Shown here: one piece after another, positions 1 through 64,000 of the stretch | Numbering within the stretch: the stretch's first letter is position 1 | Layout of the letters: every line of letters starts with the position of its first letter | NCBI RefSeq assembly: GCF_006442795.2 | Contig: NZ_CP083956.1 | Location: forward strand, 3,573,501-3,637,500 | DNA length: 64,000 bases | Reading direction: 5' to 3' | From: Mesorhizobium sp. B1-1-8 | GTDB taxonomy: Bacteria > Pseudomonadota > Alphaproteobacteria > Rhizobiales > Rhizobiaceae | Made by a program: the position numbers and the translations under genes | Notes under the pieces: generated by a model | Told to the model about the DNA's origin: nothing | Seen by the model: the letters and a program-made list of their open reading frames with translations, nothing else | Databases searched by the model: none

Positions 1-339
1 GCCTTCAACTATGGCGGCCGTGACGAGATCGTGCGCACCGCGCGCAAGCTCGCCGCCGCCGTCGCGCGCGGCGAAATGGACAGCGACGCGATCACCGCGG
101 AAAGCTTTGCCGGCTCGCTCGACACCGAAGGCATCCCCGATCCCGAACTGGTGATCCGCACCAGCGGCGAGCTCAGGCTGTCGAATTTTCTTCTGTGGCA
201 GGCAGCCTACAGCGAGTTGGTCTTCCTGCCGTGCTACTGGCCGGATTTCAGCCGCGAGCATCTTGCCGACGCCCTGCGCGATTTTGCCGGCCGCGAGCGC
301 CGTTTCGGCGGGCTTGCCGCGCGCGACGTCGCCTCATAG
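1..339 (+). CDS. uppS: Undecaprenyl diphosphate synthase, C-terminal part
   Basis: The window opens inside this gene, so only the last 112 codons are present. UppS condenses isopentenyl diphosphate onto farnesyl diphosphate to make the C55 lipid carrier for peptidoglycan and O-antigen precursors at the cytoplasmic membrane. The visible part carries the cis-prenyltransferase signature around [20 protein letters not shown], followed by [12 protein letters not shown]. Those Arg, Ser and Glu residues bind isopentenyl diphosphate and Mg in the family. The stop at 337-339 is 11 bases before cdsA, so the two are very probably cotranscribed. Confidence 0.95.
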
Positions 340-350
340 CGCCAACACGG

Positions 351-1169
351 ATGAGCAATCTCCAGCAGCGCGTCATCTCGGCCCTCGTGATGGCGGCCGT
401 CACGCTCGCGGTCACCTGGTTTGGCGGGCTGCCTTTTCGCCTGTTCTGCGCTGCGATCGCGGCCGCGATCTTCTACGAATGGACGCGCATGTCGCGCCCG
501 GCAGGTGGCGCCACGATCGGCTTTCTGCCGGAGGCGCTGGTTCTGGTCTTTCTCGTCGCGCTGATTGCCGGCCTGCCGGCTTTGTGGCTGCTGCTCTTGG
601 TCGCAGCTCTCACCATCATCGTCGCCGTCGCTACGCGCATGCAGGCAGCCGCGCAATGGGAAGCCCCGGGGCTGGCCTACGCGTCTTTGTCCGGTTTTTC
701 GCTCGCCTATCTGCGCGATGGCGACCATTCCGGCCTGATCGCCATCCTGTTCCTGTTCGCGGTGGTGTGGGCGACCGACATAGCCGCCTATTTCGTCGGC
801 CGCGCCGCCGGCGGCCCGAAGCTGGCGCCGTCGATCTCGCCCGGCAAGACGCAAAGCGGCGCGCTTGGCGGCGCCGTCGGCGGCGTCATTGCCGGACTGC
901 TGCTGGCAGTCGTGGCCGGGGCCGGAAATCTGGTCCAGCTTGGCCTTGTCGCGCTGGCGCTCTCGATCGTCTCGCAGGTCGGCGACCTGTTCGAATCCTG
1001 GGTCAAGCGCCGGCACGGCTGCAAGGACTCGGGCAACCTCATTCCCGGCCATGGCGGCGTCATGGACAGGGCGGATGGGCTTGTCGCGGCGGCTCTGGCC
1101 CTGTACGTGATCGGCTGGGTTTCGGCCGCGAACGCCGATCATCCGGCGCTGGGGCTGTTTGCGTTCTAA
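351..1169 (+). CDS. cdsA: Phosphatidate cytidylyltransferase (CDP-diacylglycerol synthase)
   Basis: Makes CDP-diacylglycerol from phosphatidate and CTP, the branch point of phospholipid synthesis in the inner membrane. The 272-residue product has about eight hydrophobic segments and ends with the family signature IPGHGGVMDRADGL near residues 225-240. The ATG at 351 was chosen because MSNLQQRVISALVM matches the usual N terminus; an open frame reaches further upstream but would run into uppS. The gene follows uppS by 11 bases. No dxr gene lies between cdsA and rseP, although many proteobacteria carry one there. Confidence 0.95.
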   Translation: MSNLQQRVISALVMAAVTLAVTWFGGLPFRLFCAAIAAAIFYEWTRMSRPAGGATIGFLPEALVLVFLVALIAGLPALWLLLLVAALTIIVAVATRMQAAAQWEAPGLAYASLSGFSLAYLRDGDHSGLIAILFLFAVVWATDIAAYFVGRAAGGPKLAPSISPGKTQSGALGGAVGGVIAGLLLAVVAGAGNLVQLGLVALALSIVSQVGDLFESWVKRRHGCKDSGNLIPGHGGVMDRADGLVAAALALYVIGWVSAANADHPALGLFAF

Positions 1170-1255
1170 CGATATCGCTACAAGGCGAAAACGGGACGCG
1201 TCACGGATTCGCCCCGGATTGATGTCACAGTTGCGGGCGATTTTGAGGGCATGAC

Positions 1256-2398
1256 TTGAACGAGCTTCTTCACGCGGTCTTCAGCATGCAAGGCTTTGTC
1301 CTCGGCACGCTGGTGCCGTTCCTGTTCGTGCTCACCGTGGTCGTCTTCGTCCATGAGATGGGTCATTACCTCATCGGCCGCTGGTGCGGCATCGGCGTAA
1401 AGGCTTTTTCCATCGGCTTCGGCCCGGAACTCCTGGGTTTCAACGACCGCCACGGCACACGCTGGAAGCTCTGCGCCATTCCGCTTGGCGGCTATGTGAA
1501 ATTTGTCGGCGACATGAACGCGACGTCGAGCCAGCCGAGCACCGAGGATATCGAATCGCTGACCGAGGCCGAGCGCGCGGTCGCCTTCCATACACAGCCG
1601 GTCTGGAAGCGCGCGGCGACCGTCGTTGCCGGACCGCTGTTCAATTTCCTGCTGACCATCGCCGTCTTTGCGGTGCTGTTTTCGCTCTACGGGCGCCCCG
1701 TCATGGAGCCGACAGTGGCAGAAGTCACTGCTGGCAGCCCGGCCGCCAGGGCGGGGATTCAGCCGGGCGACCGATTCGTCAAAGTCGGCGGCAGCAAGGT
1801 GGAGACCTTCGCCGACGTCCAGCGCCTGGTTTCGGGGCGCGCCGGCGATGCCATTACCTTCACCATGCTGCGTGACGGCAAGGAGGTCACCGTCACGGCG
1901 ACGCCCGAGCCGATGGAGCAGCAGGACGCGCTGGGCAACAAGGTCAAGGTTGCCGTCATCGGTGTCGTCAACAATACCGAGCTTGGGCAGCCGCGGCTGA
2001 TTTCCTACAGCCCCGCGGGAGCGCTGGCGGCGGCGGTCGAGGAAACCGGCCATGTCGTCGAGCGCACCGGCCAGTTCCTGCAGCGTTTCGTCGTCGGCCG
2101 CGAGGACAGATGCGCCCTGGGCGGACCGATCAAGATCGCAAAAATGTCGGGTCAGGCTGCAAAACTCGGCTTCGAATGGCTGGTGCAGCTTGTGGCATTC
2201 TTGTCAGTCGGGATAGGGATTCTCAATCTTCTGCCGATTCCCCCCCTCGACGGCGGCCATCTGTTGTTCTACGGCGTGGAGGCCGTCATCAGGCGGCCGG
2301 TGTCGGAGCGGGCGATGGAAATGGCCTACCGGACCGGTCTCTTTCTGGTGCTCGGATTTATGGGCTTCGTTTTTTGGAATGATCTGTTTGGATGCTGA
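1256..2398 (+). CDS. rseP: Site-2 zinc metalloprotease RseP/MmpA
   Basis: Inner-membrane protease that cuts transmembrane substrates such as anti-sigma factors and remnant signal peptides. The 380-residue product has the zinc motif HEMGH at residues 33-37 in the first membrane segment, a PDZ region around residues 135-220, and the second metal-ligand motif NLLPIPPLDGG near the C terminus. The start used is a TTG at 1256, with a purine-rich GAGGGC stretch 6 bases before it. An in-frame ATG at 1286 is the alternative and would leave the first membrane segment intact. The place between cdsA and bamA is the usual one in rhizobia. Confidence 0.94.
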   Translation: MNELLHAVFSMQGFVLGTLVPFLFVLTVVVFVHEMGHYLIGRWCGIGVKAFSIGFGPELLGFNDRHGTRWKLCAIPLGGYVKFVGDMNATSSQPSTEDIESLTEAERAVAFHTQPVWKRAATVVAGPLFNFLLTIAVFAVLFSLYGRPVMEPTVAEVTAGSPAARAGIQPGDRFVKVGGSKVETFADVQRLVSGRAGDAITFTMLRDGKEVTVTATPEPMEQQDALGNKVKVAVIGVVNNTELGQPRLISYSPAGALAAAVEETGHVVERTGQFLQRFVVGREDRCALGGPIKIAKMSGQAAKLGFEWLVQLVAFLSVGIGILNLLPIPPLDGGHLLFYGVEAVIRRPVSERAMEMAYRTGLFLVLGFMGFVFWNDLFGC

Positions 2399-2505
2399 AA
2401 TCATGAAGAAATTTGGCTCTGATCACGATCACGTTGAGGCGCCGTTTACCATGCGTGGGGATAGGCGTGACGCGAAAGCCACGCAACAGGGTTAAGTAAT
2501 TACAA

Positions 2506-2545
2506 ATTAACCGGGAGCCTTGCGTGTAGGGAAAATCCGGTTAAT
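2506..2545. promoter_or_regulatory. Inverted repeat upstream of bamA
   Basis: Two 9-base arms, ATTAACCGG at 2506-2514 and CCGGTTAAT at 2537-2545, are separated by 22 bases and lie about 70 bases before the bamA start. A second short inverted pair (CGGTA...TACCG) follows directly. The spacing suits either a protein-binding site or an RNA hairpin in the bamA leader. No known regulator was recognised. Confidence 0.35.
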
Positions 2546-2616
2546 ACGGTAAGGGAAAATACCGCACGTCCGGTTTTCTCGCCGTGGGGACTACGAGAAA
2601 AAGGTACAAAAGCCCG

Positions 2617-4983
2617 ATGAAGGCAGCATCCAAGTTTCTGAGCGCCGCGTCCGCGGCGGCTTTGTCCGCCGCGCTGGTTTTGCCGGGCGCGCTCGCAGTG
2701 CAGATCGTTGCCACATCGGTAGCAGAAGCAGCAGTCGTCAGCAGAGTCGAGGTCAGCGGCAACCAGCGTGTCGATGCTGAAACCATCCGCAATTACATCT
2801 CGATCAAGCCCGGCAAGGCCTTTTCCAGCTCCGACATCGACGATGCCGTCAAGGCATTGTTCGGCACCGGGCTGTTCTCGGATGTCCAGATCAACCAGGT
2901 CGGCTCGACCCTGGTCGTGAAGGTTTCCGAATACAAGGTCGTCAACCAGGTCCTGTTTCAGGGCAACAAGAAGCTGAAGGATAACGCGCTTCAGGCTGCG
3001 ATTCAGCTGAAGCCGCGCGCGACATTCTCGCAGCAGGCGCTCGATGCCGACGTCGAGGCGGTCAAGGCCGCCTATCGGCGCATCGGCCGCGACGACGCCG
3101 CCGTGACGACGCAGATCATGGATCTCGGCGACAACCGCGTAAACGTCGTCTTCAACATCAATGAAGGCGGGCGCACCCAGATCGCGGCGATCAATTTCGT
3201 CGGCAACAGCGCCTTTTCCAGCCGCCGCCTGTCGGATGTGATCAACACCAAGCGTTCGTCGTGGCTTTCGTTCGTGCTGCGCGACGACGTCTATGACGAG
3301 GACAAGCTGCGCGCCGACCAGGAACTGCTGCGCCGCTTCTATTACAATCACGGCTATGCCGACTTCCAGGTCGTGTCGGCCGTCGGCGAGCTCGACGACG
3401 CCACCAACAAATACACGGTCACCATCACCGTGCAGGAAGGCGAACGCTACACGTTCGGCGACATCAGCGTCGAGAGCACCATCCCGGAAGTCGACTCGAA
3501 GTCGCTGGAATCGGTGGTCGAGACCCACAAGGGCGATGTCTACAACGCCAAGGATGTCGAGGATTCGATCGTCGCCCTGACCGAAAAGGTTGCGGGATCG
3601 GGCTACGCCTTTGCTCAGGTGACGCCGCGCGGCGACCGCAACTTCGAAAACCACACCATTTCGGTCGTCTACACCATCGACCAGGGCACCAAGGCCTATG
3701 TCGAGCGCATCGAAATCCGCGGAAACGACCGCACGCGCGACTATGTCATCCGCCGCGAATTCGATGTCAGCGAAGGCGACGCGTTCAACCAGGTTCTCAT
3801 CCAGCGCGCGAAGAAGCGCCTGGAAGCACTGGATTATTTTGAAAAAGTCGACATTTCGACTGTTCCTGGGTCGGCCCCGGACCAAGTCGTCCTGGTCGTC
3901 GACGTGGTCGAGAAGTCGACCGGCGAGTTCTCGGTCGGCGCCGGCTATTCGACCGGCGGCGATACGCCCGGTCCGTCCGTCGAAGGCTCGATCACCGAGC
4001 GCAACTTCCTCGGCCGCGGCCAGTACATCAAGCTGTCGGCCGGCGGCGGCAGGCACTCGCGCGACTACAGCATTTCCTTCACCGAGCCGTATTTCCTCGG
4101 CCGGCGCATCGCGGCGGGCTTCGATATCTACAAGTCGACCCGCGAGTACAGCCACTACGATACCGACGTCTTAGGCGGGACCATTCGTTTCGGCCTGCCG
4201 ATTACTAACAGTATCTCGACGCAGCTGGCATACAACATCTCGCAGGAGAAATATAAGCTTTCCGACAGCTGTGATGCCAATGGCGACGGCGTTCCTGATG
4301 CCGGCTGTAATGTCTCGCAGGCTATTCTCAATGGTATCAACGAAAGCCCTTGGCTGAAATCTTCGGTCAGCTTGGGCTTGGTCTACAACACAATCGACGA
4401 CATGAAGAACCCGCATGAGGGTCTCTATATCACCGGCGCGACCGAGTTCGCTGGTCTCGGCGGCGATGCGAAGTGGGTGAAGCTGACCGGGCGCGCAAGC
4501 GTCTATCAGACGTTGTCGGAGCAACTCGACCTGGTGGGCCTGGTTTCGGGCGGCGCTGGGTATATAGCGGGCTACGGCAGCAACGATCTGCGTATCTTTG
4601 ACTATTTCCAGAGTAACGAACGCATGATCCGTGGTTTCGAATACGGCGGTATCGGTCCCGTAGCTACCGGAACCAGTGGCGACCATCTTGGCGGCACGAC
4701 TTACTTCAATGCCTCTGCGGAGGCCCAGTTCCCATTGCCGGTCATCCCAGAGAGCTTCGGCTTGCGTGGTGCGGTCTTCGCGGATGCCGCAACGCTCTAT
4801 GGTAACACGCTTGCCGGCGTCGATACGGCCACAACCGGCATGCAGTGGCGCGCCTCGGTCGGTGTCGGCCTGATGTGGGCTTCGCCGTTCGGCCCGATCC
4901 GCATCGACTATGCGTTCCCGGTCAAGAAGGAGCCGACCGACAAAACGCAGGAATTCAACTTCGGCATCGCAACTCGCTTCTGA
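2617..4983 (+). CDS. bamA: Outer-membrane protein assembly factor BamA
   Basis: Core of the BAM complex that folds and inserts beta-barrel proteins into the outer membrane. With the ATG at 2617 the product is 788 residues and begins with a Lys plus a long Ala/Leu-rich signal peptide ending near VAEAAVVSRVEVSGN. A GTG at 2584 would add 11 charged residues before the signal, so it was not used. Five POTRA repeats can be followed over about residues 25-425, each starting with a vxxIxxxGN-like pattern (VEVSGNQRV, VLFQGNKKL, INFVGNSAF, IEIRGNDRT). The barrel follows with FTEPYFLGRR and the terminal beta-signal FNFGIATRF ending in Phe. Confidence 0.96.
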   Translation: MKAASKFLSAASAAALSAALVLPGALAVQIVATSVAEAAVVSRVEVSGNQRVDAETIRNYISIKPGKAFSSSDIDDAVKALFGTGLFSDVQINQVGSTLVVKVSEYKVVNQVLFQGNKKLKDNALQAAIQLKPRATFSQQALDADVEAVKAAYRRIGRDDAAVTTQIMDLGDNRVNVVFNINEGGRTQIAAINFVGNSAFSSRRLSDVINTKRSSWLSFVLRDDVYDEDKLRADQELLRRFYYNHGYADFQVVSAVGELDDATNKYTVTITVQEGERYTFGDISVESTIPEVDSKSLESVVETHKGDVYNAKDVEDSIVALTEKVAGSGYAFAQVTPRGDRNFENHTISVVYTIDQGTKAYVERIEIRGNDRTRDYVIRREFDVSEGDAFNQVLIQRAKKRLEALDYFEKVDISTVPGSAPDQVVLVVDVVEKSTGEFSVGAGYSTGGDTPGPSVEGSITERNFLGRGQYIKLSAGGGRHSRDYSISFTEPYFLGRRIAAGFDIYKSTREYSHYDTDVLGGTIRFGLPITNSISTQLAYNISQEKYKLSDSCDANGDGVPDAGCNVSQAILNGINESPWLKSSVSLGLVYNTIDDMKNPHEGLYITGATEFAGLGGDAKWVKLTGRASVYQTLSEQLDLVGLVSGGAGYIAGYGSNDLRIFDYFQSNERMIRGFEYGGIGPVATGTSGDHLGGTTYFNASAEAQFPLPVIPESFGLRGAVFADAATLYGNTLAGVDTATTGMQWRASVGVGLMWASPFGPIRIDYAFPVKKEPTDKTQEFNFGIATRF

Positions 4984-5001
4984 TCTGTGGGCGCGATGTT
5001 T

Positions 5002-5022
5002 CCGGGCCGCCTGACGGCCCGG
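5002..5022 (+). terminator. Stem-loop between bamA and lpxD
   Basis: An 8-base perfect stem (CCGGGCCG/CGGCCCGG) with a 5-base loop begins 19 bases after the bamA stop and ends 38 bases before lpxD. There is no T-run, so it is more likely a processing or attenuation element than a full terminator. lpxD is normally expressed with bamA. Confidence 0.4.
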
Positions 5023-5060
5023 AGTGGACTGATCCGACCTAGCTGGATAATGCTTCTGGA

Positions 5061-6116
5061 ATGACCGATCCGGTGTTCTTCGCGCCTTCACGCCTGTATA
5101 CGGCTGGCGAAGTCGCGAATCTGACCGGCGCCAACCTTGTCGATTCCTCCCATGCCGATATCGCCATCCAGGCGCTGGCGCCCGCCAATGAGGGCGGCAA
5201 CGGCGCGCTCGTCTTCGTTGACGGCAAACGCAATTTCGCCCTGATGCATTCGCTGAGGGCAGCCGCGGTCCTGTGCCCCGCCGATTTTGCCGGCAAGGCG
5301 CCGCAGGGCATTGCCGTGCTGGTGCATCCGCGCCCGCAACAGGCTTTCGCCATGGTCGGCCGCCTGTTGTTTCCGCAAGCCGCCACGCCGGGGCCGATGA
5401 CCGCGGAAACCGGCATTTCGCCGCATGCGCATATCGATCCGTCGGCGCACGTCGAGATCGGTGCGATCGTCGAGGCAGGTGCCGTGATCGGCCCTGACGT
5501 GTCGATAGGCGCCGGCACCGTCATTGCGCCTCACGCCGTCATCGGCCGTTCCTGCAAGATCGGCCGCGACGGCTATATCGGCCCCAACGCCAGCATCCAA
5601 TATGCGCTAATCGGCAACCGCGTCATCATCCATGGCGGCGCCAGGATCGGTCAGGACGGCTTCGGCTTCGTCGGCGGCGCCAAAGGGCCCGAGCGCGTGC
5701 CGCAGATCGGCCGCGTCATCATCCAGGACGACGTCGAGATCGGCTCCAATTCCACGGTCGATCGCGGCGCGATGTCCGATACCGTCATCGGCCAGGGCAC
5801 CAAGATCGACAATCTGGTGCAGATCGCCCACAATGTCCGCATCGGCCGCAATTGCATTATAGCCGGACTTTCGGGTATTTCCGGTTCCGTCACCGTCGGC
5901 GACAATGTCACCATGGGTGGCGGTGTCGGCCTTGCCGATCATTTGACCATCGGGCCAGGAGCCAAGCTTGCTGCGAGAAGCGGATTCATGAGCAACGTGC
6001 CGGCAGGCGAGGTCTGGGGAGGCTACCCGGCGCAGCCGATGGCCGAAGCCTTGCGCGAGATCGCGATGCTGCGCAGGTTCGCCAAGTCCCGCAAGCAGGG
6101 CGACGGAAATGGCTGA
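5061..6116 (+). CDS. lpxD: UDP-3-O-(3-hydroxyacyl)glucosamine N-acyltransferase
   Basis: Third step of lipid A synthesis: transfers a 3-hydroxyacyl chain from ACP to the 2-amino group of UDP-3-O-acyl-glucosamine in the cytosol. The 351-residue product has an N-terminal uridine-binding domain (about residues 1-100) and a long left-handed beta-helix of hexapeptide repeats ([18 protein letters not shown] and similar) over about residues 105-320. The catalytic-His region is around [12 protein letters not shown]. The last bases overlap the start of fabZ by 8, so translation is coupled. Confidence 0.95.
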
Positions 6117-6573
6117 CATGGTGGCGACGACACTCGAGGCGGTGGACATATTGGGGCTGATGAAGCTCCTGCCGCACCGCTATCCATTTCTTATGATCGA
6201 TCGCATCGTCGATATCGACGGCGACGATTCGGCTGTCGGCATCAAGAACGTGACCATCAACGAGCCGCATTTCCAGGGCCATTTCCCGGAGCAACCGGTG
6301 ATGCCGGGTGTGCTCATCGTCGAGGCCATGGCGCAGACCGCCGGCGCGATCTGCATCCGCAGCCTCAACACGGAAAAGCCGTCGCTGGTCTATTTCCTGA
6401 CCATCGACAACGCGAAATTTCGCAAGCCGGTGGTTCCTGGCGACCAGCTCAGGATCCACGTCAAGAAAATCAAGAAACGCGGCAACCTGCTCAAATTTGC
6501 CTGCGAGGCCCTGGTGGACGGCGCCAAGGCCGCCGAAGCCGAGATTTCGGCCATGATGGTCACCGGCGACTGA
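6109..6573 (+). CDS. fabZ: 3-hydroxyacyl-[ACP] dehydratase FabZ
   Basis: Dehydrates 3-hydroxyacyl-ACP to trans-2-enoyl-ACP in fatty-acid elongation. It competes for the same hydroxyacyl-ACP pool that LpxA and LpxD use for lipid A. The 154-residue hot-dog protein has the motif [20 protein letters not shown] with catalytic His58 and Glu72. The start overlaps lpxD by 8 bases and the stop lies 8 bases before lpxA, so the three are one translational unit. Confidence 0.96.
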
Positions 6574-6581
6574 CGATCGAA

Positions 6582-7424
6582 ATGCTTATGAAAATCAAGA
6601 CTTCCATCCATCCTTCCTCCGTCGTGGAGGAAGGCGCTCAAATCGGCGAAGGCGTCCGCATCGGACCGTTCTGCCACATCGGCGCCGACACCGTCATTGG
6701 CGACCGCGTCGAGCTGGTCAGCCACATCTCGGTGATGGGCGCGACCACCATCGGCGCCGCGACAAAGGTCTATCCGATGGCGACGCTCGGCGCGCCGCCA
6801 CAGAACACCAAGCACAAGGGCGGGCGCACGACGCTGGTCATTGGCGAAAATTGCACCATCCGCGAAGGCGTCACCATGCATGTCGGCACGGATTCCAGCC
6901 GCGGCGAGACGACCGTCGGCGACAACGGCAATTTCCTCGCCTATGCCCACATCGCCCACGATTGCGTCGTCGGCAGGAACGCCACCTTCGCCAATGGGGC
7001 GACGCTCGGCGGCCATTGCGAGATCGGCGACAACGTCTATATCGGCGGCCTTACGGCCGTGCATCAGTTCGTGCGCGTCGGCGACAACGCTTTCCTGGGT
7101 GGTTGCTCGGCGATCGTCGGCGATGTCATTCCCTACGCCATCGCCGTCGGCAACCGCGCCAGCCTGCGCGGCCTCAACATCATCGGCCTGAAGCGCTCCG
7201 GTCTGCCGCGTACCGAAATCCAGCTGCTGCGCAAGGCCTACAAGACGATTTTCGACCGCTCCCGCACCGTCGGCGAGAACGTGGAATTCGCCAGGGCGGA
7301 GTTCGCTTCCTCGCCATCGGCCATGAAGATCATCGATTTCATCACCAGTCGCGGCAAGCGGCATTATGCCGTCCCGTCGCTCAAGGGTGGCGGCGCCGAT
7401 GACGATGGCGATGACGAGGGCTGA
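6582..7424 (+). CDS. lpxA: UDP-N-acetylglucosamine O-acyltransferase LpxA
   Basis: First step of lipid A synthesis: moves a 3-hydroxyacyl chain from ACP to the 3-OH of UDP-GlcNAc. The 280-residue product starts IHPSSVVEEGAQIGEG and is mostly hexapeptide-repeat beta-helix (about residues 10-190) with the catalytic-His segment YAHIAHDCVVG, then an alpha-helical C-terminal domain containing the usual GLKRSGL. ATG codons at 6582 and 6588 are both possible starts. The acidic tail GGGADDDGDDEG overlaps the start of lpxI. Confidence 0.95.
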   Translation: MLMKIKTSIHPSSVVEEGAQIGEGVRIGPFCHIGADTVIGDRVELVSHISVMGATTIGAATKVYPMATLGAPPQNTKHKGGRTTLVIGENCTIREGVTMHVGTDSSRGETTVGDNGNFLAYAHIAHDCVVGRNATFANGATLGGHCEIGDNVYIGGLTAVHQFVRVGDNAFLGGCSAIVGDVIPYAIAVGNRASLRGLNIIGLKRSGLPRTEIQLLRKAYKTIFDRSRTVGENVEFARAEFASSPSAMKIIDFITSRGKRHYAVPSLKGGGADDDGDDEG

Positions 7425-8313
7425 GATTCCGGCAGCCAGGCTTGATCTCGCGCCGGGCTCCAGGGTCGGCATCGTCGCCGGTGGCGGCAGCCTGCCTGTG
7501 GAAATCGCCGACGGGCTTGCCGCGCATGGGCATGCGCCATTCATTCTGCTGATGGAAGGCGAGGCCGATCGCCAGCAGGAGCTTCGCCGATACGAGAACG
7601 ACAGCCTCGCGCTCGAACAGATCGGCTCACTGGTGGCGACGCTGAAACGCCACGGTGTCACCCATCTTGTCCTTGCCGGCGAAATCAAGCGCAGGCCGAA
7701 GCTGACCGACATGCGCCCCAGTCTCGGCTTGCTGGCAATCGTGCCTTCGGTGGTCACGGCGCTGGCGCGCGGCGATGACGGGCTGCTGAAGGTGCTCACG
7801 CGGGGGCTGGAAAAACGGGGCATCAAGGTGGTCGGCGCGCACGAGGTCGTTCCCGAACTCGCGGCTAGCGAAGGCACGCTGACCGCGGCAGCACCAAATC
7901 GATCCGACTGGCGCGACATCGAGGCAGGACGGGCGGCCGCCAAGGCCATCGGCGCGCTGGACATCGGCCAGGCTGCGGTTGCGATCGGCGGCCGGGCCAT
8001 CGCGCTGGAAGGCATCGAGGGCACCCACGGCCTGCTCGAAAGAACGCGGGACTTGCGCGGGCACGGCAGGCTTGCCGGAAAGGCGCGCGGCGTGCTGGTC
8101 AAATGCGCCAAGCCAGGGCAGGAGTTGCGCGTCGACTTGCCTTCAATAGGACCTCGGACGGTCGAAGCAGCACATGCCGCCGGGCTTGCCGGCATAGCCG
8201 TGGAGGCCGGTCGCTCGCTCATTCTCGAAGGCCCGGCAACATTGTCGCGTGCCAATGCGCTCGGCCTTTTCATCGTCGGCCTACCCGCGTCGGAGTCGGC
8301 CGATGGCCGGTGA
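7411..8313 (+). CDS. lpxI: UDP-2,3-diacylglucosamine diphosphatase LpxI
   Basis: Hydrolyses UDP-2,3-diacylglucosamine to lipid X and UMP. LpxI replaces LpxH in alphaproteobacteria and attacks the alpha phosphate. The 300-residue product begins with VGIVAGGGSLPVEIADG and has the family motifs VLAGEIKRRP in the first half and KCAKPGQELRVDLPSIGP in the second. In-frame ATGs at 7399, 7405 and 7411 are all possible starts and all overlap lpxA by 14-26 bases; 7411 gives the least overlap. The stop at 8311-8313 lies inside the beginning of lpxB. Confidence 0.93.
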   Translation: MTRAEIPAARLDLAPGSRVGIVAGGGSLPVEIADGLAAHGHAPFILLMEGEADRQQELRRYENDSLALEQIGSLVATLKRHGVTHLVLAGEIKRRPKLTDMRPSLGLLAIVPSVVTALARGDDGLLKVLTRGLEKRGIKVVGAHEVVPELAASEGTLTAAAPNRSDWRDIEAGRAAAKAIGALDIGQAAVAIGGRAIALEGIEGTHGLLERTRDLRGHGRLAGKARGVLVKCAKPGQELRVDLPSIGPRTVEAAHAAGLAGIAVEAGRSLILEGPATLSRANALGLFIVGLPASESADGR

Positions 8314-9481
8314 AAAGCCGCTCAAGATCGCCATTGTCGCCGGCGAGGAATCGGGCGACCTGCTCGGCGCCGACATCGTGCACGCGCTCGAACGGACAAC
8401 TGGCCGCAAGATCAAGCTCGTCGGCATCGGTGGGCGGCATCTGCAGGAACTCGGGCTTGTGCCGCTGTTCGACGGCGGCGAGATCGCGCTGATGGGGCTC
8501 AGCGCCATTTTGCGCGACCTGCCGCGGCTGATGCGGCGGATCGGCCAGACTGCGGCGACGATCGCGGCCGAGCGGCCGGATTGCCTGATCACCATCGACA
8601 GCCCGGATTTTTCGCTGCGCGTTGCAAAGAAGGTTCGCGCAGCCGATCCAGCCATCCCGATCGTGCACTATGTCTGCCCGAGCGTATGGGCGTGGCGACC
8701 GGGCAGGGCAGTGGCGATGAAGCCCTATGTCGATCATATCCTGTGCATCCTGCCCTTCGAGGTGAAGGCGCTTGCCCGTCTCGGTGGGCCGCCGGGCACT
8801 TATGTCGGACACCGGCTGACGCAGGACCCCGGCGTGCTCGGCGCCCTCAGGGCGCAAGAGATGCCGCGCGATTTGTCCGACGACCGTGTCAAGACGCTGC
8901 TCGTGCTGCCGGGCTCGCGCCGCGGCGAGGTGAGCCGACTTATCGGTCCGTTCGGTGAGACAGTATCGGTCCTGCGCGCCCGCGGACACCGCTTGCGCCT
9001 GCTTTTACCCACGGTACCGCATGTCGCCGACCTGGTCAGGACGTCGGTCTCACGCTGGGATGAAAAGCCCGAGATAGTCCTCGAACCCGAGCGCAAATGG
9101 CAGGCCTTCGGCAAGGCCGATGCGGCTCTGATCGCATCGGGGACCGTGTCGCTCGAACTGGCATTGTCCGCGGTGCCGATGATCTCGTGCTATCGGCTCG
9201 ACCCGGTCATGCGCTTGGTCCAGGGGCTGGTCACGGTGTGGAGCGCCGCCTTGCCCAATCTGATCGCCGACCAGACGATCGTGCCGGAGCACTACAACCA
9301 ATATGTGCGGCCGCATTATCTGGCCAGGCAGCTCGAAGGTCTTTTTTCAGCCACCGCCTACCGCGCCTGGCAAAAGGACGGCTTTGCAGAGGTTGCAAGA
9401 CGCATGGCAACCGAGAGGCCGTCGGGCGAGATCGCCGCCGAGGTGGTGATGGGATGCGTCAGGAGAGCGAATAGAGCGTAG
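8303..9481 (+). CDS. lpxB: Lipid-A-disaccharide synthase
   Basis: Joins lipid X and UDP-2,3-diacylglucosamine into the beta-1,6 disaccharide of lipid A; a membrane-associated GT-B glycosyltransferase. The 392-residue product opens with KIAIVAGEESGDLLGADI and carries the family motifs ITIDSPDFSLRVA, HYVCPSVWAWRPGR and LVLPGSRRGEVSRL, and the nucleotide-binding region around ASGTVSLELAL. The ATG at 8303 overlaps lpxI by 11 bases. The stop is inside the repeat-built hairpin at 9479-9560. Confidence 0.95.
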   Translation: MAGEKPLKIAIVAGEESGDLLGADIVHALERTTGRKIKLVGIGGRHLQELGLVPLFDGGEIALMGLSAILRDLPRLMRRIGQTAATIAAERPDCLITIDSPDFSLRVAKKVRAADPAIPIVHYVCPSVWAWRPGRAVAMKPYVDHILCILPFEVKALARLGGPPGTYVGHRLTQDPGVLGALRAQEMPRDLSDDRVKTLLVLPGSRRGEVSRLIGPFGETVSVLRARGHRLRLLLPTVPHVADLVRTSVSRWDEKPEIVLEPERKWQAFGKADAALIASGTVSLELALSAVPMISCYRLDPVMRLVQGLVTVWSAALPNLIADQTIVPEHYNQYVRPHYLARQLEGLFSATAYRAWQKDGFAEVARRMATERPSGEIAAEVVMGCVRRANRA

Positions 9482-9560
9482 TGAGTAGTGAGTAGTGAGT
9501 AGTGAGTGGTCGGCTTTCTTGGCCTTACTACTCACTACTCACTACTCACTATTCACTCAC
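9479..9560. repeat. 7-bp tandem repeats forming a long hairpin between lpxB and gltA
   Basis: Starting at the lpxB stop, a GTAGTGA-type unit repeats about four times (9479-9507). After a short spacer the complementary unit (ACTACTC) repeats about four times (9526-9560) up to and over the gltA stop codon at 9557-9559. The arms can pair over nearly 28 bases around a loop of about 18. It lies exactly between two convergent genes and probably acts as a bidirectional terminator or mRNA 3' end shield. The repeat number may vary between strains. Confidence 0.8.
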
Positions 9561-10885
9561 CTTTTCGCAATCGGCACGTAGTCGCGTTCCGTGGCGCCGG
9601 TGTAGAGCTGGCGAGGGCGGCCGATCTTCTGGTGCGGGTCCTCGATCATTTCCTTCCACTGGGCGATCCAGCCGACGGTGCGGGCGACGGCAAACAGAAC
9701 CGTGAACATCGTGGTGGGGAAGCCCAGCGCCTTCAGTGTAATGCCGGAATAGAAATCGACGTTCGGATAGAGCTTCTTCTCGATGAAATAGGCGTCGGTC
9801 AGCGCAATCTTTTCCAGTTCCATGGCGATATCCAGCAACGGGTCGTCCTTGATGCCGAGCTCGCCCAGCACCTCATGCGCGGTCTTCTGCATGATCTTGG
9901 CGCGCGGATCGTAATTCTTGTAGACGCGGTGGCCAAAGCCCATCAGCCGAAACGGATCGTTCTTGTCCTTGGCGCGGTCGATGAATTCCGGGATGTGGTC
10001 GACATGGCCGATCTCGCCCAGCATGTTGAGCGCCGCTTCGTTGGCGCCGCCATGCGCCGGACCCCACAGGCAGGCGATGCCGGCGGCGATGCAGGCGAAC
10101 GGATTGGCACCGGACGAGCCGGCAAGGCGGACCGTCGAGGTCGAGGCGTTCTGCTCGTGGTCGGCGTGGAGGATGAAGATGCGCTCCATGGCGCGCGCCA
10201 GCACCGGGTTGATCTTGTACTCCTCGCAGGGCACCGCAAAGCACATGTGCAGGAAGTTGGCGGCGAAGTTCAGCTCGTTCTTCGGGTAAATGAAAGGCTG
10301 GCCGATGTGGTATTTATAGGCCATCGCCGCGATCGTCGGCATCTTGGCGATCAGCCGCATCGAGGCGACCATGCGCTGATAGGGGTCCGAGATGTCGGTG
10401 GAGTCATGATAGAAGGCCGACAGCGCGCCGACCACGCCGCACATCACTGCCATCGGATGCGCGTCGCGGCGGAAGCCGGTGAAGAAGCGCGACATCTGCT
10501 CATGCACCATGGTGTGGCGCGTCACCCGATAGTCGAAGTCGTCCTTCTGCGCCTTGGTCGGCAGTTCGCCATAAAGCAGCAGATAGCAGACCTCGAGGAA
10601 GTCGCCATGCTCGGCCAGCTGGTCGATCGGATAGCCGCGATGCAAGAGAATGCCGGCATCGCCGTCGATGAAGGTGATCGCCGACTCGCAGGCCGCCGTC
10701 GAGGTGAAGCCCGGGTCGTAAGTGAAGGCGCCGGTGGTGCTGTAGAGCGAAGCGATGTCGATGACATCGGGCCCAACCGTGCCGCTTCGCACCTTGAACT
10801 CATGGGTCTGGCCGGCGAGTTCGAGCCTGGCGGTCGACTCGCGCGTCTTGCTGACCGGTTCCCGTTTTGTGGCAGCTTCGCTCAT
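9557..10885 (-). CDS. gltA: Type II citrate synthase
   Basis: Condenses acetyl-CoA and oxaloacetate to citrate, entering the TCA cycle. The 442-residue product has the hexameric type II layout, with an N-terminal beta domain (about residues 15-60), [20 protein letters not shown], and the catalytic segments [10 protein letters not shown] and [14 protein letters not shown]. The ATG at 10885 sits 7-8 bases after AAGGAG. A TTG two codons upstream is in frame but lies closer to that site. Confidence 0.96.
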
Positions 10886-11066
10886 TTGCAAACTCCTTTT
10901 GTATCCTCATGCCGGCAAGGCAAATTCCTGCAAACGACACGTCGAAGTCACCGAATGCGCGAACTCGCCACCGCATTTTAGGAGGTGCGTGCCAGATTGG
11001 GCCAAGACGTAATGTTGCACTGCGAAACGCACCTTTCAATGCCAATCTTCTTGGGCCAGCTCGCTC

Positions 11067-12491
11067 CTAATCGATTTGATCCGCGATCCGCGCCAGGCTC
11101 TCCTCGCGCCCCAGCACGGCAAGCACGTCGAACACGCCGGGCGAAGTGCTGCGGCCGGTGAGCGCGGCTCGGAGCGGTTGAGCCACGGCACCGAGCTTAT
11201 GGCCGCCGGCCTGTGCAAAGTCACGGATGGAAGCCTCAGCTGCCGCGGCGCTCCACTCGCCCGGGATCGCCGCCAGTGCGGAATGGGCGCCGCGCAGGAT
11301 GACGCGCGCGTCGCCGCCGAGCAACCCCGCCGCCTTTTCATCCAGCGGCAGCGGTCGCGCCGCAAACAGGAAGGCCGCACCGTCGACGAGCTCGACAAGT
11401 GTTTTCGCCCGCTCCTTGAGGCCGGGCATGGCGGCAAGCAGCCGCGCCTTGCCCTGATCGTCAAGATGCAGGGTGAGCGCCGGGCCACCTTCGAGATAGG
11501 GCAAGGTGGCGACGAAGATGTCGAACAGCGCGTGATCGTCCATCTTGCGCATATGGACGCCGTTCAGCGCCTCGAGCTTGGCGAAATCGAAGCGGGCGGC
11601 GCCCTTGTTGACGTCGCCGATGTCGAACCAGGCGATCATATCCTTGATCGACATCACCTCGTCGTCGCCATGGCTCCAGCCGAGCCTGGCGAGGTAATTG
11701 AGCAACGCCTCGGGCAGATAGCCCATGGCGCGATAGGCCTCGACGCCGAGCGCGCCGTGCCGTTTCGACAGCTTGGCGCCGTCGGCGCCATGGATCAGCG
11801 GGATGTGCGACATCGACGGCACGTCCCAGCCCATGGCGTTGTAGATCACGGTCTGGCGCGCGGCGTTGGTCAGGTGGTCGTCGCCGCGGATGATGTGGGT
11901 GACGCCCATGTCGTGATCATCGACAACAACGGCATGCATATAGGTCGGAGTGCCGTCCGAACGCAGAATGATGAAGTCGTCGAGATCCTTGTTGGGGAAA
12001 CGCACCTCGCCCTGCACGCGATCGTGGACGACTGTCTCGCCTTCGGTCGGCGCCTTGATGCGGATGGCGCCCCTGACGCCGGCCGGTGCCTCCGACGGGT
12101 CGCGGTCGCGCCAATGGCCGTTGTAGCGCGGCGGCAGGCCTTTGGCCCGCGCTGCCTCACGCATGGCCTCGAGCTCGGCGGGCGTCTCGTAGCTGTAATA
12201 GGCCTTGCCCAAGCGCACGAGCTCCTCAGCCACTTCGCGGTGGCGTGGCGTGCGCATGAACTGCGAGACGGCGTCGCCGTCCCATGTCAGGCCGAGCCAG
12301 GTGAGCCCTTCGAGGATCGCCGTCGTCGCCGCCTCGGTGGAGCGCTCACGGTCGGTGTCCTCGATGCGCAGCAGCATCGTGCCGCCGGTGTGCTTGGCGT
12401 AGAGCCAGTTGAACAGCGCCGTGCGCGCGCCGCCAATGTGCAGGAAACCTGTCGGCGACGGGGCAAAACGGGTGACGACCTTGTCGGGCAT
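11067..12491 (-). CDS. gltX: Glutamyl-tRNA synthetase
   Basis: Class I aminoacyl-tRNA synthetase charging tRNA-Glu. The 474-residue product has the HIGH-type motif in [20 protein letters not shown] at the N terminus, [12 protein letters not shown], and the KMSKS-type motif [13 protein letters not shown] near residue 240. An all-helical anticodon-binding domain fills the last 150 residues. Length and motifs are standard. About 180 bases separate it from the downstream gltA, and a short intergenic space separates it from the divergent comEC gene. Confidence 0.96.
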
Positions 12492-12595
12492 GGAACTCTC
12501 AGGCTGGCACTGAAGGGCAGACGTTTGTCGCGCGGACTTTCGCGCGGCCGGCGTTCATGTAGCATAGGGGGTCTGGGGCGCAAGGGGCAGACCCG

Positions 12596-15055
12596 ATGGC
12601 TGCAAGAGGCCGGGGCGCGGAGGAAGGCGAGGGCACGACAGTGGGCGTCAGCGAGCGCCTGCTGTTTGCCGGCAACGCACCTTCCGAAGCGGCGCCGGTT
12701 TTGGTTCCGGAGCCGCGTCCGGCCACGGAAATTCTGCCGCCCGACGGCGGCGCGTCCCGCGCGGTCGCACCAACGGCAGCTATTGTCCGGCTCCGCAGAG
12801 AGCTTCACCGTGTCTCGCTTCCCGCGCTTCGCCGAAATATCGGTGTAGCCGCCACCACGGAGCTCGACCGCGGCGTTGCCTTCCTGCTGGTTCCGGTGTT
12901 TCTCGCCGCCGGTGTCATCTATTACTTTTCGCTGAGCACCGAGCCGGATCTCTACAGGCCCATCGCGGCGGTTGCACTGCTGGCTGTCTGCGCGGCGGTT
13001 TCGCGGTCGTGGCAGACGACGCATCTCATCTTCATGGCGGCGCTGTTTTGCGCATTGGGTTTTCTCGCCGCCAAGGTCGAGACCTGGCGGGCGGCGACGC
13101 CGATGCTCGGCTCTGAGATCCAGACGCGGCTGACCGGCCGGCTCGTTATCGCCGAGCCGACAGCCAATGGCCGCGTCAGGCTGACCATCGATCTCATTTC
13201 GACGGCCAATCCAAAGCTGCGTTACGCGCCTGACCGGGTCAGGGTTTCGGCGCGTCGCATTCCGCCCGACATGAAGGCCGGATCGGTTCTGACCGGCTAT
13301 GCCAAGCTTCTGCCGCCAACCGGACCGGTGCGGCCCGACAGCTATGATTTCTCCTTCGACAGCTATTTCACCGGCATCGGCGCCAGCGGATTTTTCATGG
13401 GCGATCCGAAGCTCATTGCGGCAACGGTCGACTCGCCTTTCGGTTCAAGCGTCGGCTTGGCCATCGAGAATGCGCGTGAGAACATCGCCGATCACATCAG
13501 GAGCACCATCGGCGGTTCCGAAGGCGAGATCGCAGCGGCATTGATTGTCGGCGTGCGTGCCGGCATTCCCGAAGAGATCAACGAGTCGATGCGGCGCACC
13601 GGCATCTATCACATCATCTCGATCTCGGGCCTGCACATGGCGCTGGTGGCCGGCACGATCATGCTTCTGCTGCGCGGCGCCTTCGCGCTGTTTCCGGATT
13701 TCTCATCGCGCCGGCCGGTCAAGAAATACGCCGCGGCCATCGCGCTTGCGTCGATCGCGGCCTACCTCGTCATCTCCGGCATCGTGGTCGCCGCCGAGCG
13801 AAGCTTTATCATGCTGGCGGTGATGCTGGTTGCAGTGCTCTTCGATCGCGCGGCGCTGACCATGCGCAATCTGGCGATCTCGGCGATTGCCGTCATCCTG
13901 GTGTCGCCGCATGAGGTGGTCGGTCCAAGTTTCCAGATGTCGTTTGCCGCCACGGCCGCCCTTGTCGGCGCCTATGCCGGCTTTGCCGACTATCGCGCCG
14001 GTAAAACAACAGCACCGCCGGCAAAGCTGTCGTTCCTCCGGTTCTGGTCGCGAAAGCTGGCGGTTGGAATTGGTGGCGCCGCCCTGACGTCGCTCATCGC
14101 CGGCAGCGCGACGGTGCTGTTTGCCATCTGGCATTTCCAGCGGGTGTCGCCACTCAGCGTTGTCGCGAACCTTGCGGTCATGCCGATCGTCTCGCTGATC
14201 GTCATGCCGTTTGCCGTCCTGAGCGCGCTGGCCATGCCTTTCGGCTTCGATGGCCCATTCCTCTACGTGATGGGAAAGGGCCTGACGGCGATGGTCGCGA
14301 TCTCGGCGTGGATTTCGGAGCGCTCGCCGGTCGATGCCGTCGGGCTGATCTCGATCCAGTCGGTGCTGCTGGCGACGGTCGCGCTCGTCATCGCAACGAT
14401 GGCGACCACGTGGCTCAGGCTGTTCGCGATTCCTTTCGCGCTCGCTGGCCTGCTTGCGATCCCGCACGTTCGCACGCCGGACGTCCTGATCTCCGAGGAT
14501 GCGCATCTGGTGGCGATGCCGATCGGCGGCGGCGAACTCGCCATCAACCGCGCACGCTCGAACGAATTCACCACCGACAATTGGAAGCGCGCGCTGCAAG
14601 CCGAGGAAATTGTGCCGCCCGAAACGTTCGCGAAGGGCGCGCTGGACATCGCCGACCCCGTCGACTTGCCGCCGGGCTCGCCTTTCTATTGCACCGGCGA
14701 CCTCTGCATCGCCCGGCATCCTTCGGGCGCCATCGTCGCGCTCGCCGAAGACCGTAACAGCGCGCGCCCGGCCTGCGGCTTTGCCGATCTCATCGTCATC
14801 AACGACGTCACGGCCTACAATCCCTGCCGCGATCCGCGCGTCCTCGTCGTCACCAAACGGCAGCTTGCGCGCGATGGCAGCGCCGCCGTCTTCTTCGACC
14901 CGCAATCGGCAACGGCGCAAGCGACGATCCGCTACTCGGTCGAAAAGCCTTACCGCCCCTGGCATGAGCAGCGGCGATATTCACGCGAGGCGAGGGGCCT
15001 GCCACCCTATAAACGTCCCGAGAAACCAGAAGCCAAGTCTGAGCCAGCTCAGTAG
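12596..15055 (+). CDS. comEC: ComEC/Rec2-type DNA uptake channel protein
   Basis: Inner-membrane channel of the ComEC/Rec2 family, which carries single-stranded DNA into the cytoplasm during transformation. The 819-residue product has a charged N-terminal extension (about 90 residues), two membrane segments, a DUF4131-like OB-fold part (about residues 150-280), and the Competence domain with the signature YHIISISGLHMALVAG near residue 340 and many membrane helices. The C-terminal part has weak beta-lactamase-like character (FADLIVINDVTAYNP) without the metal-binding HxHxDH motif, so it looks degenerate, as in many alphaproteobacteria. The start follows AAGGGG by 8 bases. Competence itself cannot be inferred. 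Confidence 0.88.
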   Translation: MAARGRGAEEGEGTTVGVSERLLFAGNAPSEAAPVLVPEPRPATEILPPDGGASRAVAPTAAIVRLRRELHRVSLPALRRNIGVAATTELDRGVAFLLVPVFLAAGVIYYFSLSTEPDLYRPIAAVALLAVCAAVSRSWQTTHLIFMAALFCALGFLAAKVETWRAATPMLGSEIQTRLTGRLVIAEPTANGRVRLTIDLISTANPKLRYAPDRVRVSARRIPPDMKAGSVLTGYAKLLPPTGPVRPDSYDFSFDSYFTGIGASGFFMGDPKLIAATVDSPFGSSVGLAIENARENIADHIRSTIGGSEGEIAAALIVGVRAGIPEEINESMRRTGIYHIISISGLHMALVAGTIMLLLRGAFALFPDFSSRRPVKKYAAAIALASIAAYLVISGIVVAAERSFIMLAVMLVAVLFDRAALTMRNLAISAIAVILVSPHEVVGPSFQMSFAATAALVGAYAGFADYRAGKTTAPPAKLSFLRFWSRKLAVGIGGAALTSLIAGSATVLFAIWHFQRVSPLSVVANLAVMPIVSLIVMPFAVLSALAMPFGFDGPFLYVMGKGLTAMVAISAWISERSPVDAVGLISIQSVLLATVALVIATMATTWLRLFAIPFALAGLLAIPHVRTPDVLISEDAHLVAMPIGGGELAINRARSNEFTTDNWKRALQAEEIVPPETFAKGALDIADPVDLPPGSPFYCTGDLCIARHPSGAIVALAEDRNSARPACGFADLIVINDVTAYNPCRDPRVLVVTKRQLARDGSAAVFFDPQSATAQATIRYSVEKPYRPWHEQRRYSREARGLPPYKRPEKPEAKSEPAQ

Positions 15056-15087
15056 CGGTTTGTCCAAACCGCTACTGGTGTTTCGTT
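15051..15087 (+). terminator. Terminator overlapping the comEC stop
   Basis: An 11-base perfect stem (AGTAGCGGTTT/AAACCGCTACT, loop GTCC) at 15051-15076 contains the comEC stop codon and is followed by a T-rich stretch. It lies between convergent comEC and lexA. Confidence 0.65.
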
Positions 15088-15136
15088 TTCCCGCAATTCC
15101 GGACGGAAAACCGCTGCGCACTTTTCCTGGAATTGC

Positions 15137-15868
15137 TCAATAGCGGCGGATCAGCCCGACGAGCTTGCCCTGAACCTTGACGCGATCCGGCCCGAAGATG
15201 CGGGTCTCATAGGCCGGGTTGGCGGCTTCCAGCGCGATCGAGGCGCCCTTGCGGCGGAAGCGCTTCAGCGTCGCTTCCTCCTCGTCGACCAGCGCCACCA
15301 CGATCTCGCCGGGGCTGGCGGTGTCGGCGTTGCGGATGATGACGGTGTCGCCATCGAAGATGCCGGCCTCGATCATCGAGTCGCCCTTGACCTCGAGCGC
15401 ATAATGCTCGCCGCCCGAGATCATGTCCGGCGGCACCGAGATCGAATGCGTCTGATGCTGGATGGCGTCGATCGGCACACCGGCGGCGATACGGCCCATC
15501 ACCGGAATGGACACCGCCGGCACCGCATCGTCATTGCTGGGCGCGGGCGTGCGCGAGGGCGCTGCGGGCTTGATCTGCCGGCCGATATTGCCCTGTCCGC
15601 CTTGGATGACGCTCGGCGAAAACTTCCTCGCCGCGTTGAGGCCGGGCGCGATCGAATCGGGCAGGCGCAGCACTTCGAGCGCGCGAGCCCGGTTCGGCAG
15701 CCGGCGAATGAAGCCACGCTCTTCCAGCGCCGTGATCAGGCGGTGAATGCCCGACTTCGACGCAAGGTCAAGTGCTTCCTTCATCTCGTCGAAAGACGGC
15801 GGAATGCCGCTTTCCTTCAGCCGTTCGTGGATGAACATCAAGAGTTCATGTTGTTTGCGCGTCAGCAT
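15137..15868 (-). CDS. lexA: SOS response repressor LexA
   Basis: Represses DNA-repair genes and cuts itself when RecA filaments form. The 243-residue product has a winged-helix N terminus ([21 protein letters not shown]...[18 protein letters not shown]), an Ala-Gly cleavage site in [11 protein letters not shown], and the Ser of [13 protein letters not shown] with the Lys in TLKRF as the catalytic dyad. The ATG at 15868 is chosen over one four codons upstream because MLTRKQ is the family N terminus. An alphaproteobacterial LexA box lies 63 bases upstream, so it is autoregulated. Confidence 0.96.
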
Positions 15869-15930
15869 GGCGGCCCCCACGGGTCTCTGAAACCAGAATC
15901 AGAAAAACAAACCCAGAACAAACACTATCT

Positions 15931-15945
15931 GTTCCAGTTGTGTTC
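15931..15945. promoter_or_regulatory. LexA operator (GTTC-N7-GTTC)
   Basis: An exact direct repeat, GTTC at 15931-15934 and GTTC at 15942-15945 with 7 bases between, matches the alphaproteobacterial SOS box and lies upstream of lexA. A weaker second match, GTTG-N7-GTTC at 15973-15987, overlaps the 3' end of moeA. Confidence 0.85.
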
Positions 15946-15985
15946 GGCAACCGTTTAAAGTTTAGTGAATGTGTTGACGTTTTGT

Positions 15986-17191
15986 TCAGCGTAACATCAG
16001 CACGCTGCATTCGGCGCCAGCTTCCGCGGCCGGCGCGAAGGGCTCGCGCACGATCAGGCCGTTGGCGTCGGCAAGCATTCTCAGCATCGAGGAATCCTGG
16101 ATGCCGAACGGCGTCGCGACCAGCGCGCGATCATCCTCGCGTACCACGGCCCGTACATAATCCTGCCGCAGATCGTTGGCCTGCATCGCAGCAGCCAGCC
16201 GCGCCCTGCGCATGTCCTGCTGGAAACTACGGCCGCCGAGTCGCGCCAGCAACGGCTTCAGGAACAGCTGCGAGCAGACCAGGCTCGCCACCGGATTGCC
16301 GGGCAGACCGATGCAGCGGATATCGCCCAGCCGGCCAAACATCAAAGGTTTGCCGGGGCGCATGGCGATCTTCCAGAAGTCGAGGTTTATGCCTTCGCCG
16401 GTCAGCACGTCGTGGATCAGATCATGGTCGCCGACCGAGGCGCCACCAAGCGTGACGATGACGTCGGCCTTTGCCGCGACAGCTTTCTTGACCAGCGCCG
16501 CTATATCCTGCTCGCGGTCGGCGGCGATGCCGAGATCGAGAGCGCGGGCACCGACCGATTGTGCGGCGGCTGCGACGCCATAGGCATTGGAGGAGATGAT
16601 CTGGTCCGGCCCGGGTTCACTGCCCGGCGCCAGCAATTCGTCGCCGGTGGCGACGATCGCGACCAGCGGCCGTCTCACCACGTTCAGCGTGGGATGGTTG
16701 GCCGATGCGGCCAGCGATAGCGCTGCCGGATCGAGTATGCGGCCCTTATCCAGCAGAACGTCGCCTTGCGAAAAATCCAGCCCGCGGCGGCGGATGTTGC
16801 GGTCTTTTGCCGTCGGCTCGGTCACCTCGACATGGCCATTGCCGAGATCGCGGACATTCTCCTGGATGACGATGGTGTCGGCGCCCTCCGGCACGGGAGC
16901 GCCGGTGAAGATGCGCACCGCCTCCGCCCGGCCGACGGACCCGTCATAGCCGCGCCCGGCCGGCGCCATGCCGATCACCGAGAGCCGCACCGGCACCGAT
17001 GCCACATCCGCGGCCCGCACGGCGTAGCCGTCCATGGCCGAGGCGTTGAAGGGCGGCTGGGTGCGGAGCGCCACCACCGGTTCCGCCAGCGCACGGCCAG
17101 CCGCATCGGCCAACGGAACGCTTTCGCCCGGCAGTGCCGTGGCACCATCCAGCAGACGTTCGAGCGCCTCGGCGACCGGAACCAGCGCCAT
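15986..17191 (-). CDS. moeA: Molybdopterin molybdenumtransferase MoeA
   Basis: Inserts molybdenum into adenylated molybdopterin in the last step of Mo-cofactor synthesis. The 401-residue product begins with the typical MALVPVAEALERLLDGA and has the family motif PPFNASAMDGYAV near residue 50. It also has the MoCF-biosynthesis domain with TGDELLAPG...ISSNAYGV and TLGGASVGDHDLIHDVL, and the C-terminal GLPGNPVASLV. Its ATG directly abuts the moaC stop, so the genes are translationally linked. Confidence 0.95.
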   Translation of the reverse strand: MALVPVAEALERLLDGATALPGESVPLADAAGRALAEPVVALRTQPPFNASAMDGYAVRAADVASVPVRLSVIGMAPAGRGYDGSVGRAEAVRIFTGAPVPEGADTIVIQENVRDLGNGHVEVTEPTAKDRNIRRRGLDFSQGDVLLDKGRILDPAALSLAASANHPTLNVVRRPLVAIVATGDELLAPGSEPGPDQIISSNAYGVAAAAQSVGARALDLGIAADREQDIAALVKKAVAAKADVIVTLGGASVGDHDLIHDVLTGEGINLDFWKIAMRPGKPLMFGRLGDIRCIGLPGNPVASLVCSQLFLKPLLARLGGRSFQQDMRRARLAAAMQANDLRQDYVRAVVREDDRALVATPFGIQDSSMLRMLADANGLIVREPFAPAAEAGAECSVLMLR

Positions 17192-17671
17192 CTAAGAACC
17201 CGCCTTATAGTCGCCGGACTTGCCGCCGGTCTTCTCGACCAGTTTTATGCCGGAAATCACCATGGCGCGGTCCACCGCCTTGGCCATGTCGTAGATGGTT
17301 AAGCAGGCGACCGAAGCGGCAGTCAGCGCCTCCATCTCGACGCCGGTCTTGCCGGTGACGCGCGCGAGCGCAGTGACCTTGAGGCCTGGTAGTGCGCGAT
17401 CCGGCTCGATGTCGACGGCAACCTTGGTCAGAAGCAGCGGGTGGCAGAGCGGGATCAATTCATAGGCCTTCTTGGCCGCCATGATGCCGGCGATGCGCGC
17501 GGTTCCCAGCACATCGCCCTTCTTGGCGTCGCCGGCAAGGATCATGTCGAGCGTTTCCGGCCGCATCGCGACAAAGCCTTCGGCGATGGCCGTGCGCGTC
17601 GTCTCGGCCTTGTCGCCGACGTCGACCATGTTGGCCTCGCCCTTGGCGCCGAGATGGGTGAGGGAGGCCAT
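17192..17671 (-). CDS. moaC: Cyclic pyranopterin monophosphate synthase accessory protein MoaC
   Basis: Works after MoaA to form cyclic pyranopterin monophosphate in Mo-cofactor synthesis. The 159-residue product starts [21 protein letters not shown] and has the family motifs [22 protein letters not shown] and [20 protein letters not shown], with the catalytic Lys and His regions present. The frame stays open further upstream into trpC, but MASLTHL is the usual start and lies 2 bases after the trpC stop. Confidence 0.96.
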
Positions 17672-17673
17672 TT

Positions 17674-18486
17674 TCAAACGGCCTCGGCCGGCGCCTGGCC
17701 CGTGAGCAGGAGCTGCGTTGCCGCCGCGACATCCTGTTGCCGCATCAGGCTCTCGCCGACGAGGAAGGTGCCTATCCTGCTCTCTTCCAGCCGCCGGCAA
17801 TCCTCATGCGTGAAGATGCCGCTCTCGCTGACCAGCAGCCGATCCGCCGGCACCACGGCCGCCAGCCGCTCCGAAACCCCGAGGCTGGTCTCGAATGTCC
17901 TGAGGTTGCGATTGTTGATGCCGATCAGCCGCGAGGAAAGCGCAAGCGCACGCTCCATTTCCACCTCGTCATGCACCTCGATCAGCGCATCCATGCCGAG
18001 GTCGAATGCTGTCGATTCCAGTTCACGGGCCATGGCGTCATCGACGCTGGCCATGATGATCAAAATCGCGTCCGCGCCCCAGGCACGGGCCTCATGGACT
18101 TGATAGGGATCGAACAAAAAGTCCTTGCGCAGCGCCGGCAGCGTCACGGCCGCGCGCGCACTGGTGAGAAACGCCGGCGCGCCCTGGAAAGACGGCGCGT
18201 CGGTCAACACCGAAAGGCAGGCGGCGCCGCCTTGCTGATAAGCCCTGGCCAGCGACGGCGGGTCGAAATCGGCGCGGATCAGGCCTTTGGACGGGCTCGC
18301 CTTCTTGATCTCGGCAATCAGCGCGAAGCCGCCGGCCTTGCGCTTGGCTTCCAGCGCCGCAAGGAAGCCACGCGGCGGCTCGATATCCCTCGCTTTGGCC
18401 TTGATCTCGGCCAGGGGCACGCTGAGCTTTGCCGCGGCGATCTCATCGCGCTTGTAGGCCTCGATCTTGCGCAGGATGTCGGACAA
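17674..18486 (-). CDS. trpC: Indole-3-glycerol phosphate synthase
   Basis: Closes the indole ring in tryptophan synthesis (CdRP to indole-3-glycerol phosphate). The 270-residue (beta/alpha)8 barrel starts [19 protein letters not shown] and has the substrate-binding KKASPSKG, the catalytic [10 protein letters not shown] and [25 protein letters not shown], and the phosphate-binding ESGI. The only start matching the family is a TTG at 18486, four bases after the trpD stop. This gives a weak initiation codon coupled to trpD. Confidence 0.93.
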
Positions 18487-18490
18487 GGTT

Positions 18491-19501
18491 CTAACCGTTC
18501 GAAATCTCGATAAGCTTGTCGAGCACCGCAACCGCCCGGCCGCTGTCGATGGCTTGCGCCGCCGCCGCGATGCCGTCGGCAAGCGTCGTCGCCTTGCCGG
18601 CCACCACAAGACCGGCGCCGGCATTCATCAGCACCGTGTCGCGATAGGCGCCGGCGGCACCGCTCAGCATATCGCGCAGCGCCCTGGCGTTGTAGGCCGC
18701 GTCGCCGCCGCGAAGCTCGTCTTTCTTGTAGCGCTTCAGACCGACCGCTTCCGGCGTCAGCGTGAAGCTGCGGATCTCGCCGCCGGCAAGCTCCGCAACC
18801 TGCGTCTCGCCGGTGGTGGTGATCTCGTCATAGCCATCACCGTGGACGACCCAGGCGTGATCGGCGCCGAGCGCCTTCAGCGTCTCGGCCACCGGCATGA
18901 TCCACTCCGGCAGGAAGACGCCGACCATCTGGCGGCTGACGCCGGCCGGGTTCGACAATGGTCCGAGCAGGTTGAAGATGGTGCGCGTGCCGAGCTCGAC
19001 GCGAGTCGGCCCGACATGCTTCATCGCCGGATGATGCGCCGGCGCGAACATGAAGCCGACGCCTGCCTCGTGGATGCAGCGGCCGATCGTCTCCGGCGGA
19101 ATATCGATTTTGACGCCGAGCGCCATCAGCACGTCGGCGGCGCCGGTCAGCGACGACAGGCCGCGATTGCCATGCTTGGCGACCGGAACGCCGGCGGCGG
19201 CGATGACGAAGGCGGACCCGGTCGAGATGTTGACCGAGTGCGAATTGTCGCCGCCAGTGCCGACAATGTCGATGGCGCCGTGCGGCGCCTCGACGCGCAG
19301 CATCTTGGCCCGCATCGTAGCGACAGCGCCGGAAATCTCGCTCACCGTCTCGCCGCGCACGCGCAGCGCCATCAGGAAGCCGCCGATCTGGCCCGGCGTG
19401 GCGTCGCCCGACATGATGATGTCGAAGGCCTCGCGCGCTTCCTCGAAGGACAGCGCGCTGCCGCCGGCAACCTTGGCTATGTGTATCTTCAGTGCGCTCA
19501 T
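18491..19501 (-). CDS. trpD: Anthranilate phosphoribosyltransferase
   Basis: Second step of tryptophan synthesis, adding phosphoribose to anthranilate. The 336-residue product has the PRPP-binding [19 protein letters not shown] near residue 80, [17 protein letters not shown] and the anthranilate-site [13 protein letters not shown]. The ATG overlaps the ppiD stop by 4 bases (ATGA), which ties it to the foldase gene upstream. Confidence 0.96.
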
Positions 19502-21393
19502 CTGGTTTGTGCTTGGGCAACGGCGGTCGGGTCGATGCGGACGTCATACTGCGACTGCAGCTGCGCCACCAGTTGGTCGAGCAGGTCGTCGGACATGCCG
19601 GCGCCGAAAGATTTCTGCGCATCGTCCGGCACCGAGCTGGCATCGGCGCCGGCCGGCTCGAAGACCTCGGCGACTTTGAAGAGGATCTGTCCATCGCCGG
19701 TGGGCGAGGGGATCAGTCCGGTGCCGCCTTCGCCGACGCCGAACATGGCCGCAGCGCCTTCCTTGCCGAAATCGGCATCGTCGGCCTCACGCTTCAGGCC
19801 GCGCTTGGTCTGCTTCTCGAGCTTCAGCTCGCCGGCGATGACGTCGAGGGTCGCGCCAGCCTTGAGGCGCTTCTCCAGCTCCTGGGCCTTGGCGTCGAGC
19901 CGCTTGTCGGTTTCGGCAGCCGTCCAGTCGGCGACCACCTTCTGGCGAACTTCGTCCAGCGTGCGGTCGCGCGCCGGCGTGATCGATGCGACTTCATAGA
20001 AGACGAAGCCGTTGTCAGCGGTGGTCAGGGCTTCATTCTCGGTGTTGGGTTCGGCCGCGAACACCGACTTGATGAGGTCGGCAGATTCCGGCAGATCCTT
20101 GACGATGCTGCCGTCCGGCCGCTGACCGGTGCGGTCTATCGCATCGACGGTGACGACCTTGAGCTTCAGCTTGTCGGCCGCCTGCGCCAGCGAGCTGCCC
20201 GAGGCGCGGGTGTCCTCATAACTGTCGTGGACGTCGAGCAGGACGCGGCTTGCTTCGCCGAGCGCCAGATCCTTGCGGATCTGGTCGGACACTTCCGAAA
20301 GGGGCTTGACGACTTGCGGCTTGATGTCGGTGACGCGCAAAAGCACCGGACCGAACGTGCCTTGAACCACCGGGCTCACCTCATTGACATTGAGCGAGAA
20401 GGCCGCGTCCGCCACCGCTTTGTCGGCGATCTTGTCCTTGGCCAGCGTGCCGAGCAGCGTGTCGGCCTGCGTCTTGCCTTCGGCCGTGACGATCTTGTCG
20501 AAGGTGGCGCCGGTCTTCAGCGAATCGTAAGCCGCTTTCGCCGCATCCGGCGTCTTGAACACCAGCTGCTCGATCGTGCGCATTTCAGGCGTGGTGTAAC
20601 GCGCCTTGTTCTTATTGTAGTCGTCGGCAACCTGCTGGTCGGTGATCGCGGTCGGATCCATGATGTCCCGCGGCTCCAGCCGGACATAGGAGAATTTGCG
20701 GTATTCCGGCGCGGCGTAGTTTTTCTTGTTGGCTTCGAAATACGCCTTCAAAGCACTGTCCGATGGTGCCTCGATCGGCTGCACCAATGTCTTCGGCAGG
20801 ACGAGATAGTCGATCGTGCGGTCCTCGCCGCGATAGAGCGCGACCGCCTTCAGGAAGGTCTGCGGCACTTTCAGGCCATCGGATACCGCCTCGACGATCT
20901 GCTGGCGCACCGCCACCTGCGAGCGGTTCTTGAGATAGTCTTCCGGCCGCATGTTGACCTGTCGCAGCAGATATTCGAATGTCCTGCGGTCGAATTGGCC
21001 GCTCGGGCCCTTGAAGGCCGGATCCTCGCGCGTCAATTCGGCCAGCCTGTCCTTAGAAAGGCCCAGTCCGAGCTTGCGGGCCTGCTCGTCAAGCACGGCG
21101 CCCGATACCAGCTGCGCCAGCACCTGGTTGTCGAGGCCGAGCAGCTTGGCCTGCTCATGCGTGATGCGCTGGCCGTATTGCTGCGACAAAGCGTTGATCT
21201 GGCGCTCGTAGGCGAGACGGTATTCGTTGATCGAAACCTCCGTGCCGCCCGCGGTGATCACCGCATGGTGGCCGGCCAGCACACCACCCACCATCCGGGT
21301 AGTGATGCCCCAGGCGGCAAAACTTATCACCAGCAGGGACAGCAACGCCTTCGCGACCCAGGTGCCCGCCGCGCTTCTCAATATACCAAGCAT
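19498..21393 (-). CDS. ppiD: Periplasmic peptidyl-prolyl isomerase/foldase (PpiD/SurA type)
   Basis: Membrane-anchored chaperone that helps exported proteins fold as they leave the Sec channel. The 631-residue product has one N-terminal membrane segment ([16 protein letters not shown], about residues 15-33), a SurA-N-like helical region ([18 protein letters not shown]...), and a parvulin-type PPIC domain in the middle (about residues 260-360) without obvious duplicates. The frame is open for another 340 codons upstream, but that stretch is antisense to tpi[14 protein letters not shown] at 21393 is the real start. It leads the ppiD-trpD-trpC-moaC-moeA run. Confidence 0.93.
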
Positions 21394-21537
21394 ACTTACT
21401 TCCGATTTATGCGCATTTTCGCATGCGCGGAGTCTGAAACAAGCGCAATAGCGCCCTTCCGACCGACTGTCGATTGCTTTGTGGGCTGATTTTGGTAGTG
21501 AGGGCGCTGCCTTATGTCGCCTGGAGAACCCGATCCC

Positions 21538-22305
21538 ATGACCCCTGGAATCCGCCCCCTCGTTGCCGGCAACTGGAAAATGAACGGCACCAGCGCCTCG
21601 CTCAACGAGCTCAGGATGATCGGCAACGGCTTCATGAGCGGGCTCGACGCGGAAACGGAAGCAGTGGTCTGCGTGCCGGCGACCCTGCTTCAACGCGCCG
21701 CCGAAATCCTGTCGCGCACGCCGGTGCGGGCAGGTGGCGAGGATTGCCACACCAAGGAGAGCGGCGCCTATACCGGCTGCATTTCGGCCGAGATGCTGAA
21801 GGACGCCGGCGCCAGTCTTGTCATCGTCGGCCATTCCGAGCGCCGCGAGCAGGGCAGCGAGGACGACGCCACCGTCAATGCCAAGGCCTCCGCCGCGTGG
21901 CGGGCGGGCCTTATCGCCATCATCTGCATCGGCGAGACGGCAGCCGAGCGTGAGGCCGGCACGACGCTCGAAGTGTTGGCGCGCCAGCTCGCCGGCTCGG
22001 TTCCGCCGAGCGCAACGCCCGCCAACGCCATCATCGCCTATGAGCCGGTCTGGGCCATCGGCACCGGCCTGACGCCGACCGCCGCGGACGTCGCTGAGGC
22101 GCATGCGCATATCCGCGCCAAGCTTGGCGAGCTGCTCGGCGATGCGGCGGGCAAGATGCGCATCCTCTATGGCGGCTCGGTCAAGCCGTCCAATGCGGCC
22201 GAATTGCTCCGCGTCGACAATGTCGACGGCGCGCTGGTCGGCGGCGCCAGCCTGAAGGCGGCCGACTTCCTCGCCATCGCCGAGGCCTACCTGCACGTCG
22301 CATAG
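21538..22305 (+). CDS. tpiA: Triose-phosphate isomerase
   Basis: Interconverts dihydroxyacetone phosphate and glyceraldehyde 3-phosphate. The 255-residue barrel has [12 protein letters not shown] (Asn and catalytic-site Lys), the electrophile His in [10 protein letters not shown], the catalytic Glu in [11 protein letters not shown], and the phosphate-binding [12 protein letters not shown]. The ATG at 21538 is preferred to one 8 codons upstream because [14 protein letters not shown] is the family N terminus. It is divergent from ppiD. Confidence 0.95.
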
Positions 22306-22463
22306 GTGGGGCGACCGCCGGACACGGCCGAAATCGTTGCATTGGCGGTATTGCTTCCCATATTCCGGCCTCGGGCTTGGAAATGCCGCCAAAGCATTGT
22401 AAGGAGCCGCCTCCAAATCACCGGTCGTAAGCGCTGACGCGCAAGGCCTCGCCAGGATAAATT

Positions 22464-22970
22464 ATGGAAACCGTACTGATCGTCGTCCACCTCATGGTCG
22501 TGCTCGCCCTTGTCGGCGTGGTGCTGCTGCAGCGCTCCGAAGGCGGCGGTCTCGGCATCGGCGGCGGTTCCGGTTTCATGACGGCGCGTGGCGCCGCCAA
22601 CGCGCTGACCCGCGCGACGGCGATCCTGGCGGCGGCTTTCTTCGTGACGTCTCTCGGTCTGTCCATCATCGCCCGCTACGGCGAAAAGCCGATCGATATC
22701 CTCGACCGCGCTCCGGCGTCGACCTCGAACAATGCCGGCAAGGGCGTGCTTAACCAGCTGCCTGGCGCCAACGGTCCGGTCGCTCCGGGCGGCAGCACGG
22801 CACCTGCCGCTCCGGCCGGCAGCACGACGACCACGACACCGCTTGCCAATGGCGGCTCGACGACGGCTCCGGCCACCGCGCCGGCCGCGCCGGCACCCGC
22901 GAATCCGACCGCGCCGCCGGCCACGAACGGCGTCACCTTGCCGGTCACCCCGCAGGTTCCAAACCAATAG
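22464..22970 (+). CDS. secG: Preprotein translocase subunit SecG
   Basis: Small inner-membrane subunit of the SecYEG channel. The 168-residue product has two membrane helices (METVLIVVHLMVVLALVGVVLLQ and ILAAAFFVTSLGLSIIA) around the conserved RSEGGGLGIGGGSGFMTARGA, which defines SecG. The C-terminal 90 residues are a low-complexity Ala/Pro/Thr-rich tail, longer than in enterobacteria but usual in rhizobia. It follows tpiA by about 160 bases. Confidence 0.94.
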   Translation: METVLIVVHLMVVLALVGVVLLQRSEGGGLGIGGGSGFMTARGAANALTRATAILAAAFFVTSLGLSIIARYGEKPIDILDRAPASTSNNAGKGVLNQLPGANGPVAPGGSTAPAAPAGSTTTTTPLANGGSTTAPATAPAAPAPANPTAPPATNGVTLPVTPQVPNQ

Positions 22971-23182
22971 CCGGGCAAGCATCGGGCCGCGACCTGTTGT
23001 CGTTTGAACACAGTCGCGGCAAATGCCGCTTGATCACGAAGATTCAACCGGGCCTTGCGCGCAGCTTGGCTTGAGCGGCTCATGGCTAATCGATTATAGG
23101 TTGCGCGCGGCACATTTCGGCGTCCTTGGGGGGCGCCGGGCGACGCCGTGGGCAACAAGCATTGAACGATCGGATCTTCGCC

Positions 23183-24304
23183 ATGCAGCTTCGCAGCTTC
23201 ATTATTCTGGGATTCTGCGCCGTCCTCGGCACGGCTTCCGCGGCCTTTGCCTCACCGGCAAACGTGGCCGCCTCACCGTCGGTTGAGAAGACCGACGCTA
23301 TTCCCGTCGCCGCCAGGAGCGACGCCTCGCAGCTGAAGCTTCTCAAGAAGAAGAAAAACCCGAGCGCAGACGACCTCGCCCAGATCGGCAAGCTCGAAGC
23401 CAAGATCGCGGCCGAAAAGGAAGCCGCCAAGGACAAGGCGCTGGAAGCCCGCAAGCTGGCGATGCGCGAGGCGGCCAAGGCCAAGGCAGAGGCCGCCCGT
23501 CAGGAATGGCTTGCCAGGAAGGGCTCGGCGCCGGATGCCGAAATGGCCGACGCCAAGCCGGTGAAGAAAACCACCAAGATCATCGGGCCGCTCGAACCCT
23601 TGGCGCCGCTCGCGCCGATCCAGTCCGCGGAACCGATCCCGGCCGAGGCGATGAACGTCGCAGCCAACGGCAACAATGGGGAATTGCGCAGCGAGGCTCC
23701 CGGCCAGAAGCAGACCAGCGGCGGGCTGTTCGCCGGCCTGTTCGGCGGCCAGTCAGTGACCTCGATCAATTATTTGCCCGAGACCCGCGCCCTCGATTCG
23801 GCGCTCGCCCAGAAGGCGGCCAAGAAGCCGTTCAAGGTGAAGCCTGAGTTCGTGCCGCAGGATGTCGCCTTCTCGGGCTACGAACCGGGCACCATCGTGA
23901 TCGACACCAGCGCGCGCCGCCTCTATCTCGTCGAGAGCTATTCGACCGCCCGCCGCTATGCCATCGCTGTCGGCCGCGAAGGCCTGCAGTTCAAGGGCAC
24001 CGTGGCGGTCGGCGACAAGCAGGAATGGCCGCGCTGGATCCCGACGCTCGACATGCAGAAGCGCGAGCCGAAGCACTATGGCCAGTACAAGGACGGCATG
24101 CCCGGAGGCGGCGAGAACCCGCTCGGCGCGCGCGCCATCTACCTCTATGACGGCAAGAAGGACACGCATCTGCGCATCCACGGCACGATTGCGCCGCAGT
24201 CGATCGGAACCAGCGCCTCCAATGGCTGCTTCCGCATGATCAACGAGCATGTCATGGACCTCTACAGCCGGGTCAGGATTGGCACCAAGGTTGTCATCAT
24301 ATAA
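23183..24304 (+). CDS. Periplasmic L,D-transpeptidase (YkuD family)
   Basis: Forms 3-3 peptidoglycan crosslinks or attaches proteins to the wall. The 373-residue product has a signal peptide (about residues 1-24, cut near AAFASPA), a Lys/Ala-rich coiled stretch (about 50-115), a linker, and a YkuD domain. That domain includes GTIVIDTSARRLYLVES near residue 235 and the catalytic HGTIAPQSIGTSASNGCFRM near residue 332, with the catalytic Cys in SNGCFR. The ATG at 23183 places the signal peptide at the start. A strong terminator follows. Confidence 0.92.
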   Translation: MQLRSFIILGFCAVLGTASAAFASPANVAASPSVEKTDAIPVAARSDASQLKLLKKKKNPSADDLAQIGKLEAKIAAEKEAAKDKALEARKLAMREAAKAKAEAARQEWLARKGSAPDAEMADAKPVKKTTKIIGPLEPLAPLAPIQSAEPIPAEAMNVAANGNNGELRSEAPGQKQTSGGLFAGLFGGQSVTSINYLPETRALDSALAQKAAKKPFKVKPEFVPQDVAFSGYEPGTIVIDTSARRLYLVESYSTARRYAIAVGREGLQFKGTVAVGDKQEWPRWIPTLDMQKREPKHYGQYKDGMPGGGENPLGARAIYLYDGKKDTHLRIHGTIAPQSIGTSASNGCFRMINEHVMDLYSRVRIGTKVVII

Positions 24305-24344
24305 CAACCAGTCGTCATCATCTGGCGCGTTCCACTATTCTGCC

Positions 24345-24377
24345 GAAAGGGCCGGCCTCGCCGGCCCTTTCGTTTTG
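24345..24377 (+). terminator. Rho-independent terminator after the L,D-transpeptidase gene
   Basis: A 12-base perfect stem (24345-24356 with 24360-24371) around loop CTC is followed by a T-rich tract (CGTTTTG). It separates the transpeptidase gene from pyrG. Confidence 0.85.
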
Positions 24378-24469
24378 ACTGCTGCAGCACCCCCCGGGCA
24401 CCGGCGCCATTTTGGGAAAAAGCCCTCGCGGCGGTTTTTTCTCTGGCGGAATCAATCAGGCCGCGTTAA

Positions 24470-26110
<1,641 letters not shown>

Positions 26111-26133
26111 CCCCAAAAGCGGGAGCGCGGCGC

Positions 26134-26673
26134 ATGCAAACCTATGTCGCGCTGCTCTACAGCATCGGTCTCGGCGAAGGGCGACGTCTCGTGATGTCCG
26201 ATCTCAAGGCGATGGCGGAGGGCCTGGGCCTCAAGAATGCCCGCACGTTGGTGGCGACCGGCAATCTGGTTTTCGAGGCTCGGGCGAGCAAGCTTCCTTC
26301 TCTTGAGCAGCGGCTGGAGGTCGCTTTCGAAAAGACCTTCGGCCGCCATGTCGACATCATCGTGCGCCGCGCCGAGGACTGGCTGAAGCTTGCCGCCGGC
26401 AATCCGTTCCCGGGCCAGTCCGCGGATGCTGGCGACCAGGTGGCGGTGCGGGTGATGCGCGCGCCAGTGCCGGCAGATGCCATCACGGCGCTCAGGGCCT
26501 ATGCGGCCGAGGACGAGCTGGTGCAACTGGTCGACGGCGATATCTGGCTTGTCTTTTCGCGCGAGCGGCCGAGCTCGCGACTGCTCGCCGCCGCCAATCA
26601 CAAGCGCTTCGGCGTCGGCACGTCGCGCAACTGGAACACGGTGCGCAAATTGGCCGAGATGGTCAGCCCATAG
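26134..26673 (+). CDS. DUF1697 family protein
   Basis: A 179-residue protein of the DUF1697 family, function unknown. The family pattern is clear: YVALLYSIGLGEGRRLVMSDL at the N terminus, ARTLVATGNLVFEA near residue 45, and the C-terminal GVGTSRNWNTVRKLAEM. A diverged, frameshifted copy of its last third lies at 31636-31808, 5 kb away, on the far side of the metal-response operon. Directly after its stop begins a fragment of the NCS1 permease gene that is intact at 32 kb. Confidence 0.85.
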   Translation: MQTYVALLYSIGLGEGRRLVMSDLKAMAEGLGLKNARTLVATGNLVFEARASKLPSLEQRLEVAFEKTFGRHVDIIVRRAEDWLKLAAGNPFPGQSADAGDQVAVRVMRAPVPADAITALRAYAAEDELVQLVDGDIWLVFSRERPSSRLLAAANHKRFGVGTSRNWNTVRKLAEMVSP

Positions 26674-26741
26674 ACGCCCCAACAGGACGGCAGCCAGCTG
26701 GTGAAGTTGGGCAGGATCGAGGAGAAGATCGCGCCGATACT
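26673..26741 (-). pseudogene. Fragment of NCS1 permease gene
   Basis: About 69 bases directly after the DUF1697 stop match, with about three differences, the part of the permease gene at 32100-32168 (start AGACGCCCCA). The fragment has no start or stop of its own and joins DUF1697 at a short shared TAGACGCC. It is a scar of recombination, not a gene. Confidence 0.75.
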
Positions 26742-26969
26742 TCAGCAGCAATGATGCTGGCCGGCAGCACTCGACTGCCGCTCTGCCTGTTTTGGCGGAC
26801 AGGGATGATCGCCGTAAGAGCAAAATACGCAGCAATCACCCGGTAGAGGCTTGAGGAGAGTTTTGCAGCTTTCGCATTCGTAGAAATGCTGGCAGGCATC
26901 AGTGGGCATGGTCTCGGTTCTGCGATGGCCGCAGGCGGGACAGGTGATGGTGCTGGTAAGCTCCATCAT
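26742..26969 (-). CDS. GDCCVxC-type cysteine-rich small protein
   Basis: A 75-residue protein with eleven Cys in CxxC-like pairs (C10/C13, C26, C32/C35, then GDCCVFCSYGDHPCPP at about 44-59 and a terminal CC). It is the type of small protein often found beside mercury-transport genes; a zinc-ribbon or Hg/Cu-binding role is inferred, not shown. There is no signal peptide, so it should be cytosolic. The start overlaps the merP stop by 4 bases, making it the last gene of the metal operon. Confidence 0.85.
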   Translation of the reverse strand: MMELTSTITCPACGHRRTETMPTDACQHFYECESCKTLLKPLPGDCCVFCSYGDHPCPPKQAERQSSAAGQHHCC

Positions 26970-27247
26970 TGCGCATTCACCAATGCCGCTGCATAGCCAG
27001 CGTTGGTCGAAGCATCGGCGATCGCCCCGGTGCTCGTCTTGCCGTCGTCGAAGACAACCGTTGCAGTCTTGGCACCGACATCGGTTGAAACCGAGACAAT
27101 GCCGTCGAGGCGCCTGATCGCGGTCGCAACGGTGATCGGGCAAAGCGGACAGACCATGTCTGGAACTGAGAATGTGGCGGTGCGCTGGGCTGCGAGGGCG
27201 GGCACGGTGGCCAGGAACGGGACAATGATTGCAATGGCGATGCGCAT
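26966..27247 (-). CDS. merP: Periplasmic mercury-binding protein MerP-like
   Basis: A 93-residue heavy-metal-associated (HMA) protein with a signal peptide (residues 1-19, cut near ALAAQ) and the metal site DMVCPLCPITV (Cys33, Cys36). MerP picks up Hg(II) in the periplasm and passes it to MerT; other soft metals are possible. The fold pattern (ATFSVPDM...VSTDVGAKTATVVFDD) is typical. It follows merT by 11 bases. Confidence 0.9.
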   Translation of the reverse strand: MRIAIAIIVPFLATVPALAAQRTATFSVPDMVCPLCPITVATAIRRLDGIVSVSTDVGAKTATVVFDDGKTSTGAIADASTNAGYAAALVNAQ

Positions 27248-27258
27248 GGTGGGATCTC

Positions 27259-27636
27259 CTACAAATTGAGCTGCCCGAAGACATCGACTGCGGCCGCCGA
27301 CGCTGCAATGAGGCTCGCTGCCAACAGGATGAATCGGGTGGAACGGCGATAAAGAGGACTGGCGCAAAGAGAGCCCGCAACGCACGTGGCCTCATTGCGG
27401 CGGTAGCGCCAGAATCCGAAACCAATCGAGACGGCTGCGAGCGTGAGGAAGTATGGCTGGTAAGGCGCCAGCGCGGTGAGGCGCGCGATCCAGGCGCCGC
27501 TGATCCCCGCGAGAGCCAAGGCGAGGGGAAGGACGCAGCAGGCGGAAGCGAGTAGACCTGCCGAGAGTCCGCCAAGAGCGAGCGACAAAGCGGCCCGCGA
27601 TTTCGCCAAGTCGCCGATAGGCAGTGGTCCGCTCAT
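27259..27636 (-). CDS. merT: Mercuric transport protein MerT-like
   Basis: A 125-residue inner-membrane protein with three helices. It keeps the MerT cysteines: the vicinal pair Cys33-Cys34 in the first helix (SACCVLPLA) and Cys85/Cys91, six apart, in the cytosolic loop. MerT brings Hg(II) into the cell. The ATG overlaps the nrsF stop by 4 bases (ATGA), which makes it part of the SigF operon. No merA reductase, merB or merR is in the window, so import without reduction would be odd. The substrate may be another soft metal, or the reductase is elsewhere. Confidence 0.9.
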   Translation of the reverse strand: MSGPLPIGDLAKSRAALSLALGGLSAGLLASACCVLPLALALAGISGAWIARLTALAPYQPYFLTLAAVSIGFGFWRYRRNEATCVAGSLCASPLYRRSTRFILLAASLIAASAAAVDVFGQLNL

Positions 27637-28289
27637 TGGGGCCGCTCCAGGCGATTCGGCACGAACAGGTGGATGACGCCGCCCAACAACACAATCAACG
27701 ATCCGGTGCCTAGGTTGAACATCAGAATCTCGACGCTGGCGTCGAGCGGGTGGAACAAGGTGAGCGCAGCCGCCGTGATCCCGGCGACGGAAAGGCTTGC
27801 CGCGAAGATCACCGGCGCCGGGTCGAAAAGAGCGGCATGGCGAAGCATGAGGGCCAAGGCGAGCGACAAGGGCAGGCTGGTCAGCACCAACGTCGCAATG
27901 CAGGAAGCCGTCTCCCCAGGAGGCGCGCCGCCGGGAACCAGCGGGGTCCAGAAGCTCAGGCACTGATAACCGATCGAGAAAAGCCATGCGGCAAGTGCCG
28001 GAACGGGCAGCCACAGCCAGTGACGCGAGCGGCCGGGAACGCTGACGAGGAATGCCGCGACCGCGGCGAGAATGCCGGTGAAGACGGCCCCCGCGAGGCT
28101 GAGGGCGAAGCGGATCTCGGCCAGGCGAACGAGCAGGCCCGGCCGCCAGCCATGGGCAATGGCGATCATGCCGAGGATCAGAGCGGCGAGGACCAGGAAG
28201 CCGGCGGCGCGCAATAGCGGCGGACGGAGCCGCCTGACCGGCCTCAGATTGGCGGCAAGCGCAGAGATGAGATCATCCGTGGGGATCAT
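27633..28289 (-). CDS. nrsF: NrsF-type anti-sigma factor (DUF1109)
   Basis: A 218-residue membrane protein with six predicted helices, matching the NrsF/OsrA (DUF1109) negative regulators of SigF-type ECF sigma factors. The family keeps two cysteines needed for metal and oxidant sensing in Caulobacter; here they would be Cys110 (IGYQC) and Cys130 (ETASC). It would hold SigF inactive at the membrane until metal reacts with these residues. Start overlaps the sigF stop and its stop overlaps merT, each by ATGA. Confidence 0.9.
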   Translation of the reverse strand: MIPTDDLISALAANLRPVRRLRPPLLRAAGFLVLAALILGMIAIAHGWRPGLLVRLAEIRFALSLAGAVFTGILAAVAAFLVSVPGRSRHWLWLPVPALAAWLFSIGYQCLSFWTPLVPGGAPPGETASCIATLVLTSLPLSLALALMLRHAALFDPAPVIFAASLSVAGITAAALTLFHPLDASVEILMFNLGTGSLIVLLGGVIHLFVPNRLERPQ

Positions 28290-28891
28290 GTTTCACTCCC
28301 GCCGGAGAAGAAACTCCGAAGACGCCGGATGGCGCGGTGGGTGGCGACTTTGAGCGCTGCCACGCTCATACCGCTCGCCGCCGAGGCTTCCTTCAGCGAC
28401 AGTCCTTCGATCTTTGTAAGCCGTAGGGCTTCACGCTGGCCGGAGGGAAGATGGTCGAGGGCCGCGGCGATCTCATGCATCTGTGTCATGTGTTCAAGGT
28501 TCGCGGGCGGTTCCGCAAAGGTTTCGTGGGTAGGTTCAAATGCCGTTTCCAAGGCCTGGCGGCGACCTTGGCGGCGCAGACGGTCGATCAGCCTGCGTTT
28601 GGCAATTGCCGTGAGCCAGGGGCCGAACGGCCGCGCCGGGTCATAGGTCGCACGCACGGCGTGCACGGTCAGCAGTATATCCTGCACCGCATCCTCGACA
28701 TCGCTGAGATTGCGATGACAGCGCGCCGCGTGGGCGCGCAGGTATGGTGTAATGCTCGCGAGGAGCCGCCGGTAGGCGTCGGCATCGCCGTCCTGGGCCC
28801 TTGCCATGAGGATTGACCAATCCACCTCCCGCACCTGCGGAATGGGAGCAGATCCCCCCCTCACAAGCTTCAGCACAGGAGGGGTGGTCAT
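28286..28891 (-). CDS. sigF: ECF sigma factor, SigF type
   Basis: A 201-residue ECF sigma factor. Region 2 is around DVEDAVQDILLTVHAVRATYDPARPFGPWLTAIAKRR (residues about 72-108, in two blocks) and region 4 is around LPSGQREALRLTKIEGLSLK with the HTH ASAASGMSVAALK. With NrsF directly downstream and bufferin genes upstream, it matches the SigF group that responds to heavy metals in Caulobacter. It probably drives its own operon from the GTAACC-N16-CGAA site upstream of bufA. Start overlaps the DoxX stop by 4 bases. Confidence 0.93.
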   Translation of the reverse strand: MTTPPVLKLVRGGSAPIPQVREVDWSILMARAQDGDADAYRRLLASITPYLRAHAARCHRNLSDVEDAVQDILLTVHAVRATYDPARPFGPWLTAIAKRRLIDRLRRQGRRQALETAFEPTHETFAEPPANLEHMTQMHEIAAALDHLPSGQREALRLTKIEGLSLKEASAASGMSVAALKVATHRAIRRLRSFFSGGSET

Positions 28892-29370
28892 TGCCGACGC
28901 GCCTCCGAAGCAAATCGTCGCGCGACCAGCCGATCAACGGAAATGGGCCCTGCGCCAAGGGCAATGATGGAGATCGCCATGGCGGCCCAGGGCAGATGGA
29001 AGTTGGCCCAGCCGTCGGGCACCACAAGCTGGATGACACCGGTCATGACGAGCATCGCCAACGCCGCAAAGCGGGTAGCGAGGCCCAGAACCAGCAGCAC
29101 CGGCAAAGTGATTTCGGCGGTCGCGACCAGATAGGCCACGGCATCGGGCATGGGGAACCCATACTCGGCACCGAAGATGTGCAGCTTGAACTCCTCTTCG
29201 AACAGATAGATGGTGCTGTCCGAGAGCTGCAGGAATCCGTCCCAGCGGGTGAGGCCGGAGCGGAAAAACGGCACCGCGAGCGCTGCTCGCAGAAACAGCG
29301 GCGCCAAGGCCATGGCGATTGTGGAAAGCCACGTCGTCAGCGTACGAATCAGGTTCGGAGCCGACATCAT
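28888..29370 (-). CDS. DoxX family membrane protein
   Basis: A 160-residue inner-membrane protein with four helices and the DoxX-family pattern (FLRAALAVPFFRSGLTRWDG..., YLVATAEITLPVLLVLGLATRFAALAM). DoxX proteins are common partners of DUF692/DUF2063 genes; their role is unclear and may involve redox partners or electron supply. ATGs at 29370 and 29367 are both possible; each overlaps the bufC stop. Confidence 0.88.
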   Translation of the reverse strand: MMSAPNLIRTLTTWLSTIAMALAPLFLRAALAVPFFRSGLTRWDGFLQLSDSTIYLFEEEFKLHIFGAEYGFPMPDAVAYLVATAEITLPVLLVLGLATRFAALAMLVMTGVIQLVVPDGWANFHLPWAAMAISIIALGAGPISVDRLVARRFASEARRQ

Positions 29371-30161
29371 GATGGCTCGTCTCCGGTCTCCGGTTCGAGG
29401 CTCCAACCGATGAAAGCGCCGGCTTCAATCAGTCCGGCCAACATCGTCCTGAGATCGAAGTGCTGTGTAGCTTCGAGTACGGCGATCGTCGCGGCCACCA
29501 CTGGCTTACCGGCGCCCAGGGTCCTGATGAGGGCCGCAGCTCCCACCGGCAGCTGGCGCACGACGACTTCCGTGCCTGGGCGGATGATGAGAGCATCCTC
29601 ACCACCAGCCTGGAGATCGACAGCGGCGGGCTCGCCGCCGGCAATGTTCATGCGCCAGATAGTGAGGGCGGGAAACTGCGATTGCGTCACCCGGAGTGAA
29701 GGATGGAGCGCCAGCCGGACCTGGCCCAGGCAGTCCTTATCGATGGCAAGGAGATCATTCGCCGAAAGCGGCTCCGCATCAGCCGCGTGATACGCCTCGA
29801 TCCAGGCGCGCTCGATCCTCGCCACGTCGGGGAGGTAGGGGAGTGTCGCCGCGGGCTCGAACCCAGCGATGAATTCGGGGAGGCCTGCACCATAGTCCAG
29901 CATGATGGGACGCCGTGGTGGATGGGCGGTTACGAATTGCCCCGTCATCGCGCGGAAGAATTCATCCCCGACGATGCGATGAACCGCCGGATAATTTTCC
30001 TTCAGTGTCTCAATGAGGCCGGCCACGACATTGTTGCGATAGACCGCGAAGCGGCGCGGACTTGGCAAGCCGTCGGGTCCCACGAGGCCTCGCGGCGTGG
30101 CGCGAGCAGCGTCAAACAAGGCCAGCGCGAATTCCTGTTGCTGTTCAGCCAGTCCTTGCAA
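29367..30161 (-). CDS. bufC: BufC/HvfC-type protein (DUF2063)
   Basis: A 264-residue protein with the DUF2063 N-terminal domain (FALALFDAARATPRGL...RFAVYRNNVVAGLIETLKENYPAV, then GDEFFRAMTGQFVTAHPP and LPYLPDVARIERAW) and a variable beta-rich C terminus. It is the usual partner of the MNIO enzyme BufB. In related systems the pair acts together on the precursor peptide, with the partner thought to present the substrate. The start is a TTG at 30161, 8 bases after AGGAG, and it overlaps bufB by 17 bases. Confidence 0.88.
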   Translation of the reverse strand: MQGLAEQQQEFALALFDAARATPRGLVGPDGLPSPRRFAVYRNNVVAGLIETLKENYPAVHRIVGDEFFRAMTGQFVTAHPPRRPIMLDYGAGLPEFIAGFEPAATLPYLPDVARIERAWIEAYHAADAEPLSANDLLAIDKDCLGQVRLALHPSLRVTQSQFPALTIWRMNIAGGEPAAVDLQAGGEDALIIRPGTEVVVRQLPVGAAALIRTLGAGKPVVAATIAVLEATQHFDLRTMLAGLIEAGAFIGWSLEPETGDEPS

Positions 30162-31008
30162 GTCGCATCTCCTGTCCCGGCGCGTGAGACTTCATATACG
30201 CTTCGGCCCGCATGGCCTCGGCATGCAGTTCACTCCATGATGGTAAATCGGCATCCCATTCGATCAGCGTCGGCATGGGACCGAGTTTGCCGATCGCGTA
30301 CGCATAGAGCGCCCAAACCGACGGGTCGACCGGCCGGCTATGGGTATCGATGAGCAGCGGCCTCTGTTTCTCGTCGGTTTCCGGCGTGAAGCCGGCAAGA
30401 TGTATTTCCTGAACGGCGCCGAGCGGGTAGGCATCGATATAGCCGAAGGGATCCCACCGCTGATTGGTCGAAGCGACGTGGACGTTGCTCACATCGAGCA
30501 GCAGTCCGCAGCCGGTGCGCCGTTGCACCTCGGCGATGAAATCAGGCTCGGCATAGGTGCTTTCGGCAAAGGCGATATAGGTGGAAGGATTCTCAAGTAG
30601 CATCTGGCGGCCAAGTGTCTCCTGCACCTCGTCGATGTGCGAGGCGATGCGCCGTAGCGTTTCCACCGTGTAGGGCACCGGCAGGAGATCGTTCAGAAAG
30701 GCATCGCTATGACTCGACCATGCAAGGTGCTCGGAGAAAAGGCCTGGCTGATAGCGGGCGATCAGGTCTTTCAGGCGCCTCAAATGGTCTTGGTCGAGAG
30801 GCTTGGCCGCGCCGATCGACAGACCGACGCCGTGCAACGACAGAGGATAATGCTCACGCACCGCCGTGAGGTACCGGTGCGGTGGTCCGCCCGCTCCCAT
30901 GTAGTTTTCGGCATGGACCTCGAAAAAGCCGATGTCCGGTCCGGTTTCCAGGATCTCGCGGTAGTGCTGCGGCTTAAGTCCCACTCCGGCGCGCGGAGGA
31001 ATGTTCAT
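30145..31008 (-). CDS. bufB: MNIO enzyme BufB/HvfB (DUF692)
   Basis: A 287-residue multinuclear non-heme iron oxygenase of the DUF692 family. The conserved metal-ligand segments are present in order: GFFEVHAENYMG, LSLHGVGLSIG, FSEHLAWS, LLENPSTYI, GLLLDVSNVHVAS, VQEIHLAGF, LIDTHSRPV and LIEWDADLPSW. MNIO enzymes oxidise Cys residues of a precursor peptide into thiooxazole or related groups. Here the substrate would be BufA, encoded 65 bases upstream. The ATG at 31008 is chosen because MNIPPRAGVGLKPQHY is the family start. Confidence 0.92.
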   Translation of the reverse strand: MNIPPRAGVGLKPQHYREILETGPDIGFFEVHAENYMGAGGPPHRYLTAVREHYPLSLHGVGLSIGAAKPLDQDHLRRLKDLIARYQPGLFSEHLAWSSHSDAFLNDLLPVPYTVETLRRIASHIDEVQETLGRQMLLENPSTYIAFAESTYAEPDFIAEVQRRTGCGLLLDVSNVHVASTNQRWDPFGYIDAYPLGAVQEIHLAGFTPETDEKQRPLLIDTHSRPVDPSVWALYAYAIGKLGPMPTLIEWDADLPSWSELHAEAMRAEAYMKSHAPGQEMRLARTG

Positions 31009-31073
31009 GGTCAAGCTCCCGGAAGGCAATGGAAAGGGCGGATGGCGATGCCACCCGCCGCGGTTCCTGAGAT

Positions 31074-31406
31074 TCAGCCGATCGGCTTTAGTGAACCATG
31101 GCCATTAGGCGTGGTCATGGCAGTGCAGGTCCCCTTCGCCACCAGCTTGAAGGCATTGCCCTGGTAGTCCTTGGTGGACGTGCCCGCGCAGGTGGTTCCA
31201 GCGCCCGCGTAGCAGTCGTTGTGGCCCTTCAGCGCCACGCCGAAACACTTCTCCATCTTGCCGGATGCGACCTCCTTCTTGGTCATTTTCTGCATCTTCA
31301 TCATTTCTGCCTCGCTCATCGCGGCTGATGCGGAACCAATGGCGGCGGCGCCAATGGCTGCGGCGAAGGCACTGGCGACGGCGGCGGATATGAGGCGGTT
31401 TGACAT
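31074..31406 (-). CDS. bufA: Bufferin precursor BufA (DUF2282)
   Basis: A 110-residue exported protein with a signal peptide (about residues 1-29, ending SASAA) and four conserved Cys: 54, 65, 73 and 94, in [20 protein letters not shown] and KGTC. DUF2282 proteins of this shape are bufferins, ribosomally made peptides whose Cys are oxidised by BufB so that they bind copper in the periplasm. Metal chosen here is inferred. The ATG follows GGAGGAAAAGC, a strong ribosome site. It is the first gene of the operon and lies about 80 bases from an exact SigF-type promoter. Confidence 0.9.
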
Positions 31407-31482
31407 GCTTTTCCTCCAATGGTCGTTGTTGCACGAACCCTTCTCCCCCAGCGATGCCGGAAGCCGCAGGTTCTTCTGGAAG

Positions 31483-31508
31483 TTCGCGGCAGCGCCGGCG
31501 GAGGTTAC
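31483..31508 (-). promoter_or_regulatory. SigF-type ECF promoter upstream of bufA
   Basis: On the minus strand GTAACC (31508-31503) and CGAA (31486-31483) are separated by exactly 16 bases. This matches the GTAACC-N16-CGAA promoter known for Caulobacter SigF. The leader to bufA would be about 70 bases. I found no other match of this exact form in the intergenic regions I inspected closely. Confidence 0.8.
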
Positions 31509-31635
31509 GGCGGTTTAGACCATCACGGTTCACGAATCTGTGTAGTGCCGCAGTCGGGCTCGTTACGTGGGATGATTCGTGCTGGCTGTGCGCGAGATGC
31601 GCGAGCCCGTTCCCGCTGAGTTCTTCACGGCCTGA

Positions 31636-31808
31636 AGCCAATGTCGGCGAGGATGAAAAGCTGCAGGCAGTCGGCGGCGATATTTGGATTCTTTTCTCTC
31701 GCGCGCCACCCAATTTGCGGCTGCTTGCGGTGACCAATTACAATGGGCATCGGCACCTCGCGCAACTGGAACACCGTGCGCAGGCTGGCCGAGATGGTAG
31801 GGGAATAG
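31636..31808 (+). pseudogene. 3' remnant of a DUF1697 gene
   Basis: The translation GDIWILFSRAPPNLRLLAV, and after a frameshift (5 bases missing relative to the intact gene) GIGTSRNWNTVRRLAEMVGE, aligns with the last third of the DUF1697 gene at 26134-26673. Identity is roughly 70 percent over the best part. There is no start region. It may be the tail of the original resident gene, left when the segment at 26.7-31.6 kb arrived. Its stop is where the 8-bp tandem repeat begins. Confidence 0.8.
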
Positions 31809-31946
31809 GGGAATAGGGAATAGGGGAATAGGGGAATAGGGGAATAGGGGAATAGGGGAATAGGGGAATAGGGGAATAGGGGAATAGGGGAATAGGGGAA
31901 TAGGGGAATAGGGAATAGGGGAATAGGGGAATAGGGGAATAGGGGA
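31799..31946. repeat. 8-bp tandem repeat array (AATAGGGG, about 17 copies)
   Basis: About 17 near-perfect copies of an 8-base unit run from the last codons of the DUF1697 remnant; three units lack one G. Following bases 31947-32000 are rich in CCCTACTC-like units that can pair imperfectly with the array, giving a long hairpin before the permease stop at 32005-32007. An open frame on the minus strand (Phe-Pro-Tyr-Ser-Pro repeats) is a by-product of the repeat. Confidence 0.9.
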
Positions 31947-32004
31947 CCCAATTCCCTACTCCCTTACTGCCCTACTCCCTTACTCCCCTATCTACTCCCT
32001 ATTG

Positions 32005-33462
32005 TCAGGCCTTCGCCATCCTGGCGCCTGCGCCGAGCGCCATGGTACGCAGCACGTAATAGACCGCGCCGGCGATTGCCACGCCGAAGAACCAGCCGTA
32101 GACGCCCCACCAGGACGGCAGCCAGTTGGTGAAGTTGGGCAGGATCGAGGAGAAGATCGCGCCGATGCCGGCGGCGATGAAGGCGTTGATATGCCAGCCG
32201 CCCTGGAAGCGGAACTCGCCATTCTCCCTATAGAGCGCCTCGACATCGACCTCGCTTTTGCGGATCAGATAGTAGTCGACCATCATCACCCCGAAGATCG
32301 GCCCCATCGTCGCGCCGATGATGTTGACGAAAGAGGCGGCACTGCCTTCCCACGGTGCGAAAGGATAGAGCACCAGCGCGATCAGCGCCGCGATATAGCC
32401 GCCTTTCTTGAAGTCGATCTGGCGCGGAAAGACGTTGGAAAAGTCGAAGGCCGGCGAGACGAAATTCGCCACCACATTGATGCCGAGCGTCGCCACCGCG
32501 AAGGTCAGCGCCGCAAGGGCCGCCAGGAACCAGCTGTCGAATTTGGCCGAGATCTGGTCGGGATGCAGCAGCACCTCGTGATAGACGTCGTAGGCGGCAA
32601 TGGTGGTGACGCCGGCGACCAGCGAAAACAGGATCAGGTTGACCGGCAGGCCCCAGATATTGCCCTTGCGCAGCGACGCCTTGTCCGGCGCGTAACGGGC
32701 GAAGTCGCAGAAGTTGAGATAAAGCGCCGAGAAATAGGTCACCCAGATTGCCGCCACCGCAAACAGCGCGGTCCACGATCCAGGCTCGCCGGGCACGCCC
32801 GCGTCCTTTGTCTTGTCGAGCAAGACATCCATCGGGATGTCGCTGGTGAACGCGAAAGTGCCCGACTTGATGCCGAGGTAGATTGCCAGGATCAGCATCA
32901 TCACCCACACGGCGGGGCCGGCCCAGTCCTGGAAGCGGCGCACCGTCTCCATGCCTTTCTGGATGATCAGCAACTGCAGCGCCCAGATGACGACGAAACA
33001 GATCACCTCAAGGGTGGAATGGCCGAGAAAATGCGAGCCCTTGTTGAACTCGTCGAACCATTGCAGCCGCGTCAAAAGCGCCACGATGGCGCCGGAGGCA
33101 GCGGCCGTCTGCGCGCCGTACCAGAAGCAGGCGACGATCGCCCGCACCAGCGCCGGAATGTTGGCGCCCCAGATGCCGAAGGAAGCGCGGGCAAGCACGG
33201 GGTAGGGCACGCCGGTCTTGACCCCGGCATAGCCGACCATGTTCATCAGCGCGTAGATGATCAGCGAACCGATGCCGATGGCGATGATGAAGTTGACGAA
33301 GCCGCCACAGAACAGAAACAGACTTGCGGCGAGATAATAGCCCCAGAGGCTGTGGACGTCGGAGGTCCAGACGTTGAAGATGGAAAACGGTCCCCAGTTC
33401 CTGACCGTTGCCGGAGCCAGATCCTCGTTATAGAGGTCAGGCGATGCGCCTTGGATGGTCAT
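32005..33462 (-). CDS. NCS1 family nucleobase/allantoin-type permease
   Basis: A 485-residue, twelve-helix cation symporter of the NCS1 family, which imports cytosine, purines, hydantoins or allantoin. The N terminus has the family pattern SPDLYNEDLAP...RNW..FNVW (residues 6-30), followed by PYPVLARASFGIWGANIPAL. The ATG at 33462 places the pattern near the start. Substrate cannot be settled; the allantoin cluster 11 kb away makes a purine-breakdown product plausible. A 69-base fragment of its 3' part is also found beside DUF1697 at 26.7 kb. Confidence 0.88.
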   Translation of the reverse strand: MTIQGASPDLYNEDLAPATVRNWGPFSIFNVWTSDVHSLWGYYLAASLFLFCGGFVNFIIAIGIGSLIIYALMNMVGYAGVKTGVPYPVLARASFGIWGANIPALVRAIVACFWYGAQTAAASGAIVALLTRLQWFDEFNKGSHFLGHSTLEVICFVVIWALQLLIIQKGMETVRRFQDWAGPAVWVMMLILAIYLGIKSGTFAFTSDIPMDVLLDKTKDAGVPGEPGSWTALFAVAAIWVTYFSALYLNFCDFARYAPDKASLRKGNIWGLPVNLILFSLVAGVTTIAAYDVYHEVLLHPDQISAKFDSWFLAALAALTFAVATLGINVVANFVSPAFDFSNVFPRQIDFKKGGYIAALIALVLYPFAPWEGSAASFVNIIGATMGPIFGVMMVDYYLIRKSEVDVEALYRENGEFRFQGGWHINAFIAAGIGAIFSSILPNFTNWLPSWWGVYGWFFGVAIAGAVYYVLRTMALGAGARMAKA

Positions 33463-33673
33463 TGCAAGTGTTCCCCTTTTTGCAAAACGCGCCCTCACGC
33501 GTTAACAGTGGAGGGTAAGCCTGACGCAGGGGAACCGGCAAGCAATCCATTTGCCGGCTTTGGCCTTAAAGACATTCAATGAGAATCGCCCTTATCGTGA
33601 CCCTGAAACAGGGATTGCATCGCCTGAGTCGGCTTGGCCTCAAGGGCGGCAGAATCACTGCCGATCGGTCCGC

Positions 33674-33694
33674 TGTCAAAAAATCTTTTTGACA
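33674..33694. other. Short hairpin upstream of the DUF982 gene
   Basis: TGTCAAAAA and TTTTTGACA form a 9-base perfect stem with a 3-base loop, just before the EcfG-type promoter. It may be a terminator for transcripts from the left, or an operator. The remainder of the 312-base gap 33463-33774 shows only that promoter and a ribosome site. Confidence 0.45.
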
Positions 33695-33707
33695 AGAGCA
33701 TTTTTTC

Positions 33708-33732
33708 GGAACCAAATCGCATGGCGGGCGTT
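33708..33732 (+). promoter_or_regulatory. EcfG (RpoE2)-type general stress promoter
   Basis: GGAAC at 33708-33712 and CGTT at 33729-33732 are separated by exactly 16 bases. This is the consensus of the alphaproteobacterial general-stress sigma factor. The DUF982 gene starts 43 bases further on. Confidence 0.75.
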
Positions 33733-33774
33733 TGGCATGGTTCGACTGCGGCGCGGTCGACCGGGAGGATAAAT

Positions 33775-34083
33775 ATGGATCGCTTGCATTTCTTTACCCC
33801 AGTGCGAATTGCGCGTGGGCAGGGACACCCTGTCGAGGAAATCGACAGTGTCCCCGAAGCAATGGTGTTCCTGCGAAAGTGGCCGACGGGAAGACGCGGC
33901 CCGGTATATCAATGTGCGCTGAATTGCTGCGCGGCGGCGATGTCGGGCAAGATGTCAGCCGAAGAAGCAAGAAAGGCTTTCACCGGCTTTGCCCGCATCA
34001 CCCGACTGCTCGACGACGACATGGCGCTGCCGCTGGGCGGACCGTCCATGGACACCGACAACGTCTACGCCTTGCGGCGCTAG
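33775..34083 (+). CDS. DUF982 family protein
   Basis: A 102-residue protein of the rhizobia-rich DUF982 family, function unknown. The family pattern is visible: a short strand, then EAMVFLRKWPTGRRGPVYQCALNCCAAAMSGKMSAEEARKAFTGFAR (residues about 29-75, in pieces). The ATG at 33775 follows GGAGGATAAAT, an ideal ribosome site. An EcfG-type promoter lies just upstream, so it is probably a general stress response gene. Confidence 0.85.
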   Translation: MDRLHFFTPVRIARGQGHPVEEIDSVPEAMVFLRKWPTGRRGPVYQCALNCCAAAMSGKMSAEEARKAFTGFARITRLLDDDMALPLGGPSMDTDNVYALRR

Positions 34084-34267
34084 AACCGTCACGACCCTCC
34101 GGCGGCTGCCGGACACCGGGTTCACGAGGCGTTGGCCTTGAGGCCGACGTCTGGTGGTGTTTGTCTTTCATCGGCACCTGATCTGTCTATTCAATTCTCC
34201 TTGAAAGGGCGCGTGAGGGAAGCCTTGCCCGGCAAGTCCGCGCCGAACCCGTCAATCCGCCACTCCA

Positions 34268-35812
34268 TCATCTCTCCTTGAAAGCCTCCGAAGCTGCTTT
34301 GGCGAGCGGCGAGAGCAGGTAGTCGATCACACGGCGACTGTCGGTTTTGATTTCCACGGTCACCGTCATACCCGGAGTCAGAGGGATCATCCCGCCGTTT
34401 ATGTTCATCGCCTGCTCCTCGATCGTGATGGTGACCGGGAAGACGAAGCTCTGGGACTGCCCGGCCTGACTTGCGGGGGCGGCGGCCGCTGTATTGGCGG
34501 CGGCGGCTGCGTTGGCGAGCCCACGCTTGGCCTCTTGCTCCTCGACCGCTTCGGAGGCGACGCGGGTGACTTTGCCGTGCAACACGCCAAAACGGGTGAA
34601 AGGGAAGGCGTCGACCTTGATCGCCGCGCTCTGGCCGGGTTTGACGAAGCCGATGTCGAGGTTGGCGACGAGCGCCTCAACCTGCAGTGCCCCTTGTGTC
34701 GGCGCCACGACCAGGAGCTGCTGCCCGGTGGTCACGACCTGGCCGATCGTGGTCACGGCGATCTGTTGGGCGATGCCGTCGGCCGGTGAATAGAGCTTGG
34801 TACGCGCGAGGCGAGCGTCCGCCTTGACGACCGCCTGTTTTGCTTCGTCCGCCTTGCGGTCGGCGGTGGCGAGCTTGTTCTCGTTGTCGGCTACGAATTG
34901 CGAGAGCGTCATGATCTTCTCGCTCCCAAGCTCCTTCAGGGCGGCATCGGTCTCGATCAATTCCCCTTCGTCCGAGGCGAGCGACGATTGCGATTTTTCC
35001 AGCTGCTGCTTGGAGTCATAGAGATTGATCTTGCTGCCGACTTGACGATCGAGCGCCTCCTGGCGGGTGCCGACAAGCTGGATCAGCGTTTCGATCAACT
35101 TGTTCTGGTAGGCTATGCTCATATCGAGGCGCTGACGCGTCGCCTCCTTCTGCAAAATCTGCTTATCGAGGCTCTGCAAGGCGCCGGTGAGCTGGTTGAG
35201 ATCGGCCGTCAGCACCGAAGCCTCGCGCAGGCGGACCGCCTCCGGCAGCTCGACGCCCCAGACGATTCGCGGCTCGGGGTCGGCGGCGGCTTGCGCCAGC
35301 TGCGCGACAATGACCTCGCCTGCGCTCGCCTCGCTCGATTTCGCTGGACCATCGAGCACGGCGCGCGCCGTCGCGATCGCGAAGCGCCGGCGCGCGATTT
35401 CGGCGAGGTTCGCATTGAGCTCGTCGCGCTGCGCGTTCTCCTCCGCCGCCGGTTCCGTGGAATCCAGCTCCAGGAGCAGATCTCCCGCCCTCACGTGCTG
35501 CCCGTTCTCGACATGTATTGAGGCGACCTTGCCGGGATCGAGCGGCTGTATCACCTTGGCGTGCCCGGCCGTGTCGATTTTGCCGGGCGCCACTGCGTGC
35601 ACGTCGAGCCGCCCGTAGAACGACCAGGCGAGCGCGGCCGCGAAGAACACGCAGATCGTCAGCATCGTGACGACCGACAACGGCGGCGCCGGCGTTTCCA
35701 GGATTTCGATCGCCGCCGGCAGGAATTCGCGATCGCGGCCTGAGATGGCCAACGCGGGTTGGTTGACCGGATGCGGCGACGCCGCAGGGAGCGGCACGGT
35801 TCTTTGGTTCAT
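34268..35812 (-). CDS. Type I secretion membrane fusion protein (HlyD family)
   Basis: A 514-residue periplasmic adaptor that links the ABC exporter to an outer-membrane TolC-type channel. One N-terminal membrane segment (about residues 42-62) is followed by a biotinyl-lipoyl-like half (GKIDTAGHAKVIQPLDPGKVASIHVENGQHVRAGDLLLELD), a long coiled coil (about 110-340), and the HlyD C-terminal domain (PADGIAQQIAVTTIGQVVTTGQQLLVVAP...). An Ala-rich insert is seen near residues 440-455. The ATG overlaps the exporter stop by 4 bases. No TolC homologue is in the window. Confidence 0.9.
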   Translation of the reverse strand: MNQRTVPLPAASPHPVNQPALAISGRDREFLPAAIEILETPAPPLSVVTMLTICVFFAAALAWSFYGRLDVHAVAPGKIDTAGHAKVIQPLDPGKVASIHVENGQHVRAGDLLLELDSTEPAAEENAQRDELNANLAEIARRRFAIATARAVLDGPAKSSEASAGEVIVAQLAQAAADPEPRIVWGVELPEAVRLREASVLTADLNQLTGALQSLDKQILQKEATRQRLDMSIAYQNKLIETLIQLVGTRQEALDRQVGSKINLYDSKQQLEKSQSSLASDEGELIETDAALKELGSEKIMTLSQFVADNENKLATADRKADEAKQAVVKADARLARTKLYSPADGIAQQIAVTTIGQVVTTGQQLLVVAPTQGALQVEALVANLDIGFVKPGQSAAIKVDAFPFTRFGVLHGKVTRVASEAVEEQEAKRGLANAAAAANTAAAAPASQAGQSQSFVFPVTITIEEQAMNINGGMIPLTPGMTVTVEIKTDSRRVIDYLLSPLAKAASEAFKER

Positions 35813-38061
35813 GCTCCGGTCCCCGCTTGATCCGACTGCAGCGCCCAGAGCCGAGCGTAGAGGCCGCCTTTGCGCGCGAGGAGTTCCTCGTGGCTTCCGA
35901 TCTCGACGACCTCGCCCCTTTCCATTCCCACGATGCGCGTGCACGGGCGAACCGCCGCCAGGCGATGGGCGATGATCAGCACCGTGCGGTCGCGTACGAT
36001 CGCGCGCATATTCTCCTGGACGATGCGCTCGCTCTCGTAATCGAGCGCCGAGGTCGCTTCGTCGAAAATGAGGATACGTGGATTGGTGGCGAGCGCGCGG
36101 GCGATGGCGATGCGTTGGCGCTGTCCTCCCGAGAGATTGGCGCCGCGCTCCTCGATAATCGTGTCATAGCCCTGCGGCATCTGCGCGATGAATTCGTCGG
36201 CGCCGGCAAGCCTGGCCGCCTGAATCACCCACGCCCGCGGCACGGCGGGATCGCCGAGCGCGATGTTTTCGTGGATTGACCGGTTGAACAGGATGTTCTC
36301 CTGCAATACGACCCCGATCTGCCGGCGAAGCCATCCCGGATCGAGCTGGGCGATGTCGATGCCGTCGAGCATCACTTGGCCCGCCTGCGGCGAATAGAGC
36401 CGTTGCACCACCTTGACCAGCGTCGACTTGCCCGAGCCCGACGCGCCGACGAAGCCAATGACTTCGCCCGCGCCGATCGACAGCGTGACGTTGCGCAGGG
36501 CCTCGGCGGCGTCCGGCCGATAGCGCAGCGTCACGCCGCGCAGTTCGATCGCGCCCTTCGGGGGAGGCAGCGTCAGCAGGTTCTGGGGCACGGGTTCTGG
36601 CGGCGTGTTCAGGATGTCGCCGAGCCGCGCCACCGAAACCTGGACCTGCTGGAAGTCCTGCCAGAGCTGCGAGAGGCGAAGGATCGGCGCAACGACCTGG
36701 GAGGCGATCATGTTGAACGCGATCAACTCGCCGACCGTCATTGCGCCGTTGATCACCGCCTGCGCACCGAAGAGCAGGATCAGCGCCGTCGTCACCTTGC
36801 TCACATACTGGACGAGGTTCTGGCCGAGCGTGCCGGTGACACCGGCGTCGAACGAGGTGCGGACGTAGGACGCCAGCCGCTCCTCCCATTGCGCCTGCAT
36901 CATCGGCTCGACGCTCGCCGCCTTCAGGGTCGGCGCTCCGACGATCGACTCGACAAGAAACTGCTGCGAGCGCGCGCCGCGGTTGAACTTCTCATTGATC
37001 TGCTCGCGAAAAATCGGGCGGATCAGCACCGCAATCAGCAGATAGACGGGGACCGTGCCGAGCACGACCAGCGTCAGTGTGGGCGAATAGATGAACATCA
37101 CGACGAAGAAGACCAGTGTGAAGACGAGATCGAGCAGCGACGTCAGCCCCTGTCCGGTCAGGAAGTTGCGGATCGTCTCGAGCTCGCGCACGCGCGCCAC
37201 CGTCTGGCCGGTCGCGCGCGTCTCGAAATAGGCGAGGGGCAGGCGAAACAGGTGATGGAACAGGCGCCGGCCGAGCTCGACATCCATCCGGTTGGTGGTG
37301 TGGCTCAGCGTGTAGGCGCGCAGGAATTGCAGGACCGACTCGAACAGTCCCAGCGTCACCAGGCCGACGATCAGCACTGTCAGGGTGGATACCCCCTTGT
37401 GCACCAGCACCTTGTCGACGATGAGCTGGAAGAACACCGGCGTGATAAGCGCGAACAGTTGCACGAAGAGCGACGCGAGCACGACCTGGGCGAGAGGCCG
37501 CCGGTAACGCAGGATCGAGGGCAAGAACCAGCGGAATCCGAAAGTTCTGGGGTTTGTGCCTGCCCCGCCAAGACGGCGCGTGACCAGCACGACCTCGCCC
37601 GATGAGAGCGCGGCAATGTCCTCGATCGGCAGCTCCCGGGCAATGCGGACGATCGGATCGAGCAGCCGCGCGAGCCCCTTCGTGGGGGAGGCCGCCAGGA
37701 CGCCGAAGGTGCCGTCCTTGAGGCCGATCAGCGCGGGATAGGGAACGGCGGCGAGGCGCTTGGTCTTGATGCGGCGTAGGATGCGCGAGCGCAGCTCCAG
37801 GATATTGGCGCCGCGGACGATATCCTCGGCGGCGGCGAATCGCCCCGTCAGCGCGAGCTGATGACGCATTTGCGCCGGGTCGGCGGCGATGCGGTAGTAT
37901 CCCGCGATCACCGCCAGCCCGGCCAGGCCGGAGTCCATCGGCGTGAACGGCGGCGGCGCGGGTTCGACCCTGGACAGCTCGGCTGGGCCGCGCGCTGCCT
38001 CGGGCGGCTCGACCTCAGCGGTCGCGTCGGTCATGTCGCTGTTCGCTTGGTCCACTGCCAC
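35809..38061 (-). CDS. Type I secretion ABC exporter (HlyB/LapB type)
   Basis: A roughly 750-residue ABC exporter with three parts. An N-terminal C39-like domain (about residues 40-165) lacks the catalytic Cys (PMDSGLAGLAVIAGYY), as in HlyB-type exporters that do not cut a leader. Next come six membrane helices (about 185-460) and an ATPase domain with Walker A GASGSGKST (about 540), signature LSGGQ (about 642) and Walker B ILIFDEATSALD. It powers export of the 1023-residue protein encoded upstream. The start is uncertain: TTG 38067, GTG 38061 or 38055, ATG 38034. Confidence 0.92.
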   Translation of the reverse strand: MAVDQANSDMTDATAEVEPPEAARGPAELSRVEPAPPPFTPMDSGLAGLAVIAGYYRIAADPAQMRHQLALTGRFAAAEDIVRGANILELRSRILRRIKTKRLAAVPYPALIGLKDGTFGVLAASPTKGLARLLDPIVRIARELPIEDIAALSSGEVVLVTRRLGGAGTNPRTFGFRWFLPSILRYRRPLAQVVLASLFVQLFALITPVFFQLIVDKVLVHKGVSTLTVLIVGLVTLGLFESVLQFLRAYTLSHTTNRMDVELGRRLFHHLFRLPLAYFETRATGQTVARVRELETIRNFLTGQGLTSLLDLVFTLVFFVVMFIYSPTLTLVVLGTVPVYLLIAVLIRPIFREQINEKFNRGARSQQFLVESIVGAPTLKAASVEPMMQAQWEERLASYVRTSFDAGVTGTLGQNLVQYVSKVTTALILLFGAQAVINGAMTVGELIAFNMIASQVVAPILRLSQLWQDFQQVQVSVARLGDILNTPPEPVPQNLLTLPPPKGAIELRGVTLRYRPDAAEALRNVTLSIGAGEVIGFVGASGSGKSTLVKVVQRLYSPQAGQVMLDGIDIAQLDPGWLRRQIGVVLQENILFNRSIHENIALGDPAVPRAWVIQAARLAGADEFIAQMPQGYDTIIEERGANLSGGQRQRIAIARALATNPRILIFDEATSALDYESERIVQENMRAIVRDRTVLIIAHRLAAVRPCTRIVGMERGEVVEIGSHEELLARKGGLYARLWALQSDQAGTGA

Positions 38062-38065
38062 CCCC

Positions 38066-38097
38066 AAAAAGGGCCGAGCCGGGTCCCCGGCTCGGCC
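38066..38097 (-). terminator. Terminator between the secreted-protein gene and the exporter gene
   Basis: On the minus strand an 11-base perfect stem (38097-38087 with 38082-38072, 4-base loop) is followed by a run of five T. It lies just after the stop of the secreted protein and before the exporter start. It would let most transcripts end after the substrate gene, with limited read-through into the exporter. Confidence 0.75.
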
Positions 38098-38106
38098 GAA
38101 GCATCC

Positions 38107-41100
38107 CTAAACGGTAGGCGCCGTCAGGTTGATGTTGAGTTTGCCTGTCCCTGCCTCCGTGAGGTTGGTGATCGATCCGCTATTGAACGCGTCGTAGTCC
38201 TGTAGCGCCAGGTCGAAGGCCATGCTGATGGGCTGGCCGGCGCTGAAGGTCGAGACCGACACCGCGCCCATGTCGAACGAGTCCTTGTTGCCATAGACAG
38301 TGCCGATGTTGGTCGCCAGCAGGCGATCGAAGCCGGTGGCCGTGCTGACGAGGATAAACTCGCCCGGCGCCAGCTTCAGACCTGTCAGATCGACACCGCT
38401 GCTATCGCCCGTTGGCGCGAAGTGCGCCGTCACGGTCTGGCTGACGCCGCCTACGCTGAAGGTCTTTTGCTGCCCGTCAGCGGTGAAATCGGCGAGTTCG
38501 GCGGTGATGTGACCACTGCTGTCCTCGGTGACGATCTTGACGTCGGTGATTGCCTCATGCGTGGCGCTCGTATCGGTGGGGAATGCCCCTCCAGGCTGAA
38601 GCTGCGTCCCCTGCGGGACCTCGTAGGCGTCGAGGCGGATGTCGACGGTCTTTCCATTCGGACTGACTTGGCTAAGCGTGAAGCCCGAGTTGTTGACCTC
38701 GTAGTGATCGGCATAGCCGAGCGTGTTTAAGTGCTTCAGGTCGGTGGTGGTGGTGATCGAGTGGACATTGTCGACGAAGTCGAGGCGGATGGCCTTGCCT
38801 GGCGCCACGGCCTGCTTGTCCGTGCCGACGCCGATCGAGCTCGGATTGACCGTATCGACGCTCGGGTTGAGCCCGGTGAAGATGACCGACTTGCCGGGGC
38901 TGACGGGTTGTTTGGTCGTCGGGTTGAACGGCAGCGAGAACCAAGCGTAGTTGCCGGCCGGCACGTCCGCGAAGTCGCTGAAGGTAAAGCTCGAGCCGTT
39001 CCCGATCGCCTGGAGCATATTGTAGTTGTATGTGCCGGCGTCGGGATCGAGGGTGATTGTGAACACATCGTCCGCCGCATTGATGCCGGTCGGATCGGTT
39101 GTCGCCGTCAGCGTGCCGGTGCCGAATCCGAACAGGTAGATATCGTTCCCCCCCGCTTGCAGGTTCGTAGCCGCGCCCCCGTCGAGTTGGCCCGTCAGCT
39201 TCGAGCCGTCCGTGCCGCTGAAGGACAAATCGCCGAAGCCGTCGGCGCCGGCGTGTTCCTTGATGGTGAGCGACGAATTTGGATCGACGGTCCCGTCGGC
39301 CAAATCCGTGTTGATCAGACTGCCGGTAAAGTGCGAGCCGGCGGCGTCCTGCACATTATCCGCGCTGACGATCGCCTCCGGATTGAAATCCGCCGGCACG
39401 TCGTCGGTGATCGTCACCGTCAGCGCGCCCGTGGCCGCGGTGGCCGTATCGCCGGCCGCGAAGTTACCGTCGGCGTCGGTCGCCAGGACCAGCCCGCTGA
39501 AGTCAATCGTGGTGTTGCTGGAGTCGTCCGCGCCCGGTGCGTGATCGACCGGCGCCGAGAGCGTGAAGTTAAAGTTTCCGCTCGTGTCCAATGTCAGCGT
39601 GAACACCGTCGCGCCGCCTGATCCGGTCGCGGTGAGGCTCGCCCCGTCGATCGAGACGCTATAGGCCAGTGCCGTGCCGTGCGACGAAAGGTTTTGGCTC
39701 GTCAGGCTCGAATAGTCGGCCGACAGCTTGTAGGAGAGCGGCGTGTCGGTGCCGGGTATGAACAGGGTCGTCACCGAGCCGGTCGCCGTCGCGCTGCCGT
39801 CCTTGTCCGGAAGGAGATTGGCCGACAGCGCGTCTTCGTCGACCGCCTTCGTTACCGTGTTGCCGCTCGCGCTCGGCACGCTGTCCTCGAAGATGATGTG
39901 CGAGCCGACTTCCTGGGTATCGGTGGTGGTCGTTGTCTGCGTTTGCGTTTGCGTGACGTTGAGAATGTCGAAGCCCGGATTGTTGCCGGTGCCTGTGACG
40001 TTTTTGGCCACGAACTGGTCGAACTGCGCGCCATTGGCCGCAAAGAAGTCGACTGTCTCGTTGACGGTCAGGTGGTTGACGGTCACGATGCCGTTGTTGA
40101 AGCTGAAAGTTATTCCGTTGTTGAGGTTGGGCGCCCGCGCCGAATCGGCAATCAGGGTCCCACCAACACCGCCGGTCCAGACCTTGACCTCCACGATCGC
40201 CACCAGGTTGGTAGACGTGCTCGTGTACGCCCCGTTGAACGTGCCGTTGCCCTCGTCCTGGGCGATGATCTGCACGTTAACGAAACTGCCGGTGGGGGTC
40301 ACCTGGCTGATGTCGAACGTCGCCTCGTTTCCTTCGAGATAGACGAGATTGTGGAGTGAACTGTCGGTGAGAAACGTTTTGTCCTTAGTGGAACCGCCCG
40401 AGAAGCTCGAGACGAAATCGAAGCGCAGCGCCCCGCCGGGAGTGATCGACTGGGTGTTGCTGCCGTCACCTACCGAACTGGTGTTGACGGTGTCGGGACT
40501 GGACGTGCTCGCGTCGAGCCCGGTCACGAGGACCGTCGCCGTTCCGGTGCTGTTCATGAACGGCAGCCAATAGTTTTGTCCGGGCATCTTGGTGCCGATG
40601 TTGAATGATGAGGTCGTGGTGGAACTGGAGGACCCGCTGACGTAGACGAGGCTGGAGAGATCGAGGGTGTTGACGTCCTCGCCCGCCGCGGGGTTCGTGT
40701 TGGTGAGCGCCTCGTACTGCACGACCCAGATCGTGGCGCCGCCGCTCGTCGGCTGCAGCAGGAGCGCGAAGGCGACCGTGCCGGTGTTCGCCTCTTTGCC
40801 GAGTACGATGTGGGGATTGCTCGGATCGGAATAGAGGAGGATCTCGTTGCCATCGAGGGCTGTGATGCCGGTAGGGACGCCGTTCAGCGCCCCGCCGCTG
40901 CTGTCGGTGAACTGCAAATTCTGGTCGGTCGTGCTGACGATCGCGTCCTCGGAGATGCCGATCGCCGTGGTCGTGCCATTGGCGCCGTTCGTCGTTGTAT
41001 CTGGATAAATGCCGAGCACCTTGAGCTCGGCGCCAATCGAGGATGAGGTGGAAATGCTGTTCTGAAAGGCGGATAGCGTGACGTTGTCGTCGGCATCGGT

Positions 41101-41178
41101 GGCGTCGCTGTCCGTCGCAAGAGTTGTCAGTCCTAGGTTTTCGTCCTCAATGACGTTGCCGGTGATGGTAAGTGACAT
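38107..41178 (-). CDS. Large type I secreted protein with T1SS-143/DUF5801-like repeats
   Basis: A 1023-residue, acidic, Thr/Ser/Gly/Asp-rich protein with no N-terminal signal peptide. About residues 420-620 resemble the T1SS-143/DUF5801 repeat (FTLTLDTSGNFNFTLSAPVDH, TGALTVTITDDVP), and a second partial unit follows. A module of about 110 residues occurs twice, near 200-310 and 740-860 (compare LVTGLDASTSSPDTVN with FTGLNPSVDTVN). No GGxGxDxUx calcium-binding nonapeptides are seen, unusual for such substrates. The hydrophobic C terminus LNINLTAPTV could be the export signal. GGGAGG stands before the ATG. Likely a surface adhesin or matrix protein. Confidence 0.82.
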   Translation of the reverse strand: MSLTITGNVIEDENLGLTTLATDSDATDADDNVTLSAFQNSISTSSSIGAELKVLGIYPDTTTNGANGTTTAIGISEDAIVSTTDQNLQFTDSSGGALNGVPTGITALDGNEILLYSDPSNPHIVLGKEANTGTVAFALLLQPTSGGATIWVVQYEALTNTNPAAGEDVNTLDLSSLVYVSGSSSSTTTSSFNIGTKMPGQNYWLPFMNSTGTATVLVTGLDASTSSPDTVNTSSVGDGSNTQSITPGGALRFDFVSSFSGGSTKDKTFLTDSSLHNLVYLEGNEATFDISQVTPTGSFVNVQIIAQDEGNGTFNGAYTSTSTNLVAIVEVKVWTGGVGGTLIADSARAPNLNNGITFSFNNGIVTVNHLTVNETVDFFAANGAQFDQFVAKNVTGTGNNPGFDILNVTQTQTQTTTTTDTQEVGSHIIFEDSVPSASGNTVTKAVDEDALSANLLPDKDGSATATGSVTTLFIPGTDTPLSYKLSADYSSLTSQNLSSHGTALAYSVSIDGASLTATGSGGATVFTLTLDTSGNFNFTLSAPVDHAPGADDSSNTTIDFSGLVLATDADGNFAAGDTATAATGALTVTITDDVPADFNPEAIVSADNVQDAAGSHFTGSLINTDLADGTVDPNSSLTIKEHAGADGFGDLSFSGTDGSKLTGQLDGGAATNLQAGGNDIYLFGFGTGTLTATTDPTGINAADDVFTITLDPDAGTYNYNMLQAIGNGSSFTFSDFADVPAGNYAWFSLPFNPTTKQPVSPGKSVIFTGLNPSVDTVNPSSIGVGTDKQAVAPGKAIRLDFVDNVHSITTTTDLKHLNTLGYADHYEVNNSGFTLSQVSPNGKTVDIRLDAYEVPQGTQLQPGGAFPTDTSATHEAITDVKIVTEDSSGHITAELADFTADGQQKTFSVGGVSQTVTAHFAPTGDSSGVDLTGLKLAPGEFILVSTATGFDRLLATNIGTVYGNKDSFDMGAVSVSTFSAGQPISMAFDLALQDYDAFNSGSITNLTEAGTGKLNINLTAPTV

Positions 41179-41193
41179 GGTGTACCTCCCTGC

Positions 41194-41496
41194 TCAGCGG
41201 CTAATGCGCCGCGATGTTCCCGTTTTGCTGTCGTGATTTCCGATGATCACTGAACCCGTCCAGGCGGATAGGGCGGCGACGGAGGTGATGGTTTTCCCCG
41301 CGCTTGCTGTTGCCTGAACGAAGTCGGCCTGGAAAGCGATCTCCAGTGAACTCAGTCGGCCCAGACCGTCGCGACTTAGAAGATATTGCAGCGTGGTGTT
41401 GGCGCTGTCCGGCGCAACGGACAGATCAACATCGTCGTCCGTAAGGTCGGTCGGTTCGTCGACGACGATGTCTTGGGCCAGGATGTCCCGCGCCAT
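41194..41496 (-). CDS. 100-residue protein of unknown function beside the T1SS substrate
   Basis: Not recognised. The product is 100 residues, with an acidic first third (VVDEPTDLTDDDVDLSVAPDS) followed by a mixed region and a basic tail ending SRRISR. There is no signal peptide or membrane segment. An AGGGAG site stands 8 bases before the ATG at 41496. The stop is 15 bases before the start of the large secreted protein, so the two are probably cotranscribed; a role as chaperone, second substrate or regulator of secretion is speculative. Confidence 0.6.
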   Translation of the reverse strand: MARDILAQDIVVDEPTDLTDDDVDLSVAPDSANTTLQYLLSRDGLGRLSSLEIAFQADFVQATASAGKTITSVAALSAWTGSVIIGNHDSKTGTSRRISR

Positions 41497-42023
41497 CGAG
41501 ATTCTCCCTGGTTTCAATGCGACAGGCGCGAAATCAGCCCCAACGCTGGCAACCGGGCGCACGGACGCGCATCCGCTGGCTGTGCCAGCGCTACGCGTCA
41601 TCATTGAAAGAAACTTGGAGTGGTGAGTTGGCTTACGGGGTAGAGGGTGTTGAAGGGGCCGCCGCTCCCCCGCTCCGTGCCCCGTCAGCATTGTCGGGAG
41701 GATGCGTCCTGTGCGCATCGGCAATCCGCCCACGGCGGACACCGAGGATCAATGATAATGAGGGCATACTAACCGCCCCTCCCCAACAGGCATGACTGCC
41801 TGTACGCCTCCACAGCTCATATTATGAGCAGCTAAAGTTTACTCTTATTTGTGGAAAGTTCAAACTGGACTATTGATTTTTTAATAACTATGTGACTTGG
41901 GAAAATGGTCCCTGTCGGGGGGGACCTTTGTCCCTGCCATCGGAAGTATCTGAAAATAAAAGAAAATACGGAAAATCACGCTGACAGATTTGATTATGAC
42001 ACCGGCGACAGCATTGAATAGGC
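41497..42023. other. Intergenic region upstream of the T1SS locus
   Basis: No convincing gene. The part 41820-42080 is clearly AT-richer than its surroundings and probably holds the promoter of the secretion locus. A GC-rich palindromic stretch (GGTCCC...GGGACC and GGGAC...GTCCC, near 41904-41936) could form a hairpin. Confidence 0.4.
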
Positions 42024-42326
42024 TCATGCAGACGACGCTCGCAATAGCACCAATGATGGACTGGACAGACAAGTAAATAAAATCAGATGGTTATGAGAGC
42101 ACGTGTGCAAAAATCGCACATGAAAGTTCTGCTTCTCTTCTTTTTTCGTTCCTACGACGGAGCCGCCGACATTCCTTTTTAACGCTCTTCTGCCGACGAT
42201 ATTGACCGCTCCATGCGGATGTTCGCTGCGACATCCGTGGGCCTCGTTGTCCTCTGGGGCGTCCAGTTTGCCTGGGGAACTTTCGGACCCGAGTGCGGTG
42301 AGAAACGCGGAAATTGTGGTCGTCAT
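42024..42326 (-). CDS. Possible small hypothetical protein
   Basis: An open frame of 100 codons starts MTTTISAFLTALGSESSPG with a GGAG site 7 bases upstream. The second half is low in typical codon use and ends in a hydrophobic Leu/Ser-rich stretch. No family was recognised. It may be a chance frame in an AT-richer region. Confidence 0.25.
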   Translation of the reverse strand: MTTTISAFLTALGSESSPGKLDAPEDNEAHGCRSEHPHGAVNIVGRRALKRNVGGSVVGTKKEEKQNFHVRFLHTCSHNHLILFTCLSSPSLVLLRASSA

Positions 42327-42557
42327 GATTTTCTCCAAGGCAAGCAGCGACGAGGGGCTGCAATATTGCCGCGATAACCTTTGTTGGCGTTGTGGTTTCT
42401 GGGTCTTGGGAAAAATTGCTGTGTTGCCGCTATCGATGCCGGTCATCCTCCCACACCGCGTCCTTGATGCAGCGGATTCATCGCCTAGTTAATTCCGTGG
42501 GCGCCGTAGTCGCGAGTTTTTGCCTAGGGGCAGCGGCAGTTTCGACGTTCTGACCGT

Positions 42558-42955
42558 ATGCCTCGGAAGGACGGCTGGGCCGAGGCGCCTTGGAGGTTGC
42601 CGTGCGTCAATTCCTTGGATTCAGCTTGGCCTATTTTTGCATTCGCTTGCTCGATTGCGGTAGCTTGCGCAGGAACTGCAGCCGCCGGCCAGCACGGCGG
42701 AGGACATGACGCTGGCCATCAGGGTAATGATGAAGGTCATGGAGGTCATGGCAGCCATCACAGCAATGGCGGGGCGGTTTTTTTGCGTTGGAAGGGCACG
42801 GAATCACCGCGGCGCGCCCGAGGGTGATCACCCAGCGCATCCGGGACGGACGGCTCTGCACGAACATCGGCAACGTGTCGGCCCTCGACGAGGCGGGGGC
42901 ACGGCAGATACGGCAGCTTGCAGCTCGCTCGGGTCCAGGCCCGACGGTCCGGTAA
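42558..42955 (+). pseudogene. Small His/Gly-rich exported protein, frameshifted at a T7 run
   Basis: From 42558 a frame encodes a signal-peptide-like segment (FAFACSIAVACAGTAAAG) and a His/Gly-rich stretch (QHGGGHDAGHQGNDEGHGGH). At the T7 run 42778-42784 the good frame changes by -1: the zero frame stops at 42827, while the -1 frame continues with FALEGHGITAARPRVITQRI and 36 further codons to a stop at 42953-42955. The site reads T TTT TTG in the zero frame, a classic slippery heptamer. It could be programmed slippage, phase variation or simple decay. No family was recognised. Confidence 0.4.
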
Positions 42956-43069
42956 CGCCCCGACGTCTTCGCTTGAAGACAAAGGGCTTTGCCGGCTCCG
43001 AGAATATCGGCTTAACTTGCCGCGTCTTGCCGCAAGGGGCGGCCGGCGAAGTGGTTTCGGGAGCGTGCG

Positions 43070-43999
43070 TTGGGGCGCAGACAGTCGGATCAAGCAGTTC
43101 TCGGACCGCAATTCGCCAGGAATCTCGACTGGAACCTGCTGAAGTTTTTCCATGAGATCGCGTGCGCCCGCTCGGTGACCAGGGCGGCGCAGGAGCTCAA
43201 CCGCAAACAGCCGGCGCTGAGCCTTGCGTTGCGGCGCCTCGAGGAAAGGCTTGGCGTTACGCTCTGCCATCGTGGCCCGACCGGCTTCGAACTGACGGAG
43301 GAGGGTCGCATCCTTGCCGAGCGCTGCCGGGAATTCGCCGGCGCGATCCGTGAAATCCCGGCGAAGCTCTCGGACGTCAAGTCTGAGATTCGTGGACATT
43401 TGCGGGTGATGCTGGTCTCCAATCTTGTCGCGCCGGCCCTTGATGAGGCGATCGCCGCCTTCCATGCCAAATATCCGGCTGTCGAACTGATCGTCGAGGT
43501 CGCAGCCTGGACCGAAGTGGTCAACTCGCTCATTCAGCACAGGATCGACGTCGGCATCTCGCCTTCGCGGGTGAAGCGCGCAGAGCTCGCCTATCTTCAC
43601 CTCTTCACCGAGATCCACCGGCCCTATTGCGGCAGGGCGCACAGGCTGTTTGGCAAGAGCGTTGCCGATCCGGGCGATCTGGCGCGAGAAGCGTTCGTGC
43701 TGACCGGCGCCGACGAGGGCGACGAGCTCACTCAGTTTCGGCTCGAGCATGGCTTCGGCCGCAACATCGCCGGCATGTCCGATCATCTCGAGGAAGCCAA
43801 GCGGCTGGCGATCCTCGGCGTCGGCCTCTGCTTCCTGCCGGAAGGCTACGCGCAAACCGATGTCGAGGCCGGGCGGCTGTGGCCACTGATCGCCGGCCCC
43901 GACGTGCCTCGCAACGACATCTTCATCGTCACCGATCCGCAAAGCCCGGCCCACATCGGGCGTGACCTTTTCATCGGCGAGATCGTCGAGCAGACGTAG
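43070..43999 (+). CDS. LysR family transcriptional regulator
   Basis: A roughly 309-residue LysR regulator. The winged-helix DNA-binding domain is clear (LLKFFHEIACARSVTRAAQELNRKQPALSLALRRLEERLGVTL, in sequence over residues 24-66), followed by a substrate-binding domain (HLRVMLVSNLVAPALDEAIAAFHAKYP...). The listed start is a TTG at 43070 with no strong ribosome site; a later start just before LDWNLLKFF is possible. It lies upstream of, and in line with, the allantoin genes and probably controls them. Confidence 0.88.
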   Translation: MGRRQSDQAVLGPQFARNLDWNLLKFFHEIACARSVTRAAQELNRKQPALSLALRRLEERLGVTLCHRGPTGFELTEEGRILAERCREFAGAIREIPAKLSDVKSEIRGHLRVMLVSNLVAPALDEAIAAFHAKYPAVELIVEVAAWTEVVNSLIQHRIDVGISPSRVKRAELAYLHLFTEIHRPYCGRAHRLFGKSVADPGDLAREAFVLTGADEGDELTQFRLEHGFGRNIAGMSDHLEEAKRLAILGVGLCFLPEGYAQTDVEAGRLWPLIAGPDVPRNDIFIVTDPQSPAHIGRDLFIGEIVEQT

Positions 44000-44182
44000 C
44001 CGGGCAAAGAGGAGGCATTGATCCGATTAATGCTTAACGTTCGATCTTTGGGCGTTGAAGGGAAGAAGTTGGGGTTTCATGGTCAAGCGTGGCGACGTTG
44101 CATCGGTCCCGTTGATGCTGCCGCAAGGCGAAGACGGGCGGGCATGTCGACCAGGGGAACACCTCGCAAAGGGGATACTGAG

Positions 44183-45637
44183 ATGACCTTGCAAACACCG
44201 ACTTCGCCCAGGCAGCCATTGCCTGGCGAGGCGCAGCCGGCGATTGCCGACAGCGTCGAGACCATCCTGTCCGTCACCGAGGCGGATATTGCCGACTATA
44301 CCGAATCGGTGGTGCCGCAGGAAAAGCGGCGCTCCAACTTCCGCATGCTGGCGCAGTTCCTGTCGATGCAGGCGGTGTTCGGCACCGTGCTGGTCGGCTA
44401 TGGCGCGCGTTTCCAGGGGCTGACGCTTTCCGAGCTGACTGTGGCGATGCTGATCGCCGCCACCGTCATGAGCCTCTATTGCATCGGCTCGGCCAACGCC
44501 GGCGCCACCACGGGCCAGACCCATTCAGTCATGGCGCGCAGCATCTTTGGTACCATCGGCAGCGGCCTCGTCTCGCTGCTTCTGATCGTCAACGGCATGG
44601 CCTTCTACCTGTTCACGGTGAAATTCATCATCGACATCGCCGGCGGACTAATGACCGTCCCGGCGGTCGGCGCGATCACCGCGCTGCTGGCGGTGGTGAT
44701 GATCGTCAACACCTATTTCGGCTTCGAGGGCGTGCAGCGCTTCGCCCAGTTCGTAGCCGTGCCGGTGATCCTGATCTGGGGCGTTTTCGCCACCATCCTC
44801 GCCTTCACCACCGTCTCCAGCAATGTGCTCGCTGCGGTGCCGCATGTCGACAGCAAGACCGCCATGATCATGGTCATCGGCAGCATGGTCGGCCTCTCGA
44901 CCTGGGGCAACGAGCCCGACTTCTTCCGCTACGCCAAGGCCGGCCGCGCTTCTTGGTGGAACATCCCGACCATCGTGATTTCCTATCTGGTCGGCGCGCT
45001 GCTCTTCCCGGTCATGGGCTACATGATCGCGGCGCTCTCCAACCAGCCCGATTTCGGTCCGAGCATCAGCTATTTCGTCAATTTCACGATGTTCGGCAGC
45101 GCGCTGCTCGGCATCGCCGTCATCGTCATCAACCAATGGGCGGTGCAGGACGGCAACCTCTATATCGCAGTCAACGGTGCCCAGAACGTGCTGTCCGGCA
45201 TTCGCGGCTGGAAGCGCCAGTACACGGTCGTCGGCCTCGGCCTAATCGCCGCCGTGCTGACTTTCTACCTGCCCAATCTCCAGGATACGTTCAACCTGAC
45301 TACCAGCATCGGCTCCAGCACCGTCCCGGTCGCCAGCACGATCATGGCGATCGACCTGTTTCTGCTGCCTTGGCTGTTCGGCATCAAGCGGCCGATGTAT
45401 CGCGTCGCCAACTGGAGCGAGCTCGGCATCGCTAACTGGCCGGGGGTCATCGCGCTTGCCGCCGGCACGCTGGTCGGCGTCTACACCGCCGGCCTGATTC
45501 CGGCGCTCAACAGCGACTATATCGGCTTCCCGGCCTTGCAGGCCTGGCTGACCGGCGCGGTCGTCTATCTGATCGGCGTGACGCTGGTCCACAAGCGGGC
45601 CGACGTGAAGGCTCTGCTCGGCTTCGCCCGCATCTGA
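44183..45637 (+). CDS. NCS1 family permease, probably allantoin
   Basis: A 484-residue, twelve-helix NCS1 symporter, closer to the CodB-type branch (VPQEKRRSNFRMLAQFLSMQ...SAN AGATTGQTHSVMARSIFG) than to the permease at 32 kb. An allantoin or related ureide substrate is inferred from the allantoinase, racemase and allantoicase genes that follow. The ATG at 44183 is preceded by GGGGATACTGAG; the frame is open further upstream but without family resemblance. Confidence 0.88.
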   Translation: MTLQTPTSPRQPLPGEAQPAIADSVETILSVTEADIADYTESVVPQEKRRSNFRMLAQFLSMQAVFGTVLVGYGARFQGLTLSELTVAMLIAATVMSLYCIGSANAGATTGQTHSVMARSIFGTIGSGLVSLLLIVNGMAFYLFTVKFIIDIAGGLMTVPAVGAITALLAVVMIVNTYFGFEGVQRFAQFVAVPVILIWGVFATILAFTTVSSNVLAAVPHVDSKTAMIMVIGSMVGLSTWGNEPDFFRYAKAGRASWWNIPTIVISYLVGALLFPVMGYMIAALSNQPDFGPSISYFVNFTMFGSALLGIAVIVINQWAVQDGNLYIAVNGAQNVLSGIRGWKRQYTVVGLGLIAAVLTFYLPNLQDTFNLTTSIGSSTVPVASTIMAIDLFLLPWLFGIKRPMYRVANWSELGIANWPGVIALAAGTLVGVYTAGLIPALNSDYIGFPALQAWLTGAVVYLIGVTLVHKRADVKALLGFARI

Positions 45638-45646
45638 AATGCAATT

Positions 45647-45676
45647 TGTCCGGAGGCTGTAGTCAGCTTCCGGACA
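45647..45676 (+). other. Stem-loop between permease and allantoinase genes
   Basis: TGTCCGGAGGCTG and CAGCTTCCGGACA pair over 13 positions with one mismatch around loop TAGT, ten bases after the permease stop. There is no T-run. It may protect the permease mRNA 3' end or reduce expression of the genes behind it. Confidence 0.55.
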
Positions 45677-45728
45677 GGGATCCAAGCTCCAGCGTCCGTT
45701 GCGGCAGGCCGCACGGGGAGGAATTGCC

Positions 45729-47111
45729 ATGACATCCCTCGATCTCCTCATCCGCGCCCCACGCGCCATCCTTCCCGAAGGCGAGCGTGCCGTGTCGGTC
45801 GGCGTCATCGGCGGCAAGATCGTCCGTCTCGCCGCGCTTGACGCTCCGGCCAACGCCCGCGAAACCGTCACCCTAGATGCCGACACGGTGCTTTTGCCCG
45901 GTCTCGTAGATAGCCACGTCCATATTTGCGAACCCGGCAACACCGGATGGGAAGGCTTTCTGACCGCGACCCGCGCGGCGGCGGCCGGCGGCGTCACCAC
46001 GCTGGTCGACATGCCGCTGGACAGCGTGCCGACCACCGTGACGCTCGAGGCATTTGCCGCCAAACGTGAGGCCGCCGACGGTCAGTGCCATGTCGATGTC
46101 GGCTTCTGGGGCGGCGCCATCCCGTCGAACCTCGACGACCTGCCGAGGCTGCATGAGGCCGGCGTGCTCGGCTTCAAGTCTTTCCTCTGCGATACTGGCA
46201 CTGATGATTTCCCGGGCATCACGCCCGGGCATATGCGCAAGGTGATGGACGTCGTCGCCGGCCTGGGCTCGCTCTTCATCGTCCACGCCGAGAGCGCCGA
46301 CGTAATCGCCGCGATGCCGGAGGGCCACACCCGCCACTATGCCGACTACCTCGCCTCGCGCCCCAAAGGCGTCGAAAACCTGGCGATCGCCGAGGTGATC
46401 GAAGCGGCCCGCGCCAGTGGCGCGCGCGCGCATATCCTGCATCTCTCCAGCGCGGACGCGCTCCCGATGATCGCTTCCGCAATCGCTGATGGTGTCAGGC
46501 TCAGCGTCGAGACCTGCCCGCACTACCTCGCGCTCTGCGCGGAGGAGGTCGGCGACGGCGAGACCGCGGCCAAGGTCGGCCCGCCGGTGCGCGAAGCCGT
46601 CAACCGTGAGAGGCTCTGGAGCGGCGTCGGGGAGGGCACGATCAGCATGATCGTCTCGGACCATTCGCCCTGCACGCCTGAGATGAAGGAACTGGCCTCT
46701 GGCGATTTCGGCGCCGCCTGGGGCGGCATCTCCTCGCTGCAGCTCGGCCTGCCGGTGACCTGGAGCGAGGCGCGCAAGCGCGGCCATTCGCTGGCCGACG
46801 TCGTTCGCTGGATGGCCGAGCGTCCCGCCGCGCTCGCAGGCCTTCCGCATAAGGGCCGCATCGCGACCGGTTGCGACGCCGACTTCACACTGTTTTCACC
46901 CGATGCCGAATTCGTCGTCGATGCGGCCAGCCTCCATCACCGCCATCCGATCACCCCCTATGCCGGCAGGACACTGAGCGGCGTAGTGCAGGAAACCTTC
47001 CTGCGCGGCCAGCGCATCGACCTCTTCGGCCGCCCGATGGGCGAACTGATCGCCAGAAAAGCGCAGGCCGGAGGAACAAGCCGGATGCAGCAATTGAGAA
47101 GGAGTGCCTGA
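45729..47111 (+). CDS. allB: Allantoinase
   Basis: Opens the hydantoin ring of allantoin to allantoate; a zinc amidohydrolase of the dihydroorotase superfamily. The 460-residue product has the metal-ligand DSHVHICEPGNTGWEGF (His63, His65), the carbamylated Lys150 in LGFKSFLCDTG, His186 in VHAES, His238 in ILHLSS, and the Asp of VSDHSPC. EPGNTGWEGF is the allantoinase form of this motif. A GAGGAATTGCC ribosome site precedes the ATG at 45729. Confidence 0.92.
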   Translation: MTSLDLLIRAPRAILPEGERAVSVGVIGGKIVRLAALDAPANARETVTLDADTVLLPGLVDSHVHICEPGNTGWEGFLTATRAAAAGGVTTLVDMPLDSVPTTVTLEAFAAKREAADGQCHVDVGFWGGAIPSNLDDLPRLHEAGVLGFKSFLCDTGTDDFPGITPGHMRKVMDVVAGLGSLFIVHAESADVIAAMPEGHTRHYADYLASRPKGVENLAIAEVIEAARASGARAHILHLSSADALPMIASAIADGVRLSVETCPHYLALCAEEVGDGETAAKVGPPVREAVNRERLWSGVGEGTISMIVSDHSPCTPEMKELASGDFGAAWGGISSLQLGLPVTWSEARKRGHSLADVVRWMAERPAALAGLPHKGRIATGCDADFTLFSPDAEFVVDAASLHHRHPITPYAGRTLSGVVQETFLRGQRIDLFGRPMGELIARKAQAGGTSRMQQLRRSA

Positions 47112-47112
47112 G

Positions 47113-47892
47113 ATGAAGATCCTTGTCGTCAACGTCAACACCAGCCAGTCAATGTCCGATGTCATCGACGCGGCCGCCAAGACCGCCGCGTCCGCCGGCA
47201 CCGACATCGTCACGCTGACGCCCTTCTTCGGGCCCGAAGCGGTGGACTGCAACTTCGAGAGCTATATTTCTGCCGTCGCCGTCATGGACCGCGTGCTTGC
47301 CTATGACGAACCGTTCGATGCCGTGGTCATGGCCGGCTTCGGCGAGCATGGTCGCGATGGGCTGCAGGAACTGATCGAGCAGCCGGTGATCGAGATCTGC
47401 GAGGCCTCCGCCCATATGGCGATGATGATCGGCCGCAGCTATTCGGTTGTCACCACCTTGCAGCGTTCGGTGCCGCCGATCGAGGATAGGCTGCGGCTCT
47501 CCGGCCTTGCCGACCGCTGCGCCTCGGTGCGCGCCAACGGCATGACCACGCTGGAGGTCGATCAGGATCCCGCCGGCGCCATGCGTTCCATTGTCGAGGA
47601 GGCGCGCAAGGCGGTCGCGCAGGACCATGCCGAGGTGATCTGTCTTGGCTGCGCCGGCATGGCCGGCTTGGAGGAAGCGATCACCACCGAGCTTGGCGTG
47701 CCCGTAGTCGATGGTGTGGCCGCCGCTGTGCGGCTCGCCGAGGCAGTCGTCGGCCTTGGGCTCAAGACCAGCAAGGTCTCGACCTATGCGAAGCCGGATG
47801 CGAAGCGCATCGACGGCTGGCCCCTGTCGGAGGCGTTGGGGTTGAGACCGCGTTCGTCGGGGCTGGCGCTGCGCGCGGGAGGCCGGCGATGA
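47113..47892 (+). CDS. Asp/Glu/hydantoin racemase family protein (allantoin racemase candidate)
   Basis: A 259-residue member of the Asp/Glu/hydantoin racemase superfamily. Lying between allantoinase and allantoicase, it would interconvert allantoin enantiomers. The second catalytic Cys is present (LGCAGM, Cys180), but the first position, Cys in the usual ACFGDPG, is Gly75 in MAGFGEHG. A two-base racemase mechanism would therefore be broken or changed, and the true reaction may differ. The ATG follows AAGGAG by 8 bases, and the gene overlaps alc by ATGA. Confidence 0.8.
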   Translation: MKILVVNVNTSQSMSDVIDAAAKTAASAGTDIVTLTPFFGPEAVDCNFESYISAVAVMDRVLAYDEPFDAVVMAGFGEHGRDGLQELIEQPVIEICEASAHMAMMIGRSYSVVTTLQRSVPPIEDRLRLSGLADRCASVRANGMTTLEVDQDPAGAMRSIVEEARKAVAQDHAEVICLGCAGMAGLEEAITTELGVPVVDGVAAAVRLAEAVVGLGLKTSKVSTYAKPDAKRIDGWPLSEALGLRPRSSGLALRAGGRR

Positions 47893-49124
47893 ACATGATC
47901 GAGAAAGGCTCGGCGCATGACGCCTACGCCATGCCCGAGCTGAAGGAGGATTTTGTTGCGGAGGTCGATCTTGCCTCGCGCTGGCTGGGCGGCAGCGTGC
48001 TCGCCGCGAGCGACGAATCCTTCGGTGAGAAGGAGAGCCTGCTCACGCCGACGCCCTCGGCTTTCGTCCCGGGCAATTACGGACCGCGCGGCGAGATCGT
48101 CGACGGCTGGGAGACGAAGCGGCGGCGCGAGCCCGGCCACGATTGGGCGCTGATCAGGCTGGGTGCGGCCGGCATCATCACCGGGATCGATGTCGATACG
48201 TCCTTCTTCACCGGCAATTTCCCGACCACGTGCCGCATTGAGGCCTGCGGCGTCGAGGGCTATCCAAGCCCGAAGGCGTTGCAGTCGGCCGACACCGAAT
48301 GGATCGAGATCGTGCCGCGCTCGCCGGTCAAGGGCGACGCGCACAACCGCTTCGACGTCTCCGACCGCCGCCGCTTCACCCATGTGCGTATCTCCGCCTT
48401 TCCGGACGGCGGCATCGCCAGGCTGCGCGTCTACGGCCATGTGGTGCCGGACCCGCGTGTCTTCGACGGGCTTACCGTCGACCTTGCCAACCAGGACCAT
48501 GGCGGCCAGGTGGTGACGAGCAGCGACGGTTTCTACACCTCGGCCGCGATGCTTAACCGCCCCGACAAGGCACGCAACATGGGCGACGGTTGGGAAACGC
48601 GCCGCCGTCGCGACGACGGCAACGACCATGCCGTCATACGTTTGGCGCTGCCGGGGCATGTCAGGCTGGTCGAGATCGACACAGCGCATTTCAAATACAA
48701 CGCCTCCGCCGAGGTGGCGCTCTCCGGTGCGGGAGAGGCGCTGCCCGGCGGCGACGATGGCTGGCGGCCGTTGCTTTCCCGCCGGCCTCTGCAGCCGGAC
48801 ACGCGCCATGTTTTTCGCGTGGCGCAAACGAGGGAGCGAGTTTCCTACATCCGGCTCGACGCCTACCCCGATGGCGGCATCTCGCGGGTGAGATTGTGGG
48901 GCAAGGTCGACCCCGCCGCGCGTCTCACATCTGGTTATCGCTGGTTCAACACGCTGCCGACAGGGCAGGCTAGGCAGGTGCTTGCGGAGCAGGGTGTCTC
49001 TGGCGACCTCGCGGAACAGTTGATCGCTGCACGACCACTCACCGAGGAGATCAGGGTTTCCTTTCACAGCGCGGATCTAGCCGGCCTGTGGACGATGCTA
49101 GAGGGACGATTCGATGAGAGATGA
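47889..49124 (+). CDS. alc: Allantoicase with C-terminal extension
   Basis: Splits allantoate into ureidoglycolate and urea. The 411-residue product has the two repeated jelly-roll halves of the family: DGWETKRRREPGHDWALIRLG with RFTHVRISAFPDGGIARLRVYG, and DGWETRRRRDDGNDHAVIRL with VSYIRLDAYPDGGISRVRLWG. About 70 further residues follow (RWFNTLPTGQARQVLAEQG...LIAARPL), resembling part of the OHCU decarboxylase fold. This suggests a remnant or fusion of the ureide pathway. Start overlaps the racemase stop by 4 bases. Confidence 0.88.
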   Translation: MNMIEKGSAHDAYAMPELKEDFVAEVDLASRWLGGSVLAASDESFGEKESLLTPTPSAFVPGNYGPRGEIVDGWETKRRREPGHDWALIRLGAAGIITGIDVDTSFFTGNFPTTCRIEACGVEGYPSPKALQSADTEWIEIVPRSPVKGDAHNRFDVSDRRRFTHVRISAFPDGGIARLRVYGHVVPDPRVFDGLTVDLANQDHGGQVVTSSDGFYTSAAMLNRPDKARNMGDGWETRRRRDDGNDHAVIRLALPGHVRLVEIDTAHFKYNASAEVALSGAGEALPGGDDGWRPLLSRRPLQPDTRHVFRVAQTRERVSYIRLDAYPDGGISRVRLWGKVDPAARLTSGYRWFNTLPTGQARQVLAEQGVSGDLAEQLIAARPLTEEIRVSFHSADLAGLWTMLEGRFDER

Positions 49125-50101
49125 CCGGGTCGTCGGTGGCTTTAAGGCGCTGCGGCGACTGATGTTCGCAGCAATGCAGTTTCGTTTCGGGCAATTCGCA
49201 AAGCGCGGGTAGTTGCGGTCCGTTCCGTATTCCGACTGGGTGTCGCAGAAATTTCGTACCTTCTGCATAGCGACTTCGGTCGAATTGCGCGGGTACATGA
49301 GGGACGCTGGGTACCCCATGTGCAGTGGTGCAAACTTGATCGAAGTTTTTCTGGGGGTTCGACTCGGTAGAGCGCTACCGCCAATACAGCGCCGTTGTCG
49401 AAATCGTCTGCTAGCTAGCGGAACCTTCGCGGTGAGATGGTTACTCATGCCGTGCGGCGGCCGGCGAACGATGAAGTGGGCAATTCGTTTTCGCTGTGGC
49501 CTGTCTTGAGATTCAGCCTCGCTGGGGGACGGCTGCATGCGGGCCGCAACGCGACCACCATCCCCTCTGAGTGCTTTCAGCAGGATGTCACGGTTGATAT
49601 GTGACGGTGAGAACCCCCCTCCGGGGTACGGCGATCGTGCTGGTTTCGAGTTGGGGCCAGATCCACAAGCCGGGGAGATGACCCTCCGAGACAGGACGTC
49701 AGCTTCCGAACTTAAATGTTCTACTCCGGACCGCAGAAGCTCACGCGCCTCGCTAGTTTTGGGGACGCCAGCGCCGCCGTCTTGGCGCCGAAGCCGGCGC
49801 TCTGCATTCGTCGTGCGACCAACGTTCACGCAATCGTGTACATTGTGCTCCTGTGAATCCGATAGGCTGCACACGATCCACCCCCGGATCATCTGGGCGA
49901 CGAGGTCCCACCTTTGTGCCCTGACAAAGACCCCGCTGGCCCCGGCCGGCGGGGACTTATGCTTTATTTCCCAGTATTACCAGTTAAAATTCTATATACT
50001 TCTACCATCCGCGTTGGAGCCTGTCCGGTATTATGAACGGCAGTATTGCGGCCGTCATTTTTCGCCTTTATTATTAGACCTCAGTTAATTAGGTCCTCGG
50101 C
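49125..50101. other. Long gene-poor region
   Basis: Nearly 1 kb with no recognisable gene: frames on both strands are out of character, with many Arg/Pro/Ser codons and no known motifs. A GC-rich 24-base hairpin (CCCCGCTGGCC/GGCCGGCGGGG, 49931-49954) stands near its right end, and the last 120 bases before the histidine kinase are AT-rich and probably promoter. It may be decayed DNA or hold an unrecognised RNA. Confidence 0.5.
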
Positions 50102-51250
50102 ATGTATGATCGCTCGTCCAATAGGATTGTCGCCGAGCTGCCGGGAGGCCTCGACGCACGATTCTGCGAAGTGATGAACACGGCACCGGTCATGATCTGG
50201 GTGTCCGGCCAAGACAGGCTCTGCAGTTGGTTCAACCGTCCCTGGCTCACATTCACAGGCCGCAGTATTGAGCAGGAGCTAGGGATCGGTTGGACGGAAG
50301 GAGTGCACCAAGACGACTTAGGTCGTTGCCTGCATATCTACACCAGCCACTTCGATGATCGGAAAGAATTCCGAATGGAGTATCGCCTCCAGCGATATGA
50401 CGGCGTCTACCGCTGGATCGACGATACCGGAATTCCCCGCTACGATCGGCAGGGTACGTTTCAGGGGTATATCGGCTCCTGCGTCGACATCCAGGAACGA
50501 CGGCAGGCGCTAGGCGAAATGCGCGTTCACCTGCTTGAGGTCGCTGACTTGAACCGCAGTGCTGACGCTGCGATGCTATCTGCTGCAATTTCGCACGAAC
50601 TGAACCAACCCTTGGCTGCGATCATGGCCAACGCCGAGGCTGCGGGGATACTCCTCGAGGCAAGCCAACCTGATCTGGATCAGGTCAAAGAAATCCTTTC
50701 CGACATTCGCCGGGACGATAAGCGTGCAGCGGACGTGATCAGCCATATGCGGCGGTTCCTCAAAAAGAATGATATTGGATTTCATGACATCGACTTGAAC
50801 GAAACTGTGCACGTGGTGCGCGAAATTCTCGGGCCCTACGCGACGGCCAAAGCTGTTGTGTTGAGTGTCGCCTGGGAGGTGGGTCCGTTGACAGTCCGTG
50901 CTGATCCAATTCAGCTGCAGCAAGTCGTCTTGAATCTGGCTCTGAACGGCGTGGAAGCAATCGGCGGATCTCCTTTTCGCGCGTCAACACTTACAATCCT
51001 GACAACCCGCGTCGACGCACACACAGCTGAAATCTCCGTCGCGGATTCCGGCATCGGCATTCCGGCTGACAGACTGGAACTTATTTTCGAGCCATTCTTC
51101 ACGACCAAAAAAGAGGGGACGGGCCTGGGACTGTCCATCGCCCGCGCGATCGTGGAAAATCATGGAGGGAAGATATGGGCCGAGAATTTGCAGGAGGGGG
51201 GAGCGATGTTTCGCTTAACCCTTCCGTTGGCCACCGCACCACCGGGGTAG
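50102..51250 (+). CDS. PAS-domain sensor histidine kinase, soluble (FixL-like architecture)
   Basis: A 382-residue sensor with one PAS domain (about residues 22-135: FCEVMNTAPVMIWVSG..., EYRLQRYDGVYRWIDDTGIPRYD, IGSCVDIQERRQAL), the phosphoacceptor His165 in AISHELNQPLAAIM, and the HATPase boxes NLALNGVEAI, SVADSGIGIP and GTGLGLSIARAIVENHGG. There are no membrane segments, so it senses a cytosolic signal. The PAS domain lacks an obvious heme-pocket motif, so oxygen sensing is not implied. Its 3' end overlaps the regulator gene by 76 bases. Confidence 0.9.
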   Translation: MYDRSSNRIVAELPGGLDARFCEVMNTAPVMIWVSGQDRLCSWFNRPWLTFTGRSIEQELGIGWTEGVHQDDLGRCLHIYTSHFDDRKEFRMEYRLQRYDGVYRWIDDTGIPRYDRQGTFQGYIGSCVDIQERRQALGEMRVHLLEVADLNRSADAAMLSAAISHELNQPLAAIMANAEAAGILLEASQPDLDQVKEILSDIRRDDKRAADVISHMRRFLKKNDIGFHDIDLNETVHVVREILGPYATAKAVVLSVAWEVGPLTVRADPIQLQQVVLNLALNGVEAIGGSPFRASTLTILTTRVDAHTAEISVADSGIGIPADRLELIFEPFFTTKKEGTGLGLSIARAIVENHGGKIWAENLQEGGAMFRLTLPLATAPPG

Positions 51251-51933
51251 CCGCCCGGCCACCGGCCGTCATCCATGTTGTCGATGACGACGCGTACTTC
51301 CGCACTGCTGTCGGCCGTCTGCTTCAAGCCTTCGGGCTGGAGGCCGCTCTTTACGAGTCGGGGACACAATTTTTGGAGCGGCTGCCTAGGGATGCACGGG
51401 GCTGCATTCTGCTTGACGTCGAAATGCCTGGTCTGGACGGGCTGGAACTTCAAGATCGGATTGCAAAGGGAGGATGCATGCTCCCGATACTCTTTTTGAC
51501 CGCCCACGGTGACATTCCGATGAGTGTGCGGGCAACCAAGGCAGGCGCAGAGGACTTCCTGCTAAAGCCTATCTCAAAAGAACCGCTTGTGGCAGCCATC
51601 CGGCGGGCGCTTCGGCGATGCGAGGCGGAACAGGAGCATCATGATAAACTCGGCGCGTTACGGCGACTTGTCGATACTTTGACGCCCAGGGAAAAGGCGG
51701 TCTTCGCGCTGGTCATTCGCGGCAAGCTCAACAAACAGATTGCGTTTGAGATGCGCACTTCGGTGCGTACCGTGAAGGCGCATCGCCATGAAGTCATGTT
51801 CAAGCTTCAGGTCCGATCGGTTGCAGAGTTGGTTGCGTCCGCCGGCACCTTGGCTGCCGCCGGCATTACCGTTGGTTCTGGCGACTGGTTCACGCCTGAC
51901 TTGAAGCAGAAGTTCGCACCCATGATGCTATAG
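51175..51933 (+). CDS. FixJ/NarL-type response regulator
   Basis: A 252-residue regulator with a receiver domain (acidic Asp37/38, phospho-Asp81 in LLDVEMPGLDGLE, Lys131 in LLKPISKEP) and a LuxR-type HTH (LTPREKAVFALVIRGKLNKQIAFEMRTSVRTVKAHRHEVMFKL, over two stretches). An extra 40 residues follow at the C terminus. The ATG at 51175 lies inside the kinase gene and has GGAGGGA just before it, which supports this long overlap. Partner of the preceding kinase. Confidence 0.9.
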   Translation: MGREFAGGGSDVSLNPSVGHRTTGVAARPPAVIHVVDDDAYFRTAVGRLLQAFGLEAALYESGTQFLERLPRDARGCILLDVEMPGLDGLELQDRIAKGGCMLPILFLTAHGDIPMSVRATKAGAEDFLLKPISKEPLVAAIRRALRRCEAEQEHHDKLGALRRLVDTLTPREKAVFALVIRGKLNKQIAFEMRTSVRTVKAHRHEVMFKLQVRSVAELVASAGTLAAAGITVGSGDWFTPDLKQKFAPMML

Positions 51934-52019
51934 CCGACCTGCACACGTGCAGCAGAGGTCTCAGTCAAATTCGGCCCCCAGGTACAATATCGGAGCGGCT
52001 GACCGGGCCTTAAGGTTTG

Positions 52020-52460
52020 ATGGGTAATACATCTGCCGCCGAACTCTCGTCCCTCGCGGCGCGCGCTTCAAGGAACGGGTGGGTGCAAGCAAAGCCGTTG
52101 ATCGTGGCCGTTGTCGACGATGATCCCAGTTTGTTGAAGGGTATACAACGCTTGTTGAGCGCCCAGGGAATTGCTTCGGAGGTCTTCGCTTCCGCTGAAG
52201 CATTCCTGTCCAGTTCAGCTGCAAGCCGTGTAGCATGTCTGGTTCTCGACATACAGCTGGGAGCAATGAATGGTTTCGAACTCCAACGCCAACTGGCAGA
52301 CTCAGGATCGAAGATCCCGATCATATTCATGACGGCGTTCGACAACGAGGCCACGCACTTGCTGGCAGTCGAGGCCGGCTGCACGGCTTACCTCCACAAA
52401 CCGTTCTCGGCACGCCTGTTTTTTGACGCGATTGAAAGGGCCGTAGCGAATTCCGGGTAG
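52020..52460 (+). CDS. Single-domain response regulator (CheY-like receiver)
   Basis: A 146-residue receiver-only protein with a short N-terminal extension. It has the acidic pair in VVDDDPSLLKG, phospho-Asp77 in LVLDIQLGAMNG, Thr105 in FMTAFDN and Lys127 in LHKPFS. It lacks an output domain. Lying 86 bases after the FixJ-like gene, it may act as a phosphate sink or as a second partner for the same kinase. Confidence 0.88.
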   Translation: MGNTSAAELSSLAARASRNGWVQAKPLIVAVVDDDPSLLKGIQRLLSAQGIASEVFASAEAFLSSSAASRVACLVLDIQLGAMNGFELQRQLADSGSKIPIIFMTAFDNEATHLLAVEAGCTAYLHKPFSARLFFDAIERAVANSG

Positions 52461-52485
52461 GTTTTCGGTTACGCCCGCAACGCCA

Positions 52486-52502
52486 TTGCCCTCAAGGACA
52501 AT
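52486..52502. promoter_or_regulatory. Imperfect palindrome shared upstream of small secreted-protein genes (copy 1)
   Basis: TTGCCCTCAAGGACAAT, 185 bases before the small secreted-protein gene at 52688. The same 17 bases occur at 63155 and a two-mismatch version at 62457, each upstream of another small secreted-protein gene. The core TTGxCC-N4-GGxCAA is two-fold symmetric, as in an operator. Confidence 0.5.
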
Positions 52503-52687
52503 TGTTGAAGGACATGTTGCGCGTCAGAGTCGATACGAACCGATATGGATAGGTGGGCAGCATCGATCATCAAGCGGGGCAGAGGGAACCTTCGACCGTT
52601 CGGCATGCGGCTAACAAGTTGCATTGAAGAGACCGCTGCAACGGCGTGGGCCATCGTTTCCAAGAGAATGCGGTAGAGGATACGACG

Positions 52688-52954
52688 ATGGTCAGACTCA
52701 TGACGTACATTTCGGTCGCTCTTGCGTTTCTTGTGCCGGAATTGGTCAACGACAACACGGCCGAGTTGATGCGGGGCAAGTTTCTGCCTGAGACCCAGGC
52801 AGCCGCCCTCTCAGTGCGCACGCTTCCGCGAGGATGCAAGAGCCTGCATATCAACGGCGCCCACTACTATCATTGCGGATCCGTCTATTTCCGACGGGTT
52901 CCCAGCCACTACGTGCAGGTGACCGCACCGCATGTTCATCGCCATGGCCATTAG
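52688..52954 (+). CDS. Small secreted protein, paralogue of the one at 63288
   Basis: An 88-residue protein with a signal-type N terminus (MVRLMTYISVALAFLVPEL) and a C-terminal module LPRGCKSLHINGAHYYHCGSVYF...HYVQVTAP, with two Cys that may form a disulfide. The same module ends the protein encoded at 63288-63626 (LPPGCRVVHYNGLGYHQCGSRYY...RYVQVTVH). The family resembles small exported proteins of the DUF6515 kind, function unknown. The ATG at 52688 is chosen because it begins the signal peptide. Confidence 0.7.
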   Translation: MVRLMTYISVALAFLVPELVNDNTAELMRGKFLPETQAAALSVRTLPRGCKSLHINGAHYYHCGSVYFRRVPSHYVQVTAPHVHRHGH

Positions 52955-53022
52955 GCTGTCCGTTACCGGTTCTTGGCGCACGCGACTAAAGGCATGATCA
53001 AATCGTTCGAAGGGAACTTGCC

Positions 53023-53556
53023 ATGACCTATCAAGAACAACTCGCGACGGATCCAGACTCACGAGGGTGGCGCTTCAAGTGTGGTGTCGCCCTGTTCGGA
53101 TTGTTGATCTTTCTGGCGCTGATGATTCCTGTCACCGCCTTTTCTGGAATGGAAGCAGGAAAGATCGCGGCTATAACCGGTGCCATCTTCGTCTTCAACA
53201 AAGTCCTGATGGTGTTGATCGTTGCCGTCATGGGCAAAGCGGGTTTCCAGGAACTCAAGCAATCTCTCGGTGCATATCTGCCAAAGCTGCCAGCGGACGA
53301 AATCGTCAGTCCGTTGCGTCACTATATCGGGCTCCTCATGTTCTGCGTGCCGATCATCACGGGGTGGCTGGCGCCGTACCTCGACCACCTCTGGCCGGGC
53401 CTGAGACCGGACAGGATCGAATTTCGCGCGTTTGGCGACATCATGATGGTTGTCAGCATTTTCGTATTGGGCGGCGGCTTTTGGGACAAGGTCCGCGCGC
53501 TCTTCGTACGCACTGCGCGGGTGTCATACGCCGCGACCGGGGGAGCCAATCTATGA
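53023..53556 (+). CDS. Membrane protein with transporter-suffix-type domain
   Basis: A 177-residue protein with four hydrophobic segments (about residues 20-42, 48-70, 100-118, 138-152). The GWRFKCGVALFGLLIFLALMIPVTAF start and the VMGKAGFQELK motif resemble the transporter-suffix-domain family; function unknown. The ATG follows AGGGAACTTGCC. Its stop overlaps the SDR gene by 4 bases (ATGA), so the two are coexpressed. Confidence 0.7.
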   Translation: MTYQEQLATDPDSRGWRFKCGVALFGLLIFLALMIPVTAFSGMEAGKIAAITGAIFVFNKVLMVLIVAVMGKAGFQELKQSLGAYLPKLPADEIVSPLRHYIGLLMFCVPIITGWLAPYLDHLWPGLRPDRIEFRAFGDIMMVVSIFVLGGGFWDKVRALFVRTARVSYAATGGANL

Positions 53557-54383
53557 AACTCAAAGACAAGGTAGCGCTGATTACAGGCACGGCCGCACCG
53601 AAGGGCCTGGGCAAAGCGATCGCGGTGGCCATGGCCCGGGAAGGGGCGAAGATTGCCGTATGCGACATCAACGAGGAGGGTGTCATCCAGAGCGCCAAGG
53701 ACATCGAGGCCACGGGAGCGCAAGCGCTTGGCCTTCGCTGCGATGTGTCTGACGTGGAAAGTGTCCGCGAAACATTCTCAAAAGTCATCGACCGCTACGG
53801 CACGTTGGACATTCTGGTGAACAATGCCGCGCTCATCCCCACAAAGCCTGCAGATACAGACCGACGTAATCGGCACTATGCTTACATGACGACTCCTATA
53901 CCGCGGCAGTCCATCGGCATCACCAGCAGCCTAACCGACGATGACTGGCTTCGATGGTGGGGAGTTAACGTGCATGGCGTGTTCTACTGCACGCGTGAGG
54001 CCTTGAAAATAATGGAACCAGCGAAATACGGACGCATCGTAAATATCGCGTCCACTGGCGGCATCTCCGTAATGAGCGGCCACAGTCCCGGATATAGTGC
54101 GAGCAAGGCTGCCGTCGTTTCTTTTACAAAAACTGTAGCGCAAGACGTTGCTGGCGCTGGAATTTTTGTGAATTGCATTGCTCCGGGAGGTATTCATACC
54201 GACGACTTCGAAGGATACCTTTCGGGCCTAACTGACGTGCAAAGAAATACATTGTGGCAGATAATGCCCGCCGGCCGGTTGGGAAAGCCAGAGGAGTATG
54301 CGGCTCTGGCCGTGCATCTTGCCTCGGACGAGACTTACTGTGTGGGTCAGATCATCAGTCCGAATGGTGGGCTGGTCTTCTAA
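53553..54383 (+). CDS. Short-chain dehydrogenase/reductase (SDR)
   Basis: A 276-residue classical SDR with the nucleotide-binding TGTAAPKGLGKAIA (residues 11-24), Asp at CDIN (prefers NAD(H)), NNAA at 90-93, and the active-site Ser167, Tyr181 and Lys185 (GYSASK). An insertion at about residues 97-125 (TKPADTDRRNRHYAYMTTP...) lengthens the substrate-loop region compared with the usual 250 residues. Substrate unknown. Its start overlaps the preceding membrane-protein gene, which may share its pathway. Confidence 0.88.
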   Translation: MKLKDKVALITGTAAPKGLGKAIAVAMAREGAKIAVCDINEEGVIQSAKDIEATGAQALGLRCDVSDVESVRETFSKVIDRYGTLDILVNNAALIPTKPADTDRRNRHYAYMTTPIPRQSIGITSSLTDDDWLRWWGVNVHGVFYCTREALKIMEPAKYGRIVNIASTGGISVMSGHSPGYSASKAAVVSFTKTVAQDVAGAGIFVNCIAPGGIHTDDFEGYLSGLTDVQRNTLWQIMPAGRLGKPEEYAALAVHLASDETYCVGQIISPNGGLVF

Positions 54384-54610
54384 GGCGAAGCTTAGCAGAT
54401 GCGCCCGCCTATCCTCGTCACGGCATTCGTCGGAGCAGTGCATGGTCACCGATCACTCAAGGGCCGTCGGGCGAGCTGTCAGTCCGAACAATGGGAGCGT
54501 TGTATGAACCAACTGGGTTCTCCATCGATATGGTGCGGAAGGGCAGTTTGTTGAGTTCCAATCTCTCACCCGTGGCAACGTTTGTCTCGGTCGCAAGGCC
54601 GCGAAGTCCG

Positions 54611-54790
54611 ATGGCTAGGTCCATCGTCTTGGTTTTGACCATCAAGCTGGTCGGCATCCTGTGTATGAAGGCTTTCTTGTTTCCTGACAGCGCGAAGCCT
54701 CTCGTCGATGCATCGGCGATCGAGCGTTTGCTAGGTCCCCAACAGCCCGTGCCGGGACAGGAAATGGACAAGGCCAATGCTCGAATTTGA
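54611..54790 (+). CDS. CydP-like small subunit of cytochrome bd oxidase
   Basis: A 59-residue protein with one membrane helix (MARSIVLVLTIKLVGILCMKAFLF) of the CydP kind, which has a conserved IKL motif in the helix. Members sit next to cydAB and are thought to be accessory subunits. A frame from ATG 54530 would add 27 residues. It overlaps the cydA start by 14 bases, which supports coexpression. Confidence 0.6.
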   Translation: MARSIVLVLTIKLVGILCMKAFLFPDSAKPLVDASAIERLLGPQQPVPGQEMDKANARI

Positions 54791-56342
54791 TCCTGTCAGC
54801 CTTGCGCGACTGCAATTCGCCGTCACCGCTCTCTATCACTTTCTCTTCGTCCCGCTGACGCTGGGCCTCTCGTTTCTCCTTGCCATCATGGAGAGCGCAT
54901 ACGTCATGACTGGCCGGGAAATCTGGCGCGACATGACGAAGTTCTGGGGCAAACTGTTCGGCATCAATTTCGCCATGGGTGTCGCCACCGGCATCACCAT
55001 GGAATTTCAGTTCGGCACCAATTGGGCGTATTTCTCCCACTATGTCGGCGACATATTCGGCGCACCACTCGCGATCGAGGGCCTCATGGCCTTCTTTCTC
55101 GAGGGTACCCTGGTCGGCCTGTTCTTCTTCGGCTGGGATAAGTTACCCAAACTCGGTCATCTTCTGGTGACATGGCTGGTCGCGCTTGGCGCAAACCTCT
55201 CCGCTCTATGGATCCTGATCGCCAACGGCTGGATGCAATACCCGGTTGGCGCGGTGTTCAATCCTGAAACCATGCGGATGGAACTCACCTCCTTCTGGGA
55301 CCTCGTCTTCAATCCTGTCGCGCAGGCAAAGTTTGTCCATACGGTGGCCGCGGGTTACGTCACCGGGTCGATGTTCGTCATTTCCATATCCGCGTACTAT
55401 CTGCTCTCCGGCCGCTTCCATGCATTCGCAAAGCGATCGATCATCGTGGCATCAGCGTTCGGGCTGGCAACCGCACTTTGTGTGGTCGTCATGGGTGACG
55501 AGAGCGGCTATTCTCTCGGCGATAACCAGAAGATGAAACTCGCGGCCCTCGAAGGCATGTGGAAAACGGAACCGGCGCCCGCCGGCTTGATAATCTTCGG
55601 GATCCCCAACGCCGCCGAGCGGGAGGTCAAGTACAGCATCAAGATCCCGTGGCTGCTCGGCATCATGGCAACGCGTTCGTTCAATACACAGCTGCCTGGG
55701 ATCGACGATCTGATCGTGCGGGAGGAAGAGCGAATACGCAGTGGGCTGATTGCTTATGATGCACTGCAGCGGTTCAAGGCCAACAGGGACGACAGCCAAG
55801 CGACAGCCCTGCTTCGAGAGCATGCGCAGGATCTAGGGTATGCATTGCTCCTGAAGCGCTACGTCGCGGACCCGCGTACAGCCGATTCCGCAACCATTGC
55901 CAGGGCCGCCGCTGACACCGTTCCGCCCGTCGCCGCACTCTTCTGGAGTTTCCGTGTGATGGTGGGACTTGGTCTCTACTTCATCGCGTTATTCGCATTC
56001 GTTTTCTGGGACGCGGCGAACCGGAATTTTTCGCGCCCATGGTTGCTGCGCCTGATGCTCTGGTCCCTGCCGCTGCCATGGATTGCGGCGGAACTCGGTT
56101 GGGTGGTCGCGGAATATGGTCGTCAACCTTGGGCTATCGACGGGGTTTTGCCGACATTTCTTGCCGTCTCCTCGGTATCGTCTACGCAAATCCTGTTCAG
56201 CCTAACAGGTTTCGTTCTGTTCTATTCACTGCTTCTTTTCGTCGACGTCGTCTTGCTGCGCAAATACGTTCGGAAGGGGCCGATTGAAGTTCTAGGCCCC
56301 AGGCAGTCTCGTACGATGCCCTCGCTCACACCGGCCGAATGA
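54777..56342 (+). CDS. cydA: Cytochrome bd ubiquinol oxidase subunit I
   Basis: High-affinity quinol oxidase subunit holding heme b558 and the quinol site. The 521-residue product matches the E. coli long-Q-loop form (about residues 250-380), with His21 (ALYHFLFVPLTLG) and the His in KFVHTVAAGYVTG as heme ligands. FGINFAMGVATGITMEFQFGTNW and GWDKLPKLGHLLVTWLVALG are also conserved. It supports respiration at very low oxygen and resists sulfide, NO and cyanide. It overlaps the CydP-like gene and precedes cydB by 10 bases. Confidence 0.95.
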   Translation: MLEFDPVSLARLQFAVTALYHFLFVPLTLGLSFLLAIMESAYVMTGREIWRDMTKFWGKLFGINFAMGVATGITMEFQFGTNWAYFSHYVGDIFGAPLAIEGLMAFFLEGTLVGLFFFGWDKLPKLGHLLVTWLVALGANLSALWILIANGWMQYPVGAVFNPETMRMELTSFWDLVFNPVAQAKFVHTVAAGYVTGSMFVISISAYYLLSGRFHAFAKRSIIVASAFGLATALCVVVMGDESGYSLGDNQKMKLAALEGMWKTEPAPAGLIIFGIPNAAEREVKYSIKIPWLLGIMATRSFNTQLPGIDDLIVREEERIRSGLIAYDALQRFKANRDDSQATALLREHAQDLGYALLLKRYVADPRTADSATIARAAADTVPPVAALFWSFRVMVGLGLYFIALFAFVFWDAANRNFSRPWLLRLMLWSLPLPWIAAELGWVVAEYGRQPWAIDGVLPTFLAVSSVSSTQILFSLTGFVLFYSLLLFVDVVLLRKYVRKGPIEVLGPRQSRTMPSLTPAE

Positions 56343-56352
56343 GGATAGGATC

Positions 56353-57504
56353 ATGGAGCTTCCGCTTGGCTACGAGACGCTTCGTGTCATCTGGTGGCTG
56401 CTTCTCGGCGTCCTGCTGATCGGCTTCGCGGTCACGGATGGCTTCGATCTTGGAGTGGCGATGCTGCTGCCGCACGTAGCGAAGAACGATATCGAGCGGC
56501 GCATCACGATCAACACGATCGGGCCCTTCTGGCACGGCAATCAGGTGTGGTTGCTGCTGGGCGCCGGTGCGGTTTTCGCGGCTTGGCCGCCAGTCTATGC
56601 AGCCTCCTTCTCTGGCTTTTACATCGCGATGTTTCTCGTCCTCGCCACGCTGATCTTGCGTCCCGTCGGCTTCCAGTTCCGCAACAAGGTGGTAGATCCG
56701 CTCTGGCGCACGTTTTGGGATTTCGCATTGTTCGTCGGAGGCTTGGTGCCAAGTGTCGTGTTCGGTGTAGCGTTCGGCAACCTGCTGCAAGGTGTTCCCT
56801 TTCGGATCGACAGTGACTTGCGTATTGCCTACGAAGGCAGCGGACTGTTCGAGCTGCTCAATCCTTTTGGCCTGTTGTGTGGCCTCGTCTCAGCGGCGAT
56901 GTTCGTTATGCACGGCGCGATCTATCTCACTCTCAAGACCGACAGCGTCGTGCAGGCTCGCGCCAGCAACGTGGCAAAGCTCGGTGCCCTAGCAACAGCC
57001 GCCCTATTTGCTGTGGCAGGGCTTGTTGTCTGGCGCGGTATCGATGGCTACCTGATCACGAGCGCCATCACCACCGAGGGGCCATCAAATCCCTTGATGA
57101 AGACCGTCATTCGCCAGCCCGGGCAATGGCTGTCCAATTATGGCGACCATCATTGGATGATCTTCGCGCCGACCCTGGGGCTCCTGGGGCCTTTGCTGGC
57201 ATCGCTCCTGAGTGCAAAGGAGCATCGCGGACTAGCCTTCGCCGCCAGCGCTCTCGGCATACTCGGGATCATCTCGACCGCCGCTGTGAGCATGTTTCCA
57301 TTTCTCATGCCGTCGAATATCGACCCGAATGCGAGTCTGAGCGTCTGGGATGCTTCTTCCAGTCGCTTGACGCTGTTTGTTATGCTGGTGGCGACACTGA
57401 TCCTGCTCCCGATCGTCCTCGCCTACACGGCGTTCGTATATCGGGTGCTGGGCGGAACCGTCACTGCGAGTATGATCGAGGAAAATTCCGCCAATCTCTA
57501 TTGA
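56353..57504 (+). CDS. cydB: Cytochrome bd ubiquinol oxidase subunit II
   Basis: Second large subunit of the bd oxidase, 383 residues with eight to nine membrane helices. The N terminus WWLLLGVLLIGFAVTDGFDLGVAMLLP and INTIGPFWHGNQVWLLLGAGAVFAAWP are family signatures. It lies 10 bases after cydA and 7 bases before cydX. Confidence 0.95.
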   Translation: MELPLGYETLRVIWWLLLGVLLIGFAVTDGFDLGVAMLLPHVAKNDIERRITINTIGPFWHGNQVWLLLGAGAVFAAWPPVYAASFSGFYIAMFLVLATLILRPVGFQFRNKVVDPLWRTFWDFALFVGGLVPSVVFGVAFGNLLQGVPFRIDSDLRIAYEGSGLFELLNPFGLLCGLVSAAMFVMHGAIYLTLKTDSVVQARASNVAKLGALATAALFAVAGLVVWRGIDGYLITSAITTEGPSNPLMKTVIRQPGQWLSNYGDHHWMIFAPTLGLLGPLLASLLSAKEHRGLAFAASALGILGIISTAAVSMFPFLMPSNIDPNASLSVWDASSSRLTLFVMLVATLILLPIVLAYTAFVYRVLGGTVTASMIEENSANLY

Positions 57505-57511
57505 GGACGTC

Positions 57512-57727
57512 ATGTGGTATTTTACCTGGATCCTCGGCGTCGCCTTTGCCTCCGGCTTCGGCGTTCTCAACGCTGTTTGGCACGAGCACTATCTTCCCAA
57601 TGAAGACATCTACGATGGAACAGAGCTAAGGCCGGGCGGACCACCGGCAGGGAATGCTCCGGGCCTCACTCCCTTGAAGGCGAAGTCCCGCACCGGCATG
57701 AGGCGGGCGCGGAACAAGCCGTCGTAG
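57512..57727 (+). CDS. cydX: Cytochrome bd small subunit CydX
   Basis: A 71-residue protein starting MWYFTWILGVAFASGFGVLNAVW, the standard CydX single helix, which stabilises the heme site of CydAB. The tail after residue 30 is longer than in E. coli (37 residues) and Arg/Lys/Pro-rich. It is the last gene of the cyd operon and converges on the DUF2955 gene with only 7 bases between. Confidence 0.9.
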   Translation: MWYFTWILGVAFASGFGVLNAVWHEHYLPNEDIYDGTELRPGGPPAGNAPGLTPLKAKSRTGMRRARNKPS

Positions 57728-57734
57728 AGGCTAT

Positions 57735-58781
57735 TCAGTCGAACGAAACGATATCGCCCGCGGCGTCTATGTCGAGAGGGGAGTCTTTGCGCCGAGCCCG
57801 CGCTGCGGGCCAGAGCAATGCTGTCAGGCACGCAGTGCACGCGATGGCGAACAGTACCTGCCCGATACGGGTGGCGAAGGAATCGCCGGCTGAGGTAGGC
57901 AGTGGTGACACGCCAAGCCCGAACAAGATGATGAAGATCGTCAAGGCGCCTGCATAGATCTTCCCTGACTGGCGGTCGGCTGCGCGACCCCCGAACAAAA
58001 GCCCGACAATCAGCACGATGAGGAACAGGAAGATCAGCGTCGGCCTAATCTCGAGAAACAGGAATGCTGTCGAAGCGGCGATGCCGCCGAGCAAATTAAC
58101 GATCATCAATCCGAACGCGGCGCGCCTGCTATTAGCAAGGTCGATCTGGTTGAGGACGGAGGCCACGGTGATCGGCACCACAATCGCCGAGGAGAACAGG
58201 TCGCTGACAAGGCAAACCGCAACCATCATCACTAGAATGGCGGCGTTGGCGAGCGCTCGCCACTCGGCACCTTCAAGCAGAGGCACGACAGGCGGCTCCA
58301 ATGTGTCCGGCCTGGAATCGGGGAAGACCAGATGGGTCAGCCATGTCAGAGCGACGCCTGAGAGGACGCCCTTCAACAAGAGTCCCACAATGCTCTCGCC
58401 CAAATCCTTATGGAGCAGGCCCAGCATCGGCACCATTATAGCAATGACAATGATGAGGAATCCGACTGGCCCGCCCTTGCCTCTTGCCAGGAGCAAAAAA
58501 CAGCCAAAATAGATAAGGCCCAGCAATGCCAGCAAAACCACTGGCCGGTCACCGGTAAGGCCGGTGAGCAAGACCATCGCCTGACCGACCAGGAATATGA
58601 TGATGACCAAGCCGATGGCCTGCCGCAGGGCGAGAGGTTTCGGGCTTGAGACCAGGAACTGCGCCGCGAACAGTGGGCCAAGAAAAGGCATTACGGAGCC
58701 GCTCGCCACTGCTGCCGTCATACCGCCCGCTACCGCGAAGCCGATGCGCAAGCCCTGTCGCTTCAACCGGTCGGCGTGCAT
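57735..58781 (-). CDS. DUF2955 family membrane protein
   Basis: A 348-residue inner-membrane protein with about ten helices and a short soluble stretch in the middle (about residues 155-185). It matches the DUF2955 family, related to FUSC/aromatic-acid exporters, which pairs with HlyD/EmrA-type adaptors. The adaptor gene ends 8 bases before its start. Together they form a small efflux system of unknown substrate. Confidence 0.82.
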   Translation of the reverse strand: MHADRLKRQGLRIGFAVAGGMTAAVASGSVMPFLGPLFAAQFLVSSPKPLALRQAIGLVIIIFLVGQAMVLLTGLTGDRPVVLLALLGLIYFGCFLLLARGKGGPVGFLIIVIAIMVPMLGLLHKDLGESIVGLLLKGVLSGVALTWLTHLVFPDSRPDTLEPPVVPLLEGAEWRALANAAILVMMVAVCLVSDLFSSAIVVPITVASVLNQIDLANSRRAAFGLMIVNLLGGIAASTAFLFLEIRPTLIFLFLIVLIVGLLFGGRAADRQSGKIYAGALTIFIILFGLGVSPLPTSAGDSFATRIGQVLFAIACTACLTALLWPAARARRKDSPLDIDAAGDIVSFD

Positions 58782-58788
58782 TTGCGTC

Positions 58789-59928
58789 TCAACTCAGATA
58801 GGTCAGAACGGATACAATCCGAATCCACAAATAGGCCACAGCGTTCATCGCTGAATTGTCGCTTGCATAGATCATGACATTGACTTGCGATCCGAAGCGA
58901 ACGCCGCGCGGCGGCCCATCCGTGAACACTAGGCGGACCGGAAAGCGCTGTGAATCCCGAACCCAGCCACTCTGGTTGCGGATATTCGGCAAGCCAGTCG
59001 CGAGGTCGACGCCACCCTGACCGACGCCCCAGCCGACGCTCTCGACGCGCGTGGCGAAAACCATGCCGGGCAGGGAGTCCAGTACGACTTCCGCCTCATC
59101 GCCAGGCTCCAGATATTCGAGACTGTTCTCTTTGACCGCAGCAGTCACCCAAATCGTGCCTGAATCAATGAATGTTAAGGCCGACTGGCCGACGCCCACG
59201 ATCTGCCCAACAGAAAGCTGTAGGTTGCTGATGACGCCGTTGGAGGGCGCCACTACGGTTGTATGGGCGAGATTGAGCCGCGCCCGCTCGGCTGTTGCCA
59301 AAGCCTCCTTGAGCTGCGGATTGTCAGCCCCTTGCGGTCCAAGTTCTTCTTGAGCTTTGCTGAGATCTGCCTCGGCTCCCGTTACAGTCGCCTCGGCAAC
59401 GTCGACTGCGCGTTTGGCATCATCCAGTTTGGCGCGAGGGCTGATGCCGCGATCGACGAGCGTCTTGGTGCGCTGGAACTGGGCCCGCACGTTGTCGCGA
59501 TCCGCCTCTGCCTTGACCACGCGAGCCTGGGCGGAATCCACTGCGGCGGTCGAAGCGCCGATCGATTGACCGATGCGCTCAAGCCGCGCCGATGCCTCCG
59601 CGACAGCCAGTTCGTATGGTTGCGGATCAATCCGAAATAGGGTCTGCCCCTGAGTGACGCGCGCGTTGTCAGAAACGCCGACCTCGATCACACGGCCAGC
59701 AACTTCCGGCGCCATTCTAACCACATAGGCCTGAACCGTGGCTTGTGCCGAATACGGGGTTAGCCGCTCCATTGCGATCGAAAGCGCAAACAGTGCAATG
59801 GTCAAGAGAACGACGACGAGCGCCACCCGCCGCGAGGAATTTGTCGTCGCCGGAGGAGCGTCCATTTCGGAAGCGGCTCGAATGTCCGTTGCAGCAATCG
59901 ATGGTGTGTCCGTCGCAGCGGTATCCAT
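58789..59928 (-). CDS. HlyD/EmrA-type membrane fusion protein
   Basis: A 379-residue periplasmic adaptor with an N-terminal membrane segment (ALVVVLLTIALFALSIAME, about residues 35-54), lipoyl halves around VVRMAPEVAGRVIEVGVSDNARV and TVVAPSNGVISNLQLSVGQIV, a coiled-coil hairpin (about 110-215), and a beta-barrel part (VKENSLEYLEPGDEAEVVLDSLPG). It would couple the DUF2955 protein to the cell exterior. Divergent from nhaA with a 236-base gap that should hold both promoters. Confidence 0.9.
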   Translation of the reverse strand: MDTAATDTPSIAATDIRAASEMDAPPATTNSSRRVALVVVLLTIALFALSIAMERLTPYSAQATVQAYVVRMAPEVAGRVIEVGVSDNARVTQGQTLFRIDPQPYELAVAEASARLERIGQSIGASTAAVDSAQARVVKAEADRDNVRAQFQRTKTLVDRGISPRAKLDDAKRAVDVAEATVTGAEADLSKAQEELGPQGADNPQLKEALATAERARLNLAHTTVVAPSNGVISNLQLSVGQIVGVGQSALTFIDSGTIWVTAAVKENSLEYLEPGDEAEVVLDSLPGMVFATRVESVGWGVGQGGVDLATGLPNIRNQSGWVRDSQRFPVRLVFTDGPPRGVRFGSQVNVMIYASDNSAMNAVAYLWIRIVSVLTYLS

Positions 59929-60164
59929 GTGGCGGCTCCCACGTTCCTGGGGGCGATACCCGGGAACATACTTCTATCCTTCGTGCACCCTTTGGGATGA
60001 CATGACAACCTGCACCAAGGGGCACTGCCGAATAGGCGACAGCACCTCCCGGTTGGGATAAGAAATTGGTGGGGTGTGACGTTGCCGTTTGGCCCGCAGC
60101 CAGATCACGGTTCCGTCGCCCCTGGACGTGGCAAGTAAACAGTCATCCGACCGTCGAGAGACAA

Positions 60165-61400
60165 ATGGCTTCAGGGCGATCATTGCCGGGTGTATCCCAC
60201 CAGCCCGAAAATACGGAACTGTACGGGGGTATGGTTCTCGGCCTGGCGACCGTGGCGGCTCTCGTGGTCGCGAACTCTCCATTGGGGCCTCAGTACTTCG
60301 CCGCGCTTCAATTGAAGGCAGAAGCGACCATCGGCGGGATCGGCCTTAGCAAGAGTGTCGAGCACTGGGTCAATGACGGACTTATGGCCGTGTTCTTCCT
60401 CTTCGTCGCGCTTGAGATAAAACGCGAGGCCGTCGAAGGCGCCCTTTCCAGCGCGCGGAAGGCTACCCTGCCGATCTTCGCCGCTCTCGGCGGTTTTTTC
60501 GTTCCGGCCGCCCTCTACGCAATGGCGAACTGGAGTGATCCGTATTCCTTGCGCGGCTGGGCGATTCCGGCCGCGACCGATATCGCCTTCGCGTTGGGTA
60601 TCTGCGCAATGTTGGGCCGGAGTGTACCCTCGTCCCTGAAGACTTTCCTACTCGCACTTGCCATCATCGACGACCTCATGGCGATCATTGTCATCGCGAT
60701 TTTCTACAGCGCTCAGTTGTCCCTAGTGGCTCTCTTCCTGGCAGGATTGGGACTGGCAGCCCTCGTCCTTATGAATTTCGCCGACGTGCGCAAGCCTTCT
60801 CTCTACCTTCTGGTCGGTCTTGTCACCTGGGTGTGCGTCCTGAAATCCGGAGTGCACGCCACATTGGCAGGCGTCGCGGTTGGTCTCGCGATGCCACTCA
60901 CCAAACATGACGGCGAAAGCGTGCTCGAGAAGACTGAACACGCGCTGAAGCCATGGGTGAGCTATGCGATTGTGCCAATCTTTGCCTTCGCCAACGCGGG
61001 AGTCTCGTTAGCGGGCCTAGGGTTTGCACATGTAGCAGCCCCGGTCCCAATTGGCATTATTTTGGGGCTATTCATCGGCAAACAGGTTGGCGTGTTTGGC
61101 CTGTCCTATCTTGCTATAAAGCTGGGCTTCGCGGCGTTACCCGAAGGGGCGACAACAAGCAAATTGTACGGCATATCGGCTCTGACAGGTGTCGGCTTTA
61201 CGATGAGTCTGTTCATAGGCACGCTTGCCTTTGACGATGAGACGCTCCTCGCGCAAGTTCGTCTGGCGGTGCTCGTGGCCTCGCTATTGTCCGCCCTTCT
61301 CGCCGTCTTCGTCCTCGTTGCAACGGGCCGATCGATAGAGGAGGGGCAGGGAAGTAGTCCCGAAGACACGGCTGGCGTCCTGCAGCTTCAACGAAAATAA
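60165..61400 (+). CDS. nhaA: Na+/H+ antiporter NhaA
   Basis: Exports sodium in exchange for two protons, supporting pH and salt tolerance. The 411-residue product has about twelve helices and the key acidic residues: Asp139 in AATDIAFALG (E. coli Asp133) and Asp169/Asp170 in LAIIDDLMAI (E. coli Asp163/164). An ATG at 60165 is used; the frame is open for 33 more codons upstream, but these do not resemble the family. Confidence 0.93.
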   Translation: MASGRSLPGVSHQPENTELYGGMVLGLATVAALVVANSPLGPQYFAALQLKAEATIGGIGLSKSVEHWVNDGLMAVFFLFVALEIKREAVEGALSSARKATLPIFAALGGFFVPAALYAMANWSDPYSLRGWAIPAATDIAFALGICAMLGRSVPSSLKTFLLALAIIDDLMAIIVIAIFYSAQLSLVALFLAGLGLAALVLMNFADVRKPSLYLLVGLVTWVCVLKSGVHATLAGVAVGLAMPLTKHDGESVLEKTEHALKPWVSYAIVPIFAFANAGVSLAGLGFAHVAAPVPIGIILGLFIGKQVGVFGLSYLAIKLGFAALPEGATTSKLYGISALTGVGFTMSLFIGTLAFDDETLLAQVRLAVLVASLLSALLAVFVLVATGRSIEEGQGSSPEDTAGVLQLQRK

Positions 61401-61510
61401 TCAGTCAGTAGGAGGCCTCCAAAGTTTGCCCCATTTTTGGGCGGCGCGCCGTGCAATCTCTTCGCGCAGCTCGGCGTCATGTTCTCGGCGCCCTCGCACC
61501 AAGCGCCTTG

Positions 61511-61702
61511 TTAGGCATATCCCTTCTCAAATTCGCAAACGATGACATATCCAGCCAACACTCGATTACCCTCGGCATTGTCCCGCCCCGGGGTCCAAAT
61601 GACATTGATTATGCGGCCACCGCGGTCTGAAACTTCCTTCATCGCGTCTTCCAGATATCCGATACCATCAATGACTGCCATTGCGCTGTATCGGCGTTTC
61701 AT
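61511..61702 (-). CDS. Small conserved-looking hypothetical protein
   Basis: A 63-residue product, MKRRYSAMAVIDGIGYLEDAMKE..., with GGRIINVIWTPGRD and GYVIVCEFEKG, a mixed alpha/beta composition typical of a folded small protein. It has no signal or membrane segment. A GGAAG site stands just before the ATG. Function unknown. Confidence 0.5.
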   Translation of the reverse strand: MKRRYSAMAVIDGIGYLEDAMKEVSDRGGRIINVIWTPGRDNAEGNRVLAGYVIVCEFEKGYA

Positions 61703-61768
61703 GACTTCCGCATCTCCAGTGCTTTCCGCTAATCATATAGGAGTCTGGGCAGGGCGGCGACAAGCGTG

Positions 61769-61796
61769 AGGCTAAATTTCAAACTGAGAGACTACC
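61769..61796. repeat. 28-bp direct repeat, copy 1
   Basis: This 28-base sequence (starts AGGCTAAATTTCAAACTG, ends ACTACC) recurs at 62162-62189 in the same orientation with one mismatch. The pair flanks a 365-base segment carrying the 69-residue membrane protein gene. They may be termini of a lost insertion element or an intergenic repeat family. Confidence 0.7.
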
Positions 61797-61879
61797 CGTC
61801 CCTGATATCAGAGAGGATCGCGAACATTACCCAAATCAGCGTAACGAATAGGAGCACAAGGGCGAGGAGCGAAATGCAT

Positions 61880-62089
61880 TCAGCCAAGCCATTTTGCCAC
61901 AAGGGCCAATAAGGTTGCCACCAGTGCAAGCGAAAATCCTATGAACCCAAGCCGTGCGCGCCGCTGGTAACGAGACAAAACGCTCTTGCGCTCAGTCTTC
62001 TGATAGGACTCAGAACTTGCGAATATCCCACCGAGAAAAACAAGGATAAACGCTGCGAGAGCCGCAGCAGCTCCTGCCACCTCAGCCAT
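61880..62089 (-). CDS. Small two-helix membrane protein
   Basis: A 69-residue product starting MAEVAGAAAALAAFILVFLGGIFASSESY, then a charged loop (QKTERKSVLSRYQRRARLG) and a second helix (FIGFSLALVATLLALVAKWLG). It is not recognised. An ATG seven codons upstream is also possible. It lies between the two 28-bp direct repeats. Confidence 0.5.
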   Translation of the reverse strand: MAEVAGAAAALAAFILVFLGGIFASSESYQKTERKSVLSRYQRRARLGFIGFSLALVATLLALVAKWLG

Positions 62090-62161
62090 AACCGGCAAAG
62101 CGCTTGGCATTGTCCCCCCAAACGACGTGTTGGAAGGTCTGCCTGTTCGGCGAAAATCGCA

Positions 62162-62189
62162 AGGCTAAATTTCAAACTGAGACACTACC
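62162..62189. repeat. 28-bp direct repeat, copy 2
   Basis: Second copy of the repeat at 61769-61796, one base different. No open frame of a transposase lies near. Confidence 0.7.
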
Positions 62190-62255
62190 GATCAGTCGCC
62201 TATCTTGACTCTCTCAAGCGATTGGCGCAGCCATAGTGTCTTGTGGATCGTTTGG

Positions 62256-62289
62256 AACCCGCCGTCTTGTTTGACGGCGGGTTTTTTTG
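62256..62289 (+). terminator. Strong Rho-independent terminator without a recognised gene before it
   Basis: An 11-base perfect stem (AACCCGCCGTC/GACGGCGGGTT, 6-base loop) is followed by a T-run. No plus-strand protein gene ends upstream; the last is nhaA at 61400. It could end a small RNA starting within 62100-62250, or it may be a remnant. Confidence 0.75.
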
Positions 62290-62456
62290 TTTGGAAAGGG
62301 CAAGCAGCCGGTCGTCAACCCGGCCCAGAGCTCTTCCGACCTGCTGCAGAGGGCTCGGTCCGGCGTCGGCCCAACTCCCTTGGCCGCCCGGACTTCAGCA
62401 TCAACCATAAGTAGCCGCCGTCCGGGCTCGTGCTTGGCCGAGGGTGCGGGCGTTCG

Positions 62457-62473
62457 TTGCCCTCAAGACCAAT
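62457..62473. promoter_or_regulatory. Shared palindromic motif (copy 2, two mismatches)
   Basis: TTGCCCTCAAGACCAAT, 235 bases before the His-rich secreted-protein gene. It differs at two positions from the copies at 52486 and 63155. Apart from it and the terminator at 62256, the gap 62190-62708 shows nothing recognisable. Confidence 0.4.
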
Positions 62474-62708
62474 GGGCAACGAATTGGACGAGGTCTAGCC
62501 TCGCCATTGTCCTGCGACGGATGTGAAGGATTTCGCCAGCGTTCCTTTCGACCTGACTTTTAAATCCGGCCACTTTGACGAGGAGGGCAGACACAATCCA
62601 GAAACAAAATTCTACAATGCAGAAACACCGTCGAAAAAATCAAAGATCATACTCGCTTCCGCAGTAGTCGGGTCTTCGATCCGCTTCAATAGGGAAAGGA
62701 AACGATAC

Positions 62709-62930
62709 GTGAAAATGTCTCTCCTCTCAGCTTTCGGCATTGCAGCCGCACTTGCTTTCGGCGTCAGCAGCGCTGATGCGCAGACGACAAACATGCACCG
62801 CAAGCATCATCATCAGGCAGCCGTCACGTCGATGCATCACCGTCATCATCACCACTATCATCACTACCATCACCATCATCACCATCACGTTCCGATGCAT
62901 CGCCAGCATCATAAGCAGCCGGCTGGCTAA
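62709..62930 (+). CDS. Small His-rich secreted protein
   Basis: A 73-residue protein with a signal peptide (MKMSLLSAFGIAAALAFGVSSADA, cut near ADA-QT) and a mature part of about 49 residues of which some 22 are His. Runs of up to seven His are broken by Tyr, Met, Arg and Gln. Such a composition suggests binding of Ni, Cu or Zn in the periplasm or outside. A GTG at 62709 lies 8 bases after AAGGAA; ATG two codons later is the alternative. A stem-loop follows the stop. Confidence 0.75.
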   Translation: MKMSLLSAFGIAAALAFGVSSADAQTTNMHRKHHHQAAVTSMHHRHHHHYHHYHHHHHHHVPMHRQHHKQPAG

Positions 62931-62947
62931 CTACGGAGCCTACGAAA

Positions 62948-62977
62948 GACCGGCTTTGGTTTTGACCAAGGCCGGTC
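62948..62977 (+). terminator. Stem-loop after the His-rich protein gene
   Basis: GACCGGCTTTGGT and ACCAAGGCCGGTC pair over 13 positions with one G-T pair around loop TTTG, 17 bases after the stop. No long T-run follows, so termination may be partial. Confidence 0.6.
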
Positions 62978-63154
62978 TCCAAGTGATGACGAACAAAGTA
63001 AGGCATGCCGCTGTTTGACATTCCGGTCTCGCCCGGCGAGGGCGAGAATGCCTTGAATGGCGCAGTTGTAGGCGGAAACATCAGCCCGATCACCAGGATG
63101 GTAGGGCTGCTTCCGGAGCTGCAGTCGGATCGCATTTGCGCTCTCGGCAGTCGC

Positions 63155-63171
63155 TTGCCCTCAAGGACAAT
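63155..63171. promoter_or_regulatory. Shared palindromic motif (copy 3, exact)
   Basis: Identical to the 17 bases at 52486-52502 and 116 bases before the secreted-protein gene at 63288, whose product is a paralogue of the one encoded at 52688. Confidence 0.5.
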
Positions 63172-63287
63172 AGCGCGGCGGATCGGGCTGCGTTTAGTTG
63201 CAAACGGCGAATAGATATCTCGCTTCCTGGCACGGCGCGTCTTTCGCCGGCAGGACTTGGTTGGAACCATCACCAGGAGGAACGCAA

Positions 63288-63626
63288 ATGCGACACGGTC
63301 GGTTCACGAAAGTTCTCTGTGCCGTGATTGCATTCGCTGCCGGATTTCTCATTCGCGATGATCTGAGCCAACTGCCTCGTGGCAATGCTATTTCGCAAGC
63401 AGAAGCGCGAGTGATCGAGCGTCATCATCATCGCCATATCCCGGTCACCGCTCACGGCGTGGCGCGCCGCACCGCGCGTCGTACGATCCGCCGGACAGCA
63501 ATCTTTGTGGCAGCGCTGCCGCCGGGCTGTCGTGTGGTCCATTACAACGGCCTCGGCTATCATCAGTGTGGCTCGCGCTACTATCAGAGTTCTGGCGGTC
63601 GATACGTCCAGGTAACCGTCCATTGA
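63288..63626 (+). CDS. Small secreted protein, paralogue of the one at 52688
   Basis: A 112-residue product with an N-terminal hydrophobic signal or anchor (VLCAVIAFAAGFLI), a His/Arg-rich middle (HHHRHIPVTAHGVARRTARRTIRR), and the C-terminal two-Cys module LPPGCRVVHYNGLGYHQCGSRYY...RYVQVTVH. The module is shared with the 88-residue protein at 52.7 kb. The ATG at 63288 follows AGGAGGAACGCAA. Function unknown; a cell-surface role is likely. Confidence 0.75.
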   Translation: MRHGRFTKVLCAVIAFAAGFLIRDDLSQLPRGNAISQAEARVIERHHHRHIPVTAHGVARRTARRTIRRTAIFVAALPPGCRVVHYNGLGYHQCGSRYYQSSGGRYVQVTVH

Positions 63627-63718
63627 TCGAGTTTGTCGGTGCGGTGAAGCAACCGCCGTTCGGCAGTGCTGGTCGCAAGGTACTGACATTTTGCCGGGGG
63701 GCGTGAGGGGCGTTCGAG

Positions 63719-64000
63719 GTGTTGAGTAGAGCCGCACGCCTCTGCCTGGCTTTTGCCCTGATCGGATTGACGTCATGCGCGCAGCGGCCCGAAAACGTCT
63801 TTATTGCCGAGGGGCCGAATACCGTGTCAGGCGCATCGCAGGTTGAAATGCTGGTTGCGACCACCCGACGCCCATCCAGCGTTCCTGGAGAAATGTTCGG
63901 AGGCGAGCGCGGTGATCCAGCCTTCGCCGACATCTCAATTTCCATTCCACCTGACAAGGCGCGCAAGGTCGGAGAGGTGGAATGGCCAAAGTCCATACCT
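63719..64000 (+). CDS. Alpha/beta hydrolase lipoprotein (DUF900 type), N-terminal part
   Basis: The window ends inside this gene; 94 codons are visible. The product starts with a lipoprotein signal (LCLAFALIGLTSC, the Cys being the lipidation site) and then has EMLVATTRRPSS...GEMFGGERGDPAFADISISIPPDKARKVGEVEWP. This is the N-terminal pattern of the DUF900 alpha/beta hydrolases. The catalytic triad lies beyond the window. A GTG at 63719 follows GAGGGG by 8 bases; TTG at 63722 is the alternative. Confidence 0.75.
   Translation, partial: MLSRAARLCLAFALIGLTSCAQRPENVFIAEGPNTVSGASQVEMLVATTRRPSSVPGEMFGGERGDPAFADISISIPPDKARKVGEVEWPKSIP

Follow-up and report, generated by a model that had tools for sequence, protein, structure and literature searches.

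In the 64-kb stretch of DNA from Mesorhizobium sp. B1-1-8 that was analysed (the window), nine minus-strand genes, bufA-bufB-bufC-doxX-sigF-nrsF-merT-merP-GDCCVxC, lie downstream of one SigF-type motif and probably constitute a single stress operon for thiophilic (soft) metals under SigF/NrsF control, in which merT, merP and the GDCCVxC gene (gdcc) would have joined a six-gene bufferin operon behind its nrsF. The sequence itself provides a conserved nine-gene order with overlapping starts, a conserved SigF-type motif, invariant metal-ligand cysteines and purifying selection. A sequence-only reading of this DNA had proposed the nine genes, their strands and the single upstream motif, all of which were recovered here:

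31483..31508, minus strand: SigF-type promoter motif GTAACC-N16-CGAA, the sole match in the window (0.03 expected)
31074..31406, minus strand: bufA, DUF2282 bufferin precursor of 110 aa, with a signal-like N terminus (by eye) and four Cys that align with those of other bufferins (PF10048, 82.1 bits, cut-off 22.4)
31037..31059, minus strand: stem-loop of 10 pairs between bufA and bufB (over nine loci, 97.8% of cells paired and 2 pairs changed on both sides)
30145..31008, minus strand: bufB, MNIO bufferin maturase (NF050167 equivalog, 386 bits, cut-off 310; PF05114)
29367..30161, minus strand: bufC, DUF2063 partner protein with a TTG start (PF09836, 92.6 bits), the TTG lying at overlap 17 in 9/9 loci
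28888..29370, minus strand: doxX (PF07681, 59.7 bits)
28286..28891, minus strand: sigF, ECF sigma factor (PF04542, PF08281; TIGR02937, 76.1 bits)
27633..28289, minus strand: nrsF, anti-sigma factor with Cys 110 and 130 (PF06532, 69.1 bits, cut-off 26.8)
27259..27636, minus strand: merT-type membrane protein (PF02411, 76.2 bits, cut-off 32.9), Cys 33, 34, 85 and 91 invariant in nine copies
26966..27247, minus strand: merP-type HMA protein with a signal-like N terminus (by eye; PF00403, 38.1 bits), Cys 33 and 36 invariant in nine copies
26742..26966, minus strand: GDCCVxC protein of 74 aa with 11 Cys, nine of them invariant in nine copies (NF041374, 106.6 bits, cut-off 40)

The measured junctions agree with the earlier statement that, from bufB on, all genes overlap except merT and merP. 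A gap of 65 separates bufA from bufB, bufC starts at its TTG with an overlap of 17 with bufB, and overlaps of 4 follow at bufC-doxX, doxX-sigF, sigF-nrsF and nrsF-merT, the last being ATGA; merT and merP are 11 apart, and merP and gdcc overlap by 4 or 1 (an alternative ATG lies 3 bases upstream of the gdcc start given above). The SigF-type motif is separated from the bufA start by 76 bases and precedes bufA in 8/8 orthologous loci; in one of them (L035) the spacer is one base shorter, at 15. Across the whole genome GTAACC-N16-CGAA occurs at 4 sites, compared with 10 for the reversed control pattern, so that the motif sequence by itself is non-diagnostic and the argument lies in its constant position in nine loci; a genome-wide SigF regulon based on the motif was unusable for the same reason. 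A scan of 26400-31700 gave no match to a sigma-70-type promoter, but shuffles average 1.2, so this absence carries little weight. The stem-loop 3' of bufA could stop read-through into the later genes.

This merT type was found in 9/146 Mesorhizobium genomes, and the operon is thus rare; however, all nine genomes share the gene order, and the ATGA overlap of exactly 4 between nrsF and merT, the junction that the sequence-only reading had singled out for a search in other genomes, is kept in every one of them. All nine genes are under purifying selection (dN/dS over 36 pairs), with medians of 0.15 for merT, 0.23 for merP, 0.12 for gdcc and 0.12 for nrsF. The operon is intact in at least two chromosomal neighbourhoods with different flanks, a comparison limited to 129 bases downstream in L032 and to 419 upstream in L035. 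Together with the shared order and junction, this upholds the earlier view of a single unit and shows it to be conserved. Among the 120 of 791 database matches listed, the named relatives sharing ≥74% identity with this MerT belong to Mesorhizobium only, and a plasmid search gave 348 partly matching records, none spanning 80% of the operon. The nine copies from the operon group together in a single clade of the MerT tree (100/100), which is tied to merT-merP-GDCCVxC modules of another genus by weak forks (93/55, 91/88); because of these forks, an origin of the mer module from that source is offered as a suggestion. Six-gene bufferin operons with sigF-nrsF behind doxX were found among the examined loci, and the nine-gene operon looks like such an operon plus an acquired merT-merP-GDCCVxC module.

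The Buf1 clusters under SigF/NrsF in Caulobacter (CC3254-CC3257 with sigF-nrsF) and Sinorhizobium meliloti (SMb20527-SMb20530 with rpoE7) share bufA-bufB-bufC-doxX, sigF-nrsF and the GTAACC-N16-CGAA promoter with the Mesorhizobium operon (PMC3511200, PMC6180224). They differ from it in that merT-merP-GDCCVxC stands behind nrsF in Mesorhizobium and in that sigF-nrsF has its own promoter in both other species. In Caulobacter, SigF is known to control the operons that are now termed bufferin clusters (PMC3511200), and for RpoE7, the S. meliloti relative, PMC6180224 reports no induction by Cd, chromate or H2O2. The switch itself, an ECF sigma factor with an NrsF-family anti-sigma, is present by Pfam domains. 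The cysteines of the NrsF in the window are at 110 and 130, whereas the genome's second NrsF has Cys 129 and 179, the Caulobacter spacing (C131, C181); in an alignment from which nrsF of L149 and L152 and bufA of L034 and L136 were left out, Cys 130 pairs with Cys 129 of the paralogue and a His with its Cys 179, the Caulobacter protein being compared via the paralogue.

We propose that NrsF would sense stress and free SigF, which may then transcribe all nine genes from the single promoter. BufB and BufC would modify BufA, which might bind metal in the periplasm. The same metal, or a related one, would be picked up and transported by MerP and MerT, while GDCCVxC, a protein with nine invariant cysteines, may act as a cytosolic thiol acceptor replacing MerA. 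Co-transcription, the metal and the direction of transport we infer from the genes and their arrangement, and the likeliest cargo would be mercury-class or Cu(I) ions.

That the operon serves true mercury detoxification, MerT and MerP importing Hg(II) to supply a reductase whose gene lies at another place in the genome, is improbable, and in its classic form this function was mostly rejected. As in mer operons, MerT and HMA/MerP-like proteins are present, and their ligand cysteines are retained in 9/9; MerA-like proteins also occur elsewhere (the best in G000 at 359 bits), and in strains of S. medicae two merA genes, merA1 on the chromosome and merA2 on pSymB, lie apart from the mer operon (PMC11227200). 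However, the MerA cut-off of 454 bits was reached in 0/7 operon-bearing genomes (G961 and G968 left out) and 0/8 genomes of other genera carrying merT-merP-GDCCVxC modules, compared with 4/4 Mesorhizobium controls with ordinary merT. Among the best six of 17 MerA-family matches in G000, four have the flavoprotein motif without the C-terminal Cys pair and two are without the motif, both of which are present in the control MerA of G115. Two MerR probes gave no match at E 0.001 in the window or eight other loci, while the L192 control matches, and a SigF-type motif stands in place of this regulator. MerT and MerP fall below their curated cut-offs (NF010314 equivalog, 78.7 bits vs 150; TIGR02052, 77.2 bits vs 92.55). 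The single unit of the sequence-only reading stands and is conserved, but its mer part is no mercury-detoxification set, with no MerR found in the nine loci, no MerA above the cut-off in the seven genomes scored, and MerT and MerP subthreshold. The operon supplies context for MerT proteins in genomes without recognisable mercuric reductase.

Copper homeostasis, in which MerT, MerP and GDCCVxC would carry Cu(I) and mercury would be merely a family name, is a possible though not the favoured reading: bufferins chelate copper and improve growth under copper excess (PMC12452194), and genes for a multicopper oxidase, SCO1 or DUF411 lie near GDCCVxC in 7/59 loci of a family sample and 8/40 of a relatives sample. 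Mer-type neighbours (MerR, MerT or MerF) are commoner, however, at 37/59 and 19/40 loci (the 59 omit G000 and G054, and three of them come from a single genome, G473). Moreover, bufferin-mer linkage occurs separately from the nine-gene operon as well, since in three further Mesorhizobium genomes a bufferin cluster adjoins a merR-merT-merP-merBA operon; these represent two arrangements, because L160 and L210 (G115, G981) are of the same island type, and in L192 merP is split across two frames. A reductase-free route for mercury or soft metals in general, in which the bufferin would trap metal outside the membrane, MerP, MerT and GDCCVxC would relay it to a cytosolic cysteine-rich sink and the NrsF switch would take the place of MerR, is rather doubtful. 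It is unlikely that merT-merP-gdcc landed behind nrsF by chance and is read through with no joint function with the bufferin, although most bufferin-bearing genomes are without the module (DUF2282 occurs in 66/146 Mesorhizobium genomes) and two genomes have a very similar GDCCVxC gene but none of the other eight genes in the 15.5 kb examined, with the L062 copy near a shared symporter. Against such a passenger stand the ATGA overlap and the purifying selection on merT, merP and gdcc, the survival of the whole unit in different neighbourhoods, and the separate bufferin-mer neighbours.

The probable single SigF/NrsF-controlled operon can also be set beside systems already linked to metals. In Cupriavidus and Legionella, the gig (gold-induced) operons have been termed bufferin clusters (PMC12452194), and that of Legionella responds to gold and copper (PMC5413113); unlike in Mesorhizobium, a mer module is unmentioned in those parts of their descriptions that were available. 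MerC-bufferin fusions likewise link a bufferin to a mercury-type transporter (PMC12452194), but as a fusion protein with MerC rather than an operon with MerT, MerP and GDCCVxC. A mercury role for some bufferins has already been proposed from these fusions (PMC12452194), so the mercury link was in print as a suggestion; for the nine-gene unit, which the sequence-only reading had thought undescribed, our literature search (supplements outside its scope) found no describing paper. Experiments tie bufferins to copper, while a role with other metals is a suggestion based on the fusions and on the name gig (PMC12452194), and the operon hints that these metal traps may also handle mercury-like metals. 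With a conserved bufferin/mer-type operon and separate bufferin-mer neighbours, an ordinary soil rhizobium offers a direct test of the mercury question.

The GDCCVxC (seleno)protein family, too, gains a context from the operon: the literature search found no paper on its function, and the ninth protein of the operon had no Pfam match. The AlphaFold model of this protein (mean pLDDT 76.8, pTM 0.57) had no Foldseek match at E ≤0.001, the weak ones (best E 0.43) including small zinc-binding proteins such as ZitP, and the best match of a sequence profile against the PDB (E 0.017) was a chain named RNA polymerase II; with no significant match, no function was drawn from structure. In other Rhizobiaceae, merR-merT/merF-merP-GDCCVxC modules have the same merT-merP-GDCCVxC order in several loci (L118, L140, L150, L153) but no bufferin operon ahead, and a MerR gene is usually nearby. 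A bufferin or nrsF gene lies near GDCCVxC in 6/59 family-sample loci; in these six, from other genera (L149, L152 and L156 being of one genus), gdcc is near a bufferin cluster but on the opposite strand, or ahead of the SigF motif in the case of L121, and hence outside the SigF transcript. Phylum-wide, GDCCVxC and MNIO genes lay ≤10 kb apart in 1/37 genomes with both (80 searched of 101 over the cut-off, 13 being outside the sample and 8 examined by region), closeness being judged by eye from coordinates and liable to be hidden by broken contigs. Besides G000 and G119, the six genomes examined by region gave no bufferin match in the stretches examined, whereas ~13 kb of G119 (locus L161) contain merT-merP, gdcc and also a bufferin cluster. 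At L062, the symporter near the GDCCVxC gene is the same as the one adjoining the nine-gene operon.

The nine genes form a conserved unit, which in the window is laid out as follows.

31406 to 26742, minus strand: nine-gene operon, in the gene order bufA, bufB, bufC, doxX, sigF, nrsF, merT, merP and the GDCCVxC gene (gdcc)
31037-31059, minus strand: stem-loop between bufA and bufB, strong and present in all nine operon copies

Eight of the nine gene names are backed by Pfam above the gathering score and the ninth by NCBIfam; among the NCBIfam equivalogs, BufB and GDCCVxC lie above the cut-off, and MerT (78.7 vs 150) and MerP (77.2 vs 92.55) below it. From bufB onward the genes overlap at each junction, with the exception of merT-merP (a gap of 11), and the stop of nrsF and the start of merT have an ATGA in common. 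GTAACC-N16-CGAA, given in PMC3511200 as the Caulobacter SigF pattern, has a single match within the window, directly upstream of bufA. The sequence-only reading had described the nine genes, their junctions and their SigF-type motif correctly, as judged by gene calls, Pfam/NCBIfam and the motif scan. Short TTCCCCTA-like units are repeated in tandem upstream of the promoter, at about 31800-31960.

With the window NrsF as query, a search through named species genomes, which reaches no further than close relatives, yielded eight contigs, all from Mesorhizobium and each with the nine genes in identical order. When the window MerT was searched against 146 Mesorhizobium genomes (E 1e-15), 30 places were found in 24 of them: nine at 78 to 100% identity, which, judged by the lengths of the contigs and the positions on them, are the nine operon copies (window plus eight contigs), and 21 at 38 to 46%. 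Loci L193 and L194, two of these nine copies, were likewise seen to have all nine operon genes. A gene-neighbourhood search had been proposed with the initial description, and the overlap of 4 at nrsF-merT was indeed recovered in 9/9 Mesorhizobium copies, as were the overlap-4 start codons at bufC-doxX, doxX-sigF, sigF-nrsF and merP-gdcc. Each of the eight other loci has the SigF motif ahead of bufA (in L035 the spacer is 15), and median dN/dS over 36 pairs is 0.05 to 0.23 across all nine genes. The combination of a bufferin pathway with merTP and GDCCVxC had been suggested to be an undescribed unit, and our literature search, supplements aside, found no paper describing it. The nearest published statement is that in passages of PMC12452194 on MerC-bufferin fusions, which are placed there in clusters related to mercury detoxification; according to the same passages, additional conserved genes occur in bufferin clusters in extremely low proportions.

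The stem between bufA and bufB has 97.8% of cells paired over the nine loci, vs at most 65.2% when slid, and in two pairs both partners have changed, which 18/500 shuffles also attain. Stems of other sequence occupy the same gap in bufferin loci L086, L087, L121, L144 and L192, a less regular one is found in L136, and the gap of L149 has practically no stem. The stem-loop may raise the level of the peptide above that of the other operon products.

By analogy with Caulobacter, where NrsF holds SigF until a signal acts on the NrsF cysteines (PMC3511200), NrsF is expected to hold SigF here and to free it when its own cysteines receive a signal, and the freed SigF would transcribe the whole nine-gene unit from the single motif. 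BufA would then serve as a periplasmic metal binder, MerP and MerT as carriers of metal across the membrane, and GDCCVxC, in which nine cysteines are invariant across all copies, as the acceptor inside the cell. The Cys spacing reported for Caulobacter NrsF matches that of the second NrsF of the window genome (Cys 129 and 179), whereas Cys 110 and 130 form the pair in the operon NrsF, as they do in NrsF of six-gene bufferin operons (bufABC-doxX-sigF-nrsF), and a His occupies the position of the second Cys. Because the pairs differ, the signal sensed by the operon NrsF may differ from that of Caulobacter. The second sigF-nrsF pair (L060, 7787-8939; G000:C1:1463348) has a GTAACA-type motif upstream, and an NrsF match is present in 116/119 same-genus genomes, 115 of these at E 1e-47 or better.

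In 9/9 copies MerT and MerP retain the cysteines that a metal carrier should have. MerA was not found above the curated cut-off in any of seven operon-bearing genomes tested (G961 and G968 were outside this test), nor in eight genomes of other genera carrying merT-merP-GDCCVxC modules; it was found in 4/4 Mesorhizobium control genomes with ordinary merT. Among the best six listed of 17 MerA-family matches in the window genome, four have the flavoprotein motif without the C-terminal Cys pair, and in the remaining two the scan did not find the flavoprotein motif; a MerA control from G115 has both. A search for MerR in the 64-kb window and the eight other operon loci gave no match. Cells that have MerT but lack MerA show a raised sensitivity to mercury. 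With no MerA above the cut-off in the seven genomes tested and no MerR match in the nine loci, the merT-merP-gdcc module should therefore not be classed among mercury-resistance operons. G961 is an operon-bearing genome that also has a merBA operon, i.e., a mercuric reductase-like gene elsewhere.

In the BufB tree the nine operon copies form one clade (100/100), nested within a clade (96/96) that holds six-gene bufferin operons from Mesorhizobium (L086, L087) as well as from other genera (L121, L136, L144). Neighbours of GDCCVxC were counted, their names having been verified on representative loci. Among the 59 loci of the family sample these were MerR (33), MerF-like (24) and MerT (17), with any of these three in 37, followed by flavoprotein oxidoreductase (7), copper-type (7) and bufferin or nrsF (6), and ten loci had no neighbour of the scored types. 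In the relatives sample (40 loci) 19 were mer-type, eight copper-type and 15 had none; bufferin or nrsF was near seven, six being the nine-gene operon and one a fragment. Several GDCCVxC loci have merT-merP-gdcc in the order of the operon. The simplest history is that a six-gene bufferin operon gained a merT-merP-gdcc module, with SigF/NrsF replacing MerR; the MerT tree gave no resolution of the donor.

Bufferin and mer genes also meet outside the operon. Three of the 21 non-operon MerT places in Mesorhizobium have a DUF2282 gene no more than 2 kb away, vs about 0.02 expected if places were random, a figure that ignores relatedness. At these three places (G115, G961 and G981) a bufferin cluster adjoins MerR, MerT, MerP and a MerB-MerA-like protein, in two arrangements; merP of one such locus (L192) is split over two frames, and two others (L160, L210) have nrsF without adjacent sigF and a SigF-type motif upstream. 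G119, which belongs to a different family, has a bufferin cluster together with merT-merP and gdcc in a stretch of about 13 kb (L161). The distance from GDCCVxC to a bufferin cluster, or to the nrsF of that cluster, is at most 0.3 kb in L121, L136, L149, L152 and L156 (the last three from one genus) and about 2.1 kb in L144; since gdcc is on the strand opposite the bufferin cluster in all of these but L121, where it is upstream of the SigF motif, it is a neighbour outside the SigF transcript. In the phylum sample, in which 80 of 101 GDCCVxC genomes were searched, GDCCVxC and an MNIO enzyme lie within 10 kb in 1/37 genomes holding both (G833, about 9 kb), and the linkage of GDCCVxC or mer genes to bufferins seems to be a feature of Rhizobiales, rather than phylum-wide.

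The operon occupies more than one chromosomal place. It is near pyrG in the window, L033, L034 and L036, yet the side of a symporter gene on which it lies varies; a second neighbourhood is common to L037 and L039, and the flanks of L032, L035 and L038 match neither, partly because they are short. Incomplete duplicates of the 3' ends of its two neighbours, a DUF1697 and a symporter gene, flank the window operon, which suggests insertion between these genes by recombination.

32093-32166 with 26664-26738: flanking repeat pair 1, 94.7%
31583-31798 with 26441-26663: flanking repeat pair 2, 72.8%

Two loci (L061, 7663-7884; L062, 7581-7802) have a gdcc very like that of the operon, the other eight genes being absent from the fetched 15.5 kb. 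The lone gdcc of L062 is possibly an operon remnant; it lies upstream of the symporter that also adjoins the operon. In L059 (7688-7991) a gdcc fragment adjoins an nrsF fragment on the opposite strand, with a multicopper oxidase gene in the same stretch, and the two fragments look like a decayed copy.
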